From Marivita lacus (GTDB taxonomy: Bacteria; Pseudomonadota; Alphaproteobacteria; Rhodobacterales; Rhodobacteraceae), in the NCBI RefSeq assembly GCF_014637725.1, contig NZ_BMFC01000005.1, forward strand, positions 124,001-188,000: a DNA stretch of 64,000 nucleotides. Reading direction: 5' to 3'. Position 1 is the first letter of the stretch. Each line of letters opens with the position of its first letter. The notes under the pieces were generated by a model. The model did no database searches and was not told the origin of the DNA. It worked only from the letters and a program-made list of their open reading frames with translations. Both the position numbers and the translations under genes were made by a program. Shown here in pieces: positions 1 through 64,000 of this stretch.

Positions 1-92
1 CCAAGCTGATCCGCCAGATCCTGCGCCGGGGTCTGACCATTGCGTTGCAGCAGCGCGAGCAGCTTGATGTCTTTGGGGTCGAGCGGTGCCAT
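1..92 (-). CDS. Lrp/AsnC-family transcriptional regulator (5' fragment)
   Basis: Only the first 30 codons lie in the window; the gene runs off the left edge. The start reads MAPLDPKDIKLLALLQRNGQ, then TPAQDLADQL, which is the typical opening of the Lrp/AsnC winged helix-turn-helix (an L-D-x-x-D-x-K-L-L type lead followed by a helix). It is divergent from the hydroxyphenylpyruvate dioxygenase gene, with starts 126 bases apart, so it is probably the local, amino-acid-responsive regulator of tyrosine/phenylalanine breakdown. The link to hppD is inferred from position; the family is clear even from this short piece. Confidence 0.8.
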   Translation of the reverse strand, partial: MAPLDPKDIKLLALLQRNGQTPAQDLADQL

Positions 93-218
93 GCGGGCAT
101 TGTGCAGGTTTTCTTCAATTCATGCAAGTTTCACGCATGTTTGACGCCGATGCCCAACGAGATCGGTCACACCCTGCAGACACTTGGGCCTATTCTGATG
201 CCAATCAAGGAGGATCTC

Positions 219-1313
219 ATGGGACCATTTCCGCACGACGCACCGAAAGCCACGATTTCAATCGACAACCCCGCCGGGACCGACGGGTTCGAATTCGTCG
301 AATTCGCGCATCCTGACCCGGACCAGCTGCGCGACCTGTTCACCAAGATGGGCTACACCCACACCGCCACGCACAAGACCAAGCAGGTCGAGCTTTGGCA
401 GCAGGGGGACATCACCTACATTCTGAACAACGAGCCCGGCAGCCACGCCATGCGCTTTGTCGACGAACACGGCCCCTGCGCCCCGTCGATGGGCTGGCGC
501 GTGGTGGATGCCAAACACGCCTATGACCGCGCATTGATGCTCGGAGCCACACCCTATGACGCGCCGGACAAGGTGATGGACGTACCTGCGATTGTCGGCA
601 TTGGCGGTTCGCTGATCTATTTCATCGACAGCTATTATCGGCAGAACCCCTATAACGCCGAATTCGATTGGGTGGCGACCGCCAATCCCGAAGGTGTCGG
701 CTTCCATTACCTCGATCACCTGACCCACAACGTGCACCAAGGGAACATGGACACGTGGTTTGACTTCTACGGCAAGATCTTCGGCTTCAAGGAAATCCGG
801 TTCTTCGACATCGAAGGCAAGCATTCGGGGCTGCGCAGCCGCGCGCTGACCTCGCCCTGCGGACGCATCCGCATTCCGATCAACGAAGATCGGGGCGAGA
901 CCGGGCAGATCGTCGAGTACCTCAAGCGCTACAAGGGCGAAGGCATCCAGCACATCGCGGTTGGTGCACGCGACATTTATGACGCAGTGGACGAGATCGC
1001 GTCACGCGGTCTGAAATTCATGCCCGCGCCGCCCGAGGCCTATTACGAGCTGAGCAAGGATCGTGTGACCGGCCATGAAGAGCCGATCGACCGCATGAAG
1101 AAACACGGCATCCTGATCGACGGCGAAGGCGTGGTCGGCGGGGGCGAGACCCGCATCCTGCTCCAGATCTTCTCGAAAACGGTGATCGGGCCGATCTTCT
1201 TTGAATTCATCCAGCGCAAGGGGGATGACGGGTTCGGCGAGGGCAATTTCAAGGCGCTCTTCGAGTCCATCGAAGCAGACCAGATCGAACGCGGCGTGCT
1301 CAAGGCCAGCTGA
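219..1313 (+). CDS. hppD: 4-hydroxyphenylpyruvate dioxygenase
   Basis: Non-haem Fe(II) enzyme converting 4-hydroxyphenylpyruvate to homogentisate in tyrosine catabolism. The 364-residue length fits bacterial HPPDs. It has the two-domain vicinal-oxygen-chelate layout, and the iron ligands are visible: His167 in YLDHLTHNV, His245 in GIQHIAV and Glu329 in FFEFIQRKG. The C-terminal GDDGFGEGNF stretch that closes over the active site is present. The open frame extends upstream, but ATG 219 follows a near-perfect AAGGAGG at 207-213, and the extension shows no family similarity. Divergent from an Lrp/AsnC gene and convergent with nadE, 17 bases away. Confidence 0.97.
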   Translation: MGPFPHDAPKATISIDNPAGTDGFEFVEFAHPDPDQLRDLFTKMGYTHTATHKTKQVELWQQGDITYILNNEPGSHAMRFVDEHGPCAPSMGWRVVDAKHAYDRALMLGATPYDAPDKVMDVPAIVGIGGSLIYFIDSYYRQNPYNAEFDWVATANPEGVGFHYLDHLTHNVHQGNMDTWFDFYGKIFGFKEIRFFDIEGKHSGLRSRALTSPCGRIRIPINEDRGETGQIVEYLKRYKGEGIQHIAVGARDIYDAVDEIASRGLKFMPAPPEAYYELSKDRVTGHEEPIDRMKKHGILIDGEGVVGGGETRILLQIFSKTVIGPIFFEFIQRKGDDGFGEGNFKALFESIEADQIERGVLKAS

Positions 1314-1330
1314 CCTGCGCGGCGCGGCCC

Positions 1331-2992
1331 TCAGCTTGGGTCGCGCCAGCGGTTCACGATGGGATAGCGCCGGTCCAGCCAGAAGGCGCGTTTCGACAGG
1401 CGCGCACCGGGGGCGGACTGGAAGCGTTTGTATTCGCTGATGTAGAGCAGATGCTCGATCCGCTTGGCATCGGCGCGGTCATACCCCGCCGCCACGCAAT
1501 CCGCGATGGATCCGTCCTCGTCGACGAGGATCTGCAAGATACCGTCCAGCACCGGGTAATCGGGCAGCGAGTCGCTGTCCTTCTGATCCGCCCGCAATTC
1601 GGCGGACGGGGGCTTGGTGATGATCGCCTCGGGGATCACGTCGCCCTCTGGCCCCTTCATCCAGTCGCGGTGATTGGCGTTGCGCCAGCGGCAGGCATCG
1701 AAGACGCGGGTCTTGTACATGTCCTTGATCGGATTGTAGCCCCCCGCCATGTCGCCATAGATCGTTGCATAGCCCACCGCGACCTCGGACTTGTTGCCGG
1801 TGGTCAGCAGCATCTCTCCGAACTTGTTGGACAGCGCCATGAGCAGCAGGCCGCGAATGCGCGACTGCACGTTTTCCTCGGTCAGGTCTGGTTTTGTGCC
1901 TTCGAACAAAGGTGCCAGCGTTTCGGTCACCGCGTCACGGGTTTTCCCGATCGGGACAAAATCGTACCGGCAACCAAGGTTTTCCGCGACCGCCTTGGCA
2001 TCGTCCAGCGATCCCTGCGAGGTGTATTCCGACGGCAGCATCACGCAGCGGACATTCGCGGCCCCCAGAGCATCCACCGCGATGGTCGCCACGATGGCAG
2101 AGTCGATCCCCCCGGAGAGGCCCAGCAGCACCTGCTTGAACCCGGTCTTGGCCATGTAATCCCGCAGCGCGGTGACCATGACGCGGTAATCCTGTTCCAT
2201 GGAGTCCGGGTGCCGGGCAAAATCACCGTCCAGCGCGCGCCAACCCGCATCGGAGCGTTCCAGATCGACATGGCTGATCACCTCGTCGAAGGTCGGCAGT
2301 TGCACCGCAGGCACACCGCCGGGGTTGAGCACGAACGATCCGCCATCAAAGACCTGGTCGTCCTGACCGCCCACCATGTTGAGGTAAATCAGCGGCAATC
2401 CGCTTTCCACCACGCGGGCGACCATGTGGTTCAGCCGTGTCTCGAACTTGTCGCGGAAATAGGGCGATCCGTTGGGCACGAGGATGAACTCCGCGCCACT
2501 TTCCTCAAGCGCCTCGACCACGTCGGGATACCATGCATCCTCGCAGATCGGCATGCCGATGCGGACGCCGTTGATGGCCACCGGCCCCTGCATCATGTCG
2601 CGCGAGAAATGGCGCACCTCATCGAAGACGTTGTAATTGGGCAGGAAATACTTGTGCACCACCGACGCGATCCGGCCACCCTGAAGCGTGAAGTAGCTGT
2701 TGTGCAGCTTGAGATCCTCGCCCACGGACGGGCCGCCGATACACAGCGCGGGACCATCGGCGCAGGCGGCGGCAAGGGCTGCGATTTCGGCCTGCACAGC
2801 CGCCACGAAGGCGGGCTTCATGATCAGGTCCTGCGCCTGGTAGCCGGTGATGAACATCTCGGGCAGCGCCACGACGTCGGCCCCGGCAATCCTGGCCGCG
2901 TCCCATGCCGCGCGCGCCTTGGCGGCGTTGCCCGCAAGGTCACCGACTGTTGGGTTCAACTGCGCCAGAGTGATGCGGAACCGGTCCGACAT
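1331..2992 (-). CDS. nadE: glutamine-dependent NAD+ synthase
   Basis: Last step of NAD biosynthesis: amidates nicotinic acid adenine dinucleotide using ammonia released from glutamine. The 553 residues contain an N-terminal nitrilase-type glutaminase domain (about 1-260) with the Glu45, Lys114 and Cys150 triad (the cysteine in MPICEDAWYP), and a C-terminal synthase domain with the ATP pyrophosphatase loop GLSGGIDSA at about 291-299. The start at 2992 follows GGGAAAGGGAG on the minus strand; an upstream in-frame extension of 21 codons exists but has no family support. Convergent with hppD. Cytoplasmic housekeeping enzyme. Confidence 0.95.
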   Translation of the reverse strand: MSDRFRITLAQLNPTVGDLAGNAAKARAAWDAARIAGADVVALPEMFITGYQAQDLIMKPAFVAAVQAEIAALAAACADGPALCIGGPSVGEDLKLHNSYFTLQGGRIASVVHKYFLPNYNVFDEVRHFSRDMMQGPVAINGVRIGMPICEDAWYPDVVEALEESGAEFILVPNGSPYFRDKFETRLNHMVARVVESGLPLIYLNMVGGQDDQVFDGGSFVLNPGGVPAVQLPTFDEVISHVDLERSDAGWRALDGDFARHPDSMEQDYRVMVTALRDYMAKTGFKQVLLGLSGGIDSAIVATIAVDALGAANVRCVMLPSEYTSQGSLDDAKAVAENLGCRYDFVPIGKTRDAVTETLAPLFEGTKPDLTEENVQSRIRGLLLMALSNKFGEMLLTTGNKSEVAVGYATIYGDMAGGYNPIKDMYKTRVFDACRWRNANHRDWMKGPEGDVIPEAIITKPPSAELRADQKDSDSLPDYPVLDGILQILVDEDGSIADCVAAGYDRADAKRIEHLLYISEYKRFQSAPGARLSKRAFWLDRRYPIVNRWRDPS

Positions 2993-3156
2993 GGGCCATC
3001 TCCCTTTCCCGATATCGCCGGTGACATAGCAGAACCCCGCGTAAGGGAAAGTCACTTGTCGGTGGCAGGCCGGATAAGAGATTGTCTGACCCCGCCGCCT
3101 CGCTTAGGTTTCGGGCAGGACGTCTTGGCAACGGACATGAGTGGGATAGCAGACAG

Positions 3157-4554
3157 ATGAGACCGGGCAGCAAAGTCATTCTGGGTGCGGCCATAGCACT
3201 GTCGCTCGCGCTGGGCGCGCAGGCGCAGGATGGCGAGGTTCAGACCAAGCAATACGACGATGGCGGTGTCTACGAGGGCACGTTCCTCAACGGGTTGCAG
3301 CATGGCACCGGCACCTACCGGCTGCCCAACGGCTACGAATATACCGGCGACTGGGTCGAGGGCGAGATTCGCGGTGATGGGATCGCGCGGTTCCCGAACG
3401 GATCGGTCTATGAAGGCCAGTTCGTCAAGGGCAAGCCCGAGGGGATCGGCAAGATCGTGTTTGCAGATGGCTCGACCTACCAGGGCTCGTGGCTCGACGG
3501 GAAGATCACCGGGCAGGGCGTGGCGCTCTATGCCAACGGCGTGCGCTACGAAGGGTCGTTCCGCAACGCGCTGCACCACGGGCGCGGCACGATGCAAAGC
3601 CCCGGTGGCTATGTCTACGAGGGCGATTGGGTCAACGGCGTCAAGGAAGGCAACGGCACCATCAGCTATCCAGACGGGTCGGTCTACGAGGGCCGCGTGG
3701 CAGATGGCGACCGCGAGGGGCAGGGCAAGCTGACCATGCCGGACGGCCTGACCTATGTCGGCATGTGGAAAGACGGCCAGATTGACGGCACCGGCACGCT
3801 GACGCAGTCCAACGGCGATGTCTACGAAGGCGAATTGGTCGCCGGGCGTCGCAATGGTCAGGGCACTGTGCGCTATGCCAATGGCGATGCCTATGAGGGC
3901 GAGTTCAAGGACGATCTGCGCCACGGACAGGGGACGTTCATCGGCACCGACGGCTACCGCTACGAAGGAGCGTGGGTCGCCGGACAGATCGAGGGCCTGG
4001 GCAAGGTCACCTATCCGGACGGATCGATCTACGAGGGCCAGTTCCGGGGCGATCTGGCGAACGGTGAGGGCAAGATCACCTATCCAGACGGGTCCACCTA
4101 TGAAGGCGCCTGGGTCGATGGCGTGATCGAAGGCGAGGGTCGCGCGGTCTACGCCAATGGACTGGTCTACGAGGGCGAATTCAAGAACGCCCGCAACCAC
4201 GGCTTTGGCGTGATGACCTATCCCGATGGCTACAAGTACGAGGGTGAATGGCTTGACGGCCAGCGCCACGGTCAGGGCACCGCGACCTATACCGATGGTA
4301 CCGTCTATGTCGGCCAGTTCGCGGAGGGGCAGCGTCACGGTCAGGGCGAGATCACCATGGCAGATGGGTTCAGCTATGTCGGAGACTGGCAGAACGGCGA
4401 GATCAGCGGTCAGGGGACCGCGACCTATGCCAATGGCGATGTATACGAGGGCACGTTCCTCGATGGCAAGCGGCAGGGCACCGGCACCATGCGCTACGCG
4501 TCGGGCGAAGAGGCGACCGGCGAATGGGTCAACGGGGCGTTGACGGACGGGTAG
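3157..4554 (+). CDS. exported MORN-repeat protein (18 tandem repeats)
   Basis: 465 residues. Residues 1-24 are a Sec-type signal peptide (basic start, hydrophobic stretch, cut near AQAQ-DGEV). From residue 39 to 452 the protein is 18 head-to-tail MORN repeats of exactly 23 residues, consensus YEGxFxxGxxxGxGxxxYxDGxx, plus a 13-residue partial nineteenth. Position 5 of the repeat alternates Phe and Trp through most of the array. MORN repeats form extended beta-hairpin solenoids that bind lipids or proteins; no enzymatic domain is present, so the role is unknown, probably periplasmic scaffolding. The start at 3157 was chosen because it begins the signal peptide. A 428-codon frame open on the opposite strand is a by-product of the repeats. 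Confidence 0.88.
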   Translation: MRPGSKVILGAAIALSLALGAQAQDGEVQTKQYDDGGVYEGTFLNGLQHGTGTYRLPNGYEYTGDWVEGEIRGDGIARFPNGSVYEGQFVKGKPEGIGKIVFADGSTYQGSWLDGKITGQGVALYANGVRYEGSFRNALHHGRGTMQSPGGYVYEGDWVNGVKEGNGTISYPDGSVYEGRVADGDREGQGKLTMPDGLTYVGMWKDGQIDGTGTLTQSNGDVYEGELVAGRRNGQGTVRYANGDAYEGEFKDDLRHGQGTFIGTDGYRYEGAWVAGQIEGLGKVTYPDGSIYEGQFRGDLANGEGKITYPDGSTYEGAWVDGVIEGEGRAVYANGLVYEGEFKNARNHGFGVMTYPDGYKYEGEWLDGQRHGQGTATYTDGTVYVGQFAEGQRHGQGEITMADGFSYVGDWQNGEISGQGTATYANGDVYEGTFLDGKRQGTGTMRYASGEEATGEWVNGALTDG

Positions 4555-4560
4555 GACAAA

Positions 4561-4591
4561 GTTTGCAAACTCGGCGCGCGGGTTTGCAAAC
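4561..4591. repeat. paired GTTTGCAAAC palindromes forming a hairpin
   Basis: The 10-base perfect palindrome GTTTGCAAAC occurs at 4561-4570 and again at 4582-4591, centre to centre exactly 21 bases. It lies in the 36-base gap between the convergent MORN gene and zincin gene and overlaps the zincin stop codon. The two copies can pair to a 10-base stem with an 11-base GC-rich loop, so it may act as a two-way terminator (no T-run follows), or as a two-site protein-binding element on one DNA face. The same core is seen as GGTTTGCAAACC at 21629-21640. Confidence 0.5.
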
Positions 4592-4983
4592 TACTCCCAC
4601 CAGCGATCCACCTCGGCAATCTCGTCGTCAGACCAGCCAAAGTGATGCGCGATTTCATGCACCACGATATGGGTCACCAGATCCTGAAGCGTGACAGAAT
4701 TTCGGTCGCGCCATTCGGCAAGGATCGGTTCGGCGTACAGCCAGACCCGATCCGGAAAGGGTGACGGGTCACCCGCGGATTTCTCGGTCAGGGGAATCCC
4801 GTCATAAAGCCCGGTGAGTTCCAGCGGATCGTCGATCTCGAGATCTTCGAGGATATCCTGCGGGGGCCAGTCCGTGACCTCCAAGAGCACATCCTGACAC
4901 AGATCCCGAAACGGCAAAGGCAGCCCGGTCAGGGCTGCCTCGGCGTAGCGTGTGATGTCGTCGATATCATCTTGCGCGGTCAT
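4591..4983 (-). CDS. metallopeptidase family protein (zincin-1 type)
   Basis: 130 residues. The C-terminal half holds HIVVHEIAHHFGWSDDEI, an extended zinc-protease motif HExxHxxGxxD with His109, Glu110, His113 and the downstream Asp119. This matches the small zincin family PF06262, whose members are single-domain cytoplasmic proteins of about 120-140 residues; the biological substrate of the family is not established. The start ATG at 4983 gives the expected length. No signal peptide. Convergent with the MORN-repeat gene; the next gene upstream (MBL-fold) is on the same strand 42 bases away. Confidence 0.85.
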   Translation of the reverse strand: MTAQDDIDDITRYAEAALTGLPLPFRDLCQDVLLEVTDWPPQDILEDLEIDDPLELTGLYDGIPLTEKSAGDPSPFPDRVWLYAEPILAEWRDRNSVTLQDLVTHIVVHEIAHHFGWSDDEIAEVDRWWE

Positions 4984-5025
4984 GCGGGTATCAGCACCGC
5001 GCAGGGTGACCGCGTCAAGATGCGA

Positions 5026-5952
5026 TCAGAGCAACAGCTGGTAGCTGTGCGGCACGTAGTGGAAGCCGTCACCGCGCGTTTCGACATAGCCCACACCCGG
5101 GAAGGGCATGTGGTAGCCGATGAACGGGACGGAGTCCGCAGCCAGCATGCCCAGCACGCTGCGGCGCGACGCGGCGGCGGCGGCCTTGTCCATGTCGAAG
5201 CGCACTTCCCAATCCGGGTGCGCCAGCGACCAGACATAATGGTTGGCCAGGTCCGCGAGGATCAGCAATTGCTGGTCGTTGCTGTCGAGCATGTAGGTCA
5301 TGTGACCCGGCGTGTGGCCGAAGGCGGCCTTTGCGCTGATGCCGGACGTGACGCTGTCGCCATCGCCAAGGAACGACATTTTCTCGGCCAGCGGTTTGAC
5401 GTTGTTGGCAAAGCCTTCGTTGTCGGTCCCGGACCAATGGTCGAATTCGGCCTGCCCGGTGATGTAGGCGGCATTGGCGAAGGTCTCGGCGCCATTGGTC
5501 ATCAGGCCGCCAATGTGATCGCCGTGCATGTGGGTCAGCACGACATGCGTCACGGCGTCGGCGGAATAGCCCGCCATCTCGACCGCCTGTGTGGTGGCCG
5601 CGCCATCAAGGCCGGTGTCGAAGAGGATCAGCTCGGCGCCAGTGTTGACGAGCGTGGGCGTGAAGAAGAACTGCGCCTTGTCGACGGGAATGCGCGCTTC
5701 GGCGGAAACGGCCGCGAATTCGTCGGCACCGACATTCATGCCGAAAATGGTCTGCGGTTCTTCGACGGTGCGGCTGCCGACCAGCATCGTGGTGACTTCG
5801 AAATCGCCAACGCCAAAACGGTTGACGCGGGGAATCTGCGGTCCCTGTGCGTGACCTGCGGCGTTCGCCTTGGTGAAGCCAAGACCAGCGGCCATCGGGA
5901 TGGTGGCTGCGCCGGCAAGAAGCGCACGGCGTGACATGGAATGTTCGGACAT
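5026..5952 (-). CDS. MBL-fold metallo-hydrolase, Tat-exported
   Basis: 308 residues. The N-terminus MSEHSMSRRALLAG followed by a hydrophobic stretch to about residue 32 is a twin-arginine signal (S-R-R-x-L-L), so the enzyme should be exported folded. The metallo-beta-lactamase fold is shown by THMHGDHIGGL (His141, His143, Asp145, His146), preceded by LFDTG and followed by a GHTPGHM segment with the next metal-binding histidine. Substrate cannot be told from sequence; relatives include lactonases, beta-lactamases and alkylsulfatase-like hydrolases. ATG 5952 is preceded by GGGGAGAG at good spacing. Divergent from gltX. Confidence 0.9.
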   Translation of the reverse strand: MSEHSMSRRALLAGAATIPMAAGLGFTKANAAGHAQGPQIPRVNRFGVGDFEVTTMLVGSRTVEEPQTIFGMNVGADEFAAVSAEARIPVDKAQFFFTPTLVNTGAELILFDTGLDGAATTQAVEMAGYSADAVTHVVLTHMHGDHIGGLMTNGAETFANAAYITGQAEFDHWSGTDNEGFANNVKPLAEKMSFLGDGDSVTSGISAKAAFGHTPGHMTYMLDSNDQQLLILADLANHYVWSLAHPDWEVRFDMDKAAAAASRRSVLGMLAADSVPFIGYHMPFPGVGYVETRGDGFHYVPHSYQLLL

Positions 5953-6118
5953 ATTGGTCTCTCCCCTGTTTCAATGAGCGAAGTGTAGCGGTCCTTTGCA
6001 ACAAGAAGAGTGCCTTCACGCCAACGTGATTGTGCATTCGCGCAGCCTGTTGGTGCGGGGGTTTCTGGACAAAAGCACGCTGTTATGGGAAAGCGCGACC
6101 CAACAGGAGTCTCATCCC

Positions 6119-7456
6119 ATGATCACCACCCGTTTCGCGCCGTCGCCCACCGGTTACATCCATGTCGGCAACCTGCGCACCGCCTTGTTCAACCACCTGA
6201 TCGCCCGAAAGTCCGGCGGCACGTTCATCCTGCGGATCGACGACACCGATCCCGAGCGCTCGAAAGAGATCTATGTCGATGCGCTCAAGCAGGATCTGGA
6301 ATGGCTGGGCCTGACATGGGACCGGGTCGAACGGCAGTCGGAACGGCTGGACCGCTACCGCGACGCGGCCGACAGGCTGCGCGAGATGGGGCGGTTCTAC
6401 GAGGCGTTCGAGACCCCGACCGAACTGGACCTCAAGCGCAAGAAGCAGCTGAACATGGGCAAACCGCCGGTCTATGACCGCGCGGCGCTGGCGCTGTCGG
6501 ACGACGACAAGGCCAAGCTGCGGGCAGAGCGGGGGGATGGCGTCTGGCGCTTCAAGCTGGATCAGGAACGGATCGAGTGGACCGACGGCATCCTTGGCGA
6601 CATTTCCATCGACGCGGCCAGCGTCAGCGATCCGGTGCTGATCCGGGCGGATGGTCAGATCCTCTATACGCTGGCGTCGGTCGTGGATGACACCGAGATG
6701 GGCGTGACCCATGTGGTGCGCGGATCGGACCATGTGACCAACACCGCGACGCAGATCCAGATCATCCGCGCGCTGGGCGGCACTGTGCCGTCCTTTGCGC
6801 ACCATTCGCTGCTGACCGGCCCGCAGGGCGAGTCGCTGTCGAAGCGTCTTGGCACGCTGGCGTTGCGCGACTTGCGCGAGCAGGGAGTGGAACCAGAGGC
6901 GCTGCTGAGCCTGATGGCGCGGCTGGGATCGTCGCAGCCGGTGGAGTTGCGGCTGACGCTGGACGAGATCGCGGACGGCTTCGATCTGGGCCAATTCGGC
7001 TCGGCCCCGACCAAGTTCGATTTCGAAGACCTGTTTCCGCTCACCGCGCGCAAGCTGCACGCGCTGGACTACGGCGTGATGAAGGACGATCTGACCGCGC
7101 TGGGCGTGCCCGAGGACAAGGCCGAGGCGTTCTGGACCGTCGCGCGTGAAAACATCACCACCCGGCATGACATCGCCGCGTGGTGGACCCTATGCGCCAA
7201 CGGGGCCGAACCGCTGGTCGCGGACGAGGATGCCGAGTTCATCGCCGAAGCCATGGCGCTGTTGCCCGAGGGGCCGCTTGGACCGGATGCATGGGGCAGC
7301 TGGACCAACGCGGTGAAAGAAGCGACGGGCCGCAAGGGCAAGGGTCTGTTCATGCCGCTGCGCAAGGCGTTGACCGGACAGGAGCGGGGGCCGGAAATGG
7401 CCGATCTGCTGCCGCTCTTGCAGACCATTCCGGCGCGGAAGCTGGCGAAATCCTAA
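6119..7456 (+). CDS. gltX: glutamyl-tRNA synthetase
   Basis: Class I aminoacyl-tRNA synthetase charging tRNA with glutamate. 445 residues. The catalytic signatures are FAPSPTGYIHVGNLRTAL (HIGH-type motif HVGN at 15-18), LRIDDTDPERS, and a KMSKS-type loop ESLSKRLG around residues 238-245. The C-terminal third is the anticodon-binding region. Rhodobacterales usually carry two gltX genes and lack GlnRS, so this may be one of two copies; the other is not in the window. The ATG at 6119 follows CAGGAGT and starts exactly at the family N-terminus; the longer open frame upstream is noise. Ends overlap the convergent DUF2254 gene by 4 bases. Confidence 0.95.
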   Translation: MITTRFAPSPTGYIHVGNLRTALFNHLIARKSGGTFILRIDDTDPERSKEIYVDALKQDLEWLGLTWDRVERQSERLDRYRDAADRLREMGRFYEAFETPTELDLKRKKQLNMGKPPVYDRAALALSDDDKAKLRAERGDGVWRFKLDQERIEWTDGILGDISIDAASVSDPVLIRADGQILYTLASVVDDTEMGVTHVVRGSDHVTNTATQIQIIRALGGTVPSFAHHSLLTGPQGESLSKRLGTLALRDLREQGVEPEALLSLMARLGSSQPVELRLTLDEIADGFDLGQFGSAPTKFDFEDLFPLTARKLHALDYGVMKDDLTALGVPEDKAEAFWTVARENITTRHDIAAWWTLCANGAEPLVADEDAEFIAEAMALLPEGPLGPDAWGSWTNAVKEATGRKGKGLFMPLRKALTGQERGPEMADLLPLLQTIPARKLAKS

Positions 7457-8700
7457 GCGCCGTTGGCCTTTTCCTTTAGCATTGCGAGGTGCTCCGGGTC
7501 GTCGATCCTGCGTTCGATGATCCGAAGCGCGCTTGCGCGGGTGGACTCGGCGGAATGTGCAAGATCGCGCCAATCGCTCTTGCTCAGCCGGTTGGCCGCC
7601 TTGAGCATTTGCGCCATCACGTCAAAGCGGTTGCCGCCGTCCTCCATCAGGCTGTCATAGCCATCGTGCAACAGGTCCCCGGCCGTGACGGTTCCGATGA
7701 TCACCCGGTCATATAACGGGGTGGTGTCGCGGTCTTCGGCGCACATCTCCGTGCCAAGCTGCCACAGGATGCGTTCGATCCGGTGGATCACGTCGATCGC
7801 GGTGCCGGGATCGTTGACGCCGGGCGACAGGGCGCGCGACGCCACTTCTGACAAGATGACAAGGCCAAAGCGGGCATCCTGTTCGACGGTGCGTTCATCC
7901 CCCAGGGTGAAATTCTCGAGCAGCGTGTCAAGGTCGCAGTCGCCGTGAACATATCCAAGCGGTGTGCCTTTCAGAACCCAGCTGCCAGGCGGGGTGGTCA
8001 CCCACAGGGTTGCATCACCATCAGCAAGCTGTCCGTTCAATTCGCCAAGGCTGATATATTGCACAAAGCCCGTCACGGGCGACATCAGCACGCTGGCATC
8101 ATCGGGCGCGGGGGGCGCATTTTTCGCCGGACGCGCCCCAAGGTTGGGTGTCTTCGCCAGGCTTTCGAGCGGTTGCCGGGCAGCAGTCTCGACCGCGGTC
8201 AGCGTGTGGTGCAGGCTGCCCAACTGGCTGAGATGCGCGATCCAGCGCAGGATCGCCACGACGATCATCACGATGCAGACCATCGTCATTGCGAACACGA
8301 TGACGGCTGCTGATTCGCCGTACAGCTTTGCCCGGAACATCACGATCGAGGCCAGCGAGAACAGAAAGGCTCCGACGAAGACCGACATCACGTTCAGCGT
8401 CGTCATGTCCTGCATGAGGATGCGGTAGACCCGTGGGGTGGCCTGACCGGCGGCTGACCTGAAGGCCTGCACCATGATGCCCAGCGAAAAGGTGGTGACC
8501 GCCAGCATCGACGAGGCGAGGATGTTCAGGATCGGCAACACCGCATCGCGCGAGAACCTTTCGACCATCCATTCCGGAAGCGACTGGTCCAGCAACGGCG
8601 CGATCAGCGCAACCAGAAGCGCCGCAGCCCCGAACGCTGAAATCCGGATGCCGGGACGGCGCCAGAGCCTGCTGAGCCAAAGAAGGACCCGTTCGCGCAT
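7453..8700 (-). CDS. DUF2254 domain inner-membrane protein
   Basis: 415 residues. Four hydrophobic segments lie in the first 160 residues (about 20-40, 55-80, 105-125 and 130-155), followed by a soluble C-terminal domain with DPGTAIDVIHRIERIL, characteristic of the DUF2254 family of predicted membrane proteins. Function unknown for the family. The start codon shares one base with the stop of the upstream gamma-glutamylcyclotransferase-like gene (TGATG), so the two are translationally coupled. The 3' end overlaps gltX tail to tail by 4 bases. Confidence 0.85.
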   Translation of the reverse strand: MRERVLLWLSRLWRRPGIRISAFGAAALLVALIAPLLDQSLPEWMVERFSRDAVLPILNILASSMLAVTTFSLGIMVQAFRSAAGQATPRVYRILMQDMTTLNVMSVFVGAFLFSLASIVMFRAKLYGESAAVIVFAMTMVCIVMIVVAILRWIAHLSQLGSLHHTLTAVETAARQPLESLAKTPNLGARPAKNAPPAPDDASVLMSPVTGFVQYISLGELNGQLADGDATLWVTTPPGSWVLKGTPLGYVHGDCDLDTLLENFTLGDERTVEQDARFGLVILSEVASRALSPGVNDPGTAIDVIHRIERILWQLGTEMCAEDRDTTPLYDRVIIGTVTAGDLLHDGYDSLMEDGGNRFDVMAQMLKAANRLSKSDWRDLAHSAESTRASALRIIERRIDDPEHLAMLKEKANGA

Positions 8701-9263
8701 CAGGTCGAAACCTTGGCGCGCACGGTCAAGAGCATGTCGTCGACAAAGCCTTGCTCGGTCGCGGTGAGGCGCTGCGCCCGCGGATAGATCGGCGCGTCGC
8801 GGTCATTGAGCACAGGCGTGTTCCAGCCTTCGGTGCTGGCGCAGAACCGCGCGGCGCCGGCTTGACCGAATTCGCGCAGGTACCCTTGCAGCACCGCGTC
8901 GACATAGCTGAGCAGGATCGGGTGATCGGCGTCCGGCGGCGCCGAATCGTGCGGCGGGATCGCGTAGATCGAGATATCGCGCACATCGTTTGCTGCGTGC
9001 TCCACCGCATCGGTCACCGCCAGCCGCGCATAGGAAAACTCGCGCGCATCCAGCGCCACCCAATCATCGTTGGGAACCGGCGCGATGACCCCGTCGATCG
9101 TGCTGTCGCTGTCGGCAATCACCGACAGGAACGCGGCGGGGCGGTTCGGGGCCCGTTGCCAGATGCGTCGCCACCCGGTGATCCGGGAGGCGTGGATCGG
9201 GGTGAACGCATGGGTGTTGCGGTTCACCAGCGATCCGTAGCCGAAAAAATGGGGATGCTTCAC
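8700..9263 (-). CDS. gamma-glutamylcyclotransferase-like protein
   Basis: About 187 residues. The N-terminal FFGYGSLVN loop is the substrate-binding signature of the gamma-glutamylcyclotransferase (GGCT/AIG2) fold, which releases 5-oxoproline from gamma-glutamyl compounds. The rest shows the family pattern WRRxW...V...IDGVIAPVP. GTG 9263 is preferred because relatives begin only a few residues before FFGYG; a TTG at 9299 would add 12 residues and neither has a strong ribosome site. Coupled to the DUF2254 gene by a one-base overlap. Enzyme substrate is inferred only from the fold. Confidence 0.75.
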   Translation of the reverse strand: MKHPHFFGYGSLVNRNTHAFTPIHASRITGWRRIWQRAPNRPAAFLSVIADSDSTIDGVIAPVPNDDWVALDAREFSYARLAVTDAVEHAANDVRDISIYAIPPHDSAPPDADHPILLSYVDAVLQGYLREFGQAGAARFCASTEGWNTPVLNDRDAPIYPRAQRLTATEQGFVDDMLLTVRAKVST

Positions 9264-9355
9264 GAGGCGGTCTGCTTTGGTGCGGTTGATGTATGTCAAA
9301 GACAGCTTTGCACGAATGGCTAGGTTTGGCCAACCGATCTGAAAGGATGAGTGTC

Positions 9356-9826
9356 GTGCGCGTCACCAAACGGACCAATATCGCGATGCGCGTGCTCATG
9401 TTCTGCGCGGCCAATACGGGACGTCTTGTCACCAAGGCGGAGATCGCGAGGTGCTGCAACGCGTCGGAAAACCACCTCGCGCAGGTGATCAACCAACTGG
9501 GTCAGCTTGGCTTTCTGCACACTCAGAGGGGCCGCAATGGCGGGCTGGAACTGGGTCGCCCGGCGGACGAGATCAAGATCGGCGACGTGTTTCGCGTGCT
9601 TGAAGCGCCGGTGCCTCTGGCCGAGTGTTTTGCCGATGTCGACAACACCTGCCCTCTCAAGGATGCCTGTCGCCTGCGCACCGCGCTGACCGAGGCCGTC
9701 GAGGCGTTCTACCGGTCGCTTGACCCGATCACGCTGGATGAATTGGTCTGCAGCAATGTCGATCTGCTGGACATCCTGAACCCCGAACGGGCCTGCGCCG
9801 CGCGCGAGGCCGCATTGGCGGTTTGA
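9356..9826 (+). CDS. Rrf2-family regulator, NsrR-like
   Basis: 156 residues. The N-terminal winged helix-turn-helix (RVTKRTNIAMRVLMFCAANTG) is of Rrf2 type. Residues near 90-110 carry CFADVDNTCPLKDAC, a C-x7-C-x5-C cluster like that binding the Fe-S cofactor in NsrR/IscR-type nitric-oxide or redox sensors. GTG 9356 is preferred over ATG 9347, because the AAGGATGAG site overlaps the ATG but sits properly before the GTG, and because family members start at M-R-x-T. Head to head with the cyclotransferase gene and upstream of the glycine riboswitch. Likely a repressor of nitrosative-stress genes; targets are not visible here. Confidence 0.85.
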   Translation: MRVTKRTNIAMRVLMFCAANTGRLVTKAEIARCCNASENHLAQVINQLGQLGFLHTQRGRNGGLELGRPADEIKIGDVFRVLEAPVPLAECFADVDNTCPLKDACRLRTALTEAVEAFYRSLDPITLDELVCSNVDLLDILNPERACAAREAALAV

Positions 9827-9872
9827 CCCTTGAGGCCGGGATGAATTCGGTCTACCACTCGCTGCATCCACG

Positions 9873-10030
9873 ATGGGAGAACCGGTTCGACCGGTGCCGA
9901 AGGAGCAACCGCCCCCGGAAACTCTCAGGCAGACGGACCGTCGCGGACATAGACTCTGGAGAGATTTCGGGCCTGACCCGGAACGCCGAAGGGATAACGA
10001 TCTCAGGCGAAAGGACAGAGGGGGCATAGG
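9873..10030 (+). promoter_or_regulatory. tandem glycine riboswitch (gcvT motif)
   Basis: Two consecutive glycine aptamers lie just upstream of gcvT. The first (about 9873-9964) contains GCCGAAGGAGCAA, CTCTCAGGCAGACGGACC and the closing ACTCTGGAGAG; the second (about 9965-10030) contains CGCCGAAGGG, ATCTCAGGCGAAAGGACAGAG and a closing purine run. These are the conserved core strings of the gcvT RNA class. Glycine binding normally turns on glycine cleavage genes. The 77 bases between the second aptamer and the GTG start of gcvT form the expression platform, with no obvious T-run, so translational control is likelier than termination. Confidence 0.94.
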
Positions 10031-10107
10031 ACGACCGCGTTTCTGCGCGGATTGTAATATGCCGGTTGTCGTTCACATGCACCCGGTCGAACAGGAAGGG
10101 ATGCCGC

Positions 10108-11232
10108 GTGAGCGATCTGAAACGCACACCGCTCTACGATCTGCACATCGCGCTGGGCGCCAAGATGGTGCCGTTTGCAGGCTACGAAATGCCCGTGCAA
10201 TACCCGATGGGTGTGATGAAGGAACACCTTCAGTGCCGTGCGGCTGCCGGGCTGTTCGACGTGAGCCATATGGGGCAGGTGGTGCTGCGCGCCGCTGACC
10301 CCGAGCGGGCCAAGGCCGCGCTGGAGCGGCTCATTCCGCAGGATGTGCTGGGTCTGGGCGAGGGGCGACAGCGCTACGGGTTTTTCACCAACGACGCGGG
10401 CGGAATCGAGGATGATCTGATGTTCGCCAATCGGGGCGATCACCTGTTTGTCGTGGTCAATGCCGCCTGCAAGGACGCGGATGTGGCGCGGCTGCGCGCG
10501 GCACTTGAGCCGGAGGTGACGGTCAAGCTGCTGGAAAACCGGGCATTGCTGGCGGTGCAGGGGCCGAAAGCCGAGGCGGTGCTGGCAGAACATCACCCGA
10601 TGGTGGCCGAGATGCGGTTCATGGATGTGGCGACGGTGCCGATTGCGGGCGCGGAATGCTGGGTCTCGCGGTCCGGCTACACCGGCGAGGACGGATACGA
10701 GATATCCGTGCCTTTGGCGGCCGCCAAAGATGTCGCGCAGGCGCTTCTGGCGCACGAGGATGTGGAACCCATCGGCCTTGGCGCGCGGGATTCGCTGCGT
10801 CTGGAGGCCGGGCTGTGCCTCTACGGGCATGACATCGACGCCACCACCTCGCCGGTCGAGGCAGGGCTGACATGGGCCATCCACACCGTGCGCCGCGTCG
10901 GTGGCGACCGCGAAGGCGGGTTTCCCGGTGCGGGGCGTGTCCTGCCCGAGATCACCGAGGGCGCGGCGCGCAAGCGTGTTGGTCTCTTGCCCGAGGGCCG
11001 CGCACCCATGCGCGACGGGACGGTGCTTTTTGCCAGCGCAGAGGCAGATACGCCCGTAGGCACGGTCACATCCGGCGGATTTGGCCCGACCTTGGGCGCG
11101 CCGGTTGCGATGGGATATGTCGACGCTGCCCATGCCGGGGTCGGCACCGCACTTTTTGGCGAGGTGCGGGGCAAACGTCTTCCTGTTTCTGTTGCCAAAC
11201 TGCCCTTCGTGGCGGCAGGATTCAAACGATAA
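10108..11232 (+). CDS. gcvT: glycine cleavage system T protein (aminomethyltransferase)
   Basis: Transfers the methylene group from the aminomethyl-lipoyl H protein to tetrahydrofolate, releasing ammonia. 374 residues, usual length. It starts [24 protein letters not shown] and shows the family segments [21 protein letters not shown] and the C-terminal [17 protein letters not shown] (GcvT C-terminal barrel). GTG 10108 is chosen because GGAAGGGATG precedes it and it is the family start. First gene of gcvT-gcvH-gcvP under the glycine riboswitch; 19 bases before gcvH. Confidence 0.95.
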
Positions 11233-11251
11233 TCACTCCAAGAGGAACCAT

Positions 11252-11611
11252 ATGAAATTCACCGAAGAACATGAATGGCTGCGCGTCGAAGGTGACGAAG
11301 TCGTGGTGGGAATCACGGCGCATGCGGCGGAGCAATTGGGCGATGTTGTGTTTATCGAACTGCCCGAAGAAGGCACGATGGTCAGCAAGGATGACGAGAT
11401 CGTCGTGATCGAGTCGGTCAAGGCGGCGTCCGACATCCTTGCGCCGCTGGATGGCGAGATCACGGAAGTGAACGAGGTGCTGGTCGACGAGCCCGGCAAG
11501 GTGAACGACGACCCCGAGGGCGAGGCATGGTTCTTCAAGATGAAGATCGAGGACATGTCGGCGCTGGACGACATGATGGATGAGGCCGCCTACAAGAAAT
11601 ACATCGGCTGA
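11252..11611 (+). CDS. gcvH: glycine cleavage system H protein
   Basis: Lipoyl carrier that shuttles the aminomethyl group between P, T and L proteins. 119 residues, normal length. The single lipoyl domain has the modified lysine, Lys57, in [20 protein letters not shown] 11252 follows AAGAGGAACC. It belongs to the gcv operon; 132 bases separate it from gcvP and contain a hairpin. The lipoamide dehydrogenase (L protein) is not encoded here and is expected elsewhere. Confidence 0.96.
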
Positions 11612-11617
11612 TCCGGC

Positions 11618-11641
11618 CGGGCGGGTCTTTGGGCCTGCCCG
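11618..11641 (+). terminator. intercistronic hairpin between gcvH and gcvP
   Basis: CGGGCGGG at 11618-11625 pairs with CCTGCCCG at 11634-11641 (one G-U pair) around an 8-base loop, just 6 bases after the gcvH stop. It is followed by TCCTTT rather than a real T-run, so it is more likely a processing or mRNA-stability hairpin, or a weak attenuator setting the H:P ratio, than a full terminator. Confidence 0.45.
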
Positions 11642-11743
11642 TCCTTTGCCCAACGGAGCGCCGGTCGGAGCCGTTGCGTGGGCATATTTGGAAAAAGAAG
11701 AAGCAGGGGACGGTGCGCCGTTCCCGACTGCAAGGAGAGCGAC

Positions 11744-14587
11744 ATGGGTTATGATGCCATCGACTATCTGCCATATGATTTTGCCAATCGGCGTCACATT
11801 GGCCCATCGCCTGCGGAGATGGCCAAGATGCTGGCTGTGGTGGGCGTGTCGACGCTTGACGATCTGATCGCGCAGACGGTTCCCGAAAACATCCGGCAGG
11901 AGGAACCTCTGGATTTCGGCAAGGCGCTGTCGGAGCGGGAATTGCTGCATCACATGCGCGAGACAGCGTCGCAGAACGAGGTTCTGACCTCGCTGATCGG
12001 CATGGGCTATCACGGCACGGTCACGCCGCCCGCGATCCAGCGCAACATCTTCGAGAACCCGGCCTGGTACACGGCCTATACGCCGTACCAGCCGGAGATC
12101 AGCCAAGGGCGTCTCGAGGCGCTCTTGAACTACCAGACCATGGTCAGCGACCTGACGGGACTGGAGATCGCCAACGCATCTCTGCTGGACGAGGCGACGG
12201 CCTGTGCCGAGGCGATGACGATGGCGCAGCGGGTGGCGAAATCGAAGGCCACCGCGTTCTTTGTCGATGAGAATTGTCATCCGCAGAACATCTCGGTGAT
12301 GAAAACCCGCGCGGCACCCCTGGGGATCGAGGTGATCGTCGGCGATGTGGCCGATCTGGACCCCGACGCGGTGTTTGGCGCCATTTTCCAGTATCCCGGC
12401 ACCTACGGGCATCTGCGGGATTTCACGGATGATATCGCGCGTCTGCACGATGCCAAGGCGATTGCGGTCATGTCCGCCGATCCGATGGCGCTGTGTCTGC
12501 TCAAGGAGCCGGGCGCGATGGGGGCTGATATTGCCGTTGGATCGACCCAGCGCTTTGGCATTCCGCTGGGCTATGGTGGGCCGCATGCCGCTTACATGGC
12601 GACGCGCGATGACTACAAGCGCGCGATGCCGGGGCGGATCGTGGGCATCTCCATCGACAGTCATGGCAACAAGGCCTACCGCCTTGCGCTGCAGACGCGC
12701 GAACAACACATCCGCCGCGAGAAGGCGACATCGAACGTGTGTACGGCGCAGGCGCTTCTGGCAGTGATGGCCGGGTTTTACGCGGTGTTCCACGGCCCCA
12801 AAGGATTGCGCGCGATTGCGCAGCGCATCCATCGCAAGACCGTGAGGTTGGCCAAAGGGCTGGAGGCGGCGGGCTTCAACGTGGAGCCAGAGGCCTATTT
12901 CGACACGATCACCGTGGATGTGGGCCTGTTGCAGCGCGGTGTCTTGCAGGCGGCGGTGCGCGAAGGGTTGAACCTGCGGGCCGTCGGAAAGACGAAGATC
13001 GGGATCACGCTGGACGAACGGGCGCGCCCTGCGACCATCGAAGCTGTGTGGCGGGCCTTTGGATTGGTGAAGGCGGATGATGACCTGACGCCGGAATACC
13101 GCTTGCCGGACGGGTTGATCCGGACCTCGGATTATCTGCAGCACGACGTGTTCCACATGAACCGCGCCGAGACCGAGATGATGCGGTATATGCGCCGTCT
13201 GGCGGATCGCGATCTGGCCTTGGACCGCGCGATGATCCCGCTTGGGTCGTGTACGATGAAGCTCAACTCTGCGGCCGAGATGATGCCGGTAAGCTGGCGC
13301 GAGTTCGCGGACATTCACCCGTATGTGCCAGACGACCAGGTGCGCGGATATCACGCGCTGATCGGTGATCTGAACGCGAAACTGTGCACGATCACGGGGT
13401 ATGATGCAATTTCCATGCAGCCCAACTCGGGCGCGCAGGGGGAATATGCAGGGCTGTTGGCGATTGCCGGGTATCACAAGGCCAACGGGCAGGGGCATCG
13501 CAACATCTGTCTGATCCCGGTGAACGCGCACGGAACGAACCCGGCTTCTGCGCAGATGGTCGGCTGGAAAGTCGTGCCGGTGAAGTGCGACGACAATGGC
13601 TCCATCGACCTGGATGATTTCCGCGCCAAGGCCGAACAGCATTCCGAGAACCTTGCCGGGACGATGATCACCTACCCGTCCACCCATGGCGTGTTCGAAG
13701 GCACGGTCAAGGATGTGTGCGCGATCACTCATGAGCACGGTGGGCAGGTCTATATCGACGGTGCGAACATGAACGCGATGGTCGGACTGTCGCGCCCCGG
13801 CGATCTGGGCGGCGATGTGAGCCACCTGAACCTGCACAAGACGTTCTGCATCCCGCATGGCGGTGGTGGGCCGGGCATGGGGCCGATTGGCGTCAAGGCG
13901 CATCTCATCCCGCATCTGCCGGGCGATCCGGTGTCGGGCGACGGTGCGGTGTCTGCGGCCCCGTTCGGGTCGCCGTCCTTGCTTCCGATCTCGTGGGCCT
14001 ATTGCCTGATGATGGGCGGCGAGGGCCTGACGCAGGCGACGCGGGTGGCGATCCTGAACGCCAACTACATCGCGACGCGGCTCGAAGGGGCGTTTGACGT
14101 GCTCTATCGCGGAGAAAAGGGACGTGTGGCGCATGAGTGCATCCTCGACGTGCGACCTTTCGAAAAGACCGCCGGTGTCACGGTCGAGGACATTGCCAAG
14201 CGGCTGGTGGATGCCGGGTTCCACGCACCCACGATGAGCTGGCCGGTGGCTGGCACGCTGATGGTGGAGCCGACGGAATCCGAGACCCAGGCCGAACTGG
14301 ACCGCTTCTGCGATGCGATGCTGGCGATCCGCGAGGAAATCCGCGCGATTGAAACGGGCGAGATGGACCGCGAGGCAAACCCGCTCAAGCTGGCGCCGCA
14401 CACGATGGAAGACCTCGTGCGGGATTGGGATCGGCCCTACAGCCGCGAGCAGGGGTGTTTCCCTCCGGGCGCGTTCCGGGTCGACAAGTACTGGCCGCCG
14501 GTCAACCGGGTCGACAATGCCTACGGAGACCGGCACCTAGTCTGCACCTGCCCGCCGATGGAGGACTACGCGGAGGCGGCGGAATAA
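11744..14587 (+). CDS. gcvP: glycine dehydrogenase (decarboxylating), P protein
   Basis: PLP enzyme that decarboxylates glycine and loads the aminomethyl group on GcvH. 947 residues, so the fused single-chain form rather than the split gcvPA/gcvPB. The PLP lysine is Lys699 in [18 protein letters not shown]; the glycine-rich stretch after it is a family hallmark. The N-terminal half (about 1-440) is the paralogous non-PLP domain. ATG 11744 follows CAAGGAGAG; 22 codons upstream are open but not family-like. Last gene of the riboswitch-controlled operon. A 1104-codon frame on the other strand is a compositional shadow. Confidence 0.97.
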
Positions 14588-14675
14588 GCGTGCCCGCTGT
14601 GGAACTGCCGCGCAAAGGCGGGAAAAAACCGAATGTGCTGTTGCAACACGTGGCGCAGCACTAGGTTAGTTAGGT

Positions 14676-14858
14676 ATGAGACACATTTTTCGGAAATTGA
14701 AGAAACGGCTGGGCGGCGGGCGGGCCAAGACACTGACCGCCGAACAGAAGGTGGTCCCGGTTGTGACCGTGTCCGAGTATCGGGGCAATCTGGCGCTGAA
14801 AGATGACCTTGCGCAGCATCGCCGGTATACGGCGCATTTCGAGGACCTTCAGAATTGA
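14676..14858 (+). CDS. small basic protein of unknown function
   Basis: 60 residues, MRHIFRKLKKRLGGGRAKTL at the start (strongly basic), then a stretch of mixed polarity ending HFEDLQN. No family recognised, no membrane segment. There is only a weak ribosome site (TTAGGT). Its stop TGA overlaps the TTG start of the next gene by four bases, which suggests a real, coupled cistron; otherwise it could be chance. It follows gcvP by 88 bases on the same strand. Confidence 0.5.
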   Translation: MRHIFRKLKKRLGGGRAKTLTAEQKVVPVVTVSEYRGNLALKDDLAQHRRYTAHFEDLQN

Positions 14859-15496
14859 CCAAGCCGATCCTGATCATGGGGGCCACCTCTGGCATCGGAC
14901 GCTGCGCGCTGGACGAGGCGGTGCGTCGGAACCTGCGGGTGCGGGCCTTTGCCCGCAGCGCTGACAGTCTCGCACCGTCGGGCCTTGTGGAACCGTTCAA
15001 GGGCGATGCGACCTCTGCCGAGGATGTGACGCGGGCGCTGGCGGGTGTTCTGGCTGTGATCTATGCGCTGGGCATCACCGAGCGTCTGGCGATGCTATGG
15101 CAAGAGGAAACGCTGTTTTCCGAAACCACGCGCACCCTGCTGGACCAGATGGCGCAATCGGATGTGTCGCGGCTTGTTGCGGTCACGGGCTTTGGCGCGG
15201 GGCGCAGCAAATCCGCGATGAGCTGGATCGAACGCATGGGGCATCGCGCCATTCTGGGCAAGCCCTATGCCGACAAGGACCGGCAGGAGGAGATGATCGT
15301 CGGGTCTTCGCTGGAATGGACGATTGTCCGCCCTGTGATCCTGACAAAAGGCGCGCGAAGCACGGAGTATCGCGTCCTGCGCGACCCGAAGACTTGGCGT
15401 AACGGGTTGATCTCGCGGGCCAGCGTGGCGCATTACCTTGTCGACGCGGTCGAGCAGCGGCTGGATGTCAAGGCTGACGTGGTTCTGGCGCGATAG
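14855..15496 (+). CDS. NAD(P)-binding oxidoreductase, atypical SDR / NmrA-like
   Basis: 213 residues. It begins TKPILIMGATSGIGRCALDE, a Rossmann nucleotide-binding loop (G-A-T-S-G-I-G), followed by FKGDATSAEDV and VRPVILTKG typical of NAD(P)H-binding atypical short-chain dehydrogenases. The classical Y-x3-K catalytic pair is not evident, so it may be a sensor or isomerase-like member. The start is the rare TTG at 14855 with GAGGA about 9 bases before it; the first ATG would cut into the nucleotide-binding strand. Overlaps the small upstream gene by 4 bases; convergent with the next gene by 7 bases. Confidence 0.82.
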   Translation: MTKPILIMGATSGIGRCALDEAVRRNLRVRAFARSADSLAPSGLVEPFKGDATSAEDVTRALAGVLAVIYALGITERLAMLWQEETLFSETTRTLLDQMAQSDVSRLVAVTGFGAGRSKSAMSWIERMGHRAILGKPYADKDRQEEMIVGSSLEWTIVRPVILTKGARSTEYRVLRDPKTWRNGLISRASVAHYLVDAVEQRLDVKADVVLAR

Positions 15497-15503
15497 CGGC
15501 GGC

Positions 15504-16367
15504 TCAGTCGGCGTCGAGCAGGAACGACATCGCGTCCCGCACCCGGCCCCATGTCGCGGCATCAGAGGCAGCGAGCAGGTATCCCTCGCGCATCTGGGCG
15601 CGGTATTCCGACCCGTCAAGACAGGCGACATGGCCACCGGCACGCTGAACGATCAAAGCGCCTGCGGCATGATCCCAGGGTGTCAGGCTTGCACAGAGCA
15701 CGAAATCCACATGCCCCTGCGCCACCATGCGGAATTCGTGCGCCGAACAGCGCAGCATGTAGAGTTGACGGAAGCGGGTCATGAGACCGGCCATCTGCGG
15801 GCGCTTGGCTTGGGGCAGGTTGTAGAAGGACGAAAACCCGCTGAGATCTTCGACTGGCCCGCCTTTGGACACCGACACGTTGCGGGTCGGGCGGCGGGGT
15901 GCGGTGATCTGCGCGGGGCCGCTTTCGTCTGCGATCAGAAGTTCATCGGTGATCGGATCATAGATCAGCCCGAACACCGGAATGCCGAAGCGGGTCATCG
16001 ACAGGATCACGCCAAATGTGGCCAAGCCGTGCGCGAAATTCCATGTGCCATCCACCGGGTCGATGGTGAACGCCATCTCGGCGTCAGCCAGTGCCGCGAC
16101 CTTTTCATCGGTCACGGTTTCTTCGCCGACCATCAGCGCGTTGGGGAACATCGCCAGCAATCCGCGCACGATCATCTTTTCCGCGTCCCGGTCTGCAGCG
16201 GTCACCACATCCATCGGGCCGGATTTCTGGTCGATGTCGGTGTGCGCAAGTGTCCGGAAGCGCGGCAGGATCTCGGCCCGCGCGGTGCGGCGGACAAGGT
16301 TGATGATCTGGGTGCGCTGGGCCGGGGTCAGCGGGGCGGGGATCGTCATGGGAAGGCTGTCGGACAT
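15504..16367 (-). CDS. inositol monophosphatase family protein
   Basis: 287 residues. Mg-dependent, Li-sensitive phosphatase superfamily. The metal-binding motifs are GEETVTDE (about 80-90), FTIDPVDGTWNFAHG and the C-terminal WDHAAGALIVQRAGG. Members act on inositol phosphate, histidinol phosphate or 3'-phosphoadenosine phosphate; the sequence does not decide which. ATG 16367 is preferred (AAGGAG 11 bases upstream), but an internal ATG six codons later is possible. Stands alone between the convergent SDR-like gene and the ABC permease. Confidence 0.88.
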   Translation of the reverse strand: MSDSLPMTIPAPLTPAQRTQIINLVRRTARAEILPRFRTLAHTDIDQKSGPMDVVTAADRDAEKMIVRGLLAMFPNALMVGEETVTDEKVAALADAEMAFTIDPVDGTWNFAHGLATFGVILSMTRFGIPVFGLIYDPITDELLIADESGPAQITAPRRPTRNVSVSKGGPVEDLSGFSSFYNLPQAKRPQMAGLMTRFRQLYMLRCSAHEFRMVAQGHVDFVLCASLTPWDHAAGALIVQRAGGHVACLDGSEYRAQMREGYLLAASDAATWGRVRDAMSFLLDAD

Positions 16368-16476
16368 GGGGCGACTCGGCTCCTTGTGGCGGTTAGCCGG
16401 GGGATGCCAAGGGAATGGCCTCAGGGCAAGGTGGTATATTGCCGTGTGAGGCGCCTTTTGGCGTTCGCCAGCGGGG

Positions 16477-19005
16477 TCATTCCCGCGCCCTGAGCACCTG
16501 CGCCGGGCGCGCCGCCAACGGACGCCATGCAAAGATCAATCCCGCGAGAAGCGTTGCCAGCACGCCACCCACCACGATGCCAAGCGCCGAAGGCCAGACG
16601 ACGGCAAAGCTGCTGTCCATGATGAAGGTCGTCACCGCCCAACTGCCAAGAATGCCCGCGCCCAAGGCGACGATGCCAGCGCCGCCCCCCAGTAATGCAG
16701 AGCGCAGCGCAAAGCTTTGCAGGATGCGGGCGCGGCTGGCCCCGAGGGTTTTGAGCACCGCTGCCTCGTAGGTGCGCGCGCCTTCACCGGCGGCTGCCGC
16801 CCCGATCAGTACCAGAAACCCGGTCAGAAGGGTTGCGGCAGCGCCCCAGCGCACGGCGGCGCTGATCCCTTCGAGCAGCACGCTCACCCGGTCGATTGCA
16901 TCGCGTACCGAGATCGCGGTGATGTTCGGAAAAGCGGTCGCCAGTTCGCGCAGGATGCGGGCCTCGTCCTCGGAGGAGGCATAGACGGTCGAGATGAACG
17001 TGTGCGGCGCGCCTTGCAGGGCGTTGGGCGTCATGGTCAGGACAAAGCCCATCCCGGCAGTCGAGAAATCCACATCCCTAAAGCTTGTGATCGTGGCGTT
17101 GATGTCGCGTCCCAGCACGTTGACGGTGAGCCTGTCGCCCAGTTCGAGGCCCATTTCCTCGGCCTCTTCGATGGCAAAGCTCACTTCTGCGGGTCCGTCA
17201 TGATCGGGCTGCCACCATTCACCGGCGACAACTCGCGTGTTCGCATCGGGCTGTGCGGCATAGGTGATGCCCCGGTCGCCGGTGACGACCCAGTGATCGC
17301 CCGCGACTTCGCGCGCCGGACGGTCGTTGATTTCGGTGATCACGCCGCGCAGCATCGGTGCGGTGTCGATGCGGGCGACGGCGGGATCGTTTTCCAGCAT
17401 CTCGACATAGAGCGGCATCTGGTCGGGTTGGATGTCGACGAAGAAATAGGCGGGTGCCACCTCGGGCACGTCGCGGTCGATGGCGGTGCGGAGGTTCCCG
17501 TCGATCTGGCCGACGGCGGCCAGCACTGACAGGCCAAGGCCCAGAGACAGCACGACGGGGGCCGCCGCATCGCGCGGACCACCGATCGAGGCAAGCGCCC
17601 AACGCCAGACGGGATGGCCGCGTGTCGCCTTGGTCGAGCGTTTGGCGATCCAGCGGATGGCGATGGCTGCGATGACCAGAACGATCAGCGATCCGATCAG
17701 GCCACCGGCGGTCCAGAGAGTCAGGAACGGGCTGCCCGAAAAGAACCCCGCCACACCCACCAGCAGGCCCAGCAGCACCAGCGTCGCAATCACATAGCGC
17801 CAAGCGGGCAGAGTCTTGCCGCCGTCCAGCGCATCGCGGAACAGCATCGCGGGACGGATGTCTTCGGTGCGGGCCAGCGGCCATAGGGTGAAGACCAGCG
17901 CTGTCAGGATGCCGTAGAGTGCAGCCTCGATCAGCGGGGCGGGGTGGATGGTGAAGATTGCGGGCACCGGCAACGAGGCGCTGATGACGGGACCAAAGAG
18001 GATCGGCACCATGGCACCCAGCCCAAGGCCAAGAACGATCCCCAGAAGGCTGAGCGCGCCGATCTGCAGGAAGTAGGTCTGGAAGATCGTGGCACGGGTC
18101 GCGCCAAGGGTACGCAGCGTGGCGATGACACTGGTCTTGCTGGCGAGATAGGCGCGAACGGCGGCAGAAACACCGATGCCGCCCACTGCAAGGCCCGACA
18201 GGCCGACGAGGATCAGGAAGGCACCCAGCCGCTCCACGAATTGTGCCACACCGGGTGCGCCATTGCGGGCATCGCGCCAGCGCAGGCCACTGCTGGGAAA
18301 GGCCGCTTCGGTCGCGGTTTCAAGCGTGTCCAGATCGCTGTCGGGGGGCAAAAGCAGACGGTACTCGGTTTCATAAAGCGTGCCCGGCTGCAGCAAGCCC
18401 GCGTCACGCAGCGCGTTCGTGGTGACCATCGTGCGGGGCCCAAGCGAAAAGCCGGAGGCGGAGCTGTCGGGTTCCGTCACGAGGATCGCGGAGAGGGTGA
18501 AATCCTGCGTGCCAAGGCGGAAACTGTCGCCGGGGTTGAGGCCCAGACGATCCGCCAAGAGCGGTGCCATCACCGCGCCGGGTTGGGTGCCCTCACCTGC
18601 CAAAGCCTCTGCGAGGGGCATCGGCGGATCAAGCACCACCTCGCCGGTCAGGGGATAGGCGCCGTCCACCGACTTGACCTGCGTGAGCGCGCGTTCGGCT
18701 TCGCCCTCGGGGTCTCGGACGACCATCGACCGGAAATCGGTGATCTCGGAAATGCCGGTCGATATCCCTTCGAGATAGGCGCGTTCTTCGGGGTCGGCAA
18801 AGCGGTAGGTGAATTCGACCGACGCGTCGCCGCCCAGAAGGATCGAGCCTTGCGCCTCAAGTCCCGACTGGATTGCTGACCGGACCGATCCAACACCGGC
18901 GATGGCCGCCACGCCCAGTGCGAGACAGGCGAGGAAGATGCGAAACCCCTTGAGGCCGCCCCGCAATTCCCGGCGGGCGAAACGGGCCGCTGTCCGGAGC
19001 GCCAT
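16477..19005 (-). CDS. ybbP: ABC transporter permease, FtsX-like (YbbP type)
   Basis: 842 residues with about ten membrane segments: one near the N-terminus (about 20-40), clusters at about 265-440 and 470-500, and a C-terminal group at about 720-830. This is the doubled FtsX/MacB-type permease found beside TesA in many Proteobacteria. The large outer loops suggest a lipoprotein or lipid mechanotransmission role rather than small-solute import. Its start shares one base with the ybbA stop (TAATG), so ATPase and permease are coupled. Function of YbbAP is not firmly known; release of membrane-embedded or hydrophobic products has been proposed. Confidence 0.88.
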   Translation of the reverse strand: MALRTAARFARRELRGGLKGFRIFLACLALGVAAIAGVGSVRSAIQSGLEAQGSILLGGDASVEFTYRFADPEERAYLEGISTGISEITDFRSMVVRDPEGEAERALTQVKSVDGAYPLTGEVVLDPPMPLAEALAGEGTQPGAVMAPLLADRLGLNPGDSFRLGTQDFTLSAILVTEPDSSASGFSLGPRTMVTTNALRDAGLLQPGTLYETEYRLLLPPDSDLDTLETATEAAFPSSGLRWRDARNGAPGVAQFVERLGAFLILVGLSGLAVGGIGVSAAVRAYLASKTSVIATLRTLGATRATIFQTYFLQIGALSLLGIVLGLGLGAMVPILFGPVISASLPVPAIFTIHPAPLIEAALYGILTALVFTLWPLARTEDIRPAMLFRDALDGGKTLPAWRYVIATLVLLGLLVGVAGFFSGSPFLTLWTAGGLIGSLIVLVIAAIAIRWIAKRSTKATRGHPVWRWALASIGGPRDAAAPVVLSLGLGLSVLAAVGQIDGNLRTAIDRDVPEVAPAYFFVDIQPDQMPLYVEMLENDPAVARIDTAPMLRGVITEINDRPAREVAGDHWVVTGDRGITYAAQPDANTRVVAGEWWQPDHDGPAEVSFAIEEAEEMGLELGDRLTVNVLGRDINATITSFRDVDFSTAGMGFVLTMTPNALQGAPHTFISTVYASSEDEARILRELATAFPNITAISVRDAIDRVSVLLEGISAAVRWGAAATLLTGFLVLIGAAAAGEGARTYEAAVLKTLGASRARILQSFALRSALLGGGAGIVALGAGILGSWAVTTFIMDSSFAVVWPSALGIVVGGVLATLLAGLIFAWRPLAARPAQVLRARE

Positions 19006-19697
19006 TATTCAGCCGCCTTGAGCGCTTCGTCGGAGATGTGTCCATCGGTCAGCCGCACGACGCGCGAACATTTCGCCGCCAATTCGCGGCTGTGGGTCAC
19101 AAGCACCAGCGTGGCGCCGTGCCGGTCGCGCAGACCGAAGAGCAGGTCGATGATGGCCTGACCGTTGACGCCATCGAGGTTGCCGGTGGGTTCATCCGCG
19201 AGCAGGATTTCCGGACGGGTGACCGACGCGCGGGCCAATGCGACGCGCTGCTGTTCGCCGCCGGACATCTGTGCGGGGTAATGATCGGCGCGATGGGCGA
19301 GGCCCACCGCCTCAAGCTCGGCCTCGGCGCGCGCATAGGCGTCTTTCGCACCGGCAAGCTCCAGCGGGGTGGCGACGTTTTCCAGCGCGGTCATCGTGGG
19401 GATCAGGTGGAAGGACTGGAACACGATGCCCATGTGATCGCGCCGGAACCGGGCCATCTTGTCCTCGTCCATCGCGGTCAGATCCTGACCCAATGCGACG
19501 ACGCTGCCGGAACTGGCGTTTTCCAGTCCGCCCATCACCATCAGCAGCGAGGACTTGCCGGACCCCGACGGGCCTATCAGCCCCAAAGTCTCGCCCTTGT
19601 GAACGGAAAGCGTTATCCCGTGCAGGATCTCGACCATTCCGGCATTGCCTCTGAGGCTGAGCGTGACATCTTTGAGATTGAGAACTGGCTGGGTCAT
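19005..19697 (-). CDS. ybbA: ABC transporter ATP-binding protein (YbbA type)
   Basis: 230 residues. Walker [10 protein letters not shown] (about 45-53), Q-loop VFQSFHLIP, signature [14 protein letters not shown], Walker [13 protein letters not shown] and the switch histidine VTHSREL are all intact; the LolD/MacB subfamily is indicated by [12 protein letters not shown] 19697 is taken as start: a GTG at 19724 is in frame but directly abuts the AGGAG, which instead serves a 7-codon leader frame ending on this ATG. Pairs with the downstream permease. Divergent from tesA with only 18 bases between start codons. Confidence 0.93.
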
Positions 19698-19717
19698 TGG
19701 GTACGGAGCTTTATCAT
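19694..19717 (-). CDS. possible 7-codon leader peptide coupled to ybbA
   Basis: ATG 19717 has an ideal GAAGGAG six bases upstream and encodes MIKLRTQ followed by TGA, which overlaps the ybbA ATG as ATGA. ybbA itself has no good ribosome site, so translation could reach it by reinitiation from this mini-frame. The observation is firm; translation is inferred. Confidence 0.4.
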   Translation of the reverse strand: MIKLRTQ

Positions 19718-20390
19718 GTTTCACTCCTTCACATATGGGGCATCACTTGTGCTGAGCAAGATGCGCATGGCGGCTGTGTGCCTATGCACAGTGACAGCAG
19801 CTCAGGCCGACCCGGTTGAAGTGCTTGCCTTGGGCGACAGTCTGACCGCCGGTTACGGTCTGATTGATCAGAACGGGTTTGTGCCCAAGATGCGCGTCTG
19901 GCTCGAGGAGCAGGGGCTTGACGTGCGCCTCGTGAACGCGGGCGTGTCTGGCGATACGACGGCAGGCGGTCTGTCGCGGGTCGAGTGGTCGCTGACCCCG
20001 GCGACAGAGGCGGTGATCGTGGCATTGGGGGGCAATGACCTGTTGCGGGGCATTGATCCGGCGGTGTCGCGGGCCAATCTCGAAGGCATCCTGAAGATTG
20101 CACGGGACAAGGGGCTGGATGTGCTCATCGTGGGCATGGAAGCGCCGGGAAATTACGGCCCCGACTACAAGGCCGAGTTTGACGCCATGTATCCCGAACT
20201 GGCGGAAACGTACGACGCGCTTTATTTTCCGCGGTTTTTTGAAGGGCTGTACACGGTCGGTGACACACCGGCCGACTTGCGTGACGTGATGCAGCTGGAC
20301 GGGATTCACCCCAATGCCGAAGGCGTCGATCTGATCGTGGAAGCGATGGGGCCTGCCGTCGCAGATTTGGTCAGACGCGCCTCGGAGTGA
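19716..20390 (+). CDS. tesA: TesA-type arylesterase / lysophospholipase (SGNH hydrolase)
   Basis: 224 residues with an N-terminal signal peptide (to about residue 31, TAAQA-DPVEV), so periplasmic. SGNH/GDSL hydrolase blocks are visible: LALGDSLTAGYGL (nucleophile Ser42), the Gly and Asn of GGNDLLRG, and the Asp/His pair in LDGIHPNAEG. It hydrolyses acyl esters and thioesters. ATG 19716 has GGAG seven bases upstream. Divergent from ybbA-ybbP, the same arrangement as in Escherichia coli, which suggests a shared function of esterase and transporter. Confidence 0.92.
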   Translation: MFHSFTYGASLVLSKMRMAAVCLCTVTAAQADPVEVLALGDSLTAGYGLIDQNGFVPKMRVWLEEQGLDVRLVNAGVSGDTTAGGLSRVEWSLTPATEAVIVALGGNDLLRGIDPAVSRANLEGILKIARDKGLDVLIVGMEAPGNYGPDYKAEFDAMYPELAETYDALYFPRFFEGLYTVGDTPADLRDVMQLDGIHPNAEGVDLIVEAMGPAVADLVRRASE

Positions 20391-20544
20391 GCGCACCTAG
20401 ACATCTGGCCTGTCAACATTTGCGAAAAAAAAGTGTCTCACGGGCGACGCGCAAGCCGCCCGTTCGCGATATCTTCCTTGGTCAGGTGGCAGCCGAAAAT
20501 GCACCGGAACCAAGGTATTGGGCTGGAAACAGCCCCAATCAGGG

Positions 20545-20751
20545 TCAAGCGAGCGAGATGTTCACCGCCGCTTCGCGACCATCCCGACCTGATTCGAGGT
20601 CGAAGGTCACTTTCTGATTGTCGGCGAGCCCTGTCAGCCCGGACCGTTCCACGGCCGAGATGTGGACAAAGACGTCCTTGCCGCCGTTATCGGGCGCAAT
20701 GAAGCCGTAGCCTTTGGTGGTGTTGAACCATTTGACGGTGCCAGTGGCCAT
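20545..20751 (-). CDS. cspA: cold-shock protein, CspA family (copy 1)
   Basis: 68 residues: a single OB-fold with RNP-1 (KGYGFIAPD) and RNP-2 (DVFVHISAV). It binds single-stranded RNA/DNA and acts as RNA chaperone. 60 of 68 residues match the second copy at 22456-22662. The start follows CAGGAGTAGAACGG. About 150 bases of non-coding sequence follow its 3' end, including an imperfect hairpin (20517-20539) without a T-run. Confidence 0.96.
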   Translation of the reverse strand: MATGTVKWFNTTKGYGFIAPDNGGKDVFVHISAVERSGLTGLADNQKVTFDLESGRDGREAAVNISLA

Positions 20752-20999
20752 CCGTTCTACTCCTGTCTGTCCTATCTTCCGCCGGGCAAGACGGCCCGAC
20801 GGGCGCGGTCAGTCAAAATCGCTTAACTGAGCCGTGTCGGAGCAGTGGTCGATATTGGTAACTTCGCCCTCTAAGTCTTCCCGTGATTCCAAAAGGGACG
20901 CAAGAAAAAAGCCATGCTTTCCCCTTCCTGTGAAAGAGTCTTGCCTTGCGCGGTCAGCGCACCATCGTTAGGAAGTCTTGGATTTTAGGGAGAGTGAGT

Positions 21000-21263
21000 A
21001 TGTCAGGCATGGATCAACGGATGGCCGCGAAAACAGACCAAGAAGCGTTGAACAAGCGCTATGCCGAAGCCCGCGCATCGATCGAGCGCAACCGTTTGAT
21101 TGAAAGCGGACAATCCGGCGCACTTTTGTTTGCCGCGATGGCCTATGGCGATGCTCTGGAAGGAAATTCGCTGTTCCGTTCGGCGTCGCACGCAGCCAAA
21201 CTGTTCTGCATCGCTGCAGCCTTCATCATCCCGAATCTTCTCGTGATTTACATGCTTTTGTAA
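21000..21263 (+). CDS. small membrane-anchored protein of unknown function
   Basis: 87 residues. The first 60 are polar and charged with a short helical feel (ALNKRYAEARASIERNRLIE); the last 23 form one hydrophobic segment (FCIAAAFIIPNLLVIYMLL), so it is probably a tail-anchored inner-membrane protein. ATG 21000 follows AGGGAGAGTGAGT. A T-tailed hairpin 30 bases after the stop supports a real monocistronic transcript. No family recognised. Confidence 0.65.
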   Translation: MSGMDQRMAAKTDQEALNKRYAEARASIERNRLIESGQSGALLFAAMAYGDALEGNSLFRSASHAAKLFCIAAAFIIPNLLVIYMLL

Positions 21264-21292
21264 CACGGCGCGGTATCGGCAGAAATTTGCAC

Positions 21293-21318
21293 ACGGCCCC
21301 CAGTTGGGGGTCGTTTTG
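21293..21318 (+). terminator. Rho-independent terminator of the small membrane gene
   Basis: ACGGCCCCC and GGGGGTCGT (one G-U pair) form a GC-rich hairpin followed by TTTT, starting 30 bases after the stop of the gene at 21000-21263. Confidence 0.75.
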
Positions 21319-21334
21319 CATTTAGGGTCTGAGT

Positions 21335-21508
21335 TCAGGACGGATCGGGCTGCTGCAGAGCCGCAGCAAAGAGCGTGATCGCCGAAAAGCCCAAGGTTGT
21401 GACAACGAACACCAGAACTGCGGTCGATGCGAACGCACCCGCAACCAGCGCCAGCGCGGCGGCTACCCAGCCAAGAAGGCTACCTGCGATGAGTGTGACT
21501 GCTGCCAT
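21335..21508 (-). CDS. small two-span membrane protein
   Basis: 57 residues, nearly all hydrophobic, in two spans: about residues 2-26 (MAAVTLIAGSLLGWVAAALA) and 28-50 (ASTAVLVFVVTTLGFSAITL), with a polar tail QQPDPS. ATG 21508 has GAGG five bases upstream; an upstream TTG would add seven residues. No family recognised; the size and context (between stress-type genes) fit the many small membrane proteins of unknown role. Confidence 0.6.
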   Translation of the reverse strand: MAAVTLIAGSLLGWVAAALALVAGAFASTAVLVFVVTTLGFSAITLFAAALQQPDPS

Positions 21509-21596
21509 GATCAACCTCTTTATGAGCAAGATGCGCGAGATACCTTAACGACCGGTAAATGGCCGCGGAAAACGCGCGATTTATGGCAGTGAAGCG

Positions 21597-21640
21597 GCAA
21601 ACCGGAGACGGGTGCAGAAAGCGTCCCCGGTTTGCAAACC
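21597..21640. repeat. inverted repeat at the 3' end of the L,D-transpeptidase gene
   Basis: GCAAACCGG (21597-21605) pairs with CCGGTTTGC (21627-21635), with an inner GACG/CGTC pairing. The right arm continues as the 12-base palindrome GGTTTGCAAACC (21629-21640), which is the same core as the pair at 4561-4591. No T-run follows on either strand. Confidence 0.45.
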
Positions 21641-21644
21641 TGGC

Positions 21645-22205
21645 TTAGAGAACCGTGACAACCGTGCCGATCGGCACCCGGTCATACAGGTCCTGCACGT
21701 GTTCGTTCAGCATGCGGATGCAGCCGTTCGACACGGATCGCCCGATCGACTCGGGCGCAGTTGTGCCATGGATGCGGAAAAACGTGTCACGCCCTCCTTG
21801 GAACAGGTAGAGCGCGCGGGCTCCGAGTGGATTGTCCGGCCCACCCGGCTGCACAAAGTCATTGTCGACGAATTTGGAATAGGTGTCAGGCTCGCGGGCG
21901 ATCATCTCGTCGGTCGGACGCCAGGTCGGCCATTCCTTCTTTACCGCGATTTCGGCGGTCCCTGTGAATTCAAGCCCGGCGCGACCGACACCGACGCCAT
22001 AGCGGCGGGCGACGCCCGGCTGGGTCACGTGGTACAGGAAATGCGCACGCGGCAGGATCAGGATCTGTCCCGGTGCCACATCGCTTTTGATGCGGACATT
22101 CTGCGGACGGTAGATCGGGGCGATCTGGAAGCCTTGCGCAGAAGCAAGGCTTGGCGCAGCCAGTGCAACGGCGGTGGCTGCGACGAAACGGCGTCTGGTG
22201 ATCAT
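21645..22205 (-). CDS. L,D-transpeptidase (YkuD domain), exported
   Basis: 186 residues. An N-terminal signal (ITRRRFVAATAVALAAPSLASAQ) has a twin-arginine-like start and a cleavage site near residue 24. The YkuD catalytic motif is intact: His146 in FRIHGTTAP and Cys162 in SVSNGCIRM. Such enzymes make 3-3 peptidoglycan crosslinks or attach proteins to peptidoglycan using the tetrapeptide stem. The small size (no extra LysM domain) is usual for Rhodobacterales. AAAAGGACC precedes the ATG. Flanked by the two cold-shock genes. Confidence 0.92.
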   Translation of the reverse strand: MITRRRFVAATAVALAAPSLASAQGFQIAPIYRPQNVRIKSDVAPGQILILPRAHFLYHVTQPGVARRYGVGVGRAGLEFTGTAEIAVKKEWPTWRPTDEMIAREPDTYSKFVDNDFVQPGGPDNPLGARALYLFQGGRDTFFRIHGTTAPESIGRSVSNGCIRMLNEHVQDLYDRVPIGTVVTVL

Positions 22206-22396
22206 GGGAAACGCTGGTCCTTTTTTATCTGTAACTCATTAACGCATCAACTGCCTCGGATGTTGCCAACGCGTTGCGCAAAAACAAGCCATTTCGCGCA
22301 GGCAACTCACAGCACAGCTGGGGCATTGCGACACAATGGCCACAAGTCTCCGGAACGCAGCGGCCTTTGCAGAGATCGTCCAAGGACCCCTCGGCC

Positions 22397-22433
22397 AAAA
22401 AAAAACCGCCCGGAGCGCGTGGCCCCGGGCGGT
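22397..22433 (-). terminator. Rho-independent terminator of cold-shock gene 2
   Basis: On the minus strand ACCGCCCGG (22433-22425) pairs with CCGGGCGGT (22413-22405) around an 11-base loop and is followed by a nine-base T-run, 23 bases after the csp stop. Classic intrinsic terminator. Confidence 0.93.
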
Positions 22434-22455
22434 TTGCATCGGCAATCGCGGTGGC

Positions 22456-22662
22456 TTATGCCAGCGACAGGTTGATCGCGCTCTCGCGGCCGTCACGGCC
22501 GGATTCGATGTCGAAGGTCACCTTCTGATCGTCGCTGAGACCTGTGAGACCCGAACGCTCGACAGCGGAGATGTGGACAAAAACGTCCTTGGAGCCGCCA
22601 TCGGGAGCGATGAAGCCGTAACCTTTGGTGGTGTTAAACCATTTCACTGTGCCAGTGGCCAT
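22456..22662 (-). CDS. cspA: cold-shock protein, CspA family (copy 2)
   Basis: 68 residues, same OB-fold and RNP motifs as copy 1, differing at 8 positions that are mostly conservative. ATG 22662 follows AAAAGGATACTTCAC; the in-frame extension upstream is not family-like. The 5' leader contains a hairpin, GTTGCCCGC (22685-22693) against GCGGCAAC (22699-22706), about 20 bases before the start, which could affect translation with temperature. Strong terminator downstream. Divergent from trxC. Confidence 0.96.
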
Positions 22663-22907
22663 GTGAAGTATCCTTTTGAGTTCCGTTGCCCGCTTTATGC
22701 GGCAACCCGGCAAAGTCACGTCTGGATCGAAAGCTGCGTGCCGGTGTCGGAAAACAGAAGGTCGAGTAGAAGATCGTTAGCAACCTCTTTATCTCAGTTT
22801 GGTGCGTTTTTGACAAGGGGATTCTCTTGGATCGCCTTCCGCACGCTGGGACTTGTCGAACGATTTCGGGTACATATATCATGATTCGAATGTCTCGGAG
22901 GGGATTC

Positions 22908-23330
22908 ATGTCCGTCAAGAAACTGACCTGTCTCGACTGCGGCCAGATCAACCGCGTTCCCGTTGATCGGCTGGATGCAGGCCCCAAATGCGGCACCTGT
23001 GGCGCGGATCTGATGCCCGGCAAGGCGGTCGAGCTCGATTGGACCACGCTGCAAAAGGCGGCGCGCAATGACGAGGTGCCGTTGGTGGTCGATTTCTGGG
23101 CACCGTGGTGCGGCCCCTGCAAGATGATGGGGCCGGAGTTTTCGAAGGCGGCGGGCACGCTCAGGACCCGCGCGCGCCTGGTCAAGCTCAACACCGAGGA
23201 TTTCCCAAAATCTGGCCAGACCTATGGAATCCGGGGCATCCCCACGATGATCCGCTTTGTTGGCGGTCGCGAAGCAGCCCGCCAATCGGGTGCGATGCGC
23301 GCAGATCAGATCATCGGATGGGTGGGCTGA
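22908..23330 (+). CDS. trxC: thioredoxin 2 (TrxC) with zinc-binding N-terminus
   Basis: 140 residues. The N-terminal zinc ribbon has two CxxC pairs (Cys8/Cys11 and Cys28/Cys31), followed by a thioredoxin domain with the redox centre FWAPWCGPCK (Cys68, Cys71) and the cis-proline loop GIPTMI. This is the layout of TrxC, a cytoplasmic disulfide reductase used under oxidative stress. ATG 22908 is chosen because GGAGGGG lies six bases upstream; three earlier in-frame starts lack support. Confidence 0.94.
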   Translation: MSVKKLTCLDCGQINRVPVDRLDAGPKCGTCGADLMPGKAVELDWTTLQKAARNDEVPLVVDFWAPWCGPCKMMGPEFSKAAGTLRTRARLVKLNTEDFPKSGQTYGIRGIPTMIRFVGGREAARQSGAMRADQIIGWVG

Positions 23331-23369
23331 GTTAACCCGGTCTTTACCCTGTCGGGGTCATAATGGCGC

Positions 23370-23495
23370 ATGTCCGTCTACCTGCGCCCCCGGCTTCCCG
23401 GTCTTCCCGTGTTCTTTACCGTCTGTCTTGCTCAGCGGGGTGAACGGCTGTTGATCGACGAGATCGACATCCTGCGCGAGGCGGTGCGAACCTGA
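23370..23495 (+). pseudogene. truncated REP-associated tyrosine transposase (RAYT) start
   Basis: A 41-codon frame begins MSVYLRPRLPGLPVFFTVCL and continues AQRGERLLIDEIDILREAVR before an early TGA. This matches the N-terminus of alphaproteobacterial RAYT/Y1-type transposases (COG1943): a polar lead with R-x-x-P-G, then FFTV-L. The part with the HUH metal motif and catalytic tyrosine is missing, so it is a remnant. A perfect REP-type hairpin lies 40 bases downstream, as expected for this family. Family assignment is from memory of the N-terminal pattern, so it is probable rather than certain. Confidence 0.7.
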
Positions 23496-23535
23496 ATTTT
23501 CCGACATGATGGCAGGGCGAAATTACGGAAAAACG

Positions 23536-23569
23536 ATGTAGGCCGGGCTTCAGCCCGGCCTACATTTTT
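23536..23569. repeat. REP-type palindrome, also a likely two-way terminator
   Basis: ATGTAGGCCGGGC (23536-23548) pairs perfectly over 13 bases with GCCCGGCCTACAT (23553-23565) around the loop TTCA. TTTT follows on the plus strand and CGTTTTT on the minus strand, so it can end transcription both from the RAYT remnant side and from ettA. The core GTAGGCCGG-GCTTCAGCCCGGC recurs near 55680, which marks it as a repeated REP element rather than only a terminator. Confidence 0.8.
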
Positions 23570-23577
23570 GCTTCGAA

Positions 23578-25233
23578 TTACCTCGAGAACTTCTTGAACT
23601 TAACCCGCTTCGGCTCGAGGGCATCTGCTCCCAGCCGCCGCTTCTTGTCCTCTTCGTAATCGGCAAAGTTGCCTTCGAACCACTCGACATGGGCATCGCC
23701 CTCAAACGCCAGAATGTGGGTACACAGGCGGTCTAGGAAGAAACGGTCGTGGCTGATGACCACGGCGCAACCCGCGAAGTCTTCGATGGCGTCTTCCAAA
23801 GCGCGCAGCGTTTCGACGTCCAGATCGTTTGTCGGTTCGTCGAGCAACAGAACGTTGCCGCCCTCCTTGAGCAGGCGCGCCATGTGCACACGGTTGCGTT
23901 CACCACCTGACAACAAGCCAACCTTTTTCTGCTGGTCGCCCCCCTTGAAGTTGAACGACCCGCAATAGGCGCGGGAATTGACCTCGGCATCCCCTAGCTT
24001 GATGATCTCGGCCCCGCCGGAAATCGCTTCCCAGACGGTCTCGCCCGCGTTCAGATCGTCGCGCGACTGGTCGACATAGGCCAACTGCACCGTGTCACCA
24101 AAGGACACCGCGCCCGCGTCCGGCTGTTCCTGCCCGGTGAGCATCTTGAACAGCGTCGATTTACCCGCGCCGTTGGGGCCGATCACGCCGACAATGCCAC
24201 CCGGCGGCAGGCTGAACGACAGGTCCTCGATCAGGAGCTTGTCGCCCATCGCCTTTTTCAAGCCGTCGACTTCAATGACCTTTGACCCAAGCCGTGGACC
24301 ATTGGGGATAATGATCTGCGCCCGCCCGACGCGTTCGCGTTCGGACTGACCCGCCATCTCTTCATAGGCCTGAATACGGGCCTTCGACTTGGCCTGCCGG
24401 GCCTTCTGACCCTGACGCATCCATTCCAGTTCGCGCTCCAGCGTCTTCTGCTTGGCCTTGTCTTCGCGCGATTCCTGTTGAAGACGCTTGGCTTTCTGGT
24501 CCAGCCAGCTCGAATAATTACCCTCGTAGGGAATGCCGCGGCCCCGGTCGAGTTCGAGAATCCACCCTGTGATGCTGTCGAGGAAATAGCGGTCGTGGGT
24601 GACGATCAGGATCGTGCCCTTGTATTCGATCAGGTGGTTCTGCAGCCATGCGATGGTTTCGGCATCGAGGTGGTTGGTCGGTTCGTCCAGCAGCAGCATG
24701 TCCGGCGCTTCGAGCAGCAGCTTGCACAGCGCGACGCGGCGCTTTTCGCCGCCCGACAGCGTGGTGACATCGGCCTCATCCGGCGGACAGCGCAGGGCTT
24801 CCATCGCCACGTCGATCTGGCTGTCCAGATCCCAGAGGTTGTTGGCGTCGATCTCGTCCTGCAGGGCGGCCATTTCATCAGCGGTTTCATCGCTGTAGTT
24901 CATCGCAAGCTCGTTGAACCGGTCCAGCTTGCCTTTCTTTTCGGCAACCCCCAGCATGACGTTTTCGCGCACGTTGAGCGACGACTCGAGCTGCGGTTCC
25001 TGCGGCAGGTAGCCGACCTTGGCGCCTGCGGCGCACCACGCCTCGCCGGTAAAGTCTTTGTCCATCCCCGCCATGATCTTGAGCAGGGTGGATTTACCCG
25101 CACCGTTGACGCCGACGACGCCGATCTTGACGCCGGGCAGGAAGTTCAGGTGGATGTTTTCGAACGTTTTCTTGCCGCCGGGATACGTCTTGGAGACCCC
25201 GCTCATGTGATAGACATACTGGTAGGCTGCCAT
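23578..25233 (-). CDS. ettA: energy-dependent translational throttle protein EttA (ABC-F)
   Basis: 551 residues with two ABC ATPase domains and no membrane segments. First Walker A GVNGAGKSTLLK, signature TLSGGEKRRVALC and Walker B LLLDEPTNHLD; second GPNGAGKSTLFK, LLSGGERNRVHMA and LLLDEPTNDLD. The linker (about 240-310, rich in Lys/Arg/Glu) is the P-site tRNA interaction motif. The opening QYVYHMSGVSKTYPGGKK is the EttA hallmark. It gates the ribosome exit from initiation according to ATP/ADP. AAGGAACG precedes ATG 25233. Transcription probably ends at the REP hairpin just downstream. Confidence 0.96.
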   Translation of the reverse strand: MAAYQYVYHMSGVSKTYPGGKKTFENIHLNFLPGVKIGVVGVNGAGKSTLLKIMAGMDKDFTGEAWCAAGAKVGYLPQEPQLESSLNVRENVMLGVAEKKGKLDRFNELAMNYSDETADEMAALQDEIDANNLWDLDSQIDVAMEALRCPPDEADVTTLSGGEKRRVALCKLLLEAPDMLLLDEPTNHLDAETIAWLQNHLIEYKGTILIVTHDRYFLDSITGWILELDRGRGIPYEGNYSSWLDQKAKRLQQESREDKAKQKTLERELEWMRQGQKARQAKSKARIQAYEEMAGQSERERVGRAQIIIPNGPRLGSKVIEVDGLKKAMGDKLLIEDLSFSLPPGGIVGVIGPNGAGKSTLFKMLTGQEQPDAGAVSFGDTVQLAYVDQSRDDLNAGETVWEAISGGAEIIKLGDAEVNSRAYCGSFNFKGGDQQKKVGLLSGGERNRVHMARLLKEGGNVLLLDEPTNDLDVETLRALEDAIEDFAGCAVVISHDRFFLDRLCTHILAFEGDAHVEWFEGNFADYEEDKKRRLGADALEPKRVKFKKFSR

Positions 25234-25341
25234 GGCTGCGTTCCTTTGAATTTCGATTTTGCCGAGGGATACACGCGCAGGCGGACCCGTGCAATCACGC
25301 GTGTTGGTCTCTGGTCGGGTGGACCGAGGGCGCTTTGCGGA

Positions 25342-26085
25342 TTACTTGCGGCGTACCGAGGGCACGCGCGACCGGGTCAGCTTGTAGGTGGCTTCGGGAT
25401 GGGGCGGGTGGCCTTCGGTGCTGGCCCAGAACCGCGGGCCGCCGAGCCGCAGCCAGAGCGGAATGGTCAGTGCCAGACCGATCACAAACCCGCCGACATG
25501 CGCCCAGTAGGCAACGCCGCCTTCATCCGCAGCCGTGCCGAATCCGCCGAAGATCTGCATGGCGAACCACAGACCCAGCATGATGAAGGCCGGGATCGGG
25601 ATGATCCGGAAAATGATCACGATGATGATCAGGATATCGACCTTGGCCTTGGGAAAGAGCAGCAGGTACCCCCCCATCACGCCAGCAATCGCGCCGGACG
25701 CACCCACCGTGGGCACGGGTGATCCGGGCGCGCTGATGTAGTGGATGAACCCGGCACCAAGACCTGCGGCAAGGTAGAACAGGCTGAACCCGACATGCCC
25801 CATCTCGTCTTCGATATTGTCGCCGAAGATGAACAGGAACAGCATGTTGCCGATCAGGTGCATCCAGCCACCATGCAGGAACATGGAGGTCAAGAACCCG
25901 CCGAACCCCTGTCCTTCGCTCACAAGTGCCGGGATCAGCGCGTAGTCGAAATAGAAGCGCATGATCTGCTGATCGTTCTGCATCAGCGGCAGATAGCTCA
26001 GGAAGATGCCGACATTCGCGATGATCAGCGCGTATGTGACAAAGGGCGTGCGGCCGGACGGGTTATGATCGCGGATCGGGAACAT
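25342..26085 (-). CDS. rhomboid-family intramembrane serine protease
   Basis: 247 residues, six hydrophobic spans. The catalytic dyad is Ser130 in TVGASGAIAGVMGGY and His196 in YWAHVGGFVIG; the oxyanion-side HGGWMHLIGNM (His76, Asn80) is also present. It cleaves membrane proteins within the bilayer; the natural substrate is unknown. The C-terminal tail is basic and polar. It lies between ettA and putA on the same strand with gaps of 108 and 31 bases. Confidence 0.94.
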   Translation of the reverse strand: MFPIRDHNPSGRTPFVTYALIIANVGIFLSYLPLMQNDQQIMRFYFDYALIPALVSEGQGFGGFLTSMFLHGGWMHLIGNMLFLFIFGDNIEDEMGHVGFSLFYLAAGLGAGFIHYISAPGSPVPTVGASGAIAGVMGGYLLLFPKAKVDILIIIVIIFRIIPIPAFIMLGLWFAMQIFGGFGTAADEGGVAYWAHVGGFVIGLALTIPLWLRLGGPRFWASTEGHPPHPEATYKLTRSRVPSVRRK

Positions 26086-26116
26086 GCCGCGACAGTTGTG
26101 GCAAAGCGGCGGCGCG

Positions 26117-29100
26117 TCAAGCCGCGCCGCTCAGAAGCTGTGCGTTTCCGCCCGAAGCCGTGGTGTCGACGCAGACATGGCGTTCGAGGCAGGCATGTCC
26201 GGTGTCCGGCATTCCGGTGATCAGGGGCAGGATCGGGCCGGTCCGGGTGGCAAGCGCCATGCGCAGCGCCTGTGCGGTGTCGGCATCGCCCCACCAGATC
26301 GCGCCTTCGGCGGACAGGTCGGCCAACCACGCGGGGTCGATGCTGCCCTCCGCCTTGACCGCCACGCCGCCCAATGCCTCGACCGCCTTGGCCTGTGTCC
26401 TTGCAGCCTCGGTGCCGGGCCCAAGGCACAGGATCGGGCCGCGCGGCTTTGCGGTCAGAACGTTGGATTCGCCTGTCGGGCCGGGCAGGGTGGTCTTGGA
26501 CACGGCGCCTTTCGACCCAGCAGCCTTGAGCGCCTTGGTCAGGCGATCCTTGATGTCCTGCGAAGTCCAGGTGCCCGCGTCCTCGGTCGCGGGATGTTTG
26601 CGGAACCGGGTGAGGTAGTTCGGACCACCGGCCTTGGGGCCAGTGCCCGAAAGCCCCTCGCCGCCGAAAGGCTGGCTGCCGACGATGGCGCCGATCTGGT
26701 TGCGGTTGACGTAGATATTTCCCGCCTCGATCCGTTCCGAGACATGCTGCACGCGGTCGTCGATTCGGGTCTGCAGCCCGAAGGTCAGACCGTAGCCCGT
26801 GGTGTTGATCGCGTCGATGACACTGTCGATGTCCTTGGACTTGAACGTGGCGATATGCAGGACGGGACCGAAAATCTCGCGCTCCATCTCCGCGATGCCT
26901 GTGACCTTGATGAGGGTAGGGGGCACGAAGGTGCCTCCGCCGGGGATCGTCAGGCGGTGCAGCACGCGCCCCTCACCCTCGGCGGTGTCGATATAAGAGA
27001 TGATCCCGTCGCGCGCCTCTGCGTCGATCGCAGGGCCGACATCGGTGCCGTAGACCCATGGATCGCTGATCACGAGCGCGTCCATCGCGCCGGTGAGCAT
27101 CTCGGTTAAGGTCTCCGCGATGTCTTCCTGCACGTAGAGGCAGCGCAGGGCGGAACAGCGCTGACCGGCAGATTGGAAGGCGGATTCGACGATCGCCTGC
27201 ACGGCCTGTTCCGGCAGCGCGGTGCTGTCCACGATCATCGCGTTCAGACCGCCGGTTTCCGCGATGAACGGCGTGCCGGGATCAAGATGTTCCGCGATGC
27301 TGCGGTGGATGATCTGCGCGGTGTCGGTCGATCCGGTGAAGGCCACGCCCTTGACGGCAGGGTTCGATGTGAGTGCTGCACCCACATCCCCCGCGCCGGG
27401 CAGAAGTTGCAGCGCGCTTTGCGGCACCCCTGCCTCGTGCAGCAATTGCGCGGCGCGATAGGCGACCAGCGGTGTCTGCTCGGCGGGTTTTGCCAGCACG
27501 GCGTTGCCGGTTGCCAGAGCGGCAGCGATTTGCCCGGTGAAGATCGCAAGCGGGAAATTCCAAGGGCTGATGCAGGCAAAGACGCCCTGCGGGGCCGGGC
27601 CATCGGCACGGGCGGCGTAGTAGCGCAGGAAATCGACCGCTTCGCGCAGTTCGGCCACCGCATCGGGCAGCGATTTGCCGGCCTCGCGGGCCAGAACGGC
27701 AAAAAGCTCGCCGTAATGCGCCTCGTACAGATCGGCAGCTGCGTTCAGAACCTTGGCGCGCTCCTCGGGGGATACCGTCCAGGGCTGGGCCGCAGCGCAG
27801 GCGCCTGCAACGGTTTGTGCGGTGGCCCAGGTCACTTCGCCAACGGTGTCGCCGGGACGGGCGGGGTTGCTGACCGGGTCAGTTGCCCCGGTCTCTGCCT
27901 CCGTTGCAACCAACGGTGCGGCGGACCACTGTGACGCTGCAAAAGGTGCACGCGCCGATTCAATGGCGGCACGGGTCGGGCGATGCGTCAGATCCCAGCC
28001 CACGGAATTGGGACGTTCCGGCGCAAAGATCTCCGGACCGGTTGGAAGGTCCGGTGTGATATCCGCGTCGAACGGATCCGCGGCCACCTCGGACGGGGGC
28101 ACATCTGTGTCTACGATCTGGTTCACGAAGGAACTGTTCGCGCCGTTCTCCAGCAGGCGACGGACAAGATAGGCCAGCAGGTCGCGATGCGCGCCGACGG
28201 GCGCATAGATCCGGCAGCGCGTGCCCTCGGACTGTTTGATGATGTCGTGCAGCGCCTCGCCCATGCCGTGCAGGCGCTGGAACTCGAACGATGTGCGATC
28301 CTCTGCCATGTGCAGGATTGCCGCAACAGTATGCGCATTGTGTGTGGCGAATTGCGGGTAAATGCGGTCGGTCATGCCCAGCAGCTTGCGGGCATTGGAC
28401 ACATAGCTGATGTCGGTGTGATGCTTGGCGGTGAACACCGGGAAGGCAGGAAGGCCCGCGACCTGCGCGCGCTTGATCTCGGTGTCCCAATAGGCACCCT
28501 TGACCAGACGGACCATGATCTTTCGATCCAGCCGTTCGGCAAGGTTGTACAGCCAGTCGATGACGTGGCTTGCGCGTTGGCCGTACGCCTGCACAACCAC
28601 GCCGAACCCGTCCCAGCCCTTGAGCGATGGCTCGGACAGCACGGTCTCGATCACGTCGAGCGAGATTGACAGGCGGTCCGCCTCTTCGGCGTCGATGTTC
28701 AGACCGATGCCCGCAGAGCGCGCCAGTTGGGCCAGCGTGCGCAGACGCGGCACGACCTCGTTCATCACGGTGTCGCGCTGGGCTTCTTCGTAGCGCGGGT
28801 GCAGCGCCGACAGCTTGACAGAGATGCCGGGGTTGTCGCGGATGTCCTTGGATTTCGCGGCTTCGGCAATCGCGCTGATGGCGCGGGAATAGGACAGGTG
28901 ATAGCGGCGCGCGTCGGTTTCGGTCCGTGCGGCCTCGCCCAGCATGTCGTAGGAATAAGTGTAGCCCTTGGCCTCCATTTTGGCAGCGCGGGTCATGGCG
29001 GACTGGATGGTCTCGCCCAGAACGAATTGCGCGCCCATTTCCCGCATGGCGCGGCCGACCGCCCGGCGGATCACCGGCTCGCCCAATCGCTTGATGGCCC

Positions 29101-29539
29101 CGCGCAGGTGCCCCACCGGGCCGGGCTGTTCGTCCTTGAGCACCTTGCCCGTCAGCATGAGCGCCCATGTCGATGCGTTCACCAGCGGAGAGGTGCTTTC
29201 ACCCAGATGGCTGGCCCAGTTCGAGGGCGCGATCTTGTCTTCGATCAGTGCGTCGATGGTGGCGGCATCCGGCACGCGCAGCAGCGCTTCGGCAAGGCAC
29301 ATCAGCGCGATGCCTTCTTCGGTCGACAGACCGTATTCGCTCAGGAATACTTCCATCAGGCCGGGGCGCGAATCTTCGCGGATCGCCTTGACCAGATTGG
29401 TCGCGTCGGCCCTCATCTGGTCACGGTCCGATTGCGCCAGGTCGGCGGCGCTGCGCAGGCGGTGCACCACCCGGGCCTCTTCGGCATAGGTATTGTCGTC
29501 GATCAGGGGGCGCAGGTTGGGCAGCTCATCACGGGGCAT
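26117..29539 (-). CDS. putA: bifunctional proline dehydrogenase / P5C dehydrogenase PutA
   Basis: 1140 residues. The FAD-dependent proline dehydrogenase barrel occupies about residues 130-470 ([32 protein letters not shown]), and the NAD-dependent aldehyde dehydrogenase domain about 560-1000 with catalytic Cys795 in [16 protein letters not shown]-terminal extension of about 120 residues follows. No ribbon-helix-helix DNA-binding domain is present at the N-terminus, so unlike the E. coli protein it does not repress its own gene; the divergent Lrp-type putR takes that role. Converts proline to glutamate at the inner membrane face. Confidence 0.97.
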
Positions 29540-29650
29540 GGCGATCTCCAGTCATATGCCCTACAGTACTGTTTATAGAGCAGGGCAAGTGCCGGTTTAT
29601 TGGACTTCGGCACGTCAAACGAACTGATTTTGACAGGGAAGGCAGGCGAA
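29540..29650. promoter_or_regulatory. putA-putR divergent control region
   Basis: 111 bases between the divergent starts. It contains an imperfectly spaced inverted repeat, GTGCCG (29589-29594) and CGGCAC (29608-29613), 13 bases apart, a spacing compatible with an Lrp-type dimer site. Placement between the regulator and its expected target is suggestive only. Confidence 0.4.
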
Positions 29651-30121
29651 TTGAATATTGCGGAACTGGACAGATTCGACCGCGCGATCCTGCAGGAAAT
29701 GGCATGCGATGGGCGGGTGTCGATCACCGAACTGTCGCGGCGGATCGGCTTGTCGAAATCCCCGACACAGGCCCGGCTGCGGCGGCTCGAAGAGATGGGC
29801 GCCATCCAAGGCTACCGTGCGCTGCTTGATCCCATCCGGCTCGGGCTGGATCACATCGCCTTTGTCGAAGTGAAGATGACCCAGACCCGCGAGGCCGCGC
29901 TGGCCGCGTTCAACGAGGCGGTGGTCAAGATCCCGGAAATCGAGCAAGCGCATCTGATCGCGGGGAATTTCGACTACCTTCTCAAGGTGCGCACCGCGAA
30001 CATGCGCAGCTATCGAAAGGTTCTGGCCGAGAAGATCTCGACCCTTCCGCATGTCGCGGCCACCTCGACTTACGTCGCGATGCAGGCAGTCAAGGAAGAG
30101 ACCTTCGGGAACGTGACTTGA
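29651..30121 (+). CDS. putR: Lrp/AsnC-family proline-responsive regulator PutR
   Basis: 156 residues if TTG 29651 is the start (preceded by GGCAGGCGAA). The N-terminal helix-turn-helix ISITELSRRIGLSKSPTQAR-like region (VSITELSRRIGLSKSPTQAR) and the C-terminal RAM ligand domain with GNFDYLLKVRTANMRSYR are typical. Divergent from putA; in Rhodobacter and Agrobacterium the same arrangement encodes PutR, which activates putA in the presence of proline. No ATG lies near the expected N-terminus, so a TTG start (29651, or 29600 for 17 more residues) is needed. Confidence 0.9.
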   Translation: MNIAELDRFDRAILQEMACDGRVSITELSRRIGLSKSPTQARLRRLEEMGAIQGYRALLDPIRLGLDHIAFVEVKMTQTREAALAAFNEAVVKIPEIEQAHLIAGNFDYLLKVRTANMRSYRKVLAEKISTLPHVAATSTYVAMQAVKEETFGNVT

Positions 30122-30152
30122 CCGATGGATCGCGGCGCGGCCTAATGCAGAT

Positions 30153-30698
30153 ATGCGAAACCTGATGATAGCCCTTGCCGTGGCTGCGGCACAAAGTGCT
30201 GCGGCGGATGGATGTCCGGTCACCCCCGATCACACGACTGCCCTTGATGGCCTTTATGCCGAGGTGCAGCGCGCGCCGAACGAGATGATCGCGCGGAATT
30301 TCTCGAGCCAGATGTGGGAGTTGTGGCTCGAAGCGCCGGATGAGCCCTCGCAGATGATGCTGGACGAGGCGCTTCGGGCGATGCGCGTCAGCGATTATCT
30401 GCGGGCCGAAGACCGGCTGAACACGCTTGTGTCCTACTGTCCGTTCTATCCCGAAGGGTATAACCAGCGGGCGTTCGTCAATTATCTGCGCGGCGATTAC
30501 GCGGCCGCTTTGCCGGACCTTGATCAGGCCATCGCGCTCAACCCGCGCCATACCGGTGCGCTGACCGGCAAGGCGTTGACCCTGATCGCGCTTGGCCGCG
30601 AGGACGAGGCGCAACCGGTCCTGAAGGATGCAGTTGCCTTGAACCCCTGGCTGGGCGAACGCGTCCTCATCACGGAGCCCGAGGGCGAACCGCTCTGA
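30153..30698 (+). CDS. exported TPR protein
   Basis: 181 residues. A signal peptide (RNLMIALAVAAAQSAAADG) is followed by two clear tetratricopeptide repeats in the C-terminal half (about 95-170), including YNQRAFVNYLRGDYAAALPD and ALTGKALTLIALGREDEA. The role is unknown; such periplasmic TPR proteins mediate protein contacts. It is 31 bases downstream of putR on the same strand and could be cotranscribed with it. Confidence 0.8.
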   Translation: MRNLMIALAVAAAQSAAADGCPVTPDHTTALDGLYAEVQRAPNEMIARNFSSQMWELWLEAPDEPSQMMLDEALRAMRVSDYLRAEDRLNTLVSYCPFYPEGYNQRAFVNYLRGDYAAALPDLDQAIALNPRHTGALTGKALTLIALGREDEAQPVLKDAVALNPWLGERVLITEPEGEPL

Positions 30699-30785
30699 CG
30701 GCTGTGCCAATTGCTTGGGATTTGCCGGGTTTCGATGATCCAACCCATTGTTTTTGCCCGACCCCCCGGCTAGGGATAACGCGCT

Positions 30786-30871
30786 GCGGGCGTGATGGAA
30801 TGGTAGACATATCGGACTTAAAATCCGAAGGCCTTTGTGCCGTGTGGGTTCGAGTCCCACCGCCCGTACCA
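30786..30871 (+). tRNA. tRNA-Leu (UAA)
   Basis: 86 bases including an encoded CCA. The acceptor GCGGGCG pairs with CGCCCGT (first pair G-U). The anticodon loop CTTAAAA in the stem TCGGA/TCCGA gives anticodon TAA. A long variable arm (class II, as expected for leucine) and the T-loop GTTCGAG are present. A weak promoter-like TTGCCC sits 32 bases upstream. Confidence 0.96.
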
Positions 30872-31037
30872 GATTTGGCGTGAGACGGAGCGATACGCGG
30901 CCCTGCAAATCGCATACATTCAGCCCTGCGCACTGCGAATAGGATTCTGCAGGCAGCCGGGCATTTTTCCTGTTTGCCACTCAGAGGGTTATCAGGTCTG
31001 ATGCGGGAGTTCTCCAACATCGGGAGCCCGAGTCTTC

Positions 31038-32204
31038 ATGCCCATCCGAAACCGTTTTGCCGAACTGCACCCTGAAATCACCGCATGGCGGCGCGATCTG
31101 CACGAATATCCGGAATTGCAGTATGACCTGCCGCGCACCGCCGGGATCGTCGCGGACAAGCTGCGCGCCTTCGGCTGTGACAGCGTGATCGAAGGGATCG
31201 GGCGCACGGGGGTTGTTGCCTTGATCGAAGGCAAGACCAATCGTTCCGGCAGGACCATCGCCTTTCGCGCCGATATGGATGCGCTCCCGATCTTTGAGGC
31301 GACGGGCGCGGAGCATGCCTCCAAGACTGCCGGCAAGATGCACGCATGCGGCCATGACGGGCATACCGCGATGCTGCTCGGCGCGGCGCAATACCTTGCG
31401 GAGACGCGCAATTTCGACGGCACCGTGGCGATCGTCTTTCAGCCCGCCGAAGAGGGCGGCGCCGGGGCCGAGGCGATGGTGCAAGACGGATTGATCGAAA
31501 AGTTCGGGATTGCTGAAATTTACGGCCTGCACAATTCGCCGCTCCTGCCGTTGGGCCAGTTCGCGATCCGGCCCGGCGCGTTCTATGCGGCTGTGGACAG
31601 CTTTCATATCAACGTGCGCGGCAAGGGCGGGCATGCGGCGCGTCCGAACAACACCGTGGACACGACGCTTGCCGCTTCGGCCATCGTGATGGCGCTGCAA
31701 TCGGTGGTGTCGCGCAACACCGATCCGCAACAGCCTCTGGTCGTGTCGGTCACATCGTTCCGCACCGAATCCGAAGCGTTCAACGTGATCCCGGAACACG
31801 CGACCCTGCGCGGCACCGTCCGCAGCTTCGACATGGAGGTGCGCGCCAGGACGCTTGAGCGGATCAGGACCATCGCCACCCTGACCGCGCAAAGCTACGG
31901 TGCCGAGGCGGAATTCGGCTTTGACGAAGAACCCTATCCCGTCATGGAAAACCACGAGGTCGAAACGGGCCATTGCATCAGTGCTGCCAACGAGGTGGCG
32001 GGCGGGTGCATCACCGACGCGCCGCGCACCACGGGCGGAGAGGATTTCGCCTACATGCTCCAAGCCTGTCCGGGCGCCTATATCCAGCTCGGGATCGGGC
32101 AGGGACCGGGGCTGCATCACCCCGAATACGATTTCAATGATGATGTCATCCCGACCGGCTGTTCCTATTGGGTCACGCTGGCAGAACAAAGGCTTCCCGC
32201 ATGA
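31038..32204 (+). CDS. M20-family amidohydrolase (aminoacylase / hippurate hydrolase type)
   Basis: 388 residues. Metal-binding and catalytic blocks of the M20D family are present: RRDLHEYPELQYD, FRADMDALPI, HACGHDGHTAMLLGA, FQPAEEGGAGAEAM, YGLHNSP and TTGGEDFAYM. Members remove acyl groups from N-acyl amino acids or act on related amides; the dimerisation domain lies in the middle (about 185-295). Cytoplasmic, no signal peptide. The last codon overlaps the ATG of the acetamidase gene by four bases, so the pair likely forms one degradation step series. Confidence 0.92.
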   Translation: MPIRNRFAELHPEITAWRRDLHEYPELQYDLPRTAGIVADKLRAFGCDSVIEGIGRTGVVALIEGKTNRSGRTIAFRADMDALPIFEATGAEHASKTAGKMHACGHDGHTAMLLGAAQYLAETRNFDGTVAIVFQPAEEGGAGAEAMVQDGLIEKFGIAEIYGLHNSPLLPLGQFAIRPGAFYAAVDSFHINVRGKGGHAARPNNTVDTTLAASAIVMALQSVVSRNTDPQQPLVVSVTSFRTESEAFNVIPEHATLRGTVRSFDMEVRARTLERIRTIATLTAQSYGAEAEFGFDEEPYPVMENHEVETGHCISAANEVAGGCITDAPRTTGGEDFAYMLQACPGAYIQLGIGQGPGLHHPEYDFNDDVIPTGCSYWVTLAEQRLPA

Positions 32205-33127
32205 TCATCCAAGCCGGTCCAGAGACCTGTCACTGGGGTTATTTCGATGCAACTCTCGATCCTGTGGCAACCGTGCCCAGCGGGGCAGAGGTGACGATGA
32301 ACTCTGTTTCGGGCGGGCCAGAGGTGTTGCCGGACGACAGTTTTCACATCCCGCCCGAGCTTTTGGCCATCCACGAGACCGGCGTTCCCAAGGTGCCGGG
32401 GCATATCCTGACCGGACCCGTGGCTGTCGAAGGCGCCGTGCCGGGCGATGTGCTGCAGGTCGATATCCTGGATGTCCGGCTGCGGCAGGATTGGGGCTTT
32501 ACGTTCATCCGGCCCTTGTCGGGCACGCTGCCGCTGGATTTCTCGGAACGGCAGGGAATGACCCTGCGGCTTGATGCCGACGCGAACGAGGCGCACCTGC
32601 CCTGGGGTCGCAAACTGCCGCTGGCGCCGTTTTTCGGGGTCATGGCCGTTGCCCCGCCGCGTGGCTGGGGCCGGATTTCCACCATTGAGCCGCGCGCGCA
32701 TGGCGGCAACCTCGACAACAAGGAACTGGTGGCGGGCACCACGCTATACCTTCCGGTCCATGCCGAAGGGGCGCTGTTCTCCTGCGGTGACGGACACGGG
32801 GCGCAGGGCGATGGCGAAGTGTGCGTGACGGCGATCGAAACCGCGTTGCAGGGCCGGTTCCGCCTGACCCTGCGCCGTGATCTGGACATGACCTATCCCG
32901 AGGCCGAAACCCCAACGCATTACATCACCATGGGGATGCATCCCGATCTGGACACCTGTGTCGAGATGGCGCTGCGGCGCATGATGGTCGTTGTCTCGGC
33001 CAAGTTGGGGATCAGCCGGGCCGAGGCCTATATGCTCTGCTCGCTTGCGGGGGATTTGCGGATCACGCAGACGGTCAACCGCGAAAAAGGCGTGCATATG
33101 ATGATGGCGAAATCCTGTCTTGAGTAG
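32201..33127 (+). CDS. acetamidase/formamidase family protein
   Basis: 308 residues. Typical FmdA/AmdA segments are seen: TGPVAVEGAVPGDVLQVDIL, GRISTIEPRAHGGNLDNKEL, FSCGDGHGAQGDGEVCVTAI and the C-terminal MLCSLAGDLRITQTVN. The histidine, aspartate and cysteine residues in the G-D-G-H-x-x-Q-G-D-G-E motif line the metal site. It hydrolyses short amides to ammonia. ATG 32201 overlaps the preceding gene by ATGA, so translation is coupled. The physiological amide is not known. Confidence 0.93.
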   Translation: MIIQAGPETCHWGYFDATLDPVATVPSGAEVTMNSVSGGPEVLPDDSFHIPPELLAIHETGVPKVPGHILTGPVAVEGAVPGDVLQVDILDVRLRQDWGFTFIRPLSGTLPLDFSERQGMTLRLDADANEAHLPWGRKLPLAPFFGVMAVAPPRGWGRISTIEPRAHGGNLDNKELVAGTTLYLPVHAEGALFSCGDGHGAQGDGEVCVTAIETALQGRFRLTLRRDLDMTYPEAETPTHYITMGMHPDLDTCVEMALRRMMVVVSAKLGISRAEAYMLCSLAGDLRITQTVNREKGVHMMMAKSCLE

Positions 33128-33229
33128 GACCAACAGGGCCAAGGAGCACACCGCGTGGACAGGCCCGCTGTGCGTCCTGCGCGAAATGGGCTGACCGACG
33201 CACTCTGTCGAGGGTCAGCCCTGTATGTT

Positions 33230-35302
33230 TCAGACACCAACGAACACTGGCTCATCGCGGCTCGTGATGTTTTTGCCACAAACCGGCGGTACGCGGTACG
33301 GCCCGGTCCGGGCGAGGGTCTGTGCATCGGGCGGCGCGTCGGTGTCAGGATACAGCGTGTCGAACCCATGTCGGGCGGGATTGCCCGCGACAAAGTTCAA
33401 CGCGATCAGCCGTGTGGCAGTGGCCGCAGCCGCGCTTGTGCCGATGATCCGCGCGCCCGATCCGGAAAGCACCCCGATCGAGGGAAGGCCGGGACGGAAC
33501 CAGCCCTGATCCGCAGTGGCCGTGGTTGCGGGCAGGTTGGCATCTACAAACGCTGTGCCGTCCGCATCCACACCAATCGACGCGCTGCCGCTGTAGACCG
33601 AGGGGTTCAGCGTCGACTGCATGTACCCGGCGACCCGGAACACCGAAGGCGCGGTGCCGATGCCGTTCAAACACCCATAGCCACGCACGGGTGTCAGCGC
33701 GGTTGGTGCGAATGGCCTTGGCGGCTTCGGATGCGCCAGATCGACAAGGTGGCTTTGCTGGCCGCCGGTCCCAAGCTGTATCGGATCGTCGTCGCGCTGG
33801 ACCCAAACGTCAATATACTCACCCGCGCAAAGCGGATCGCTTCCGGTGTCAACTCGGATCGTCCACAAACCAACCGGTGTCCGGCGACCTTGACCAAGAT
33901 TGCCGGCCGTTGGGATCATCGCCAGCATGACGCGCCAGCGGTTCCCCAGATGCTTGTCGGCGGACAGCTGGCCGATGTTCTTGCCGCCGGTCTCCAGTTC
34001 GACAAAGCGGCGCGGGTCGCCATCCTTCAGCAAGGGATCCGACTTGACCGGGATGCTCCGGCCCAGGTCTGGCGGGCTTCCGACAGGGGGTGTCACGGTC
34101 ACCGTCCAACCGTTCGGTTCACGGCCCGGCGGGAGCCAGACCTCGAGATAGCTCGACGTGCCATCGTCGGGTTTGAGCTGCCAGCCGAAACTGACCGCGC
34201 CATCCTTCAGGTCGACCGTCGAGAACCGGGCGTGCATGTCATTGGCGAAATTGTTGCCCGTCGGCATCACCAGTTCGGTGCAGGGCTGCACCCTGCGCCG
34301 ATCCGAGATCAACGCCTCGACGGCACGTTCAAAGCTGGATTGCCCGTCATGGCGATTGGCGCTCCAGCCATAGCTGAAGTTGATCACCAGCGGCAGTTCG
34401 GGGCTGTCAAAGGCCTCGGCGATCATGCGGGCGCGGTTGAAGATGTATTCAATCGCGCTGAGCATCATCATTTCCTTGCCAAAGCCCGACGTGTCCCAGG
34501 CGATGGTGTTGGGCAATTGCACGGCGATGATTGCCGCGTCGTCGGGCAGGTCGGACGCACCCACGAAAGGGTCGTTCCCGGCGGCGATCCCTGCGATATG
34601 TGCGCCGTGGGTGACGTGGTGCCTGAGCACGGCACCCACCTCGGGCAGATCGGGGTCGATGGCGTGGGCGGCCTGATAGACGCGCAGTTCATGTTCACCG
34701 TATTGTGCGCGCAGCTGGTCGGTGCGGCCGCCTGTGATTTCGCACCCGAAGGGAACGGCGGCGGACATGTCGGCACGCGCGGCCTGCAACCAACACAGGC
34801 TGATGCGGCTGTCGCCGGTGGCACCGCGAAAGGCGCGGTGCAGAAACGGAATGCCGTCATCGATCACACCGATGATCACGCGCGGTTTCACCTTGGGGCG
34901 GTGCCAGCCTTCGGGTGTTGCATATCGGTCATAGGTGGCAGGCCAGGTGACCGGATCAATCGGCATGTTGAGCCGGTACCGGCTGCCTTTGAGCGCATGC
35001 AGGCACCGGGCAAGGTCGGCGTCTTCGCTTTTGGGATCGGCCTCGGGGGTCACCGACTTGTTCCGCATCACAAAGGGCGTGACCTCGGGATTGTCCTTCC
35101 AGAGCGGCGGCACACGGACCTCCACGTCCTCGGTGCTTGCAGGCATGCCCTTGCCTTCCATCAGCGCGGTCACATGCGTCGAGGGGCCTTTTCGGATGGC
35201 GGGAAAGGCAAAGGGGCGACCGAGGTTTTCGGAGAACACCCAGCGTTCGTAGGGCCCGGTGTATTTGTCGATCCGTTCATCGTCATGACGGTGGGGAAAC
35301 AT
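33230..35302 (-). CDS. S8 family (subtilisin-like) serine protease
   Basis: 690 residues. The catalytic triad is complete: Asp148 in GVIDDGIP, His232 in THGAHIAGIAAG and Ser623 in IIGTSAAAATA. The oxyanion-side asparagine is in VMPTGNNFAND. About 270 residues without known motif lie between Asn and Ser. There is no signal peptide, so either it acts in the cytoplasm or leaves by an unusual route; the first 140 residues may be a prodomain or docking part. It starts three bases after the haloperoxidase-type gene ends, and is the last gene of the 38.1-33.2 kb operon. Confidence 0.92.
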   Translation of the reverse strand: MFPHRHDDERIDKYTGPYERWVFSENLGRPFAFPAIRKGPSTHVTALMEGKGMPASTEDVEVRVPPLWKDNPEVTPFVMRNKSVTPEADPKSEDADLARCLHALKGSRYRLNMPIDPVTWPATYDRYATPEGWHRPKVKPRVIIGVIDDGIPFLHRAFRGATGDSRISLCWLQAARADMSAAVPFGCEITGGRTDQLRAQYGEHELRVYQAAHAIDPDLPEVGAVLRHHVTHGAHIAGIAAGNDPFVGASDLPDDAAIIAVQLPNTIAWDTSGFGKEMMMLSAIEYIFNRARMIAEAFDSPELPLVINFSYGWSANRHDGQSSFERAVEALISDRRRVQPCTELVMPTGNNFANDMHARFSTVDLKDGAVSFGWQLKPDDGTSSYLEVWLPPGREPNGWTVTVTPPVGSPPDLGRSIPVKSDPLLKDGDPRRFVELETGGKNIGQLSADKHLGNRWRVMLAMIPTAGNLGQGRRTPVGLWTIRVDTGSDPLCAGEYIDVWVQRDDDPIQLGTGGQQSHLVDLAHPKPPRPFAPTALTPVRGYGCLNGIGTAPSVFRVAGYMQSTLNPSVYSGSASIGVDADGTAFVDANLPATTATADQGWFRPGLPSIGVLSGSGARIIGTSAAAATATRLIALNFVAGNPARHGFDTLYPDTDAPPDAQTLARTGPYRVPPVCGKNITSRDEPVFVGV

Positions 35303-35305
35303 CGC

Positions 35306-36421
35306 TCAGGCCTTTTGCGTTTCGGCCACGGCACCGGACCAGAGCCACGAGAACGCAGGCTTGGCGTCGAGCGTCACCATATTGCCGGTGATCGTCAATC
35401 CCTTCGACGGGGCGATGGCCGGATCGCGTTGGTCTTCGTCGAAGAAGTCGTGGTCACCCGGCGCATAGGCCAGCGCACCCACGCATGCCCCTGCACCTGA
35501 GCGGGCCAGCACGACCTGACCGACGATCCGGCCCAGTGCAGCGCCTGCCCAGCTGTCGATTGGATAGTGCACACCTGCCACGGTTCGGTTGACCGTGATG
35601 CGTTCCGCCAGCCCGCGCAACGCCTTCTTGCGCTGTTCCATGTGGCCAAGGCTGTCCCACGCGGTCATCAGCGCTTCGAGCACCGTCAGAACGGCGTAGG
35701 CCTCGGTTGCGTGGGCGGATGGGAAACTGCCATGTCCCGGCGTCGGAATCATCGGCATCAGCCGAGGGTCAAGTTGATCGGGGCGACGGATGGCAAGATG
35801 CTGTTTGACGATCATCGCGGTGTGCGCTGCGGCAACCTGCGTTGCAGTGATCAGCTCGAACGTCTTTTTGTTCTGGGCACTGTGCAGGCCAAGGATCATC
35901 GCGAAATAGGGCGTCGGAAAGCCCAGTTGTGACGTGATCTCGGCGCTGCGTTCCGCGCGCAAGGTGGCGTAGTCGGAGACGAACCTGCATTGGGACTGCA
36001 AGAGGGCGAGGGCAGGGCGATCCATCGTCAGGCAGGTACCGCCGTCGAAAGACAGCGCGACACGGTCGGGCGCACCGCCGGTGCCGACCATCGCGTCCGA
36101 GCCGATGCCAGCGAGGAATTCGCTGACATAGAGCGATCCGCGCACCCAGGTGGCCAGACCGCCGAGATTGGCGGGATCGGAAAAGCCAAGCTCCTTGTCG
36201 GTCGGTGTCGTGCCTTCCTCGGTCAGGTGCCGCAGACCTTCTGCCGTGGTTTGCAGACCGTAGGTTGTCACGGGGTCATAGCCGCCGGGATCCTCTACCC
36301 CAAGAAACCCGCCAAGCCCGGTGAAGTTGGTGCTGCCAAGGCCTCCCAGTCCACCTAGACCACCCAAGCCGCCGAGTCCGCCCAGCCCCCCAAGGCCACC
36401 CAAACCACCGTACTGAGACAT
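35306..36421 (-). CDS. PAP2 / vanadium-dependent haloperoxidase-type protein with (GGL)8 N-terminus
   Basis: 371 residues. After MSQY come eight Gly-Gly-Leu triplets (5-28) and another Gly-rich stretch to about 47. The C-terminal half has the three phosphatase/haloperoxidase motifs: K206-x6-R213-P214, PSAH at 234-237, and R279-x5-H285-x3-D289. These bind phosphate or vanadate. Length and soluble character favour a haloperoxidase-like enzyme over the membrane-bound lipid phosphatases, but the sequence does not prove halide chemistry. The eight triplets use different synonymous codons. Sits between the regulator (24 bases upstream) and the protease (3 bases downstream). Confidence 0.87.
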   Translation of the reverse strand: MSQYGGLGGLGGLGGLGGLGGLGGLGGLGSTNFTGLGGFLGVEDPGGYDPVTTYGLQTTAEGLRHLTEEGTTPTDKELGFSDPANLGGLATWVRGSLYVSEFLAGIGSDAMVGTGGAPDRVALSFDGGTCLTMDRPALALLQSQCRFVSDYATLRAERSAEITSQLGFPTPYFAMILGLHSAQNKKTFELITATQVAAAHTAMIVKQHLAIRRPDQLDPRLMPMIPTPGHGSFPSAHATEAYAVLTVLEALMTAWDSLGHMEQRKKALRGLAERITVNRTVAGVHYPIDSWAGAALGRIVGQVVLARSGAGACVGALAYAPGDHDFFDEDQRDPAIAPSKGLTITGNMVTLDAKPAFSWLWSGAVAETQKA

Positions 36422-36445
36422 GTGTTCAATTCCTTATGCAATGCT

Positions 36446-38086
36446 TCATGAAATACCTGCGGCTGACAGTGCATCAACCATCAGTTTGCCGATTTTGCGA
36501 TCAGCGGAAGGATGTGTTTTCCGGTAATCTTCAAGGCTGAAATAGGGAAAGCGCCGCAACAGGTCTTGCGCCGCGATCCGGGCCTCGTCGCCACGGTCCA
36601 AAGCGTGCAAGGCCGCGATCCGTGTGCGCAACGTGGAAATATGCCGGTCATTCGCGGCAAAGGACTTGTCTGCAAGCTCGAGCGCCTTTTCATACTCGCC
36701 ACCGGCCAGATGCGCCGAGCTTGCCAGGCTGTCGAAATAATAGCCGAAGGGGTCGATGGGCGAGAGGTCACGCGCCATCGTCGTGGCCCTGATGGCCGAT
36801 TGACCCTCGTCCGAAAACGCCATCAGCGATCCCCGCAGCAGCCACGCCAGGCTTTCGCTGGGGTTGATCTCTTGCGCGGCGGAATAGCGTTGTTCGGCGA
36901 TGTCCATGTTCTTGAGGATGTTGCCGTTCACGAACCCGTCGATGGTCAACCCGAAGCTGGAGTGTGGATCAAGATCAAGCGCCCGCGCTGTACAATCCAG
37001 CGCCCTTTGCGTGTCTTTCTGCCGGTCCGTGCTGTAATATTTGAAGATGCTGAGCACGTACCATTTGCCCAGCCATGCAAAGACATGCGCGTTGTTGGGG
37101 GCACGCGCGGCGGCCTCGTCTAGAAACTGACGGGCGCGCAGGAAATCCCCGAGTTTCGGCAGGTGCATCGCCGTGGCACCCGCAATGAGCAGTTGGTGAT
37201 CGGGCAATTCCGGCAGGGGCGTCTGGCGTCCGGCATGCAGGGTCGTTTCGGCAATCGACCGCCCGACCGACTGCACGACATTGATCAGCCATGCGCTGGC
37301 CTCGTCGGCGAACTGCGTGAAAGGGCAGGACAGGTGCCGGTTCCACAGCAATGTGCCGCTGCGCACATCGGTGAAATCCAGATCCGCGATCAGCGTATCG
37401 CCTTGCCGTCGCATCGACCCGGTCAGCAGGTAGTCCACATCCAGCGTGTCGCGCACGTTCACGATGTCGATGAACCGCTGCGACATGGCGCGTCCCGAAA
37501 GGTGCGAGATCACCGAGAGCAGGCTCGAGCGCGACATCATGCGGCTGGTCTCTTCGGCGATCCAGTCGCCCGCGATGGCCAGATCGGTGTCCCCCGGCGG
37601 CACGGTCAGGGGCAGCGCGCAGACGCGCGGCCTGATCCGGGTCGGACCTCGGTTGTTCGACATGAAGCACAGCGCCTTGACTGCGCTGGGATCAGCCCGG
37701 ATGCTGTCGCGCCATGCCAAGAACGATGGTTCTCGCACGTTGAGATCGTCCAGGAACGGACCGTCGGATGGGTGCCCGATCACCTTGACCCGGCCCATGT
37801 CGATCTCGATTTCCTTGTTGGTGACGGTCAGGATTTTGTCGAAATCAACGCCCAGGATCTTGCGCAGGTCAGACAATGCGCGGCGCAGGTTCTGGTGACC
37901 GCTTTCGTAATCGGCAAATCCCCAAAGCGTTTCCTGCAGAAATCCGCGGGAGCGGCGATTCAGAGGTGCCGTGACAAGCAACGCGAACAAGCCCCGGTGC
38001 TTTGCGCCGGTGATTTCCATTGCTGGCGTCTCTGCACGTCGCAGCACGCAAGACCCGAACAAGGAAATTTCAAGCCCTGCGGCCAC
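36446..38086 (-). CDS. transcriptional regulator with TolB-like and TPR domains
   Basis: 546 residues. The N-terminus (about 1-105) looks like an OmpR/SARP-type winged helix (LFGSCVLRR...KHRGLFALLV...LRRALSDLRKILG). Residues about 150-255 resemble the TolB-like domain seen in CadC/adenylate-cyclase-type regulators (DVDYLLTGSMRRQGDTLIAD, RSGTLLWNRHL). From about 300 to 540 several TPR units follow. No receiver domain and no membrane segment. GTG 38086 with GGGGG upstream. It heads the operon with the haloperoxidase-type enzyme and the subtilase, which it probably controls. Confidence 0.8.
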   Translation of the reverse strand: MAAGLEISLFGSCVLRRAETPAMEITGAKHRGLFALLVTAPLNRRSRGFLQETLWGFADYESGHQNLRRALSDLRKILGVDFDKILTVTNKEIEIDMGRVKVIGHPSDGPFLDDLNVREPSFLAWRDSIRADPSAVKALCFMSNNRGPTRIRPRVCALPLTVPPGDTDLAIAGDWIAEETSRMMSRSSLLSVISHLSGRAMSQRFIDIVNVRDTLDVDYLLTGSMRRQGDTLIADLDFTDVRSGTLLWNRHLSCPFTQFADEASAWLINVVQSVGRSIAETTLHAGRQTPLPELPDHQLLIAGATAMHLPKLGDFLRARQFLDEAAARAPNNAHVFAWLGKWYVLSIFKYYSTDRQKDTQRALDCTARALDLDPHSSFGLTIDGFVNGNILKNMDIAEQRYSAAQEINPSESLAWLLRGSLMAFSDEGQSAIRATTMARDLSPIDPFGYYFDSLASSAHLAGGEYEKALELADKSFAANDRHISTLRTRIAALHALDRGDEARIAAQDLLRRFPYFSLEDYRKTHPSADRKIGKLMVDALSAAGIS

Positions 38087-38221
38087 GTTAGCATCCCCCT
38101 TTACCTTGCGTGATGCTAGCCGCGGTTCACGCCGGAACCAAGCCGTTCACACTTATTTCACAGTAGGCCGCAAAGCTGATTTGCTAACCTGCCGGAACGG
38201 TAGAGGAAAAAGGTCCGGCCC

Positions 38222-38413
38222 ATGTCCGAAAAGCACGCTCCGACAGCGATCACAGACGCGGTGGATTTCTACGAGCAGTGGCCGAAGCTGCGATCACGGA
38301 TGGAACGGATGGCAGACAGGTATCCGCTGGCCGAGGACGATGCAGAGGTGCTGTCGTGGATGATCAAGATGGTGGATATGGTCGGCCCCAAGGACATAAC
38401 CCGCGAGAAATGA
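38222..38413 (+). CDS. small acidic protein of unknown function
   Basis: 63 residues, rich in Asp/Glu/Met and predicted helical (ITDAVDFYEQWPKLRSRMER, DDAEVLSWMIKMVDMVGP). AGAGGAAAAAGG precedes the ATG and an intrinsic terminator follows 22 bases after the stop, which supports a real gene. Divergent from the TPR regulator. No family recognised. Confidence 0.65.
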   Translation: MSEKHAPTAITDAVDFYEQWPKLRSRMERMADRYPLAEDDAEVLSWMIKMVDMVGPKDITREK

Positions 38414-38434
38414 TCCTAGACGGGCGGGCACAAA

Positions 38435-38458
38435 AAAACCGGCCATTTGGCCGGTTTT
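38435..38458. terminator. two-way intrinsic terminator
   Basis: AAAACCGGCC (38435-38444) and GGCCGGTTTT (38449-38458) form a perfect 10-base stem with loop ATTT. Flanking A and T tracts serve both strands, between the convergent small acidic gene and the ABC solute-binding gene. Confidence 0.92.
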
Positions 38459-38481
38459 CCTGTTTTGCAGGCTGAGGGTCC

Positions 38482-39258
38482 TTACAGGCCCCATTTTGCA
38501 GCGGTTGTCTCGAAGAAACCCTGCGCTTCTTTCAGTTCGATCCAGCTGTTGACGTAGTTGATCCAGACCTGGTCGTCCTGCGGCAGCAGCATCGCGATCG
38601 GCGACGGCGCACGCGGGCCATCTGTTTCGATCTGGCGCAGGTTCGGGAATTTCGACAGCAGGGTCGCGCCTTCGATGTTCGAGGTCACGAACACGTCAGA
38701 CCGGCCGGACAGCACTTCCTGAAAACCACGCGCCGGGGCTTCGACGACGGTGATTTCCGAATCAGGGAACCATTCGCGCACCATGCCTTCAAAGCTGGTG
38801 CCGAGTGTCGTTGCGACCTTGACGTCAGCGGCATTGATCGAGTCCCAACCCGAGAAACGATCGACCTTGTCCTCGGTGGTGAACGGGAAAATCTCGACCG
38901 CGATATAGCTGTCCGAGAACCCTGCCGCCTTCATCCGCGCGGGACTGATCGATGCAGAGCCCGTCATGTGGTAATTCCCGGCCACGACGCCGTTCACGAG
39001 GGTCTTCCAGTCGGTCGGTACGAATTCGAGCTCGACACCGAGATCGGCAGCCAGTTCGGTCATGACGTCGATGTCATAGCCGACAAAGGTGTTGGTCGCG
39101 GGGTCACGAACGGTCATCGGGTTCCAGTCGCCGGTTGTCCCGACCTTGAGAACGCCGCCACTCAGGATGTCCTGAAGCGCGGATTGGGCCGACGCGGGCG
39201 CGCCGAGGACAGACACGGCAACCGCCGCCGCAAGTCCGAGTGATTTCAGAAAACGCAT
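38482..39258 (-). CDS. polar amino-acid ABC transporter solute-binding protein
   Basis: 258 residues. A Sec signal peptide ends near APASAQS; the rest is a family 3 periplasmic binding protein (GVLKVGTTGDWNPMTVRD, FVGYDIDVMTELAADLGVEL, WKTLVNGVVAGNYHMTG). ATG 39258 with AAGGAAATACC is favoured; 15 earlier codons are open but would precede the signal. It is divergent from the matching ATPase and permease genes. Ligand is likely a polar or aromatic amino acid; not decided by sequence. Confidence 0.92.
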   Translation of the reverse strand: MRFLKSLGLAAAVAVSVLGAPASAQSALQDILSGGVLKVGTTGDWNPMTVRDPATNTFVGYDIDVMTELAADLGVELEFVPTDWKTLVNGVVAGNYHMTGSASISPARMKAAGFSDSYIAVEIFPFTTEDKVDRFSGWDSINAADVKVATTLGTSFEGMVREWFPDSEITVVEAPARGFQEVLSGRSDVFVTSNIEGATLLSKFPNLRQIETDGPRAPSPIAMLLPQDDQVWINYVNSWIELKEAQGFFETTAAKWGL

Positions 39259-39385
39259 GGTATTTCCTTTTCGTGTGTGTGTTGATGAGGCTAAATAGGT
39301 CAAAAGCTCCGACGGCCATCGCGACGCGCGGTTTTTTCTGCGCGCGCGCTATAATGTGAGCAGCAAGGTTGGATCGGAGTGTGGC

Positions 39386-40126
39386 ATGAACGCCGAGCGC
39401 GTCATAGAGATCAGTTCGCTGAACAAGTCTTTCGGAGACTTCAAGGCCCTGAAAAATGTCGATCTGGATGTCAGTCTGGGCGAACGTATCGTCATCTGCG
39501 GACCTTCGGGATCGGGCAAATCCACCTTAATCAGATGCGTCAACGGATTGGAACACTATGATTCCGGCAGCATCACCGTTGACGGCATCGCGCTTTCGGC
39601 ACCGCGCGGCGTCGAACGTGTGCGCGCCGAGGTCGGGATGGTGTTCCAGCAGTTCAACCTGTTCCCGCATCTGAGCGTCATCGAGAACCTGACGCTGGGC
39701 CCGATGAAGGCGCGGGGCCTGTCGCGCAAGGACGCCGAGGCACTGGCTATGACCTATCTCGAGCGCGTGCGCATTCCCGAACAGGCGCTCAAACGGCCGC
39801 GCGATCTGTCCGGTGGGCAGCAACAGCGCGTGGCGATTGCGCGGTCCCTGTGCATGAAGCCCAAGATCATGCTGTTCGACGAACCGACCTCGGCGCTTGA
39901 TCCCGAAATGATTTCCGAAGTGCTCGACGTGATGGTCGAACTGGCACAAGAGGGCATGACGATGCTGGTGGTCACGCATGAAATGGGGTTCGCCCGCAAG
40001 GTCGCGGACCGGATGGTGTTCATGGATGGGGGCGAGATCGTCGAGACCGGAACGCCCTCAACTGTGTTCGAGGCTCCGAAATCGCAGCGGTTCAAGACCT
40101 TCCTCGACAAGATCCTGCAACATTGA
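39386..40126 (+). CDS. polar amino-acid ABC transporter ATP-binding protein
   Basis: 246 residues. Walker [16 protein letters not shown]-loop [13 protein letters not shown], signature [15 protein letters not shown], Walker [16 protein letters not shown] and switch VTHEMGFA define the GlnQ/HisP subfamily. It is closely related in sequence to bztD at 54.8 kb. ATG 39386 (GGAG six bases upstream) is preferred over GTG 39356. Followed 10 bases later by the permease. Confidence 0.95.
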
Positions 40127-40136
40127 GGCACCCCGG

Positions 40137-40907
40137 ATGACACGGTCAATCAAGCTTTGGGCGCTGCTGGGTGCCCTTCTGTTCGTTGCGGGATGCTCGG
40201 GGACGGGCAATTGGGGATGGTATGTGATCGACCCCTCCACGCCACAGGGGCAATCCAACGTACGGTTCCTGATCGGGGGGTTCTGGGCGACGATCCAGCT
40301 TTCGCTGATCGCGGCGGCCCTGTCGATGACGATCGGGCTGTTGGTGGCGCTGCCGGGCATGTCGACCAACCGCTGGATCAGGCTGCCATCGCGCATCTAC
40401 ATCGAATTCGTACGTGCCATTCCGTTGTTGCCGATGCTGTTCTGGGTGTTCTACGGCTTGCCTGTGGTGATGCGATCCATGGGCATGCCCATCACCATCG
40501 ACGCCTTCTGGGGCGCGATCATCACGCTGGCGATTTCCGACAGCGCGTTCACGGCCGAGATCTATCGTTCGGGAATCCAGTCGATCCCCAAGGGCCAGAC
40601 CGAGGCGGCGCGCACGGTCGGGCTGACCTATAACCAGACCATGCGCTACGTGGTCCTGCCGCAGGCGATCCGGCGCATCCTGCCACCCTTGGCCAACCAG
40701 TTCATCTACATCGTCAAGATGTCGGCATTTGCGTCGGTCATCGGCATGCAGGAACTGACGCGGCGGGCGAATGAACTTGTGGTCACCGAGTACAGACCGC
40801 TTGAAATCTACACGCTCCTGATCCTCGAATACCTGGTTCTTGTTCTCATCATCAGCTTTTTCGTGCGGTGGCTGGAGCGCAAGATGGGTTCGGACGAGAG
40901 CCGGTAA
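40137..40907 (+). CDS. amino-acid ABC transporter permease (HisM/GlnP type)
   Basis: 256 residues. It has four or five membrane spans and the conserved EAA loop (GIQSIPKGQTEAARTVGLTY, VLPQAIRRILPPLANQFI). The N-terminus reads LLGALLFVAGCSGTG, a segment that resembles a lipoprotein signal with a VAGC lipobox, unusual for a permease; it is probably just the first transmembrane helix. As the only permease in the cluster it likely works as a homodimer. Start with GAGG eight bases before the ATG. Confidence 0.92.
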   Translation: MTRSIKLWALLGALLFVAGCSGTGNWGWYVIDPSTPQGQSNVRFLIGGFWATIQLSLIAAALSMTIGLLVALPGMSTNRWIRLPSRIYIEFVRAIPLLPMLFWVFYGLPVVMRSMGMPITIDAFWGAIITLAISDSAFTAEIYRSGIQSIPKGQTEAARTVGLTYNQTMRYVVLPQAIRRILPPLANQFIYIVKMSAFASVIGMQELTRRANELVVTEYRPLEIYTLLILEYLVLVLIISFFVRWLERKMGSDESR

Positions 40908-40919
40908 CAGGAGAAACCG

Positions 40920-41276
40920 ATGAGCTGGTCAGACTTGATCAAGGACACCGTGACACGTCTGGACGCGTTGCAGGCGCAAACGCCCGAGACCTTTGCCGGG
41001 TTCAACCAGATGGGCCGCGCTGCCAAGACGACTGGCGCTTTGGACGAAAAGACCAAGGAGCTGATCGCGCTGGGCATCGCCATTGCAACGCGGTGCGACA
41101 GTTGCATCGCGTTTCATGTCAAATCGCTGGTGCGACTCAAGACAAGCCGCGAGGAGTTTTGCGAGGCGCTGGCGATGATCGCCTATATGGGTGGCGGACC
41201 GTCGATGGCCTTCAGCGCAAAGGCGCTCGAAGCCTATGACGAATTCTGTGGTGGTCCTGCGGGCACATCGGTCTGA
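40920..41276 (+). CDS. carboxymuconolactone decarboxylase / AhpD-like protein
   Basis: 118 residues. The AhpD core motif is intact: Cys59-x2-Cys62-x3-His66 in ATRCDSCIAFHVKSL, with Glu47 upstream. Such proteins are alkylhydroperoxidases that reduce peroxides through the cysteine pair. It follows the ABC permease by 12 bases, on the same strand, and ends with GGGPSMAFSAKALEAYDEF, the usual C-terminal helix. Functional link to the transporter is unclear. Confidence 0.9.
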   Translation: MSWSDLIKDTVTRLDALQAQTPETFAGFNQMGRAAKTTGALDEKTKELIALGIAIATRCDSCIAFHVKSLVRLKTSREEFCEALAMIAYMGGGPSMAFSAKALEAYDEFCGGPAGTSV

Positions 41277-41282
41277 GCAGGG

Positions 41283-41304
41283 CAAGTGCGTTGGAACGCG
41301 CTTG
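41283..41304. terminator. convergent hairpin between the AhpD-like and TetR genes
   Basis: CAAGTGCG (41283-41290) pairs with CGCGCTTG (41297-41304), one G-U pair, loop of 6. It fills the short gap and ends at the TetR stop codon. No T-run, so termination strength is uncertain. Confidence 0.4.
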
Positions 41305-41889
41305 TCACGTCACCGCCTTGCGAACCATGTCCCAGTAGATGGCTTCGACCTCGGGCAGGGACAGGCGGCCCCCGCTGCGGTACCACGTATTGACCCCGTT
41401 CAGCATCGCGATGATCGCAAGTGTCGTGATCTTGGTGTCGGCGACGTGAAAGGCGCCGATGTCCCGCCCGTCGCGCAGGATCGTTTCAAGCTCACCTTCG
41501 TAGCGCCGCCGCAGGTCTTCGATCACCGCGAAATTGCGGGGCGTCAGGTTCCGCAATTCCATGTAGGAAATGAACACCGCCTGTGGGCGTTCAAGGTGAA
41601 ACCGGATGTGAAAGCGGCTGAATGCCTCAAGCCGGGCCAATGCCGAAGTGCAAACCGGCTCTTGTGACCGGGCATTCAGCAAGTCGTCCATATGGCCCTG
41701 CATCAGGTCAAAGAGCAGCGATTGCTTGTCCGGAGTGTAATTGTAAAGCGCCCCGGCCTGAACCCCGACCTCCTGCGCGATCCGGCGCATCGAGACGGCC
41801 GCATAGCCATGCTGCGCAAACAAGGCGAGCGCCGCCTCGCGCACCCTTGGCCCCGTGATATCTGAATGTGAGCCAGCCGTACGTGCCAT
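41305..41889 (-). CDS. TetR/AcrR-family transcriptional repressor
   Basis: 194 residues. N-terminal helix-turn-helix: REAALALFAQHGYAAVSMRR and IAQEVGVQAGALYNYTPDKQ. The C-terminal domain is ligand-binding (about 65-190). ATG 41889 is preferred; the frame is open further upstream but crosses the palindrome at 41902-41921. Neighbouring operon genes do not name the ligand; acyl-CoA-type or aromatic effectors are common for this subgroup. Confidence 0.92.
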   Translation of the reverse strand: MARTAGSHSDITGPRVREAALALFAQHGYAAVSMRRIAQEVGVQAGALYNYTPDKQSLLFDLMQGHMDDLLNARSQEPVCTSALARLEAFSRFHIRFHLERPQAVFISYMELRNLTPRNFAVIEDLRRRYEGELETILRDGRDIGAFHVADTKITTLAIIAMLNGVNTWYRSGGRLSLPEVEAIYWDMVRKAVT

Positions 41890-41901
41890 GGCGGTATGAT
41901 T

Positions 41902-41921
41902 ATCTGAACACCTGTTCAGAT
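41902..41921. promoter_or_regulatory. TetR operator palindrome
   Basis: ATCTGAACA-CC-TGTTCAGAT is a perfect 9+9 inverted repeat with a 2-base spacer, 12 bases upstream of the tetR ATG. The position and symmetry fit an autoregulatory TetR site, shared with the divergent lipoprotein gene at 41987. Confidence 0.7.
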
Positions 41922-41986
41922 CAAGCCCATGGTTGCGCGCCCGCCCGCGCTGCGGCATGACAGGCGAGGCAAAAGGAGCAAGTCTG

Positions 41987-42268
41987 ATGTGGCGGGTGTG
42001 GATCATCCTCGGATTTCTGGTGACCGCCTGCGCGGAGTTTCCCGATGTCGATGCGGCCCTGGCTGCGGATGGACCGCCTTCGGCCTACCCCGACCTGCTG
42101 CCTTTCGAACACCTGCTTTCCGCACCAGAGCCGCGCCTTGCCGACGCCGATGCAGACGCTTTGATCGCCCGCGCTTCGGATCTGCGCAACCGTGCCAACG
42201 ACCTGCGCGGACCGGTGATCGAGCCTGACGCGCGTGACCGGATGGACGACGGTGTCGCGCAACCCTGA
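41987..42268 (+). CDS. small lipoprotein of unknown function
   Basis: 93 residues. The start MWRVWIILGFLVTACAEFPD has a lipobox (VTAC), so it is probably lipid-anchored after cleavage before Cys15. The mature part is Ala/Asp-rich and mostly helical, ending VIEPDARDRMDDGVAQP. AAAGGAG sits eight bases before the ATG. Divergent from tetR across the palindrome; 75 bases upstream of hom. Confidence 0.72.
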   Translation: MWRVWIILGFLVTACAEFPDVDAALAADGPPSAYPDLLPFEHLLSAPEPRLADADADALIARASDLRNRANDLRGPVIEPDARDRMDDGVAQP

Positions 42269-42343
42269 TCAGGGCCGTTGCAGCGCAGAACGCAAGGCGC
42301 TATTGCGGAAAAAATCACGCCAGACTGCAAAAGGATTGCCCGA

Positions 42344-43630
42344 ATGACTGAACCTCTGCGCCTTGGAATTGCGGGTCTGGGCACTGTCGGTGCGGGCGTC
42401 GTGAAGATCGTCCGTCAGAAAGCCGCGCTGCTCGAAGCGCGGGGCGGGCGTCCGATCACCATTTCCGCGGTCTCCGCGCGCAACCGCCTCAAGGAGCGGG
42501 GCGTGCCGCTGGACGATTATGTCTGGGAAGACGACCCCGTAGCACTGGCCAAACGTGACGACGTGGACGTGTTCGTCGAACTCGTTGGCGGCAGCGATGG
42601 CCCGGCAAAGGCCGCAACCGAAGCGGCATTGCGTGCGGGCAAGGACGTGGTCACGGCGAACAAGGCCCTGCTTGCCCATCACGGTCAGGATCTGGCCGAG
42701 TTGGCCGAAAAGGCCGGATCGGTGCTGCGCTTCGAAGCGGCTGTCGCGGGTGGAATCCCTGTGGTCAAGGCACTGACAGAGGGTCTTGCCGGCAACGACA
42801 TCAAGCGGGTCATGGGTGTTATGAACGGCACTTGCAACTACATCCTGACGCGGATGGAATCGGCTGGTCTGACTTACGATCAGGCCTTCGCCGAAGCCGA
42901 TGGTCTTGGTTATCTCGAAGCCGATCCAGACCTCGACGTGGGCGGGATCGACGCGGGTCACAAGCTGTCGCTGCTGGCGTCCATCGCCTTTGGCACGCAA
43001 GTGGCTTTTGACGCGGTCGAACTCGAAGGCATCGGGCGTGTCAGCATCGAGGACATCCGTCAGGCAGCCGACATGGGCTACAAGGTCAAGCTGCTGGGCG
43101 TGTGCCAGATGACCGGACGCGGGCTGGAGCAGCGCATGTCTCCTTGTCTCGTTCCCGCGATCTCGCCCCTCGGGCAGCTGGACGGCGGCACCAACATGGT
43201 GGTCATCGAGGGCGATCAGGTTGGAACCATTGTCATGCGCGGTGCCGGTGCCGGTGAAGGCCCGACCGCCAGTGCTGTCATGGGCGACGTGCTGGATATT
43301 GCGCGGGGCACCCGCGTGTCCACCTTTGGTCAACCCGCGACCAGCCTTGCAAAGGCCAAGGCGGCAAAGACCGCGACCCCGGCAGCCTATTACCTGCGGC
43401 TGATCCTGCTCGACAAGCCCGGTGCCCTGGCCAAGGTGGCCGCCGTTCTGGGCGAGGCGGGTGTGTCGATCAACCGGATGCGCCAGCGCAGCCACGAGCA
43501 GGATACCGCTCCGGTGCTGATCGTGACGCACAAGACAACCCGCGCCGCGCTGGACACGGCGCTCGCGGCGATGGTCGGCACCAATGTCGTCGAAGGGGAA
43601 CCTATCGCGCTCCGGATCGAACAGGTCTGA
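42344..43630 (+). CDS. hom: homoserine dehydrogenase
   Basis: NAD(P)-dependent reduction of aspartate semialdehyde to homoserine, for threonine and methionine. 428 residues. N-terminal Rossmann GIAGLGTVGAGVVKI (about 9-23), catalytic domain with DVVTANKALLA, VMNGTCNYILTRM and LEADPDLDVGGIDAGHKL, and a C-terminal ACT regulatory domain from about 350 (LRLILLDKPGALAKVAAVLG), so feedback control by threonine is expected. ATG 42344 follows AAAGGATT. Starts the hom-glpX-recJ block typical of Rhodobacterales. Confidence 0.97.
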   Translation: MTEPLRLGIAGLGTVGAGVVKIVRQKAALLEARGGRPITISAVSARNRLKERGVPLDDYVWEDDPVALAKRDDVDVFVELVGGSDGPAKAATEAALRAGKDVVTANKALLAHHGQDLAELAEKAGSVLRFEAAVAGGIPVVKALTEGLAGNDIKRVMGVMNGTCNYILTRMESAGLTYDQAFAEADGLGYLEADPDLDVGGIDAGHKLSLLASIAFGTQVAFDAVELEGIGRVSIEDIRQAADMGYKVKLLGVCQMTGRGLEQRMSPCLVPAISPLGQLDGGTNMVVIEGDQVGTIVMRGAGAGEGPTASAVMGDVLDIARGTRVSTFGQPATSLAKAKAAKTATPAAYYLRLILLDKPGALAKVAAVLGEAGVSINRMRQRSHEQDTAPVLIVTHKTTRAALDTALAAMVGTNVVEGEPIALRIEQV

Positions 43631-43716
43631 CCGCTTTAGCGCAATCAACCTTGTCAGCCGGGGGGTGCGGGCTTAACACGCTACCGACCTGACTTTATTC
43701 GTAACTGGAGATTTCC

Positions 43717-44682
43717 ATGACCGCGCGCGCTGATTTCAACGACCGTATGCTGTCCCTTGGTTTGGCGCGGGTGGCGGAGCAAGCTGCCATCGCAACCGTG
43801 AACCTCATTGGTCGGGGTGACGAAAAAGCCGCCGATCAGGCCGCAGTCAATGCCATGCGGCAGCAGTTGAACCTGCTGGACATCGCAGGCGTCGTGGTGA
43901 TCGGCGAGGGTGAACGCGACGAAGCGCCGATGCTGTATATCGGTGAGGAAGTCGGCACCGGCAACGGTCCGGGTGTGGACATCGCGCTTGATCCACTCGA
44001 AGGCACGACGCTGACGGCCAAGGACATGCCGAACGCCCTGACGGTCATCGCCATGGGTCCGCGCGGGTCTATGCTGCACGCACCCGACGTCTACATGGAA
44101 AAGCTGGCCATCGGTCCGGGATTTGCAAACGACCTCGTGACGCTGGACATGACGCCCCGGGAACGGGTCACGGCCCTTGCCAAGGTCAAGGGGTGCAGGG
44201 CGCGCGATATCACGGTCTGCGTTCTGGAGCGTCCGCGCCACGAAGACATGATCGCAGAAATCCGCTCGACTGGCGCGTCCATCCGCCTGATCACCGACGG
44301 TGACGTTGCCGGCGTCATGCATTGCGCCGAGCCGAACCAGACCGGGATCGACATGTATATGGGCACCGGAGGCGCGCCCGAGGGCGTTCTGGCTGCGGCA
44401 GCCCTGAAATGCATGGGTGGTCAGATCCAGGGGCGTCTGATCTTCCGCAATGACGACGAGAAATCCCGCGCGGCGAAGGCAGGCATCACAGACCTCGACA
44501 AGATCTATTCACGCGACGAAATGGTCACTGAAGACGTGATTTTTGCCGCAACGGGCGTCACCACTGGATCGCTCCTTGCAGGGATCAAGCGCGAGGTTGG
44601 GTACTACACCACCGAAACTCTGCTGATGCGTTCGAAAACCGGATCGGTGCGGCGCATGACCTATCGCAACCCGACCCACTGA
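43717..44682 (+). CDS. glpX: fructose-1,6-bisphosphatase class II
   Basis: 321 residues. GlpX-type phosphatase of gluconeogenesis/Calvin cycle. Metal/phosphate motifs are seen: GEGERDEAPMLYIGE, LDPLEGTTLTA, LITDGDVAGVM and YMGTGGAPEGVLAAAALKCM. CTGGAGATTTCC precedes the ATG. The gap to hom is 86 bases. Cytoplasmic. Confidence 0.97.
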   Translation: MTARADFNDRMLSLGLARVAEQAAIATVNLIGRGDEKAADQAAVNAMRQQLNLLDIAGVVVIGEGERDEAPMLYIGEEVGTGNGPGVDIALDPLEGTTLTAKDMPNALTVIAMGPRGSMLHAPDVYMEKLAIGPGFANDLVTLDMTPRERVTALAKVKGCRARDITVCVLERPRHEDMIAEIRSTGASIRLITDGDVAGVMHCAEPNQTGIDMYMGTGGAPEGVLAAAALKCMGGQIQGRLIFRNDDEKSRAAKAGITDLDKIYSRDEMVTEDVIFAATGVTTGSLLAGIKREVGYYTTETLLMRSKTGSVRRMTYRNPTH

Positions 44683-44692
44683 TGGGGCGATT

Positions 44693-46438
44693 GTGACCGG
44701 ATACCTTGGCGTTGACAGGTCACTGACCGGGCGGCGCTGGATCGGTCCGGCGCCCGAGATCACGCGCCACGCCGAAGCGCTGGTGCAACAGACGGGCCTT
44801 CCGCCCGCCTTGTGTCAGACCTTGTCGCGTCTGGGTGTCCCGGTCGACGAGGTGCCCACCTATCTCGAACCGACCTTGCGCGCTCTGCTGCCGGACCCGC
44901 GGTCCCTGCGCGACATGGAGCGCGCGGCGGGCCGTATCCTGCAGGCTGTGCGCAACCGGGAACGTATCGCGATCTTTGCCGATTACGATGTCGATGGCGG
45001 CGCATCGGCGGCCCTGCTCATCGACTGGCTGCGGCAACTGGACCGGCGTGCGACGCTCTACGTGCCCGACCGCATCGACGAAGGCTACGGCCCCAACGAT
45101 GCCGCAATGCAGGCACTGGCGCGCGATCACGACCTGATCGTCTGCGTCGATTGCGGAACCTTGTCACATGGCCCGATCGCCGCTGCGAAAGGTTCGGATG
45201 TTGTCGTGCTCGATCACCATCTGGGGGGCGAGACGCTGCCCGATGCGTTTGCCGTCGTAAACCCCAACCGCCAGGACGAGGATGGCGCACTGGCCCATCT
45301 TTGTGCGGCGGGAGTCGTGTTCCTGACGCTGGTCGAAGCCGGACGTCAGATGCGCGAGGCGGGGGCTCCCGGACCCGACCTCATGTCGATGCTCGACCTT
45401 GTCGCGCTGGCAACGGTTGCCGATGTGGCGCCTCTCAAGGGGGTGAACCGCGCGCTTGTCCGGCAGGGGCTCAAGGTCATGGGACAACGGGCACGGCCGG
45501 GGCTTGTGGCGCTCTGCGATGTCGGTCGGCTGGATACGGCACCCAAATCCTATCACCTCGGGTTCGTGCTGGGCCCGAGGGTCAACGCGGGCGGCCGGAT
45601 CGGCAAGGCCGACCTTGGCGCGCGGCTTCTGGCCTGCACGGATCCCCACGAGGCCAAATCCATCGCCGAGCGACTGGATTTTCTGAACACCGAACGCCGC
45701 GAGATCGAAGAGGCGGTGCGCGCACAGGCGCTTGAACAGGCCGAAGAGCGGGGTTTCGATGCGCCATTGGTCTGGGCGGCAGGCGAAGGCTGGCACCCCG
45801 GTGTCGTCGGCATCGTTGCGTCGCGTCTGAAGGAGCGCACCAATCGCCCGTCCATCGTGATCGGGTTCGACGGGGACGTGGGCAAAGGATCGGGGCGGTC
45901 TGTCAGCGGCATAGACCTTGGTGCTGCGATCCAGAAGCTTGCAGCCGAGGGACACCTCGAAAAGGGTGGTGGCCACAAGATGGCTGCGGGCCTGTCGCTG
46001 TCGCGCGGGCAGCTTGAACCGGCGATGGCGCGCCTTTCCGAGATCCTTGCCAAACAGGGGGCGGACCAGCTTGGCGCATCCGACCTGCGACTTGACGGGC
46101 CGTTGATGCCCGGTGCCGCAACACCGGAGCTTGTCGATCTTCTCGAAGAGGCCGGACCCTTTGGTGCCGGGGCGGCTGCGCCCAGATTCGTCTTTCCCGA
46201 CATGCAGATCGGATTTGCCAAACGTGTGGGCAGTTCGCATCTGAAAATCAGCTTCGGCGACGGCCTCGGGGCGCGTATCGACGCGATTTCGTTCGGGGCT
46301 TTCGACGGCCCGCTTGGCCCCGCGCTCGAACAGCATGGCGGCGCACGATTCCATTTGGCCGGGCGTCTGGAAATCAACGAATGGGGTGGTCGTCGTTCTG
46401 TGCAACTGCGCCTCGAAGACGCGGCCTCCGCTGGTTGA
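44693..46438 (+). CDS. recJ: single-stranded-DNA-specific exonuclease RecJ
   Basis: 581 residues. 5'-3' ssDNA exonuclease in recombination and mismatch repair. DHH phosphoesterase motifs: IFADYDVDGGASAALLI, DCGT and VLDHHLGGETLP (the DHH signature); later GPRVNAGGRIGKAD, and the DHHA1 part HPGVVGIVASRLKER and GGGHKMAAGL; the C-terminal OB-type domain closes the protein. The start is GTG 44693, 10 bases after the glpX stop, with GGGGCG just upstream. Confidence 0.96.
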   Translation: MTGYLGVDRSLTGRRWIGPAPEITRHAEALVQQTGLPPALCQTLSRLGVPVDEVPTYLEPTLRALLPDPRSLRDMERAAGRILQAVRNRERIAIFADYDVDGGASAALLIDWLRQLDRRATLYVPDRIDEGYGPNDAAMQALARDHDLIVCVDCGTLSHGPIAAAKGSDVVVLDHHLGGETLPDAFAVVNPNRQDEDGALAHLCAAGVVFLTLVEAGRQMREAGAPGPDLMSMLDLVALATVADVAPLKGVNRALVRQGLKVMGQRARPGLVALCDVGRLDTAPKSYHLGFVLGPRVNAGGRIGKADLGARLLACTDPHEAKSIAERLDFLNTERREIEEAVRAQALEQAEERGFDAPLVWAAGEGWHPGVVGIVASRLKERTNRPSIVIGFDGDVGKGSGRSVSGIDLGAAIQKLAAEGHLEKGGGHKMAAGLSLSRGQLEPAMARLSEILAKQGADQLGASDLRLDGPLMPGAATPELVDLLEEAGPFGAGAAAPRFVFPDMQIGFAKRVGSSHLKISFGDGLGARIDAISFGAFDGPLGPALEQHGGARFHLAGRLEINEWGGRRSVQLRLEDAASAG

Positions 46439-46534
46439 TGCCTGCTTTAACCGTCTGGAATAGCGCTATTTTTCCCGGACCAAAAAAAACTGCAGCGACC
46501 ATTCAAAAAACCGAAGAAACCTTTGAATTTCCGC

Positions 46535-46563
46535 TTGCAGTGCCGCCCGGCTTTGCCTAAACA
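46535..46563 (+). promoter_or_regulatory. candidate promoter of tRNA-Glu
   Basis: TTGCAG (46535-46540), 17 bases, then TAAACA (46558-46563), placed 16-21 bases before the tRNA-Glu start. It resembles a sigma70-type -35/-10 pair at ideal spacing. Confidence 0.4.
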
Positions 46564-46578
46564 CCGCTCACCAAGAGT

Positions 46579-46653
46579 GGCCCGTTCGTCTATCGGTTAG
46601 GACGCCAGGTTTTCAACCTGGAAAGAGGGGTTCGATTCCCCTACGGGCTGCCA
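46579..46653 (+). tRNA. tRNA-Glu (UUC)
   Basis: 75 bases including encoded CCA. The acceptor GGCCCGT pairs with ACGGGCT (first pair G-U). The anticodon stem CCAGG/CCTGG encloses loop TTTTCAA, giving anticodon TTC. The T-loop GTTCGATTC is canonical. Confidence 0.97.
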
Positions 46654-46822
46654 CTGGAATTCCCCCGACACACAGTCTTGCAAATGCTGCCACCCCGCGA
46701 CATATCCACGCCATGACAGCGATCAGATCAGCGTGCGATTTCCCATGTGGCGGCTTGGTCGGGACGGGATTGACGAAAGCTGCAGATGTGCAGCGCATGA
46801 TCCTGCGTTTTTGGCCTGATCG

Positions 46823-48127
46823 GTGAGCGATCTCTTCGACACGGGCCATGACGCCAAGGACGCGCCGCGACCGCTTGCGGACAGGATGCGACCGCGCAAG
46901 CTGTCCGAGGTGATCGGACAGTCGCAGGTCATCGGACCGGACGCGCCGCTGACGGTGATGCTCGAGGCGGGCAGCCTTGGGTCGGTCATATTCTGGGGGC
47001 CGCCGGGCGTGGGCAAGACCACCATCGCGCGGCTGCTGGCCGATGAAACTGACCTGCATTTCGTCCAGATCAGCGCTATCTTCTCGGGTGTGCCCGAATT
47101 GCGCAAGGTGTTCGATGCGGCCAAGCAACGGCGCAGGACTGGGCAGGGAACGCTGTTGTTCGTCGACGAAATCCACCGTTTCAACAAGGCGCAGCAGGAC
47201 GGATTCCTGCCGCATATGGAGGATGGTACCATCCTTCTGGTGGGGGCTACGACCGAAAACCCATCTTTCGAGCTGAATGCCGCCCTTCTCAGTCGCGCGC
47301 AGGTTCTTGTGCTCGAACGGCTTGACCCCGCTGATCTCGAACGGCTTGCCCAGCGGGCCGAGACCGAACTGGGGCGGAGCCTGCCGCTGGATGCTGCAGC
47401 GCGGGAAAATCTGCTCGATATGGCGGATGGCGATGGTCGCGCGCTCTTGAACCTTGTCGAACAGGTGATGGCCTGGAACGTGGATCAACCGCTTGACAGC
47501 GCGGCGTTGGGTCAGCGCCTTATGAAACGCGCGGCGCAATACGACAAATCGGGCGATGCGCATTACAACCTGATTTCGGCGCTGCACAAATCGGTACGTG
47601 GGTCGGACCCGGACGCGGCGCTCTATTGGTATGCGCGGATGCTGGATGCGGGTGAAGACCCTCGCTACCTCGCGCGGCGGATCACCCGCATGGCGGTCGA
47701 GGATATCGGGCTGGCCGATCCGCAGGCACAGGCGGTGTGTCTGCAAAGCTGGGAAACCTTTGAACGGCTTGGTAGCCCCGAAGGTGAATTGGCGATTGCG
47801 CAGGCGCTGGTCTATATCGCGCTCGCGCCGAAATCGAACGCGGTTTATGCGGCCTACAAGGGCGCGCGTGCGGCGGCCAAGAAGACAGGATCGCTGGTTC
47901 CGCCCAAACATATCCTGAATGCGCCTACAAAGCTTATGAAGGCGCAGGGCTACGGATCAGGCTATGCCTATGATCACGATGCGGAGGACGGGTTTTCGGG
48001 GCAGGATTACTTTCCGGAATCCATGGGTCGAACCGAGTTCTATGCCCCGGTGGAACGTGGGTTCGAGCGCGACCTGAAGAAGCGTGTCGAGTATTTCGCC
48101 AAGCTGCGGACCAAGCGGCAAACTTGA
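46823..48127 (+). CDS. rarA: replication-associated recombination protein A (RarA/MgsA)
   Basis: 434 residues. AAA+ ATPase acting at stalled replication forks. Walker A FWGPPGVGKTTIARLL (59-67), Walker B LLFVDEIHRFNKAQQD, sensor TTENPSFELNAALLSRA, then the C-terminal oligomerisation domain with DAALYWYARMLDAGEDPRYL and RRITRMAVEDIGLADPQA. The start is GTG 46823 with no strong ribosome site. First of a tightly packed gene chain. Confidence 0.96.
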   Translation: MSDLFDTGHDAKDAPRPLADRMRPRKLSEVIGQSQVIGPDAPLTVMLEAGSLGSVIFWGPPGVGKTTIARLLADETDLHFVQISAIFSGVPELRKVFDAAKQRRRTGQGTLLFVDEIHRFNKAQQDGFLPHMEDGTILLVGATTENPSFELNAALLSRAQVLVLERLDPADLERLAQRAETELGRSLPLDAAARENLLDMADGDGRALLNLVEQVMAWNVDQPLDSAALGQRLMKRAAQYDKSGDAHYNLISALHKSVRGSDPDAALYWYARMLDAGEDPRYLARRITRMAVEDIGLADPQAQAVCLQSWETFERLGSPEGELAIAQALVYIALAPKSNAVYAAYKGARAAAKKTGSLVPPKHILNAPTKLMKAQGYGSGYAYDHDAEDGFSGQDYFPESMGRTEFYAPVERGFERDLKKRVEYFAKLRTKRQT

Positions 48128-48158
48128 CTCTTCAGGTTGCCCGCGCGACAGAGCCTGA

Positions 48159-48539
48159 ATGTTGACAACCCTCTCCCTGGTCGCACTCGGCGGCGCAATC
48201 GGCGCGGCACTCCGGTACATGACCGGGGTGGGCATTCTGCGCGTTTTCGGGCAAGGGGACTTTCCGGTGTCGATCCTGGCCGTGAACATCGCCGGATCGT
48301 TCCTGATGGGTGTTTTCGTTGTCGCGGCGGCGCATCGTGGCCTCACCCATTTGTCGCCTTTCGTCATGACGGGAATCTTGGGTGGGTTCACCACCTTCTC
48401 GGCGTTTTCGCTTGAAACCATGACCCTGATCGAACGGGGGCAGTTGGGGTCGGCCCTGCTCTACGTGGTCCTGTCGGTCATCTTGTCTGTCGGGGGATTG
48501 GCGCTGGGCCTCTTTCTGGCGCGGAGTATCATTGCATGA
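48159..48539 (+). CDS. crcB: fluoride efflux channel CrcB/Fluc
   Basis: 126 residues, four membrane spans. The Fluc motifs GAIGAALRYM, NIAGSFLMG and GGFTTFSAFSLE are present; the asparagine and phenylalanines line the fluoride path, and the protein works as an antiparallel dimer. No fluoride riboswitch precedes it. Its stop overlaps the rluC ATG by 4 bases. Confidence 0.95.
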   Translation: MLTTLSLVALGGAIGAALRYMTGVGILRVFGQGDFPVSILAVNIAGSFLMGVFVVAAAHRGLTHLSPFVMTGILGGFTTFSAFSLETMTLIERGQLGSALLYVVLSVILSVGGLALGLFLARSIIA

Positions 48540-49579
48540 ACCAAGTTCAGACCATCACCATCGGGCCCGGAGACGCGGATCAGCGTCTTGACCGCTGGTT
48601 GAAGCGCCTTTTCCCACATCTGGGTCAGGGGCGCATCGAAAAGATGTGCCGCAAGGGTGAGCTGCGTATCAATGGCGGGCGCGTGAAGGCGAGCACCCGG
48701 CTCGAGACGGGACAGGAAGTGCGGATTCCGCCGCTTCCGGAACCCGGCGACGTGATGCCCGGCCCGAAACCGACTGTGTCCGACAAGGACGCCGAGATGA
48801 TCAAGGCGCTGGTTCTCTACCGCGATGACCACATCATCGCGATCAACAAGCCGCCGGGCCTTCCGACGCAGGGCGGCAGCAAGCAGACCCGGCATGTCGA
48901 TGGTCTGGCCGAAGCGTTGAGCTTTGGCTATGACGAGAAACCGCGCCTCGTGCACCGCCTCGACAAGGACACGTCTGGTGTTCTTTTGCTGGCGCGCACC
49001 CGAGCCGTCGCTGGCGCATTGACCGAAGCGTTCCGCGCCCGTGAAACCCGCAAGATCTACTGGGGAGCCGTAGCGGGCGTGCCGTTTCCGCAGATGGGGA
49101 CAATCAAGTTCGGTCTGGTCAAGGCTCCGGGTCACGGGGCCAGCGGCGAGAATGAAAAGATGCGCGCCGTGCATCCCCGTGATGTCGCCACCACCGAAGG
49201 TGCGAAACACGCGACCACCGATTATGCCGTCCTGAGCGCCTTGGCGAAGCGTGCGTCCTGGGTGGCGATGGTGCCGATCACCGGCCGCACCCACCAGCTG
49301 CGCGCGCACATGGCCGAACTGGGCCATCCGATCATCGGCGATGGCAAATACGGTGGTTCCGGTCAGGAAAACCTGGGCGATGGCTGGGGCGCGATGCTGG
49401 GCGGTGGACTCAGCCGCAAGCTTCACCTGCATGCGCGGTCGATCTCGCTCAAGCATCCGGTCACCGGCGCGCGGCTGCACATCGCGGCGCCGCTGCCGGA
49501 ACACATGGAACGGACCTGGGAATTCCTGCAATGGCACCCGCGGGATGTCCCCGCCGACCCGTTCGAGGATGTCGAGTAA
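48536..49579 (+). CDS. rluC: 23S rRNA pseudouridine synthase, RluC/RluA family
   Basis: 347 residues. An N-terminal S4 RNA-binding domain (about 15-75, RLDRWLKRLFPHLGQGRIEK) is followed by the synthase domain with catalytic Asp143 in VHRLDKDTSGVLLLA and the downstream GRTHQLRAHMAELGHPIIGD. RluC-type enzymes modify 23S rRNA near the peptidyl transferase centre; exact sites cannot be told. Overlaps crcB by 4 bases and the HAD gene by one base. Confidence 0.93.
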   Translation: MNQVQTITIGPGDADQRLDRWLKRLFPHLGQGRIEKMCRKGELRINGGRVKASTRLETGQEVRIPPLPEPGDVMPGPKPTVSDKDAEMIKALVLYRDDHIIAINKPPGLPTQGGSKQTRHVDGLAEALSFGYDEKPRLVHRLDKDTSGVLLLARTRAVAGALTEAFRARETRKIYWGAVAGVPFPQMGTIKFGLVKAPGHGASGENEKMRAVHPRDVATTEGAKHATTDYAVLSALAKRASWVAMVPITGRTHQLRAHMAELGHPIIGDGKYGGSGQENLGDGWGAMLGGGLSRKLHLHARSISLKHPVTGARLHIAAPLPEHMERTWEFLQWHPRDVPADPFEDVE

Positions 49580-50262
49580 TGCCCGAAGCCCTGCGGCTTG
49601 TGGTGTTTGATGTCGATGGCACGCTTGTGGACAGCCGGGCCCATATCGTGCAGGCAATGGAAGACGCGTTTTTGGCCTTAGGTCTGCCCTGTCCATCGCG
49701 CGAGGCGGTGCTGCATGGCGTCGGCCTGTCGCTGCCGGAACTGATGGCGCAGCTTGTGCCGGAGCATCCTTCGGCCACGCACCTGGCCTTGGCGGAAGGG
49801 TACAAATCCGCCTCGTTCGCCCGCCATGCCGCCGCCGGGGACGCGGGCAGCGCTGTGTTCTTTCCCGGAATGCGCGGTGTTCTTGACCAGTTGCAGGCAG
49901 ATGACTTTACGCTGATGGCAACTGCCACAGGCATGTCGCGGCGCGGGCTGGATCGCATCATCGCGCAACATGGACTCGAGGGGTATTTCCAGTCCACGCA
50001 GGTGGCCGATACACACCCGTCCAAACCGCACCCGTCGATGCTCCATGCTGCCCTCAGGGACGCAGGTGTCGCGGCGCAGAACGCGGTGATGATCGGCGAC
50101 ACCAGCTATGACATGCTGATGGCGAAAGCAGCCGGAACCGATGCGATCGGCGTAAGCTGGGGAAATCACGCGCCAAACTTGCTGGTAGAGGCGGATGTGA
50201 TCGTGAACACCGCAGAGGAACTGATGACCGCTTTGGCACACTGGATCGAGGATCGCGCATGA
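49579..50262 (+). CDS. HAD-IA family hydrolase
   Basis: 227 residues. Haloacid dehalogenase fold: nucleophile motif VVFDVDGTLVDS (Asp11, Asp13), Thr in ATATGMSRRGL, Lys in HPSKPHPSM and the acidic motif MIGDTSYDM. Phosphoglycolate-phosphatase-like; the substrate is not fixed by sequence. The ATG shares its A with the rluC TAA (TAATG), so translation is coupled; ends overlapping atp12 by 4 bases. Confidence 0.92.
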   Translation: MPEALRLVVFDVDGTLVDSRAHIVQAMEDAFLALGLPCPSREAVLHGVGLSLPELMAQLVPEHPSATHLALAEGYKSASFARHAAAGDAGSAVFFPGMRGVLDQLQADDFTLMATATGMSRRGLDRIIAQHGLEGYFQSTQVADTHPSKPHPSMLHAALRDAGVAAQNAVMIGDTSYDMLMAKAAGTDAIGVSWGNHAPNLLVEADVIVNTAEELMTALAHWIEDRA

Positions 50263-50981
50263 GTGAATGGGCTCCGAAACGCTTTTGGACATCCGCCGAC
50301 ACACAGGCCACCGAACAGGGATTCGGCATCGTTCTGGACGGTCGTCCGGTGCGGACACCGGCCAAGGCCCTTCTAAATGTGCCAAGCCGTGCAGTTGCCG
50401 TGAAGATCGCGGCTGAATTCGAGGCGCAGAAGGATCGGATCGACCCGCGCACCATGCCCTTCACTCGCACGGCGAATGCTGCAATCGACAAGGTTGCGGT
50501 TCAACATGCCGATGTGGCGGACATGCTGGCGGATTATGGCGACAGTGATCTCTTGTGTTACCGTGCCGATGCCCCGGAGGATCTCGTGGCGCGGCAAGCC
50601 GAAGTCTGGGATCCCTTGCTGGATTGGGCTGGGCAGGCGCTGAATGCGAGATTGGCGACACGAGTCGGTGTCATGCACGCGCCGCAAGATCCTGGCGCGG
50701 TATCCGAATTGCGCCGCAGGGTGCACGCGCTGGATGCGTTCGAACTTGCCGCCTTTCATGATCTTGTGGCGATCAGCGGGTCTCTTGTGATCGGGTTCGC
50801 GGCGAAGGCATCGGTGAAGCCCATCGAGGATCTGTGGACCGCTTCCCGGATTGACGAGATTTGGCAGCAAGAACAATGGGGCGAAGACGAGGAAGCGGCA
50901 GAGATGGCCGAACACAAGAAGGCCGCGTTTTTGCACGCCAATGAATTCCTGCGATTGCTGAACGAGCATTCGTCCGTGTGA
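50259..50981 (+). CDS. ATP12-family chaperone for F1-ATPase assembly
   Basis: 240 residues. ATP12 domain recognised from APKRFWTSADT, GRPVRTPAKALLNVPSRAVA, MPFTRTANAAID and the helix AFELAAFHDLVAISGSLVIG. In mitochondria ATP12 binds the alpha subunit of F1 before assembly; alphaproteobacteria keep this ancestral protein. Last gene of the rarA chain, starting four bases inside the HAD gene. Confidence 0.92.
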   Translation: MSEWAPKRFWTSADTQATEQGFGIVLDGRPVRTPAKALLNVPSRAVAVKIAAEFEAQKDRIDPRTMPFTRTANAAIDKVAVQHADVADMLADYGDSDLLCYRADAPEDLVARQAEVWDPLLDWAGQALNARLATRVGVMHAPQDPGAVSELRRRVHALDAFELAAFHDLVAISGSLVIGFAAKASVKPIEDLWTASRIDEIWQQEQWGEDEEAAEMAEHKKAAFLHANEFLRLLNEHSSV

Positions 50982-51070
50982 CGCAGGGTAAACTGCCAAG
51001 TTCTGTTCAAAAAATAGGCTATGCGGCTTGACCTCTGCCAATGAATCCCCGCAAAATCGGGTCCATCGCG

Positions 51071-51140
51071 AGTAGGGGCTTTCCTACTTTCGTCGTATGG
51101 GCGCTCATGCGTTCGACAGAAACCACGCTGATAGGCGTGG
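51071..51140 (+). promoter_or_regulatory. two hairpins in the bztA leader
   Basis: In the 179 bases between atp12 and bztA there are two short perfect hairpins: AGTAGG (51071-51076) with CCTACT (51083-51088), and CCACGC (51123-51128) with GCGTGG (51135-51140). The second lies just before the ribosome site GGAAGAGG and could shield the 5' end or affect translation. Regulatory role inferred. Confidence 0.4.
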
Positions 51141-51160
51141 GATAACAGGAAGAGGTAAAC

Positions 51161-52180
51161 ATGAAAAAAATTGCAATTCTTGGCGCAATGACCGCAGCCG
51201 GCCTGTCCGCCGGTGTTGCGTCTGCCGCCACGCTGGACGACGTCAAGGCACGCGGCAAGCTGAACTGCGGCGTGACGACCGGTCTTGTCGGTTTTGCAGC
51301 GCCGAACGCGAATGGCGAATGGGAAGGCTTTGATGTCGGCGTATGCCGCGCCGTCGCCGCTGCTGTTCTGGGCGACCCGGCAGCTGTCGAGTTCGTTCCG
51401 ACAACCGGCAAGACCCGCTTCACGGCGCTTGCGTCGGGCGAGATCGACCTGCTTGCACGGAACACAACCTGGACGTTCTCGCGCGACGTCGACCTCGGTT
51501 TCGAATTCGTCGGAATCAACTACTACGACGGTCAGGGCTTCATGGTTCCCAAGGCACTGGGTGTATCCTCGGCCAAGGAGCTGGATGGCGCAACGATCTG
51601 TATCCAGACCGGAACCACAACTGAGCTGAACCTTGCAGACTACTTCCGCAAGAACAACATCAGCTACGAGCCGGTTCCGATCGAAACCAACGCTGAAGCG
51701 CAGCCGCTCTACCTCGAAGGTGCGTGCGACGTTTACACAACCGACGCGTCCGGCCTTGCCGCGACACGCGCCGCGTTCGAAAACCCGGGCGACCACGTCG
51801 TTCTGCCGGAGATCATCTCCAAGGAGCCTCTTGGCCCGCTTGTCCGTCATGGCGACAACCAGTGGGGCGACATTGCTCGCTGGACGCTGAACGCGCTGAT
51901 CGCAGCTGAAGAGCTGGGTGTGACATCCGCAAACGTTCAGGAGCTGGCAGCATCCGCAGGTGAAAACCCGGAAATCAACCGTCTTCTGGGTACCGAAGGC
52001 ACACTGGGCGCGATGCTGGGTCTTGAAGCCGATTGGGCTGTCAAGGCAATCGCAGCAGGCGGCAACTACGGTGAGCTGTTCGAAAAGAACATCGGTGAGA
52101 ACACACCGATCGGTCTGGCACGCGGTCTGAACGCACAGTGGACCGAAGGTGGTCTGCTCTACAGCCCGCCCTTCCGCTAA
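51161..52180 (+). CDS. bztA: general L-amino-acid ABC transporter solute-binding protein BztA/AapJ
   Basis: 339 residues. Sec signal peptide (MKKIAILGAMTAAGLSAGVA) then a family 3 binding protein with TLDDVKARGKLNCGVTTGL and the long Aap/Bzt-type C-terminal domain. In Rhodobacter capsulatus BztA binds glutamate, glutamine, aspartate and asparagine. The ATG follows GGAAGAGGTAAAC. First gene of bztABCD; a strong hairpin terminator lies just after it, which would make more BztA than membrane parts. Confidence 0.95.
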   Translation: MKKIAILGAMTAAGLSAGVASAATLDDVKARGKLNCGVTTGLVGFAAPNANGEWEGFDVGVCRAVAAAVLGDPAAVEFVPTTGKTRFTALASGEIDLLARNTTWTFSRDVDLGFEFVGINYYDGQGFMVPKALGVSSAKELDGATICIQTGTTTELNLADYFRKNNISYEPVPIETNAEAQPLYLEGACDVYTTDASGLAATRAAFENPGDHVVLPEIISKEPLGPLVRHGDNQWGDIARWTLNALIAAEELGVTSANVQELAASAGENPEINRLLGTEGTLGAMLGLEADWAVKAIAAGGNYGELFEKNIGENTPIGLARGLNAQWTEGGLLYSPPFR

Positions 52181-52194
52181 GACACTGGCTAGGG

Positions 52195-52225
52195 AAAAGG
52201 GCGCGGATCACTCCGCGCCCTTTTT
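52195..52225 (+). terminator. intercistronic terminator/attenuator after bztA
   Basis: AAAAGGGCGCGGA (52195-52207) pairs perfectly over 13 bases with TCCGCGCCCTTTT (52212-52224), loop TCAC, with the T-run built into the 3' arm. It lies 15 bases after the bztA stop and 84 bases before bztB. Partial read-through would feed the downstream genes. Confidence 0.93.
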
Positions 52226-52308
52226 CAAAATAAAAAACAAGCCTTCGGATCAGGCATCAGAGCGCGACAAGCGCCGCCAAGAGAGTCCGGATACACAGGG
52301 ATAAAACA

Positions 52309-53523
52309 ATGTCCACGATTTCAGACCCACCGTCGGGGTCGTTTCAGCTGTCAATGCTGATCAACGACACGCGCTACCGGTCCTACACCTTTCAATTCAT
52401 CGCACTGATCCTACTGATAATGGCCTTTGCCTATTTGGGCTATAACCTGCTGGCCAACCTTCAAGCCGCCGGTCTGAACATCTCGTACAAGTTTCTTGGT
52501 GAACCGGCGGGCTATGACATCAACCAGACCCTGGTCGACTATACCAGTCAGTCGACACATTGGCGGGCTGCAGTCGTCGGAGTGCTCAACACGCTTCTGG
52601 TGGCGTTTCTCGGCTGCCTGATGGCGACCGTGATCGGCGTCTTCGTTGGTGTTCTCAGGCTGAGCGACAACTGGCTCGTTCGCCAGATCATGTCGATCTA
52701 TGTCGAGATCTTTCGAAACGTCCCGGTGCTGATCTGGATTCTCATCATCATGGCGATCTTCATCGCCGTTCTGCCGCAACCGCGCGATTTCCGGGGGGAA
52801 GATGCCGCGGCGTCCATGGTGTTCGGAGCCTTCGCCTTTACAGGTCGCGGCTTCTATTCACCGGCGCCCGTATTCGGTCCGGGTTCGAGTGTCGTTGTCG
52901 CGGTTTTCCTTGCGTCGATTGCCGGAATCTTCGCGTTCCGCAGATACGCCAAAAAGGCGCTCTATGACCGTGGGCAATTGATCCCGACCCTGTGGCCATC
53001 GCTGGCGATCTTTTTCGTTCCGTCGATTCTTGTCTTTTTCGTCATGGGTCGCCCGATCACGCTGGATTATCCGTCTCTGCAAGGCTTCAACTTCCAGGGC
53101 GGCATCTTCATGCGCAACTCGCTGATTGCGCTCTGGTTCGCCTTGTCGATCTATACTGCCGCCTTCATCGCCGAGAACGTCCGCGCCGGCATCCTTGCCG
53201 TGAGCAAGGGCCAGACCGAAGCGGCGGCCTCGCTTGGTCTGCGTCCGGGTCGGATCATGAACCTCGTGGTTCTGCCTCAAGCGCTGCGCGTGATCATCCC
53301 GCCGCTGATTTCTCAATACCTGAACCTGACCAAGAACTCGTCGTTGGCGATTGCGGTGGGGTACATGGATTTGACCGGCACATTGGGGGGCATCACGCTC
53401 AACCAGACGGGCCGCGCGATCGAGGCGATCTTCCTGCTGATGCTGTTCTACCTCGCCATCTCGCTTGCGATATCGGCGATCATGAACGTCTACAACAACA
53501 GCGTTAAGCTGAAGGAGCGCTGA
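52309..53523 (+). CDS. bztB: general L-amino-acid ABC transporter permease BztB/AapQ
   Basis: 404 residues, longer than usual permeases because of an inserted region of about 110 residues after the fourth span, as in all AapQ/BztB proteins. The EAA loop is near the end (ILAVSKGQTEAAASLGLRPG, VLPQALRVIIPPLISQYLNL). About eight membrane spans. Acts as heterodimer with BztC. One base separates its stop from the bztC ATG. Confidence 0.95.
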   Translation: MSTISDPPSGSFQLSMLINDTRYRSYTFQFIALILLIMAFAYLGYNLLANLQAAGLNISYKFLGEPAGYDINQTLVDYTSQSTHWRAAVVGVLNTLLVAFLGCLMATVIGVFVGVLRLSDNWLVRQIMSIYVEIFRNVPVLIWILIIMAIFIAVLPQPRDFRGEDAAASMVFGAFAFTGRGFYSPAPVFGPGSSVVVAVFLASIAGIFAFRRYAKKALYDRGQLIPTLWPSLAIFFVPSILVFFVMGRPITLDYPSLQGFNFQGGIFMRNSLIALWFALSIYTAAFIAENVRAGILAVSKGQTEAAASLGLRPGRIMNLVVLPQALRVIIPPLISQYLNLTKNSSLAIAVGYMDLTGTLGGITLNQTGRAIEAIFLLMLFYLAISLAISAIMNVYNNSVKLKER

Positions 53524-53524
53524 G

Positions 53525-54820
53525 ATGTCGGATACACATGCTCATTCCGTTGCCTTCGTCCGCGAAACGATGCTGCCACAACAACCGCCGCCCGTCACGG
53601 AAGCGGGTGTGGTCAAATGGATGCGGGAAAACCTCTTCAAGGGGTGGTTCAACACGCTGCTGACCGTCGTGTCGCTGTATTTCATCTTCAAGATCGTCAC
53701 CGGAGCCTATCCGTGGTTCGCCAACGGCATCTGGAACACCAGCTCGCTGGCGGAATGCCGGGATATGCTGGACGGGATGACCGGTGCCTGTTTCTCGGTC
53801 CTGACCGAACGCTGGAACCAGTTGCTTTTCGGCTTCACCTATCCGCGTGATGCCTATTGGCGCCCGACATTGGCGTTCGTTCTTCTGATCGTCGCCATTG
53901 CGCCGGTCCTCTATCCCAAGGCGCCGCGCAATCTTCTGTATTTCACCGCGGTCTATCCATTCCTTGCCTACTGGCTCATCTGGGGCGGCACATTGCTGAT
54001 CCCGCTGATGGTGCTTGTGGGACTGGTCGCCGGGTATTTCGCGTTCAAGCAGTTCGAACGTCAAAGCTTTGCGATGGGCATGATCGCGGGTCTGGTCTCT
54101 GCGGTGGTCGTGATCTGGGCCGGGTCCATCGTGCCCGCCTCAATGCCGAATGTCATGGCCATCGAGGCGGTGCAGTCGCGCGACATTGGCGGCTTCATGC
54201 TGAACATGATCCTCGGGACGGTCTGCGTGTCGCTGTCCTTGCCCTTGGGCATCATGCTTGCGCTGGGGCGGCAATCCTCCATGCCGATCATCAAATGGAT
54301 CTGCATCATCTTCATCGAGTTCATCCGGGGTGTGCCGCTGATCACGCTGTTGTTCGTGGCGAACGTGGTTCTGGCCTACTTCTTCCCGCCCGGCTCCAAC
54401 ATCGACCTCGTGCTGCGCGTCATCATCATGATCACCATGTTCTCTTCGGCCTATATCGCCGAGGTGATCCGGGGTGGTCTGGCGGCGCTTCCGCGCGGTC
54501 AATACGAAGCTGCGAACAGTCTGGGCCTGGATTACGCCCAGTCGATGCGCCTGATCATCCTGCCGCAAGCGCTGAAGATCTCGATCCCCGGGATCGTCAA
54601 CGTGGCGGTGGGCCTGTTCAAGGACACGACGCTGGTGTCGGTGATTTCGATGTTCGACCTCGTGGGCATGATCCGCGGACCGATCCTCGCCTCGACCGAA
54701 TGGAACGGCGTCTATTGGGAACTCTGGGGCTTTGCGGTCTTCGTGTTCTTCATCGTCTGCTTCAGCATTTCAAAGTATTCGCAGTGGCTCGAGCGTCAGC
54801 TTGCCACCGATCACCGATAA
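53525..54820 (+). CDS. bztC: general L-amino-acid ABC transporter permease BztC/AapM
   Basis: 431 residues. It opens with a polar N-terminal segment (about 45 residues) and has several spans, a long middle region and a C-terminal core with EAA loop GLAALPRGQYEAANSLGLDY and ILPQALKISIPGIVNVAVGL. It fits AapM/BztC length and pairs with BztB. Followed after 12 bases by bztD with AAGGAGG between them. Confidence 0.95.
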   Translation: MSDTHAHSVAFVRETMLPQQPPPVTEAGVVKWMRENLFKGWFNTLLTVVSLYFIFKIVTGAYPWFANGIWNTSSLAECRDMLDGMTGACFSVLTERWNQLLFGFTYPRDAYWRPTLAFVLLIVAIAPVLYPKAPRNLLYFTAVYPFLAYWLIWGGTLLIPLMVLVGLVAGYFAFKQFERQSFAMGMIAGLVSAVVVIWAGSIVPASMPNVMAIEAVQSRDIGGFMLNMILGTVCVSLSLPLGIMLALGRQSSMPIIKWICIIFIEFIRGVPLITLLFVANVVLAYFFPPGSNIDLVLRVIIMITMFSSAYIAEVIRGGLAALPRGQYEAANSLGLDYAQSMRLIILPQALKISIPGIVNVAVGLFKDTTLVSVISMFDLVGMIRGPILASTEWNGVYWELWGFAVFVFFIVCFSISKYSQWLERQLATDHR

Positions 54821-54832
54821 GGAGGCCAAGCA

Positions 54833-55606
54833 ATGGCTGAAACTGCAAATGCACCCATGGCGATCTCTGACGAGGTGGCCATCCAGATCCAGAGCATGAA
54901 CAAGTGGTTCGGATCGTTCCACGTTCTGCGGGATATCGACCTGACCGTCTATCGCGGCGAACGCATCGTCATCGCGGGCCCATCCGGGTCCGGCAAATCC
55001 ACGCTGATCCGCTGCATCAACGCGCTGGAAGAGCACCAGAAGGGCTCGATCACCGTCGATGGCACTTTGCTGTCCTCGGACATCAAGAACATCGACACGA
55101 TCCGCTCCGAGGTCGGGATGGTGTTCCAGCACTTCAACCTGTTCCCGCACCTGACCATTCTCGAGAATTGCACGCTTGCTCCGATCTGGGTCCGCAAGAC
55201 GCCCAAGCGCGAGGCCGAGGAAACCGCGATGCACTTCCTCGAAAAGGTCAAGATCCCCGAACAGGCCAACAAGTATCCCGGTCAGCTTTCAGGTGGTCAG
55301 CAACAGCGTGTGGCGATTGCCCGGTCGCTCTGCATGAAGCCGCGCATCATGCTCTTTGACGAACCGACCTCCGCGCTCGATCCCGAGATGATCAAGGAAG
55401 TGCTCGACACCATGGTCAGCCTTGCCGAAGACGGCATGACCATGATCTGCGTGACCCACGAAATGGGCTTTGCACGTCAGGTCGCGCACCGCGTGATCTT
55501 CATGGATGCGGGCCAGATCGTCGAACAGAATGAACCCGAAGAGTTCTTCAACAATCCGCAGAACGAACGGACCAAGCTGTTCCTCAGCCAGATCCTCGGT
55601 CACTGA
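54833..55606 (+). CDS. bztD: general L-amino-acid ABC transporter ATP-binding protein BztD/AapP
   Basis: 257 residues. Walker [27 protein letters not shown], signature [15 protein letters not shown], Walker [16 protein letters not shown] and switch [11 protein letters not shown]. Powers BztBC uptake of acidic amino acids and their amides. Last gene of the operon; an intrinsic terminator follows 21 bases after the stop. Confidence 0.96.
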
Positions 55607-55626
55607 CCGAGCATCGGCAGACACTC

Positions 55627-55657
55627 AAAGCGCTCCGGTTCACCGCCGGGGCGTTTT
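55627..55657 (+). terminator. terminator of the bztABCD operon
   Basis: AAAGCGCTCCGG (55627-55638) pairs with CCGGGGCGTTTT (55646-55657) over 12 bases with two G-U pairs; the T-run is in the 3' arm. Confidence 0.85.
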
Positions 55658-55679
55658 GCGTTCTGGACAGGTGTCCCGC

Positions 55680-55702
55680 GTAGGCCGGAGCTTCAGCCCG
55701 GC
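55680..55702. repeat. second copy of the REP element
   Basis: GTAGGCCGGAGCTTCAGCCC and the following GGC match the core of the REP hairpin at 23538-23559 with a single added A on the left arm, so the stem is imperfect. It lies in the gap between bztD and the SixA-type gene and supplies the SixA stop codon (TCA at 55693-55695). Confidence 0.75.
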
Positions 55703-56199
55703 TGCCCGGCTGCAATAACCTCGCGCGGGATGGCGAAGTCCTCGCAATGTCCTGTCCCCTTACGGATGTCGCCCCAGTGCGCCACGTCAAAGCGGATCAG
55801 GCTGGTGGCACAGGTCGGGTAATCGGCAAAGCGCGGATGGTTCGGCCAATCCGCCACGAGCTGTTGCGCACATTCTCCGATGCCGTTGTTGTGACCTAGC
55901 AAAAGCACGGTGTCCCCTGACGCGCTGCGCAGCACGTCTATGATTTCATCCGGATCGGCCAGGTACAGCGCCCGCTCGAAACGGGTTCTTGTGTCCGGAA
56001 GTCCCAGCAGGGTCAGGGTGTGACGGGTGCGCGTGGCGGTGGAACACAGCACCTCGTCGGGCAACCAGTCCCGGTCAGCCAACCACTGCCCCATGGCGGG
56101 CGCGCTGTGCCTGCCGCGCGCGTTCAAAGGCCTGCCGTGATCGTCGCCCGAGGCGGACCAATCCGATTTCGCGTGGCGCATGAGGATCAGTCGTTTCAC
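55693..56199 (-). CDS. SixA-type histidine phosphatase
   Basis: 168 residues. Phosphoglycerate-mutase/histidine-phosphatase fold: RHG-type motif LMRHAKSDWS, CSTATRTRHTLTLLG and LLLGHNNGIGE. SixA relatives remove phosphate from phosphohistidine on phosphotransfer proteins; substrates here unknown. The start is GTG 56199, directly before the RHG strand. The C-terminus VIAAGQPG and stop are encoded inside the REP copy. Confidence 0.85.
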   Translation of the reverse strand: MKRLILMRHAKSDWSASGDDHGRPLNARGRHSAPAMGQWLADRDWLPDEVLCSTATRTRHTLTLLGLPDTRTRFERALYLADPDEIIDVLRSASGDTVLLLGHNNGIGECAQQLVADWPNHPRFADYPTCATSLIRFDVAHWGDIRKGTGHCEDFAIPREVIAAGQPG

Positions 56200-56228
56200 G
56201 GGGGAACATGCCTTTTCTGGATGTGGGC

Positions 56229-56882
56229 TCACTCTCCCAAAAATGCGCGCATGTGGAAAGCGGATTGTGCCTCTCGTCGGCCGAACCGAGCCGATACCGG
56301 ACAGGCGCGGCGTACAAGGCATCCATTGCGACAGGATGCACCCTCGGGAGATCGAATATGCGCGATACAGGCCGGAACGTCATAGTCCTTGCCCGGTGCA
56401 AGCGCCCCGACCGGGCAGGCGGTTTCGCAGGGGCGTGTCTCACAGCTTGGGCAGAGGCTCTGAGCGGGAGAGGGCAGATCAAGCTGCTGGGGCAGGGCCA
56501 GTGCCGCACGGAAGCTGATGAACAGACCCGCCTCGCTGTGGACGAGCAACCCGACAGGCGAAGACCAGCTTGCCCCGCTGCGATCCGCCCATCGCAGGAA
56601 TGGCGCATAGGGCGGGCCGTCATAGGGAAAGATCGCCTTGGCGTTCAGCGGCGATGCTACAGTCGCCGCCACGCGCTTCGACCAACGATCCAAGGGATGC
56701 CTTTGACCGTCCCGGTATTCCTGCGACGCGGTGAACACGTCCCAGAAACGTGGCTCATCCGGTCCAAGCAGAACCAGCGTGCCTGTTCCTTCAGGCGCGC
56801 CATCCTCCGGATCTGGATGAAAAGCGCCGCGCAGCGCCAGACCCACAGAGCGGGCAGAGCGGTCCAGATCGGCGAGGGTCAC
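56229..56882 (-). CDS. 4Fe-4S ferredoxin-like protein
   Basis: 217 residues. The C-terminal third has an iron-sulfur motif [18 protein letters not shown] (C-x2-C-x4-C-x3-C-P) and a further [12 protein letters not shown], similar to the end of epoxyqueuosine reductase QueG but with an unrelated N-terminus. Partner and redox role not known. The start is GTG 56882, overlapping the argB stop as GTGA. Confidence 0.82.
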
Positions 56883-57748
56883 CGTGCGGGACGGATCAGC
56901 GAACCGGCCCCATGTTCGGTGAACAGTTCGAGCAGACAGGCGTTCGGGACGCGACCATCTAGGATGACCACCGCGCGCACACCGTCCTCGATCGCCTTGA
57001 GCGCGGTTTCCGTCTTGGGGATCATGCCACCGGCAATCGTTCCATCCTCGATCATCGCGACCACCTCTTCGGGGGTCATCGCGGTCACCACATTGCCGTT
57101 TGCGTCCTTGACGCCGCTGACATCCGTCAACAGCAACAGGCGGTCGGCTTTCAGCGCACCTGCAATCGCGCCCGCAGCGGTGTCGCCGTTGACGTTGAAT
57201 GTCTCGTTGGGTTGCATGCCAGTTGCCACGGGGGCCACCACCGGGATGATTCCCGCCTTGAACAGATCGCGCAAAACCTGCGGATTCATCTCGACCGGGC
57301 GACCGACAAATCCCAGTTCGGGATCATCCGCCTCGCAGACCATGAGGTCGTCATCCTTGCCCGAAAGGCCAACAGCGCGGCCGCCCTCATCCATGATCGC
57401 CTGCACGATGCGTTTGTTCACAAGCCCGGTCAGCACCATTTCGACCACTTCGACAGTGGCCTTGTCCGTCACCCGCTTGCCGCGCACGAATTCAGACTTG
57501 ATGCCCAGCCTGGTGAGCATGTCGTTGATCATCGGACCCCCGCCATGCACAACAATCGGGTTGATCCCGACCTGACGCATCAGGACGATATCGCGCGCGA
57601 ACTCTGCCATCGCGTCTTCGTCACCCATCGCGTTGCCGCCGAATTTGACCACGACGATGGACCCGGCATAGCGCTGCATGAAGGGCAGGGCTTCGGAGAG
57701 TGTGCGTGCGGTGGCGATCCAGTCGTGATTCATGTCTCGGGATTTCAT
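56879..57748 (-). CDS. argB: acetylglutamate kinase
   Basis: 289 residues. Second step of arginine biosynthesis: phosphorylates N-acetylglutamate. Motifs: [69 protein letters not shown] and [17 protein letters not shown] (the arginine-sensitive type has an N-terminal helix like the one at residues 5-25 here). ATG 57748 with AAGGAT upstream; an ATG five codons later is less well placed. Confidence 0.97.
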
Positions 57749-57835
57749 ATCGGTTTTGATCCTTGCCAGAACAGGCCTGACGCGACTGTGTGCGACATGG
57801 CTTGGCCAGAGACAAGCCGTTTCGCGTGACAGCGT

Positions 57836-58495
57836 CTAGCCGATTCCGGCGATGATGCTGCGCAGATTGGCGATGCCTTCGCCCTTTTCGCTGCTGGTCA
57901 GTACAAGTTCGGGATAGGCTGCGGGGTGTTTCGCGAGCTTTTCGCGGACCTGCGTCAACAAGGCGTCATATTGTATCGGCTTGATCTTGTCGGCCTTGGT
58001 CAACACCACCTGAAACGTCACCGCGCTCTTGTCGAGCAGGGTCATGATCTCTTCATCGACGGGCTTGATCCCGTGGCGGCTGTCCACCAGCACAAAGGCG
58101 CGGCGCAGGCTGGCACGCCCCGACAGGTACTGCTTGAGCAGCGCCTGCCATTTCTCGACAACCGCGACCGGCGCATTGGCAAAGCCATAGCCCGGCAGGT
58201 CGACGAGATAGCGTTCATCGCCAAGCGTGAAATAGTTGATTTCCTGCGTGCGTCCCGGTGTGTTCGACGCCCGTGCCAGCGCCTTGCGCCCTGTGACCGC
58301 GTTGATGAGCGACGACTTCCCGACATTCGACCGACCGGCAAAGCAGACCTCGATCCGGTCATCGGCGGGCAGGCCGGACATGGCCACGACACCCTTGAGG
58401 AAATCGACCTCACCTGCGAACAGCTTGCGACCGACTTCGCGGCTGATGTCGTCGGGGTCTTCGGCCAAGGGGAAAGGAAGCTTCATCTCAGACAT
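57836..58495 (-). CDS. engB: ribosome-biogenesis GTPase EngB (YsxC/YihA)
   Basis: 219 residues. TRAFAC GTPase for large-subunit maturation. G1 GRSNVGKSSLIN, G2 TPGRTQEIN, G3 DLPGYGFA, G4 TKADKIK. The ATG overlaps the end of the MOSC gene by 8 bases. Essential in many bacteria. Part of the yidC-MOSC-engB-argB minus-strand run. Confidence 0.96.
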   Translation of the reverse strand: MSEMKLPFPLAEDPDDISREVGRKLFAGEVDFLKGVVAMSGLPADDRIEVCFAGRSNVGKSSLINAVTGRKALARASNTPGRTQEINYFTLGDERYLVDLPGYGFANAPVAVVEKWQALLKQYLSGRASLRRAFVLVDSRHGIKPVDEEIMTLLDKSAVTFQVVLTKADKIKPIQYDALLTQVREKLAKHPAAYPELVLTSSEKGEGIANLRSIIAGIG

Positions 58496-59231
58496 GGGCC
58501 ACCTCGTCGCCAGTTTGTATCACGCCGCCATGGATCACCTCGGCCCGGACCGAGAAATCCTGATGGCCCCAACTGTCCAGGGCGCCAAGCACATCCGCAT
58601 CGCGCTTGCCGGTGTCGGGATTGCTATGGGTCGATTTGCAACGATCCGTGCGCTCGCGCACCTGCAGGATCGTGTCACCGATCCGCAGCTTGCGGTCGTC
58701 CCAATCGAATTCTTCCCAAGGGGCCAGGCCGTCGATCCAGATGTTCCCGCGCCACCGCAGATGTGACAGGGGCTTTCCGACCCGCTGCTCGACCGCCCGA
58801 TGGGACGCGAGGTTGCACAGCGTGATGCTGGGAAAATCGCTGTCGGTAAAGGCCTGTGCCTTCGCCTTGACGAGCCGTGCCGGTTTGAGCGTATCGTCCG
58901 GGAGAAATGCCGTCACCCATTCCAGAAAGGCGGTGCTGTCGCCATCGGGGGTGAAGGTCAGGTCGGTCGTGTCGGGATGACACAGGGTGATCTGGCCGGT
59001 GGGTTCATCGAAATGCGCACGGATGGCCATCAGGCTGGGCAGCTTTGCCACTCGGCAGAAATTCCCGCAACTGACCCAACTGTTGCCATCCGCATCCGAT
59101 CTCTCGTGCGCCACCGCCCAGAGCCGGTCGAACGGGATCGTGCCACCGGCCTCGACCGTCACCGAGTCCAGCTTTTCCCGACCATGGCTCTTGATCGGGT
59201 GCCGCCAGATTTCGGTGACTGTGGCCGTCAT
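58488..59231 (-). CDS. MOSC domain protein
   Basis: 247 residues. MOSC-type beta fold: EIWRHPIKSHGREKLDSVTV (entry strand), RLWAVAHERSD, then the MOSC core with LRWRGNIWIDGLAPWEEFDW and IGDTILQVRERTDRCKSTHS, including the conserved cysteine. MOSC proteins bind the molybdenum cofactor sulfur or act in sulfur transfer; the actual reaction is unknown. ATG 59231 overlaps the yidC stop as ATGA. Confidence 0.92.
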   Translation of the reverse strand: MTATVTEIWRHPIKSHGREKLDSVTVEAGGTIPFDRLWAVAHERSDADGNSWVSCGNFCRVAKLPSLMAIRAHFDEPTGQITLCHPDTTDLTFTPDGDSTAFLEWVTAFLPDDTLKPARLVKAKAQAFTDSDFPSITLCNLASHRAVEQRVGKPLSHLRWRGNIWIDGLAPWEEFDWDDRKLRIGDTILQVRERTDRCKSTHSNPDTGKRDADVLGALDSWGHQDFSVRAEVIHGGVIQTGDEVAHV

Positions 59232-61042
59232 TTCTCGCCCGTTTTGGGGTTGCGCTTGATGCCGGATTTGATGTTGCCGAACACGTCCGGCTTGTACCCT
59301 TGCGAGCGCATGATGAGATACTGTTGGGTGAAGGTGATGGTGTTGTTGGCGATCCAGTAGACAACCAGGCCGCTGGCAAACCCGCCCAGCATGAACATGA
59401 AGACCCACGGCATCCAGGCAAAGATCATCGCCTGAGTCGCGTCGGTGGGTGCCGGGTTCAGTTTCTGCTGCATCCACATCGACACGCCCAGCAAAAGCGG
59501 CAGGATGCCGATGAACACAAGCGCCAGCAGCGATCCGGGTTCAGGTGCCGCCCAGGGCAGCAGCCCGTAGACGTTGAAGATAGAGGTGGGGTCAGGTGCC
59601 GAAAGATCCTGGAACGGGCCGAGCCATGGCGCGTGACGCAGTTCCAGCGTGACAAAGATCACCTTGTACAGCGAGAAGAAGATCGGGATCTGAAGCAGGA
59701 TGGGCAAACAGCCGGAGGCCGGGTTCACCTTTTCCTTCTTGTACATCTCCATCATTTCCTGCTGGAGCTTCTGACGATCGTCGCCCGCCCGCTCCTTGAT
59801 CTTTTCCATCTCCGGCTGAAGCTCTTTCATCTTCGCCATCGAGACATAGGATTTGTAGGCCAGCGGGAAAAGCACGGCCTTGATGATGAGCGTCAGACCG
59901 ATGATGGCCCAACCCATGTTGCCGATCAGCAGGTTGAGGTGATGCAGCAGCCAGAAGATCGGCTTGGTCAGGAAAAAGAACCAGCCCCAGTCAATCGCGT
60001 CGATGAACCGGTCCACGCCTTCTTCCTGGTAGTCGCGGATGGTTTCCCATTCCTTGGCACCGGCAAAGAGCTGTGTGGTGACCTCGCGGGTCTGACCGGG
60101 TTCGATTGTGACCGTGGGTTGAACGGCTTCGGTCTGGTAGATGTTGCTGGCATCGCTATATTTGGCGACCTGCCGGAACGGGGTGCCGGCCTCGGGGATG
60201 AGGGTTGTCATCCAGTAATGGTCGGTAAACCCGATCCAGCCGCTCTCGGTGACCTGGGTGACCTCGGCGCGGGCGCCTTCGGTGGGCACGACGGCAAAGT
60301 CGGTCATATCGCTGTAGTCGATTTCGGCCAGTGTGCCGTCGGCCATGGCGACCACGCCTTCATGCAGGATGAAGAAGTTCTTGAGATCGGTGGGTTCGCC
60401 GTGCCGCGCGATCAGGCCGTAAGGGGCCATCGTCATCGCGGTATCGCTAGCGTTCTCGACCGACTGGGTGACGGTGAACATGAAGTCTTCGTCGATTTCG
60501 ATCGTGCGGCGGAACACGGTGCCGTTCGGGTTTTCCCAACGCAGCGTGACCGGGCTGTTCTGGGACAGTGTTTCGCCGGACTCGACAGTCCAGTTGGTGC
60601 TCGCGCTTGGCACATCATCCAGCGTCAGTCCACCGCCCGGTGCCCAGCCGAACAGCGCGTAATAGGGGCTTTGCGACCCGACGGAGTTCAGCAGGTGCAC
60701 GATATCGGCATCCTGCTCGAGCTCCACGCGGTAATTCTTGAGCGACAGATCGTCGATGCGGCCACCAACCAACGAGATGGATCCAATGACGCGGTCGGTT
60801 TCGATGGGCACACGCGGCGCATCTTCGACAGCGGCCGGTCCGGTCTGATCGACCACTGCCGTGCTGCCCGGTGCTGTATCTGGGGTGGTGGCGATTGTCG
60901 GCGTCGTGCCGTCGCTGGCCGCAGGCACCGCTGTGTCCGGATTGACCGTCGGTTCCGGAGGCGGGAACAAGACAAACCATACCAGAATGACCGCAAAGCT
61001 GAGCGCTGTCGCGATAAGAAGGTTCTTGTTCTGATCGTCCAT
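59228..61042 (-). CDS. yidC: membrane protein insertase YidC
   Basis: 604 residues. N-terminal span (MDDQNKNLLIATALSFAVIL), a large periplasmic domain (about 40-360) and the conserved C-terminal insertase core from about 370 (MGWAIIGLTLIIKAVLFPLA, YKSYVSMAKMKELQPEMEKI, GCLPILLQIPIFFSLYKVI, GGFASGLVVYWIANNTITF). Full-length Gram-negative type. The ATG 61042 was chosen by family start; the in-frame extension upstream is not conserved. The usual upstream neighbours rpmH and rnpA are not in this position. Confidence 0.96.
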   Translation of the reverse strand: MDDQNKNLLIATALSFAVILVWFVLFPPPEPTVNPDTAVPAASDGTTPTIATTPDTAPGSTAVVDQTGPAAVEDAPRVPIETDRVIGSISLVGGRIDDLSLKNYRVELEQDADIVHLLNSVGSQSPYYALFGWAPGGGLTLDDVPSASTNWTVESGETLSQNSPVTLRWENPNGTVFRRTIEIDEDFMFTVTQSVENASDTAMTMAPYGLIARHGEPTDLKNFFILHEGVVAMADGTLAEIDYSDMTDFAVVPTEGARAEVTQVTESGWIGFTDHYWMTTLIPEAGTPFRQVAKYSDASNIYQTEAVQPTVTIEPGQTREVTTQLFAGAKEWETIRDYQEEGVDRFIDAIDWGWFFFLTKPIFWLLHHLNLLIGNMGWAIIGLTLIIKAVLFPLAYKSYVSMAKMKELQPEMEKIKERAGDDRQKLQQEMMEMYKKEKVNPASGCLPILLQIPIFFSLYKVIFVTLELRHAPWLGPFQDLSAPDPTSIFNVYGLLPWAAPEPGSLLALVFIGILPLLLGVSMWMQQKLNPAPTDATQAMIFAWMPWVFMFMLGGFASGLVVYWIANNTITFTQQYLIMRSQGYKPDVFGNIKSGIKRNPKTGEK

Positions 61043-61188
61043 AGGGGGCCGCCGCCTGTGGTTTTTGGGATTGTCGCTGCGTTCAACAGGCACTGTGCCT
61101 GAAGGTCAAGCGGATTCACAGGAAAGACCGGGCCGGTGCGGCAATTGTTCAGCCTTCTGTGATGCAGTTGGACACTGCGATCTGCGCC

Positions 61189-62718
61189 CTATTTCACGCG
61201 TCGCAACTGCAACCCGGACGGGTTGTCCTGCAGACCCTGCCGCTCGGTCAGCCAAAGTGTCGTATCCGTTGCAGAGGCCGGAGGCGCGAACAGAAATCCT
61301 TGGGCGAAGCTGCAGCCCTGGTCGCGCAAGACGCCATGTTCCTCGATGGTTTCGACCCCGGTGGCGAGCGCGGGCAGACCAAGGCGTTCGCTGACCGCAA
61401 GGATCGCATGCAGGGCGCGCATTCTGTCCTCGGACGCGGCGACCCCGTGCACAAGGCTCTTGTCCAGCTTCAGCCGCGTGACCGGCACCTGCTGTACCGC
61501 GATGACGCTGCATCCCCCGGTGCCGAACCCTTCAAGATCAATGCCGCATCCGATACCCGCGATGGCACCGATGTTACGGCGGATCACGTCATCCGTGCCG
61601 GGCGCGATCACATGTTCGGGAATGTCGAACACCACCCTGTGTGCTGGCAGCCCGCAGCGATCAAGGTCACCGGCGATCCGGTTTGACAGATCAGGGTCCC
61701 GCAGGTCTTCGTCGGACAGGTTGATGCTGACCGTTCCGACATCCAACCCCGCATCGTCCCACGCCTGCAGGGCAGTGACTGCCTGCAGGAACATGGTGCG
61801 ACCAAGGCGCGCCATCTGCTGCCTTTCACGCATGGCCTGCAGGAACTCGGCCGCTGTCAGCAGTCCACGCGTCGGATGGTCCCAGCGTGCAAACGCTTCC
61901 ATACCTGTAACGGCACCCGACCTCGCATTGACCTGCGGCTGGTAGAACGCCTGGATGCACCCGGTGTCCAGCGCCGTCACGATGTCATGTTGCAAGGCAT
62001 GGCGCGACTGGTGCTTGCGGGAGAGCCTGTCAGACCAGAGGCGCGTGGCGCTTGTGCCGGTCAGCACCGCGTCTTCCAATGCTTCGGAGGCAGAGCCAAG
62101 CCATGTTTCCGCTGTCACGTTGCGCCCAAAATTCAGCGAAGACGCAATGCCAATGCAGGTGGTCAGCGTCTGGGTCGTTCCCGCGATCGACAGCGGGGTT
62201 TCCGCCGAGTCCCGCAACCGTTTTCCCAGGTCCAGCAGGTTGTCGAGCCGCAGTCGGAAGCCCGGAGCGATCAGGACGGTGAACCGCGTATCGCCGGCAT
62301 CGAACACGTAGTCGGACCCGCGCAGCGAAGTCCGAAGTCGTGACGCGATCAGGTCGCGCGCCTCCTGCGCGCTGTCGGGCCCAAAATGATGCTCGATCTG
62401 GTCCAAGTCGGGCAGGGCAATCTGAAAACAAGCCGTGGTCTGACCGTTGTGTCGCGCGATTTCCAGAAAATCCTGCGCCACCCTGTCAAGAGATGGCCCA
62501 CGCAAATGATCAAGCTCGAGTGGGCCGGACCAGCGCCCGAACCCGCCAACGACGGCATAGACCAGCGGTGTGCCCAGGGCGCAGAGCACCAGAAGCACCT
62601 CGCCCCCACCCCAATAGGCCGCAAGGCACATGGCGGGAAGGAAGGCGAGCATCTGCGGGCCGGACAGGCCTTTGACCAGCAAATGCCGGAGGTCGGAAAG
62701 ATCCAAGAGACGTCGCAT
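61189..62718 (-). CDS. degenerate GGDEF-EAL protein
   Basis: 509 residues. Two membrane spans in the first 60 residues, then a GGDEF-like domain (about 75-235) in which the signature is AGDTRF (141-146), so it is not a cyclase, and an EAL-like domain (about 240-500). In the EAL part Glu274 and Asn333 are kept, but Glu of FEITE is Asp365, the metal-binding DDFGTG is EGFGTG (396-401), and AEGVE is ATGVE (452-456). Lys418 and Gln473 remain. It is probably catalytically inactive and could be a c-di-GMP receptor or regulatory protein. Confidence 0.88.
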   Translation of the reverse strand: MRRLLDLSDLRHLLVKGLSGPQMLAFLPAMCLAAYWGGGEVLLVLCALGTPLVYAVVGGFGRWSGPLELDHLRGPSLDRVAQDFLEIARHNGQTTACFQIALPDLDQIEHHFGPDSAQEARDLIASRLRTSLRGSDYVFDAGDTRFTVLIAPGFRLRLDNLLDLGKRLRDSAETPLSIAGTTQTLTTCIGIASSLNFGRNVTAETWLGSASEALEDAVLTGTSATRLWSDRLSRKHQSRHALQHDIVTALDTGCIQAFYQPQVNARSGAVTGMEAFARWDHPTRGLLTAAEFLQAMRERQQMARLGRTMFLQAVTALQAWDDAGLDVGTVSINLSDEDLRDPDLSNRIAGDLDRCGLPAHRVVFDIPEHVIAPGTDDVIRRNIGAIAGIGCGIDLEGFGTGGCSVIAVQQVPVTRLKLDKSLVHGVAASEDRMRALHAILAVSERLGLPALATGVETIEEHGVLRDQGCSFAQGFLFAPPASATDTTLWLTERQGLQDNPSGLQLRRVK

Positions 62719-62777
62719 CGCTGTCTTGCCCCAAACTCTGTTCAGGGAAGGATCAGGCCGTTTGGGTAACCGAAGGC

Positions 62778-63659
62778 TTAATGCAGCTTGGGAATATCCG
62801 ACGAATTGTCCGCATCTTCACCCGGACCGGTGGACAGGCCTTTGAAATCGAACAGCGCGCTGTCGAGCAAATGCGACGGGCGCGCGTTTGTCAGGGCGCG
62901 AAAGATCACCTGACGCCGACCGGGGCTGTTCTTTTCCCAGCCGTCCAGTATGGCTTTGACCTGCTGGCGTTGCAGCCCGTCCTGGCTGCCGCACAGGTCG
63001 CAGGGAATGATCGGATACTTCATCGCCTGGGCGAATTTCTCGCAATCGGCTTCGGCCACATGCGCCAGCGGACGATAGACGAACAGATCGCCCTCTTCAT
63101 TGACCAGTTTCGGGGGCATCGTCGCAAGACGGCCACCATGAAACAAATTCATGAAAAACGTCTCGAGGATATCGTCGCGGTGATGGCCCAAGACCACGGC
63201 CTCGCAGCCTTCTTCGCGGGCGATGCGGTACAGGTTGCCGCGTCGCAACCGCGAACAGAGCGCGCAAAACGTCCGCCCCTGTGGAACCTTGTCGACCACG
63301 ATGGAATAGGTGTCCTGATACTCGATCCGGTGCGGAACCCCCATCTTTTCAAGGAACTCGGGTAGCACCGTCGCGGGAAAGCCGGGTTGTCCCTGATCGA
63401 GGTTGCAGGCCAGCAGATCGACGGGCAGCAGGCCGCGCCATTTCAATTCGTGAAGTACCGCAAGCAGCGTGTAGCTGTCCTTGCCGCCCGACAGGCAGAC
63501 CAGCCATTTCGGTGTCTTCCCGGTGTCGCGTGCGATCATGCCATAGTGCTCGATCGCCTCGCGGACGTTCTGCACGATGCGTTTGCGCAGCTTCTTGAAC
63601 TCGGTGCTTTTGGGGGCACCGTAGAACAGCGGGTGGATATCATCGGCATCATCAAGCAT
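62778..63659 (-). CDS. ttcA: tRNA 2-thiocytidine biosynthesis protein TtcA
   Basis: 293 residues. Fe-S dependent, ATP-using thiolase of cytidine 32 in tRNA. PP-loop [16 protein letters not shown], CxxC pair [36 protein letters not shown] and [17 protein letters not shown] (second cysteine pair). 59 bases before the EAL-type gene and 38 bases after hrpB on the same strand. Confidence 0.96.
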
Positions 63660-63697
63660 GAGCGGGATGTACGGCGGATCGGGGGTTACGGCAAGCT

Positions 63698-64000
63698 TCA
63701 GCTTTCATGTTTGCGCTTGGCCCGCAAGGTCGGGTCGGCCTGCGTCGGATCTTCGGGCCAGGGGTGTTTCGGATAGGCCGCACGCATGTCCTTGCGCACA
63801 TCCGCATAGGACCCCGCCCAGAAACCCGGCAAATCAAGCGTCGTCTGCACAGGTCGCTGCGCCGGGGACAAAAGGGTCACCCGCAACGGTGTCTTGCCGA
63901 CGCAGGGATGTGTCTTCTGGCCGAACAATTCCTGCAATCGCAGCGAAATCTCGGGATGTTCGCCCGAATAGTCGATCGGGATCTCGCGCCCGAGCGGCGT
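63698..64000 (-). CDS. hrpB: ATP-dependent helicase HrpB (3' fragment)
   Basis: The last 100 codons of a gene entering from the right edge. The sequence reads [20 protein letters not shown] and [20 protein letters not shown], then [20 protein letters not shown] and HPWPEDP, which is the conserved HrpB C-terminal domain. The helicase motor lies outside the window. Confidence 0.88.

Follow-up and report, generated by a model that had tools for sequence, protein, structure and literature searches.

Conserved regulator, PAP2 enzyme and peptidase modules with lineage-specific tandem arrays: a possible peptidase-controlled switch

Introduction

What might a regulator, a PAP2-superfamily enzyme and a subtilase do together in three tightly packed genes? 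The question is raised by a locus of Marivita lacus, within the 64,000 nucleotides of DNA that we analysed and call the window. All three genes lie on the minus strand, namely those of the regulator (REG; 36446..38086, 546 aa, GTG start), of the PAP2 enzyme (35306..36421, 371 aa, PF01569) and of an S8 subtilase with CspB-like architecture (33230..35302, 690 aa), and the gaps of 24 and 3 bases given in a sequence-only reading were confirmed. The PAP2 enzyme carries at its N-terminus the tandem array (GGL)x8 (residues 5-28; 36338..36409, minus strand). Judging from the N-termini alone, both PAP2 and S8 apparently lack a signal peptide.

Results

The trio of REG, PAP2 enzyme and peptidase is a conserved module. 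Collapsing 264 PAP2 rows by identical core ends gave 182 distinct cores, 17 of which were short of flank and excluded, so that 165 rows with both flanks were counted. REG is present in 161 of these, and a recognised peptidase in 157 of the 161. Linkage within 5.5 kb is kept despite an inverted regulator or peptidase at 54 of 154 loci. The earlier suggestion that the three genes form a unit therefore withstood the co-occurrence check, since the PAP2 homologues are not scattered and the linkage outlasts inversions. The module occurs in many soil and sea bacteria and also on plasmids, and a PAP2 match of the module type (E up to 1e-15) was found in 82 of the 248 genera sampled in the family of the window. 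One PAP2-S8 fusion protein occurs among the loci.

The peptidase slot is filled by several unrelated types: a CspB-like S8, a second S8 (S8b), a glutamic A4, a papain-like C1, one M24 and a HEFGH protein, the last belonging to a family of about 900 residues that has no credible match in PDB, Pfam or NCBIfam. Catalytic motifs are kept in the S8, S8b, A4 and C1 sets. The sequence-only reading asked whether a (GGL)n enzyme always stands beside an S8 gene; the linked peptidase holds as a rule, but both the GGL unit and the S8 type vary. The idea that loci without S8 would have no array was dropped, as such loci have other peptidases together with arrays. Five of the 157 peptidase-bearing rows have no perfect array, two of them being pieces of one broken gene, and two rows have an array and no peptidase of the six classes.

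The S8 protein matches Peptidase_S8 (PF00082) at 1.6e-7, above the curated Pfam cut-off. Its catalytic residues are complete as had been claimed: His232 (34607..34609), Asn350 (34253..34255) and Ser623 (33434..33436, all minus strand) are invariant in 28 of 28 sequences. Asp148 (34859..34861, minus strand) is present in 27, with Glu in L051, and the adjacent Asp149 in all 28. We take Asn350 to be the oxyanion residue by analogy to subtilisin Asn155. What defines the family, an Asp/His/Ser triad with an oxyanion Asn on a subtilase fold, is thus found here. The structural model predicts a pro-domain-like region at residues of about 40-115, then the catalytic domain with a jellyroll-like insert, whose strands (369-502) would fall between His232 and Ser623; this predicted insert is the feature that marks the Csp subfamily. 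The nearest solved structure among the matches listed is 4i0w (Z 26.8, 410 residues aligned), and the model also aligns with 9pr9 over 435 and with 9pr8 over 474 residues. N-terminal to the catalytic Asp, 42 S8 segments contain not one triplet of the locus's own unit where 0.5 would be expected, hence no S8 autoprocessing site matching the array is seen. Inside S8 such triplets look enriched (87 vs 63.5, p 0.005), which we read as ancestry because GFG stretches conserved in one clade make up the two largest peaks.

The PAP2 protein matches PF01569 at 4.2e-8, above the curated Pfam cut-off, and has what characterises the superfamily, the K...RP, PSxH and R-x5-H-x3-D motifs on a PAP2 fold. The completeness of these motifs noted from the sequence was borne out: across 18 divergent members, and likewise across 32 more closely related ones, the columns for K, R, PSxH, R, H and D do not vary. 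Its label as a haloperoxidase is not favoured by the fold comparison: the AlphaFold2 model scores a VIA Z of 16.0 with PhoN against 12.1 with the best haloperoxidase, the superfamily fold being common to both. The predicted fold appears nearer to class A acid phosphatases than to haloperoxidases.

REG has a SARP-type winged-helix N-terminus, a TolB_N/FlgO-like middle and a TPR C-terminus. The TPR part was assigned by Pfam (TPR_14 at 1.1e-5, above cut-off, among several TPR models); the other two parts were assigned by similarity to relatives and also by characteristic motifs. The earlier description as a TolB/TPR regulator is borne out for TPR; the window REG has no Pfam match to TolB_N, and a related REG in L137 reaches FlgO at 6e-4 and TolB_N at 0.0097, both below cut-off. 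Against NCBIfam REG gives HilA/EilA at 6.4e-7, far below the cut-off of that model. The output domain is interchangeable, either a winged helix or a nucleotide cyclase, on the TolB/TPR-type body.

A perfect tandem array is found in 154 of the 161 PAP2 rows with REG, and in none of 4 PAP2 proteins without REG or of 39 from viral contigs. The 167 arrays comprise 87 different units, 2-5 residues long and varying by lineage, so (GGL)n is one form among many. By net charge 67 of the 87 units are neutral, 10 positive and 10 negative. The window array is predicted to be disordered (pLDDT 27-28 in the AlphaFold2 model), and its eight units have eight DNA spellings. Within genes, unit differences are 2239 synonymous vs 81 non-synonymous, and 1116 distinct spellings are observed vs 1108 expected at random. 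The units in a gene thus use random synonymous codons while the protein sequence is kept identical, and these spellings rule out homogenisation of the units at the DNA level. Turnover of the unit is fast, the same unit being found in 9 of 35 pairs at 80-90% core identity, and copy number differs between strains, six Phaeobacter-type loci having between 5 and 7 NSF units. Sister arrays match at the third bases of GG codons at 0.34 in 43 same-unit pairs and 0.31 in 37 different-unit pairs, with 0.31 in unrelated pairs and 0.52 and 0.46 at core sites; the arrays were aligned from the start only, and the low match may stem from units gained or lost. Two other ideas about the tail were weakened, a homotypic condensate by units spanning hydrophobic to like-charged, and a collagen-like helix by glycine-free units and by repeat lengths other than three (2, 4 and 5).

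Unit length goes with the type of the neighbouring peptidase. It is three in 113 of 132 S8 arrays, two in 14 of 15 S8b arrays and four in 6 of 6 C1 arrays, and the mutual information between length and class, uncorrected for ancestry, is 0.50 as compared to at most 0.17 in 5000 shuffles. The peptidase classes are mostly PAP2 clades as well, with few class changes (7 by parsimony). Parsimony on the PAP2 tree gives 109 changes of unit and 12 of length, and randomised unit lengths gave at least 24 length changes in 1000 runs. That peptidase type predicts unit length suggests a peptidase that recognises the tail and thereby governs the enzyme.

Within the S8 loci, the regressions used 130 of the 132 arrays (S8 of at least 480 aa, REG present), and removal of two L210 rows followed by thinning left 76 loci. 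In this thinned set unit composition and length track S8 identity (p 0.002 each), and REG TPR is not significant for either. In a five-part thinned model composition is predicted by the PAP2 core (p 0.02) and by S8 (p 0.016), and length also by the TolB-like part of REG (p 0.01). Before thinning, composition and exact unit identity track REG somewhat more than S8, and unit hydropathy tracks REG (0.37) and PAP2 (0.22), not S8 (-0.05). Pair comparison for S8 specificity columns produced none that stands out (mean score 0.24 for S8, 0.23 for PAP2, 0.22 for REG). The link of unit length to class, together with that of thinned length and composition to peptidase similarity, lends indirect support to the peptidase acting on the tagged PAP2 enzyme.

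The defence role that had been suggested is not supported, as the REG, PAP2 and S8 proteins have no PADLOC match; chemical signalling, suggested alongside it, likewise gained no support. Among 87 neighbour proteins PADLOC found 17 defence families: mad3 occurs in 3 members, a single PycC model in 2 and each of the other 15 in 1, counts that come without a background rate. In a scan of viral_contigs 39 of 40 viral loci had a PAP2 HMM match, and REG, peptidase and array were in none. One phage record has a distant PAP2.

Discussion

We give an even chance to a three-part switch in which the peptidase recognises, and most likely cleaves, the array of the PAP2 enzyme and so changes its state. The PAP2 enzyme would be the effector, and REG with its interchangeable output domain would control or sense. 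A cut in the array at the PAP2 N-terminus would turn the enzyme from latent to active, or free it from a partner, probably in the cytoplasm. We infer recognition by the peptidase from the linkage, the near-universal array, the identity of the units and the association with the peptidase. Each array would be matched to its neighbour, peptidase type setting unit length and peptidase lineage the residues, and it is this matching that would keep the units identical while the unit drifts jointly with the peptidase. Somewhat more tentatively, the array may be a freely drifting peptide address, arbitrary in sequence but in need of faithful repetition because the peptidase would read many copies of the unit together. 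Dedicated readers would have arisen independently among peptidases of several catalytic types, every one with a unit length of its own (2, 3 or 4) and with address and reader changing together, as an evolving lock-and-key code over a cytoplasmic phosphatase.

The array might be bound instead of cut. A multivalent docking tail that stays uncut, binding the peptidase or REG in a joint complex or inhibiting the peptidase, would profit from the avidity of identical units and would also account for the array-peptidase association; CspB, according to PMC3567191, is kept inhibited by its bound pro-domain. Pure docking needs no catalysis, yet the motifs are conserved in four peptidase sets, and we consider this reading unlikely. 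We also doubt that the array serves as a multi-copy precursor from which the peptidase releases a peptide of 2 to 5 residues for the TPR body of REG to sense. Short peptides are indeed sensed by RRNPP-group TPR receptors, precursor, peptidase and TPR regulator are co-located, the copies are many and identical, unit length follows peptidase class, and composition and hydropathy before thinning follow REG. But thinning leaves no significant signal for REG TPR, dipeptides such as GQ, NR and SR would make poor specific signals, and a free peptide leaves unexplained why it should be carried by a PAP2 enzyme whose catalytic residues are conserved.

A toxic PAP2 enzyme unleashed by the peptidase in abortive infection or kin discrimination, with unit diversity arising from an arms race or self-recognition, seems to us quite improbable. 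The fast turnover of units and the plasmid-borne modules would fit, and proenzyme-protease pairs do work in defence according to PMC12799240; against this stand the absence of PADLOC matches in the trio, the one to three members for each neighbouring defence family (again lacking a background rate) and the fact that no phage-sensing domain was seen. That the arrays are unselected minisatellites can hardly be credited. A predicted disordered tail and variable copy number are what one would expect of them, but random synonymous spelling with hardly any amino-acid change, the near-universal arrays of module rows vs 0 of 43 control PAP2 proteins, and the link of unit length to peptidase class are not.

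If the switch is real, it would be a new kind of enzyme control. Dozens of peptidases, each matched in nature to its own target, seem to be available in this widespread module; they would then offer a direct route to how proteases gain and change sequence specificity, and could be used as ready-made orthogonal protease-tag pairs. Literature searches found no paper on the module, and we know of no parallel for units that are identical within a gene, different between lineages and tied in length to peptidase type.

Parts of the module do have counterparts in known systems. In catalytic motifs and fold the enzyme is like PhoN, PhoC and the vanadium haloperoxidases; the 43 control PAP2 proteins, unlike the module, have neither an N-terminal array nor a linked REG and peptidase. 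RRNPP sensing likewise brings together a TPR regulator, a peptide source and a protease, but the thinned data here show no significant association of REG TPR with the unit. Bacterial gasdermin-protease operons keep a single effector family and take unrelated protease families in the protease slot, the effector being pore-forming and not known to have a tandem array.

To our knowledge no tandem array occurs in the CspB/pro-SleC system of Clostridia. The window S8 is predicted to share with CspB its S8 fold, including the jellyroll insert and a pro-domain, but its partners are PAP2 and REG, while CspB works in spore germination in another phylum, on a cortex hydrolase and without a TolB/TPR regulator. 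CspB is needed for activation of the cortex hydrolase and for efficient SleC cleavage, according to PMC3567191, so there a protease serves hydrolase activation, and here such a switch is only proposed. Protease-activated pro-nucleases of defence, the Hachiman, AVAST and canu pairs, also place a proenzyme effector next to its own protease with exchange of protease families, and their effector is a nuclease gated by active-site insertions, as described in PMC12799240. The module differs from these and from the gasdermin systems in its effector, which is a PAP2 enzyme bearing an array specific to the lineage.

Conservation of the three-gene module

The three genes lie exactly where the sequence-only reading had placed them, all on the minus strand: the TPR-type regulator at 36446-38086, the PAP2-superfamily enzyme at 35306-36421 and the subtilase (S8) at 33230-35302. 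That reading had also proposed that they form a unit, so that their families should occur together, and regulator and S8 did stand beside PAP2 in 58 of the first 60 loci by single-sequence search. HMMs recovered S8 in the other two, L019 and L020, the latter through its longer flank L077. The first survey used PAP2 alone as the query against genomes, species contigs and plasmids, duplicates included. At an E cut-off of 1e-3, the PAP2 sequence or core had matches among 24 of 61 relatives. At the stricter cut-off of 1e-15 it had matches in 24 of 398 phylum genomes and 13 of 385 class genomes, with some genomes in common, and in 82 of the family's 248 genera. Flanks of the matches (80 of the family ones) were fetched and annotated with HMMs made in this analysis, and removal of copies left 182 distinct PAP2 cores, 165 of them with at least 2.5 kb on each side.

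The regulator lay within 5.5 kb in 161 of these 165, where locus L057 is counted twice as two pieces of one broken gene; this and the following counts may be biased toward module members, since the PAP2 HMM was built from them. The search criteria took no account of neighbours or arrays. A perfect array, meaning a tandem repeat of a two- to five-residue unit at the PAP2 N-terminus, was present in 154 of the 161 and absent from all four cores without a regulator. A peptidase of six recognised classes was found in 157 of the 161. Where regulator and array were both present, the same-strand order regulator, PAP2, peptidase was kept in 97 of 154; regulator or peptidase was inverted in 54, always within 5.5 kb, one of them had moved within that distance in a single case, and two cases were incomplete. 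The seven regulator-bearing cores without a perfect array are L057 (twice), L153, L208, L218, L232 and L262. Degenerate repeats take its place in L153, L208 and L218, and in L232 the regulator is split. L208 and L218 are modules with S8 whose degenerate PAP2 tails are NTRSG-like and AAF-like, and L057:5965-9056 is a Parasedimentitalea plasmid copy with both PAP2 and S8 fragmented.

Diversity of the arrays and selection on their units

The 167 arrays hold 87 different units (rotations merged) in 4 to 20 copies, with a period of three in 124, two in 22, four in 20 and five in one. Examples are GGF, GGV, NSF, GNQ, TGW, NAE, AGR, SR, NK, GQ, NGGM and GGGAG; glycine makes up 40% of unit residues, proline occurs in two units and cysteine in none. 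Copies within one genome can be unlike, as in G017 (GGGA x11 and TGW x9) and G020 (GNA x11 and GGA x13). Locus L210:5663-12944 holds two PAP2 genes, with arrays GS x20 versus SAY x10, and two S8 genes. None of 39 PAP2 proteins from viral contigs had an array. Among 1232 other ORFs, from loci that still included duplicates, seven had arrays of at least 15 residues; six of these ORFs, judged by coordinates, sit opposite a PAP2 array or are further copies of a locus of that kind.

The 1629 units are spelled in DNA in 1116 distinct ways, against 1108 expected from random draws of each gene's own codons. Between units, synonymous differences amount to 0.60 per site and amino-acid differences to 0.008 per site; the latter figure is an underestimate, since only perfect runs counted as arrays, while the former is unaffected. 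The units are therefore not homogenised as DNA, and their identity is maintained by selection on the protein. The units also turn over fast, the same one being shared by 40 of 47 pairs above 90% core identity and by 9 of 35 pairs at 80-90%.

The peptidase slot

By peptidase class, the arrays divide into 132 with a CspB-like S8, 15 with a second S8 type (S8b), five with a glutamic peptidase of the Peptidase_A4 family, six with a papain-like C1, one with M24 (L152) and four with an unnamed family. The S8b set includes L242:3985-6765, a PAP2-S8 fusion of 926 residues with a (TH)x6 array. The unnamed family has four members of about 900 residues, encoded convergently to PAP2 (L145:7241-10192, L202:2828-5563, L209:2068-5019 and L224:6207-8873), and an invariant HEFGH motif, from which alone we read it as a putative metallopeptidase. 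No credible match was found in Pfam (L145, L209, L224), NCBIfam (two members) or the PDB (four-member profile). The C1 class was defined by a four-member HMM in which Cys, His and Asn motifs are conserved. Three members were submitted to Pfam: two fell just under the Peptidase_C1 cut-off (0.0016, 0.0021) and the third gave a weak C39_2 match (0.013). The L201 copy ends early at a transposase. Peptidase_A4-type genes lie directly downstream of PAP2 in L138, L139, L149, L150 and L151, assigned by Pfam for L139 and L150 and by homology for the rest. Four arrays fall outside the six classes: in L137 the neighbour has no Pfam match, L187 has a divergent S8 (Pfam 5.9e-7), and L216 and L258 lie near contig or locus ends.

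Covariation of the array with its candidate partners

Unit length follows the peptidase class. The period is three in 113 of 132 S8 arrays (four in 14, two in 4, five in 1), two in 14 of 15 S8b and all four HEFGH arrays, four in all six C1 arrays, and three in all five A4 arrays and the M24 one. On the PAP2 tree, parsimony required 109 changes of unit and 12 of length, and 1000 runs with a random length per unit never needed fewer than 24 (mean 36.6). There were 4 unit changes and 0 length changes inside C1, and 5 and 1 inside S8b. As the peptidase classes are mostly clades of PAP2, this evidence comes from few independent origins.

Matrix regression was run on S8 loci, with permutations that carry no model of ancestry. 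In the unthinned set of 130 loci, period went with S8 (0.36), composition with the regulator (0.27) and S8 (0.18) and not with PAP2 (0.02), and exact unit identity with the regulator (0.16), S8 (0.11) and PAP2 (0.08); hydropathy, regressed in this set only, went with the regulator (0.37) and PAP2 (0.22) and not with S8 (-0.05). With L210 dropped, the regulator cut to its TPR part and the set thinned to 76 representatives, again permuted without ancestry, S8 predicted both period (0.376) and composition (0.156), each at p 0.002. Across these 76 loci the TPR part showed no significant association with composition (p 0.18) or period (p 0.77), and PAP2 gave p 0.076 and p 0.98. When the regulator was split in three, composition was predicted by PAP2 (p 0.02) and S8 (p 0.016), and period by the TolB-like part (p 0.01) and S8 (p 0.002). 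A search for single covarying columns found none. This pattern makes the peptidase the best-supported, but not the sole, candidate partner of the array.

Window genes and predicted structures

Among named relatives, Marivita records come closest to the window, their best PAP2 segments being 81-88% identical to it, so the genome is probably a member of that genus. The window regulator contains TPRs, and by similarity we class its N-terminus as a probable SARP-type winged helix, as one relative is annotated; a weak FlgO/TolB_N Pfam match to the middle part appeared only in a relative. The regulator body is constant and its output changes: among 165 cases, HMMs made here assigned a winged helix to 136 and a cyclase to 28, with one left unclassified. 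In L056, L059, L062 and L150 a guanylate-cyclase domain replaces the winged helix. A terminator-like hairpin of 10 pairs (38435-38458) lies between the regulator and a gene, apparently for the solute-binding protein of a transporter, that ends at 38482.

Residues 5-28 of the window PAP2 are (GGL)x8, disordered in the AlphaFold2 model (mean pLDDT 71.0). This model is nearest to class A acid phosphatases (PhoN, Z 16.0, rmsd 3.0, 195 residues), with haloperoxidases behind (best Z 12.1, rmsd 4.3, 202 residues). The complete catalytic motif reported for S8 from the sequence holds in alignment, where the catalytic residues are kept. Its AlphaFold2 model (mean pLDDT 81.6) is nearest to C. perfringens CspB (Z 26.8, rmsd 3.3, 410 residues).

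Proposed role and comparison with known systems

The simplest account would be that the array is read by the peptidase. Reading could mean binding alone or cutting; cutting is the likelier, since the S8, S8b, A4 and C1 sets keep conserved motifs that we take to be catalytic.

No paper on the three-gene set was found in the literature searched, which mostly lacked subscription papers and preprints. CspB offers the nearest precedent for a CspB-like S8 in zymogen activation (PMC3567191). Pro-nuclease/protease pairs set a precedent for a neighbouring gene product that switches an enzyme (PMC12799240). All the families but the HEFGH one are known; we regard the arrangement, above all the behaviour of the array, as new in kind.
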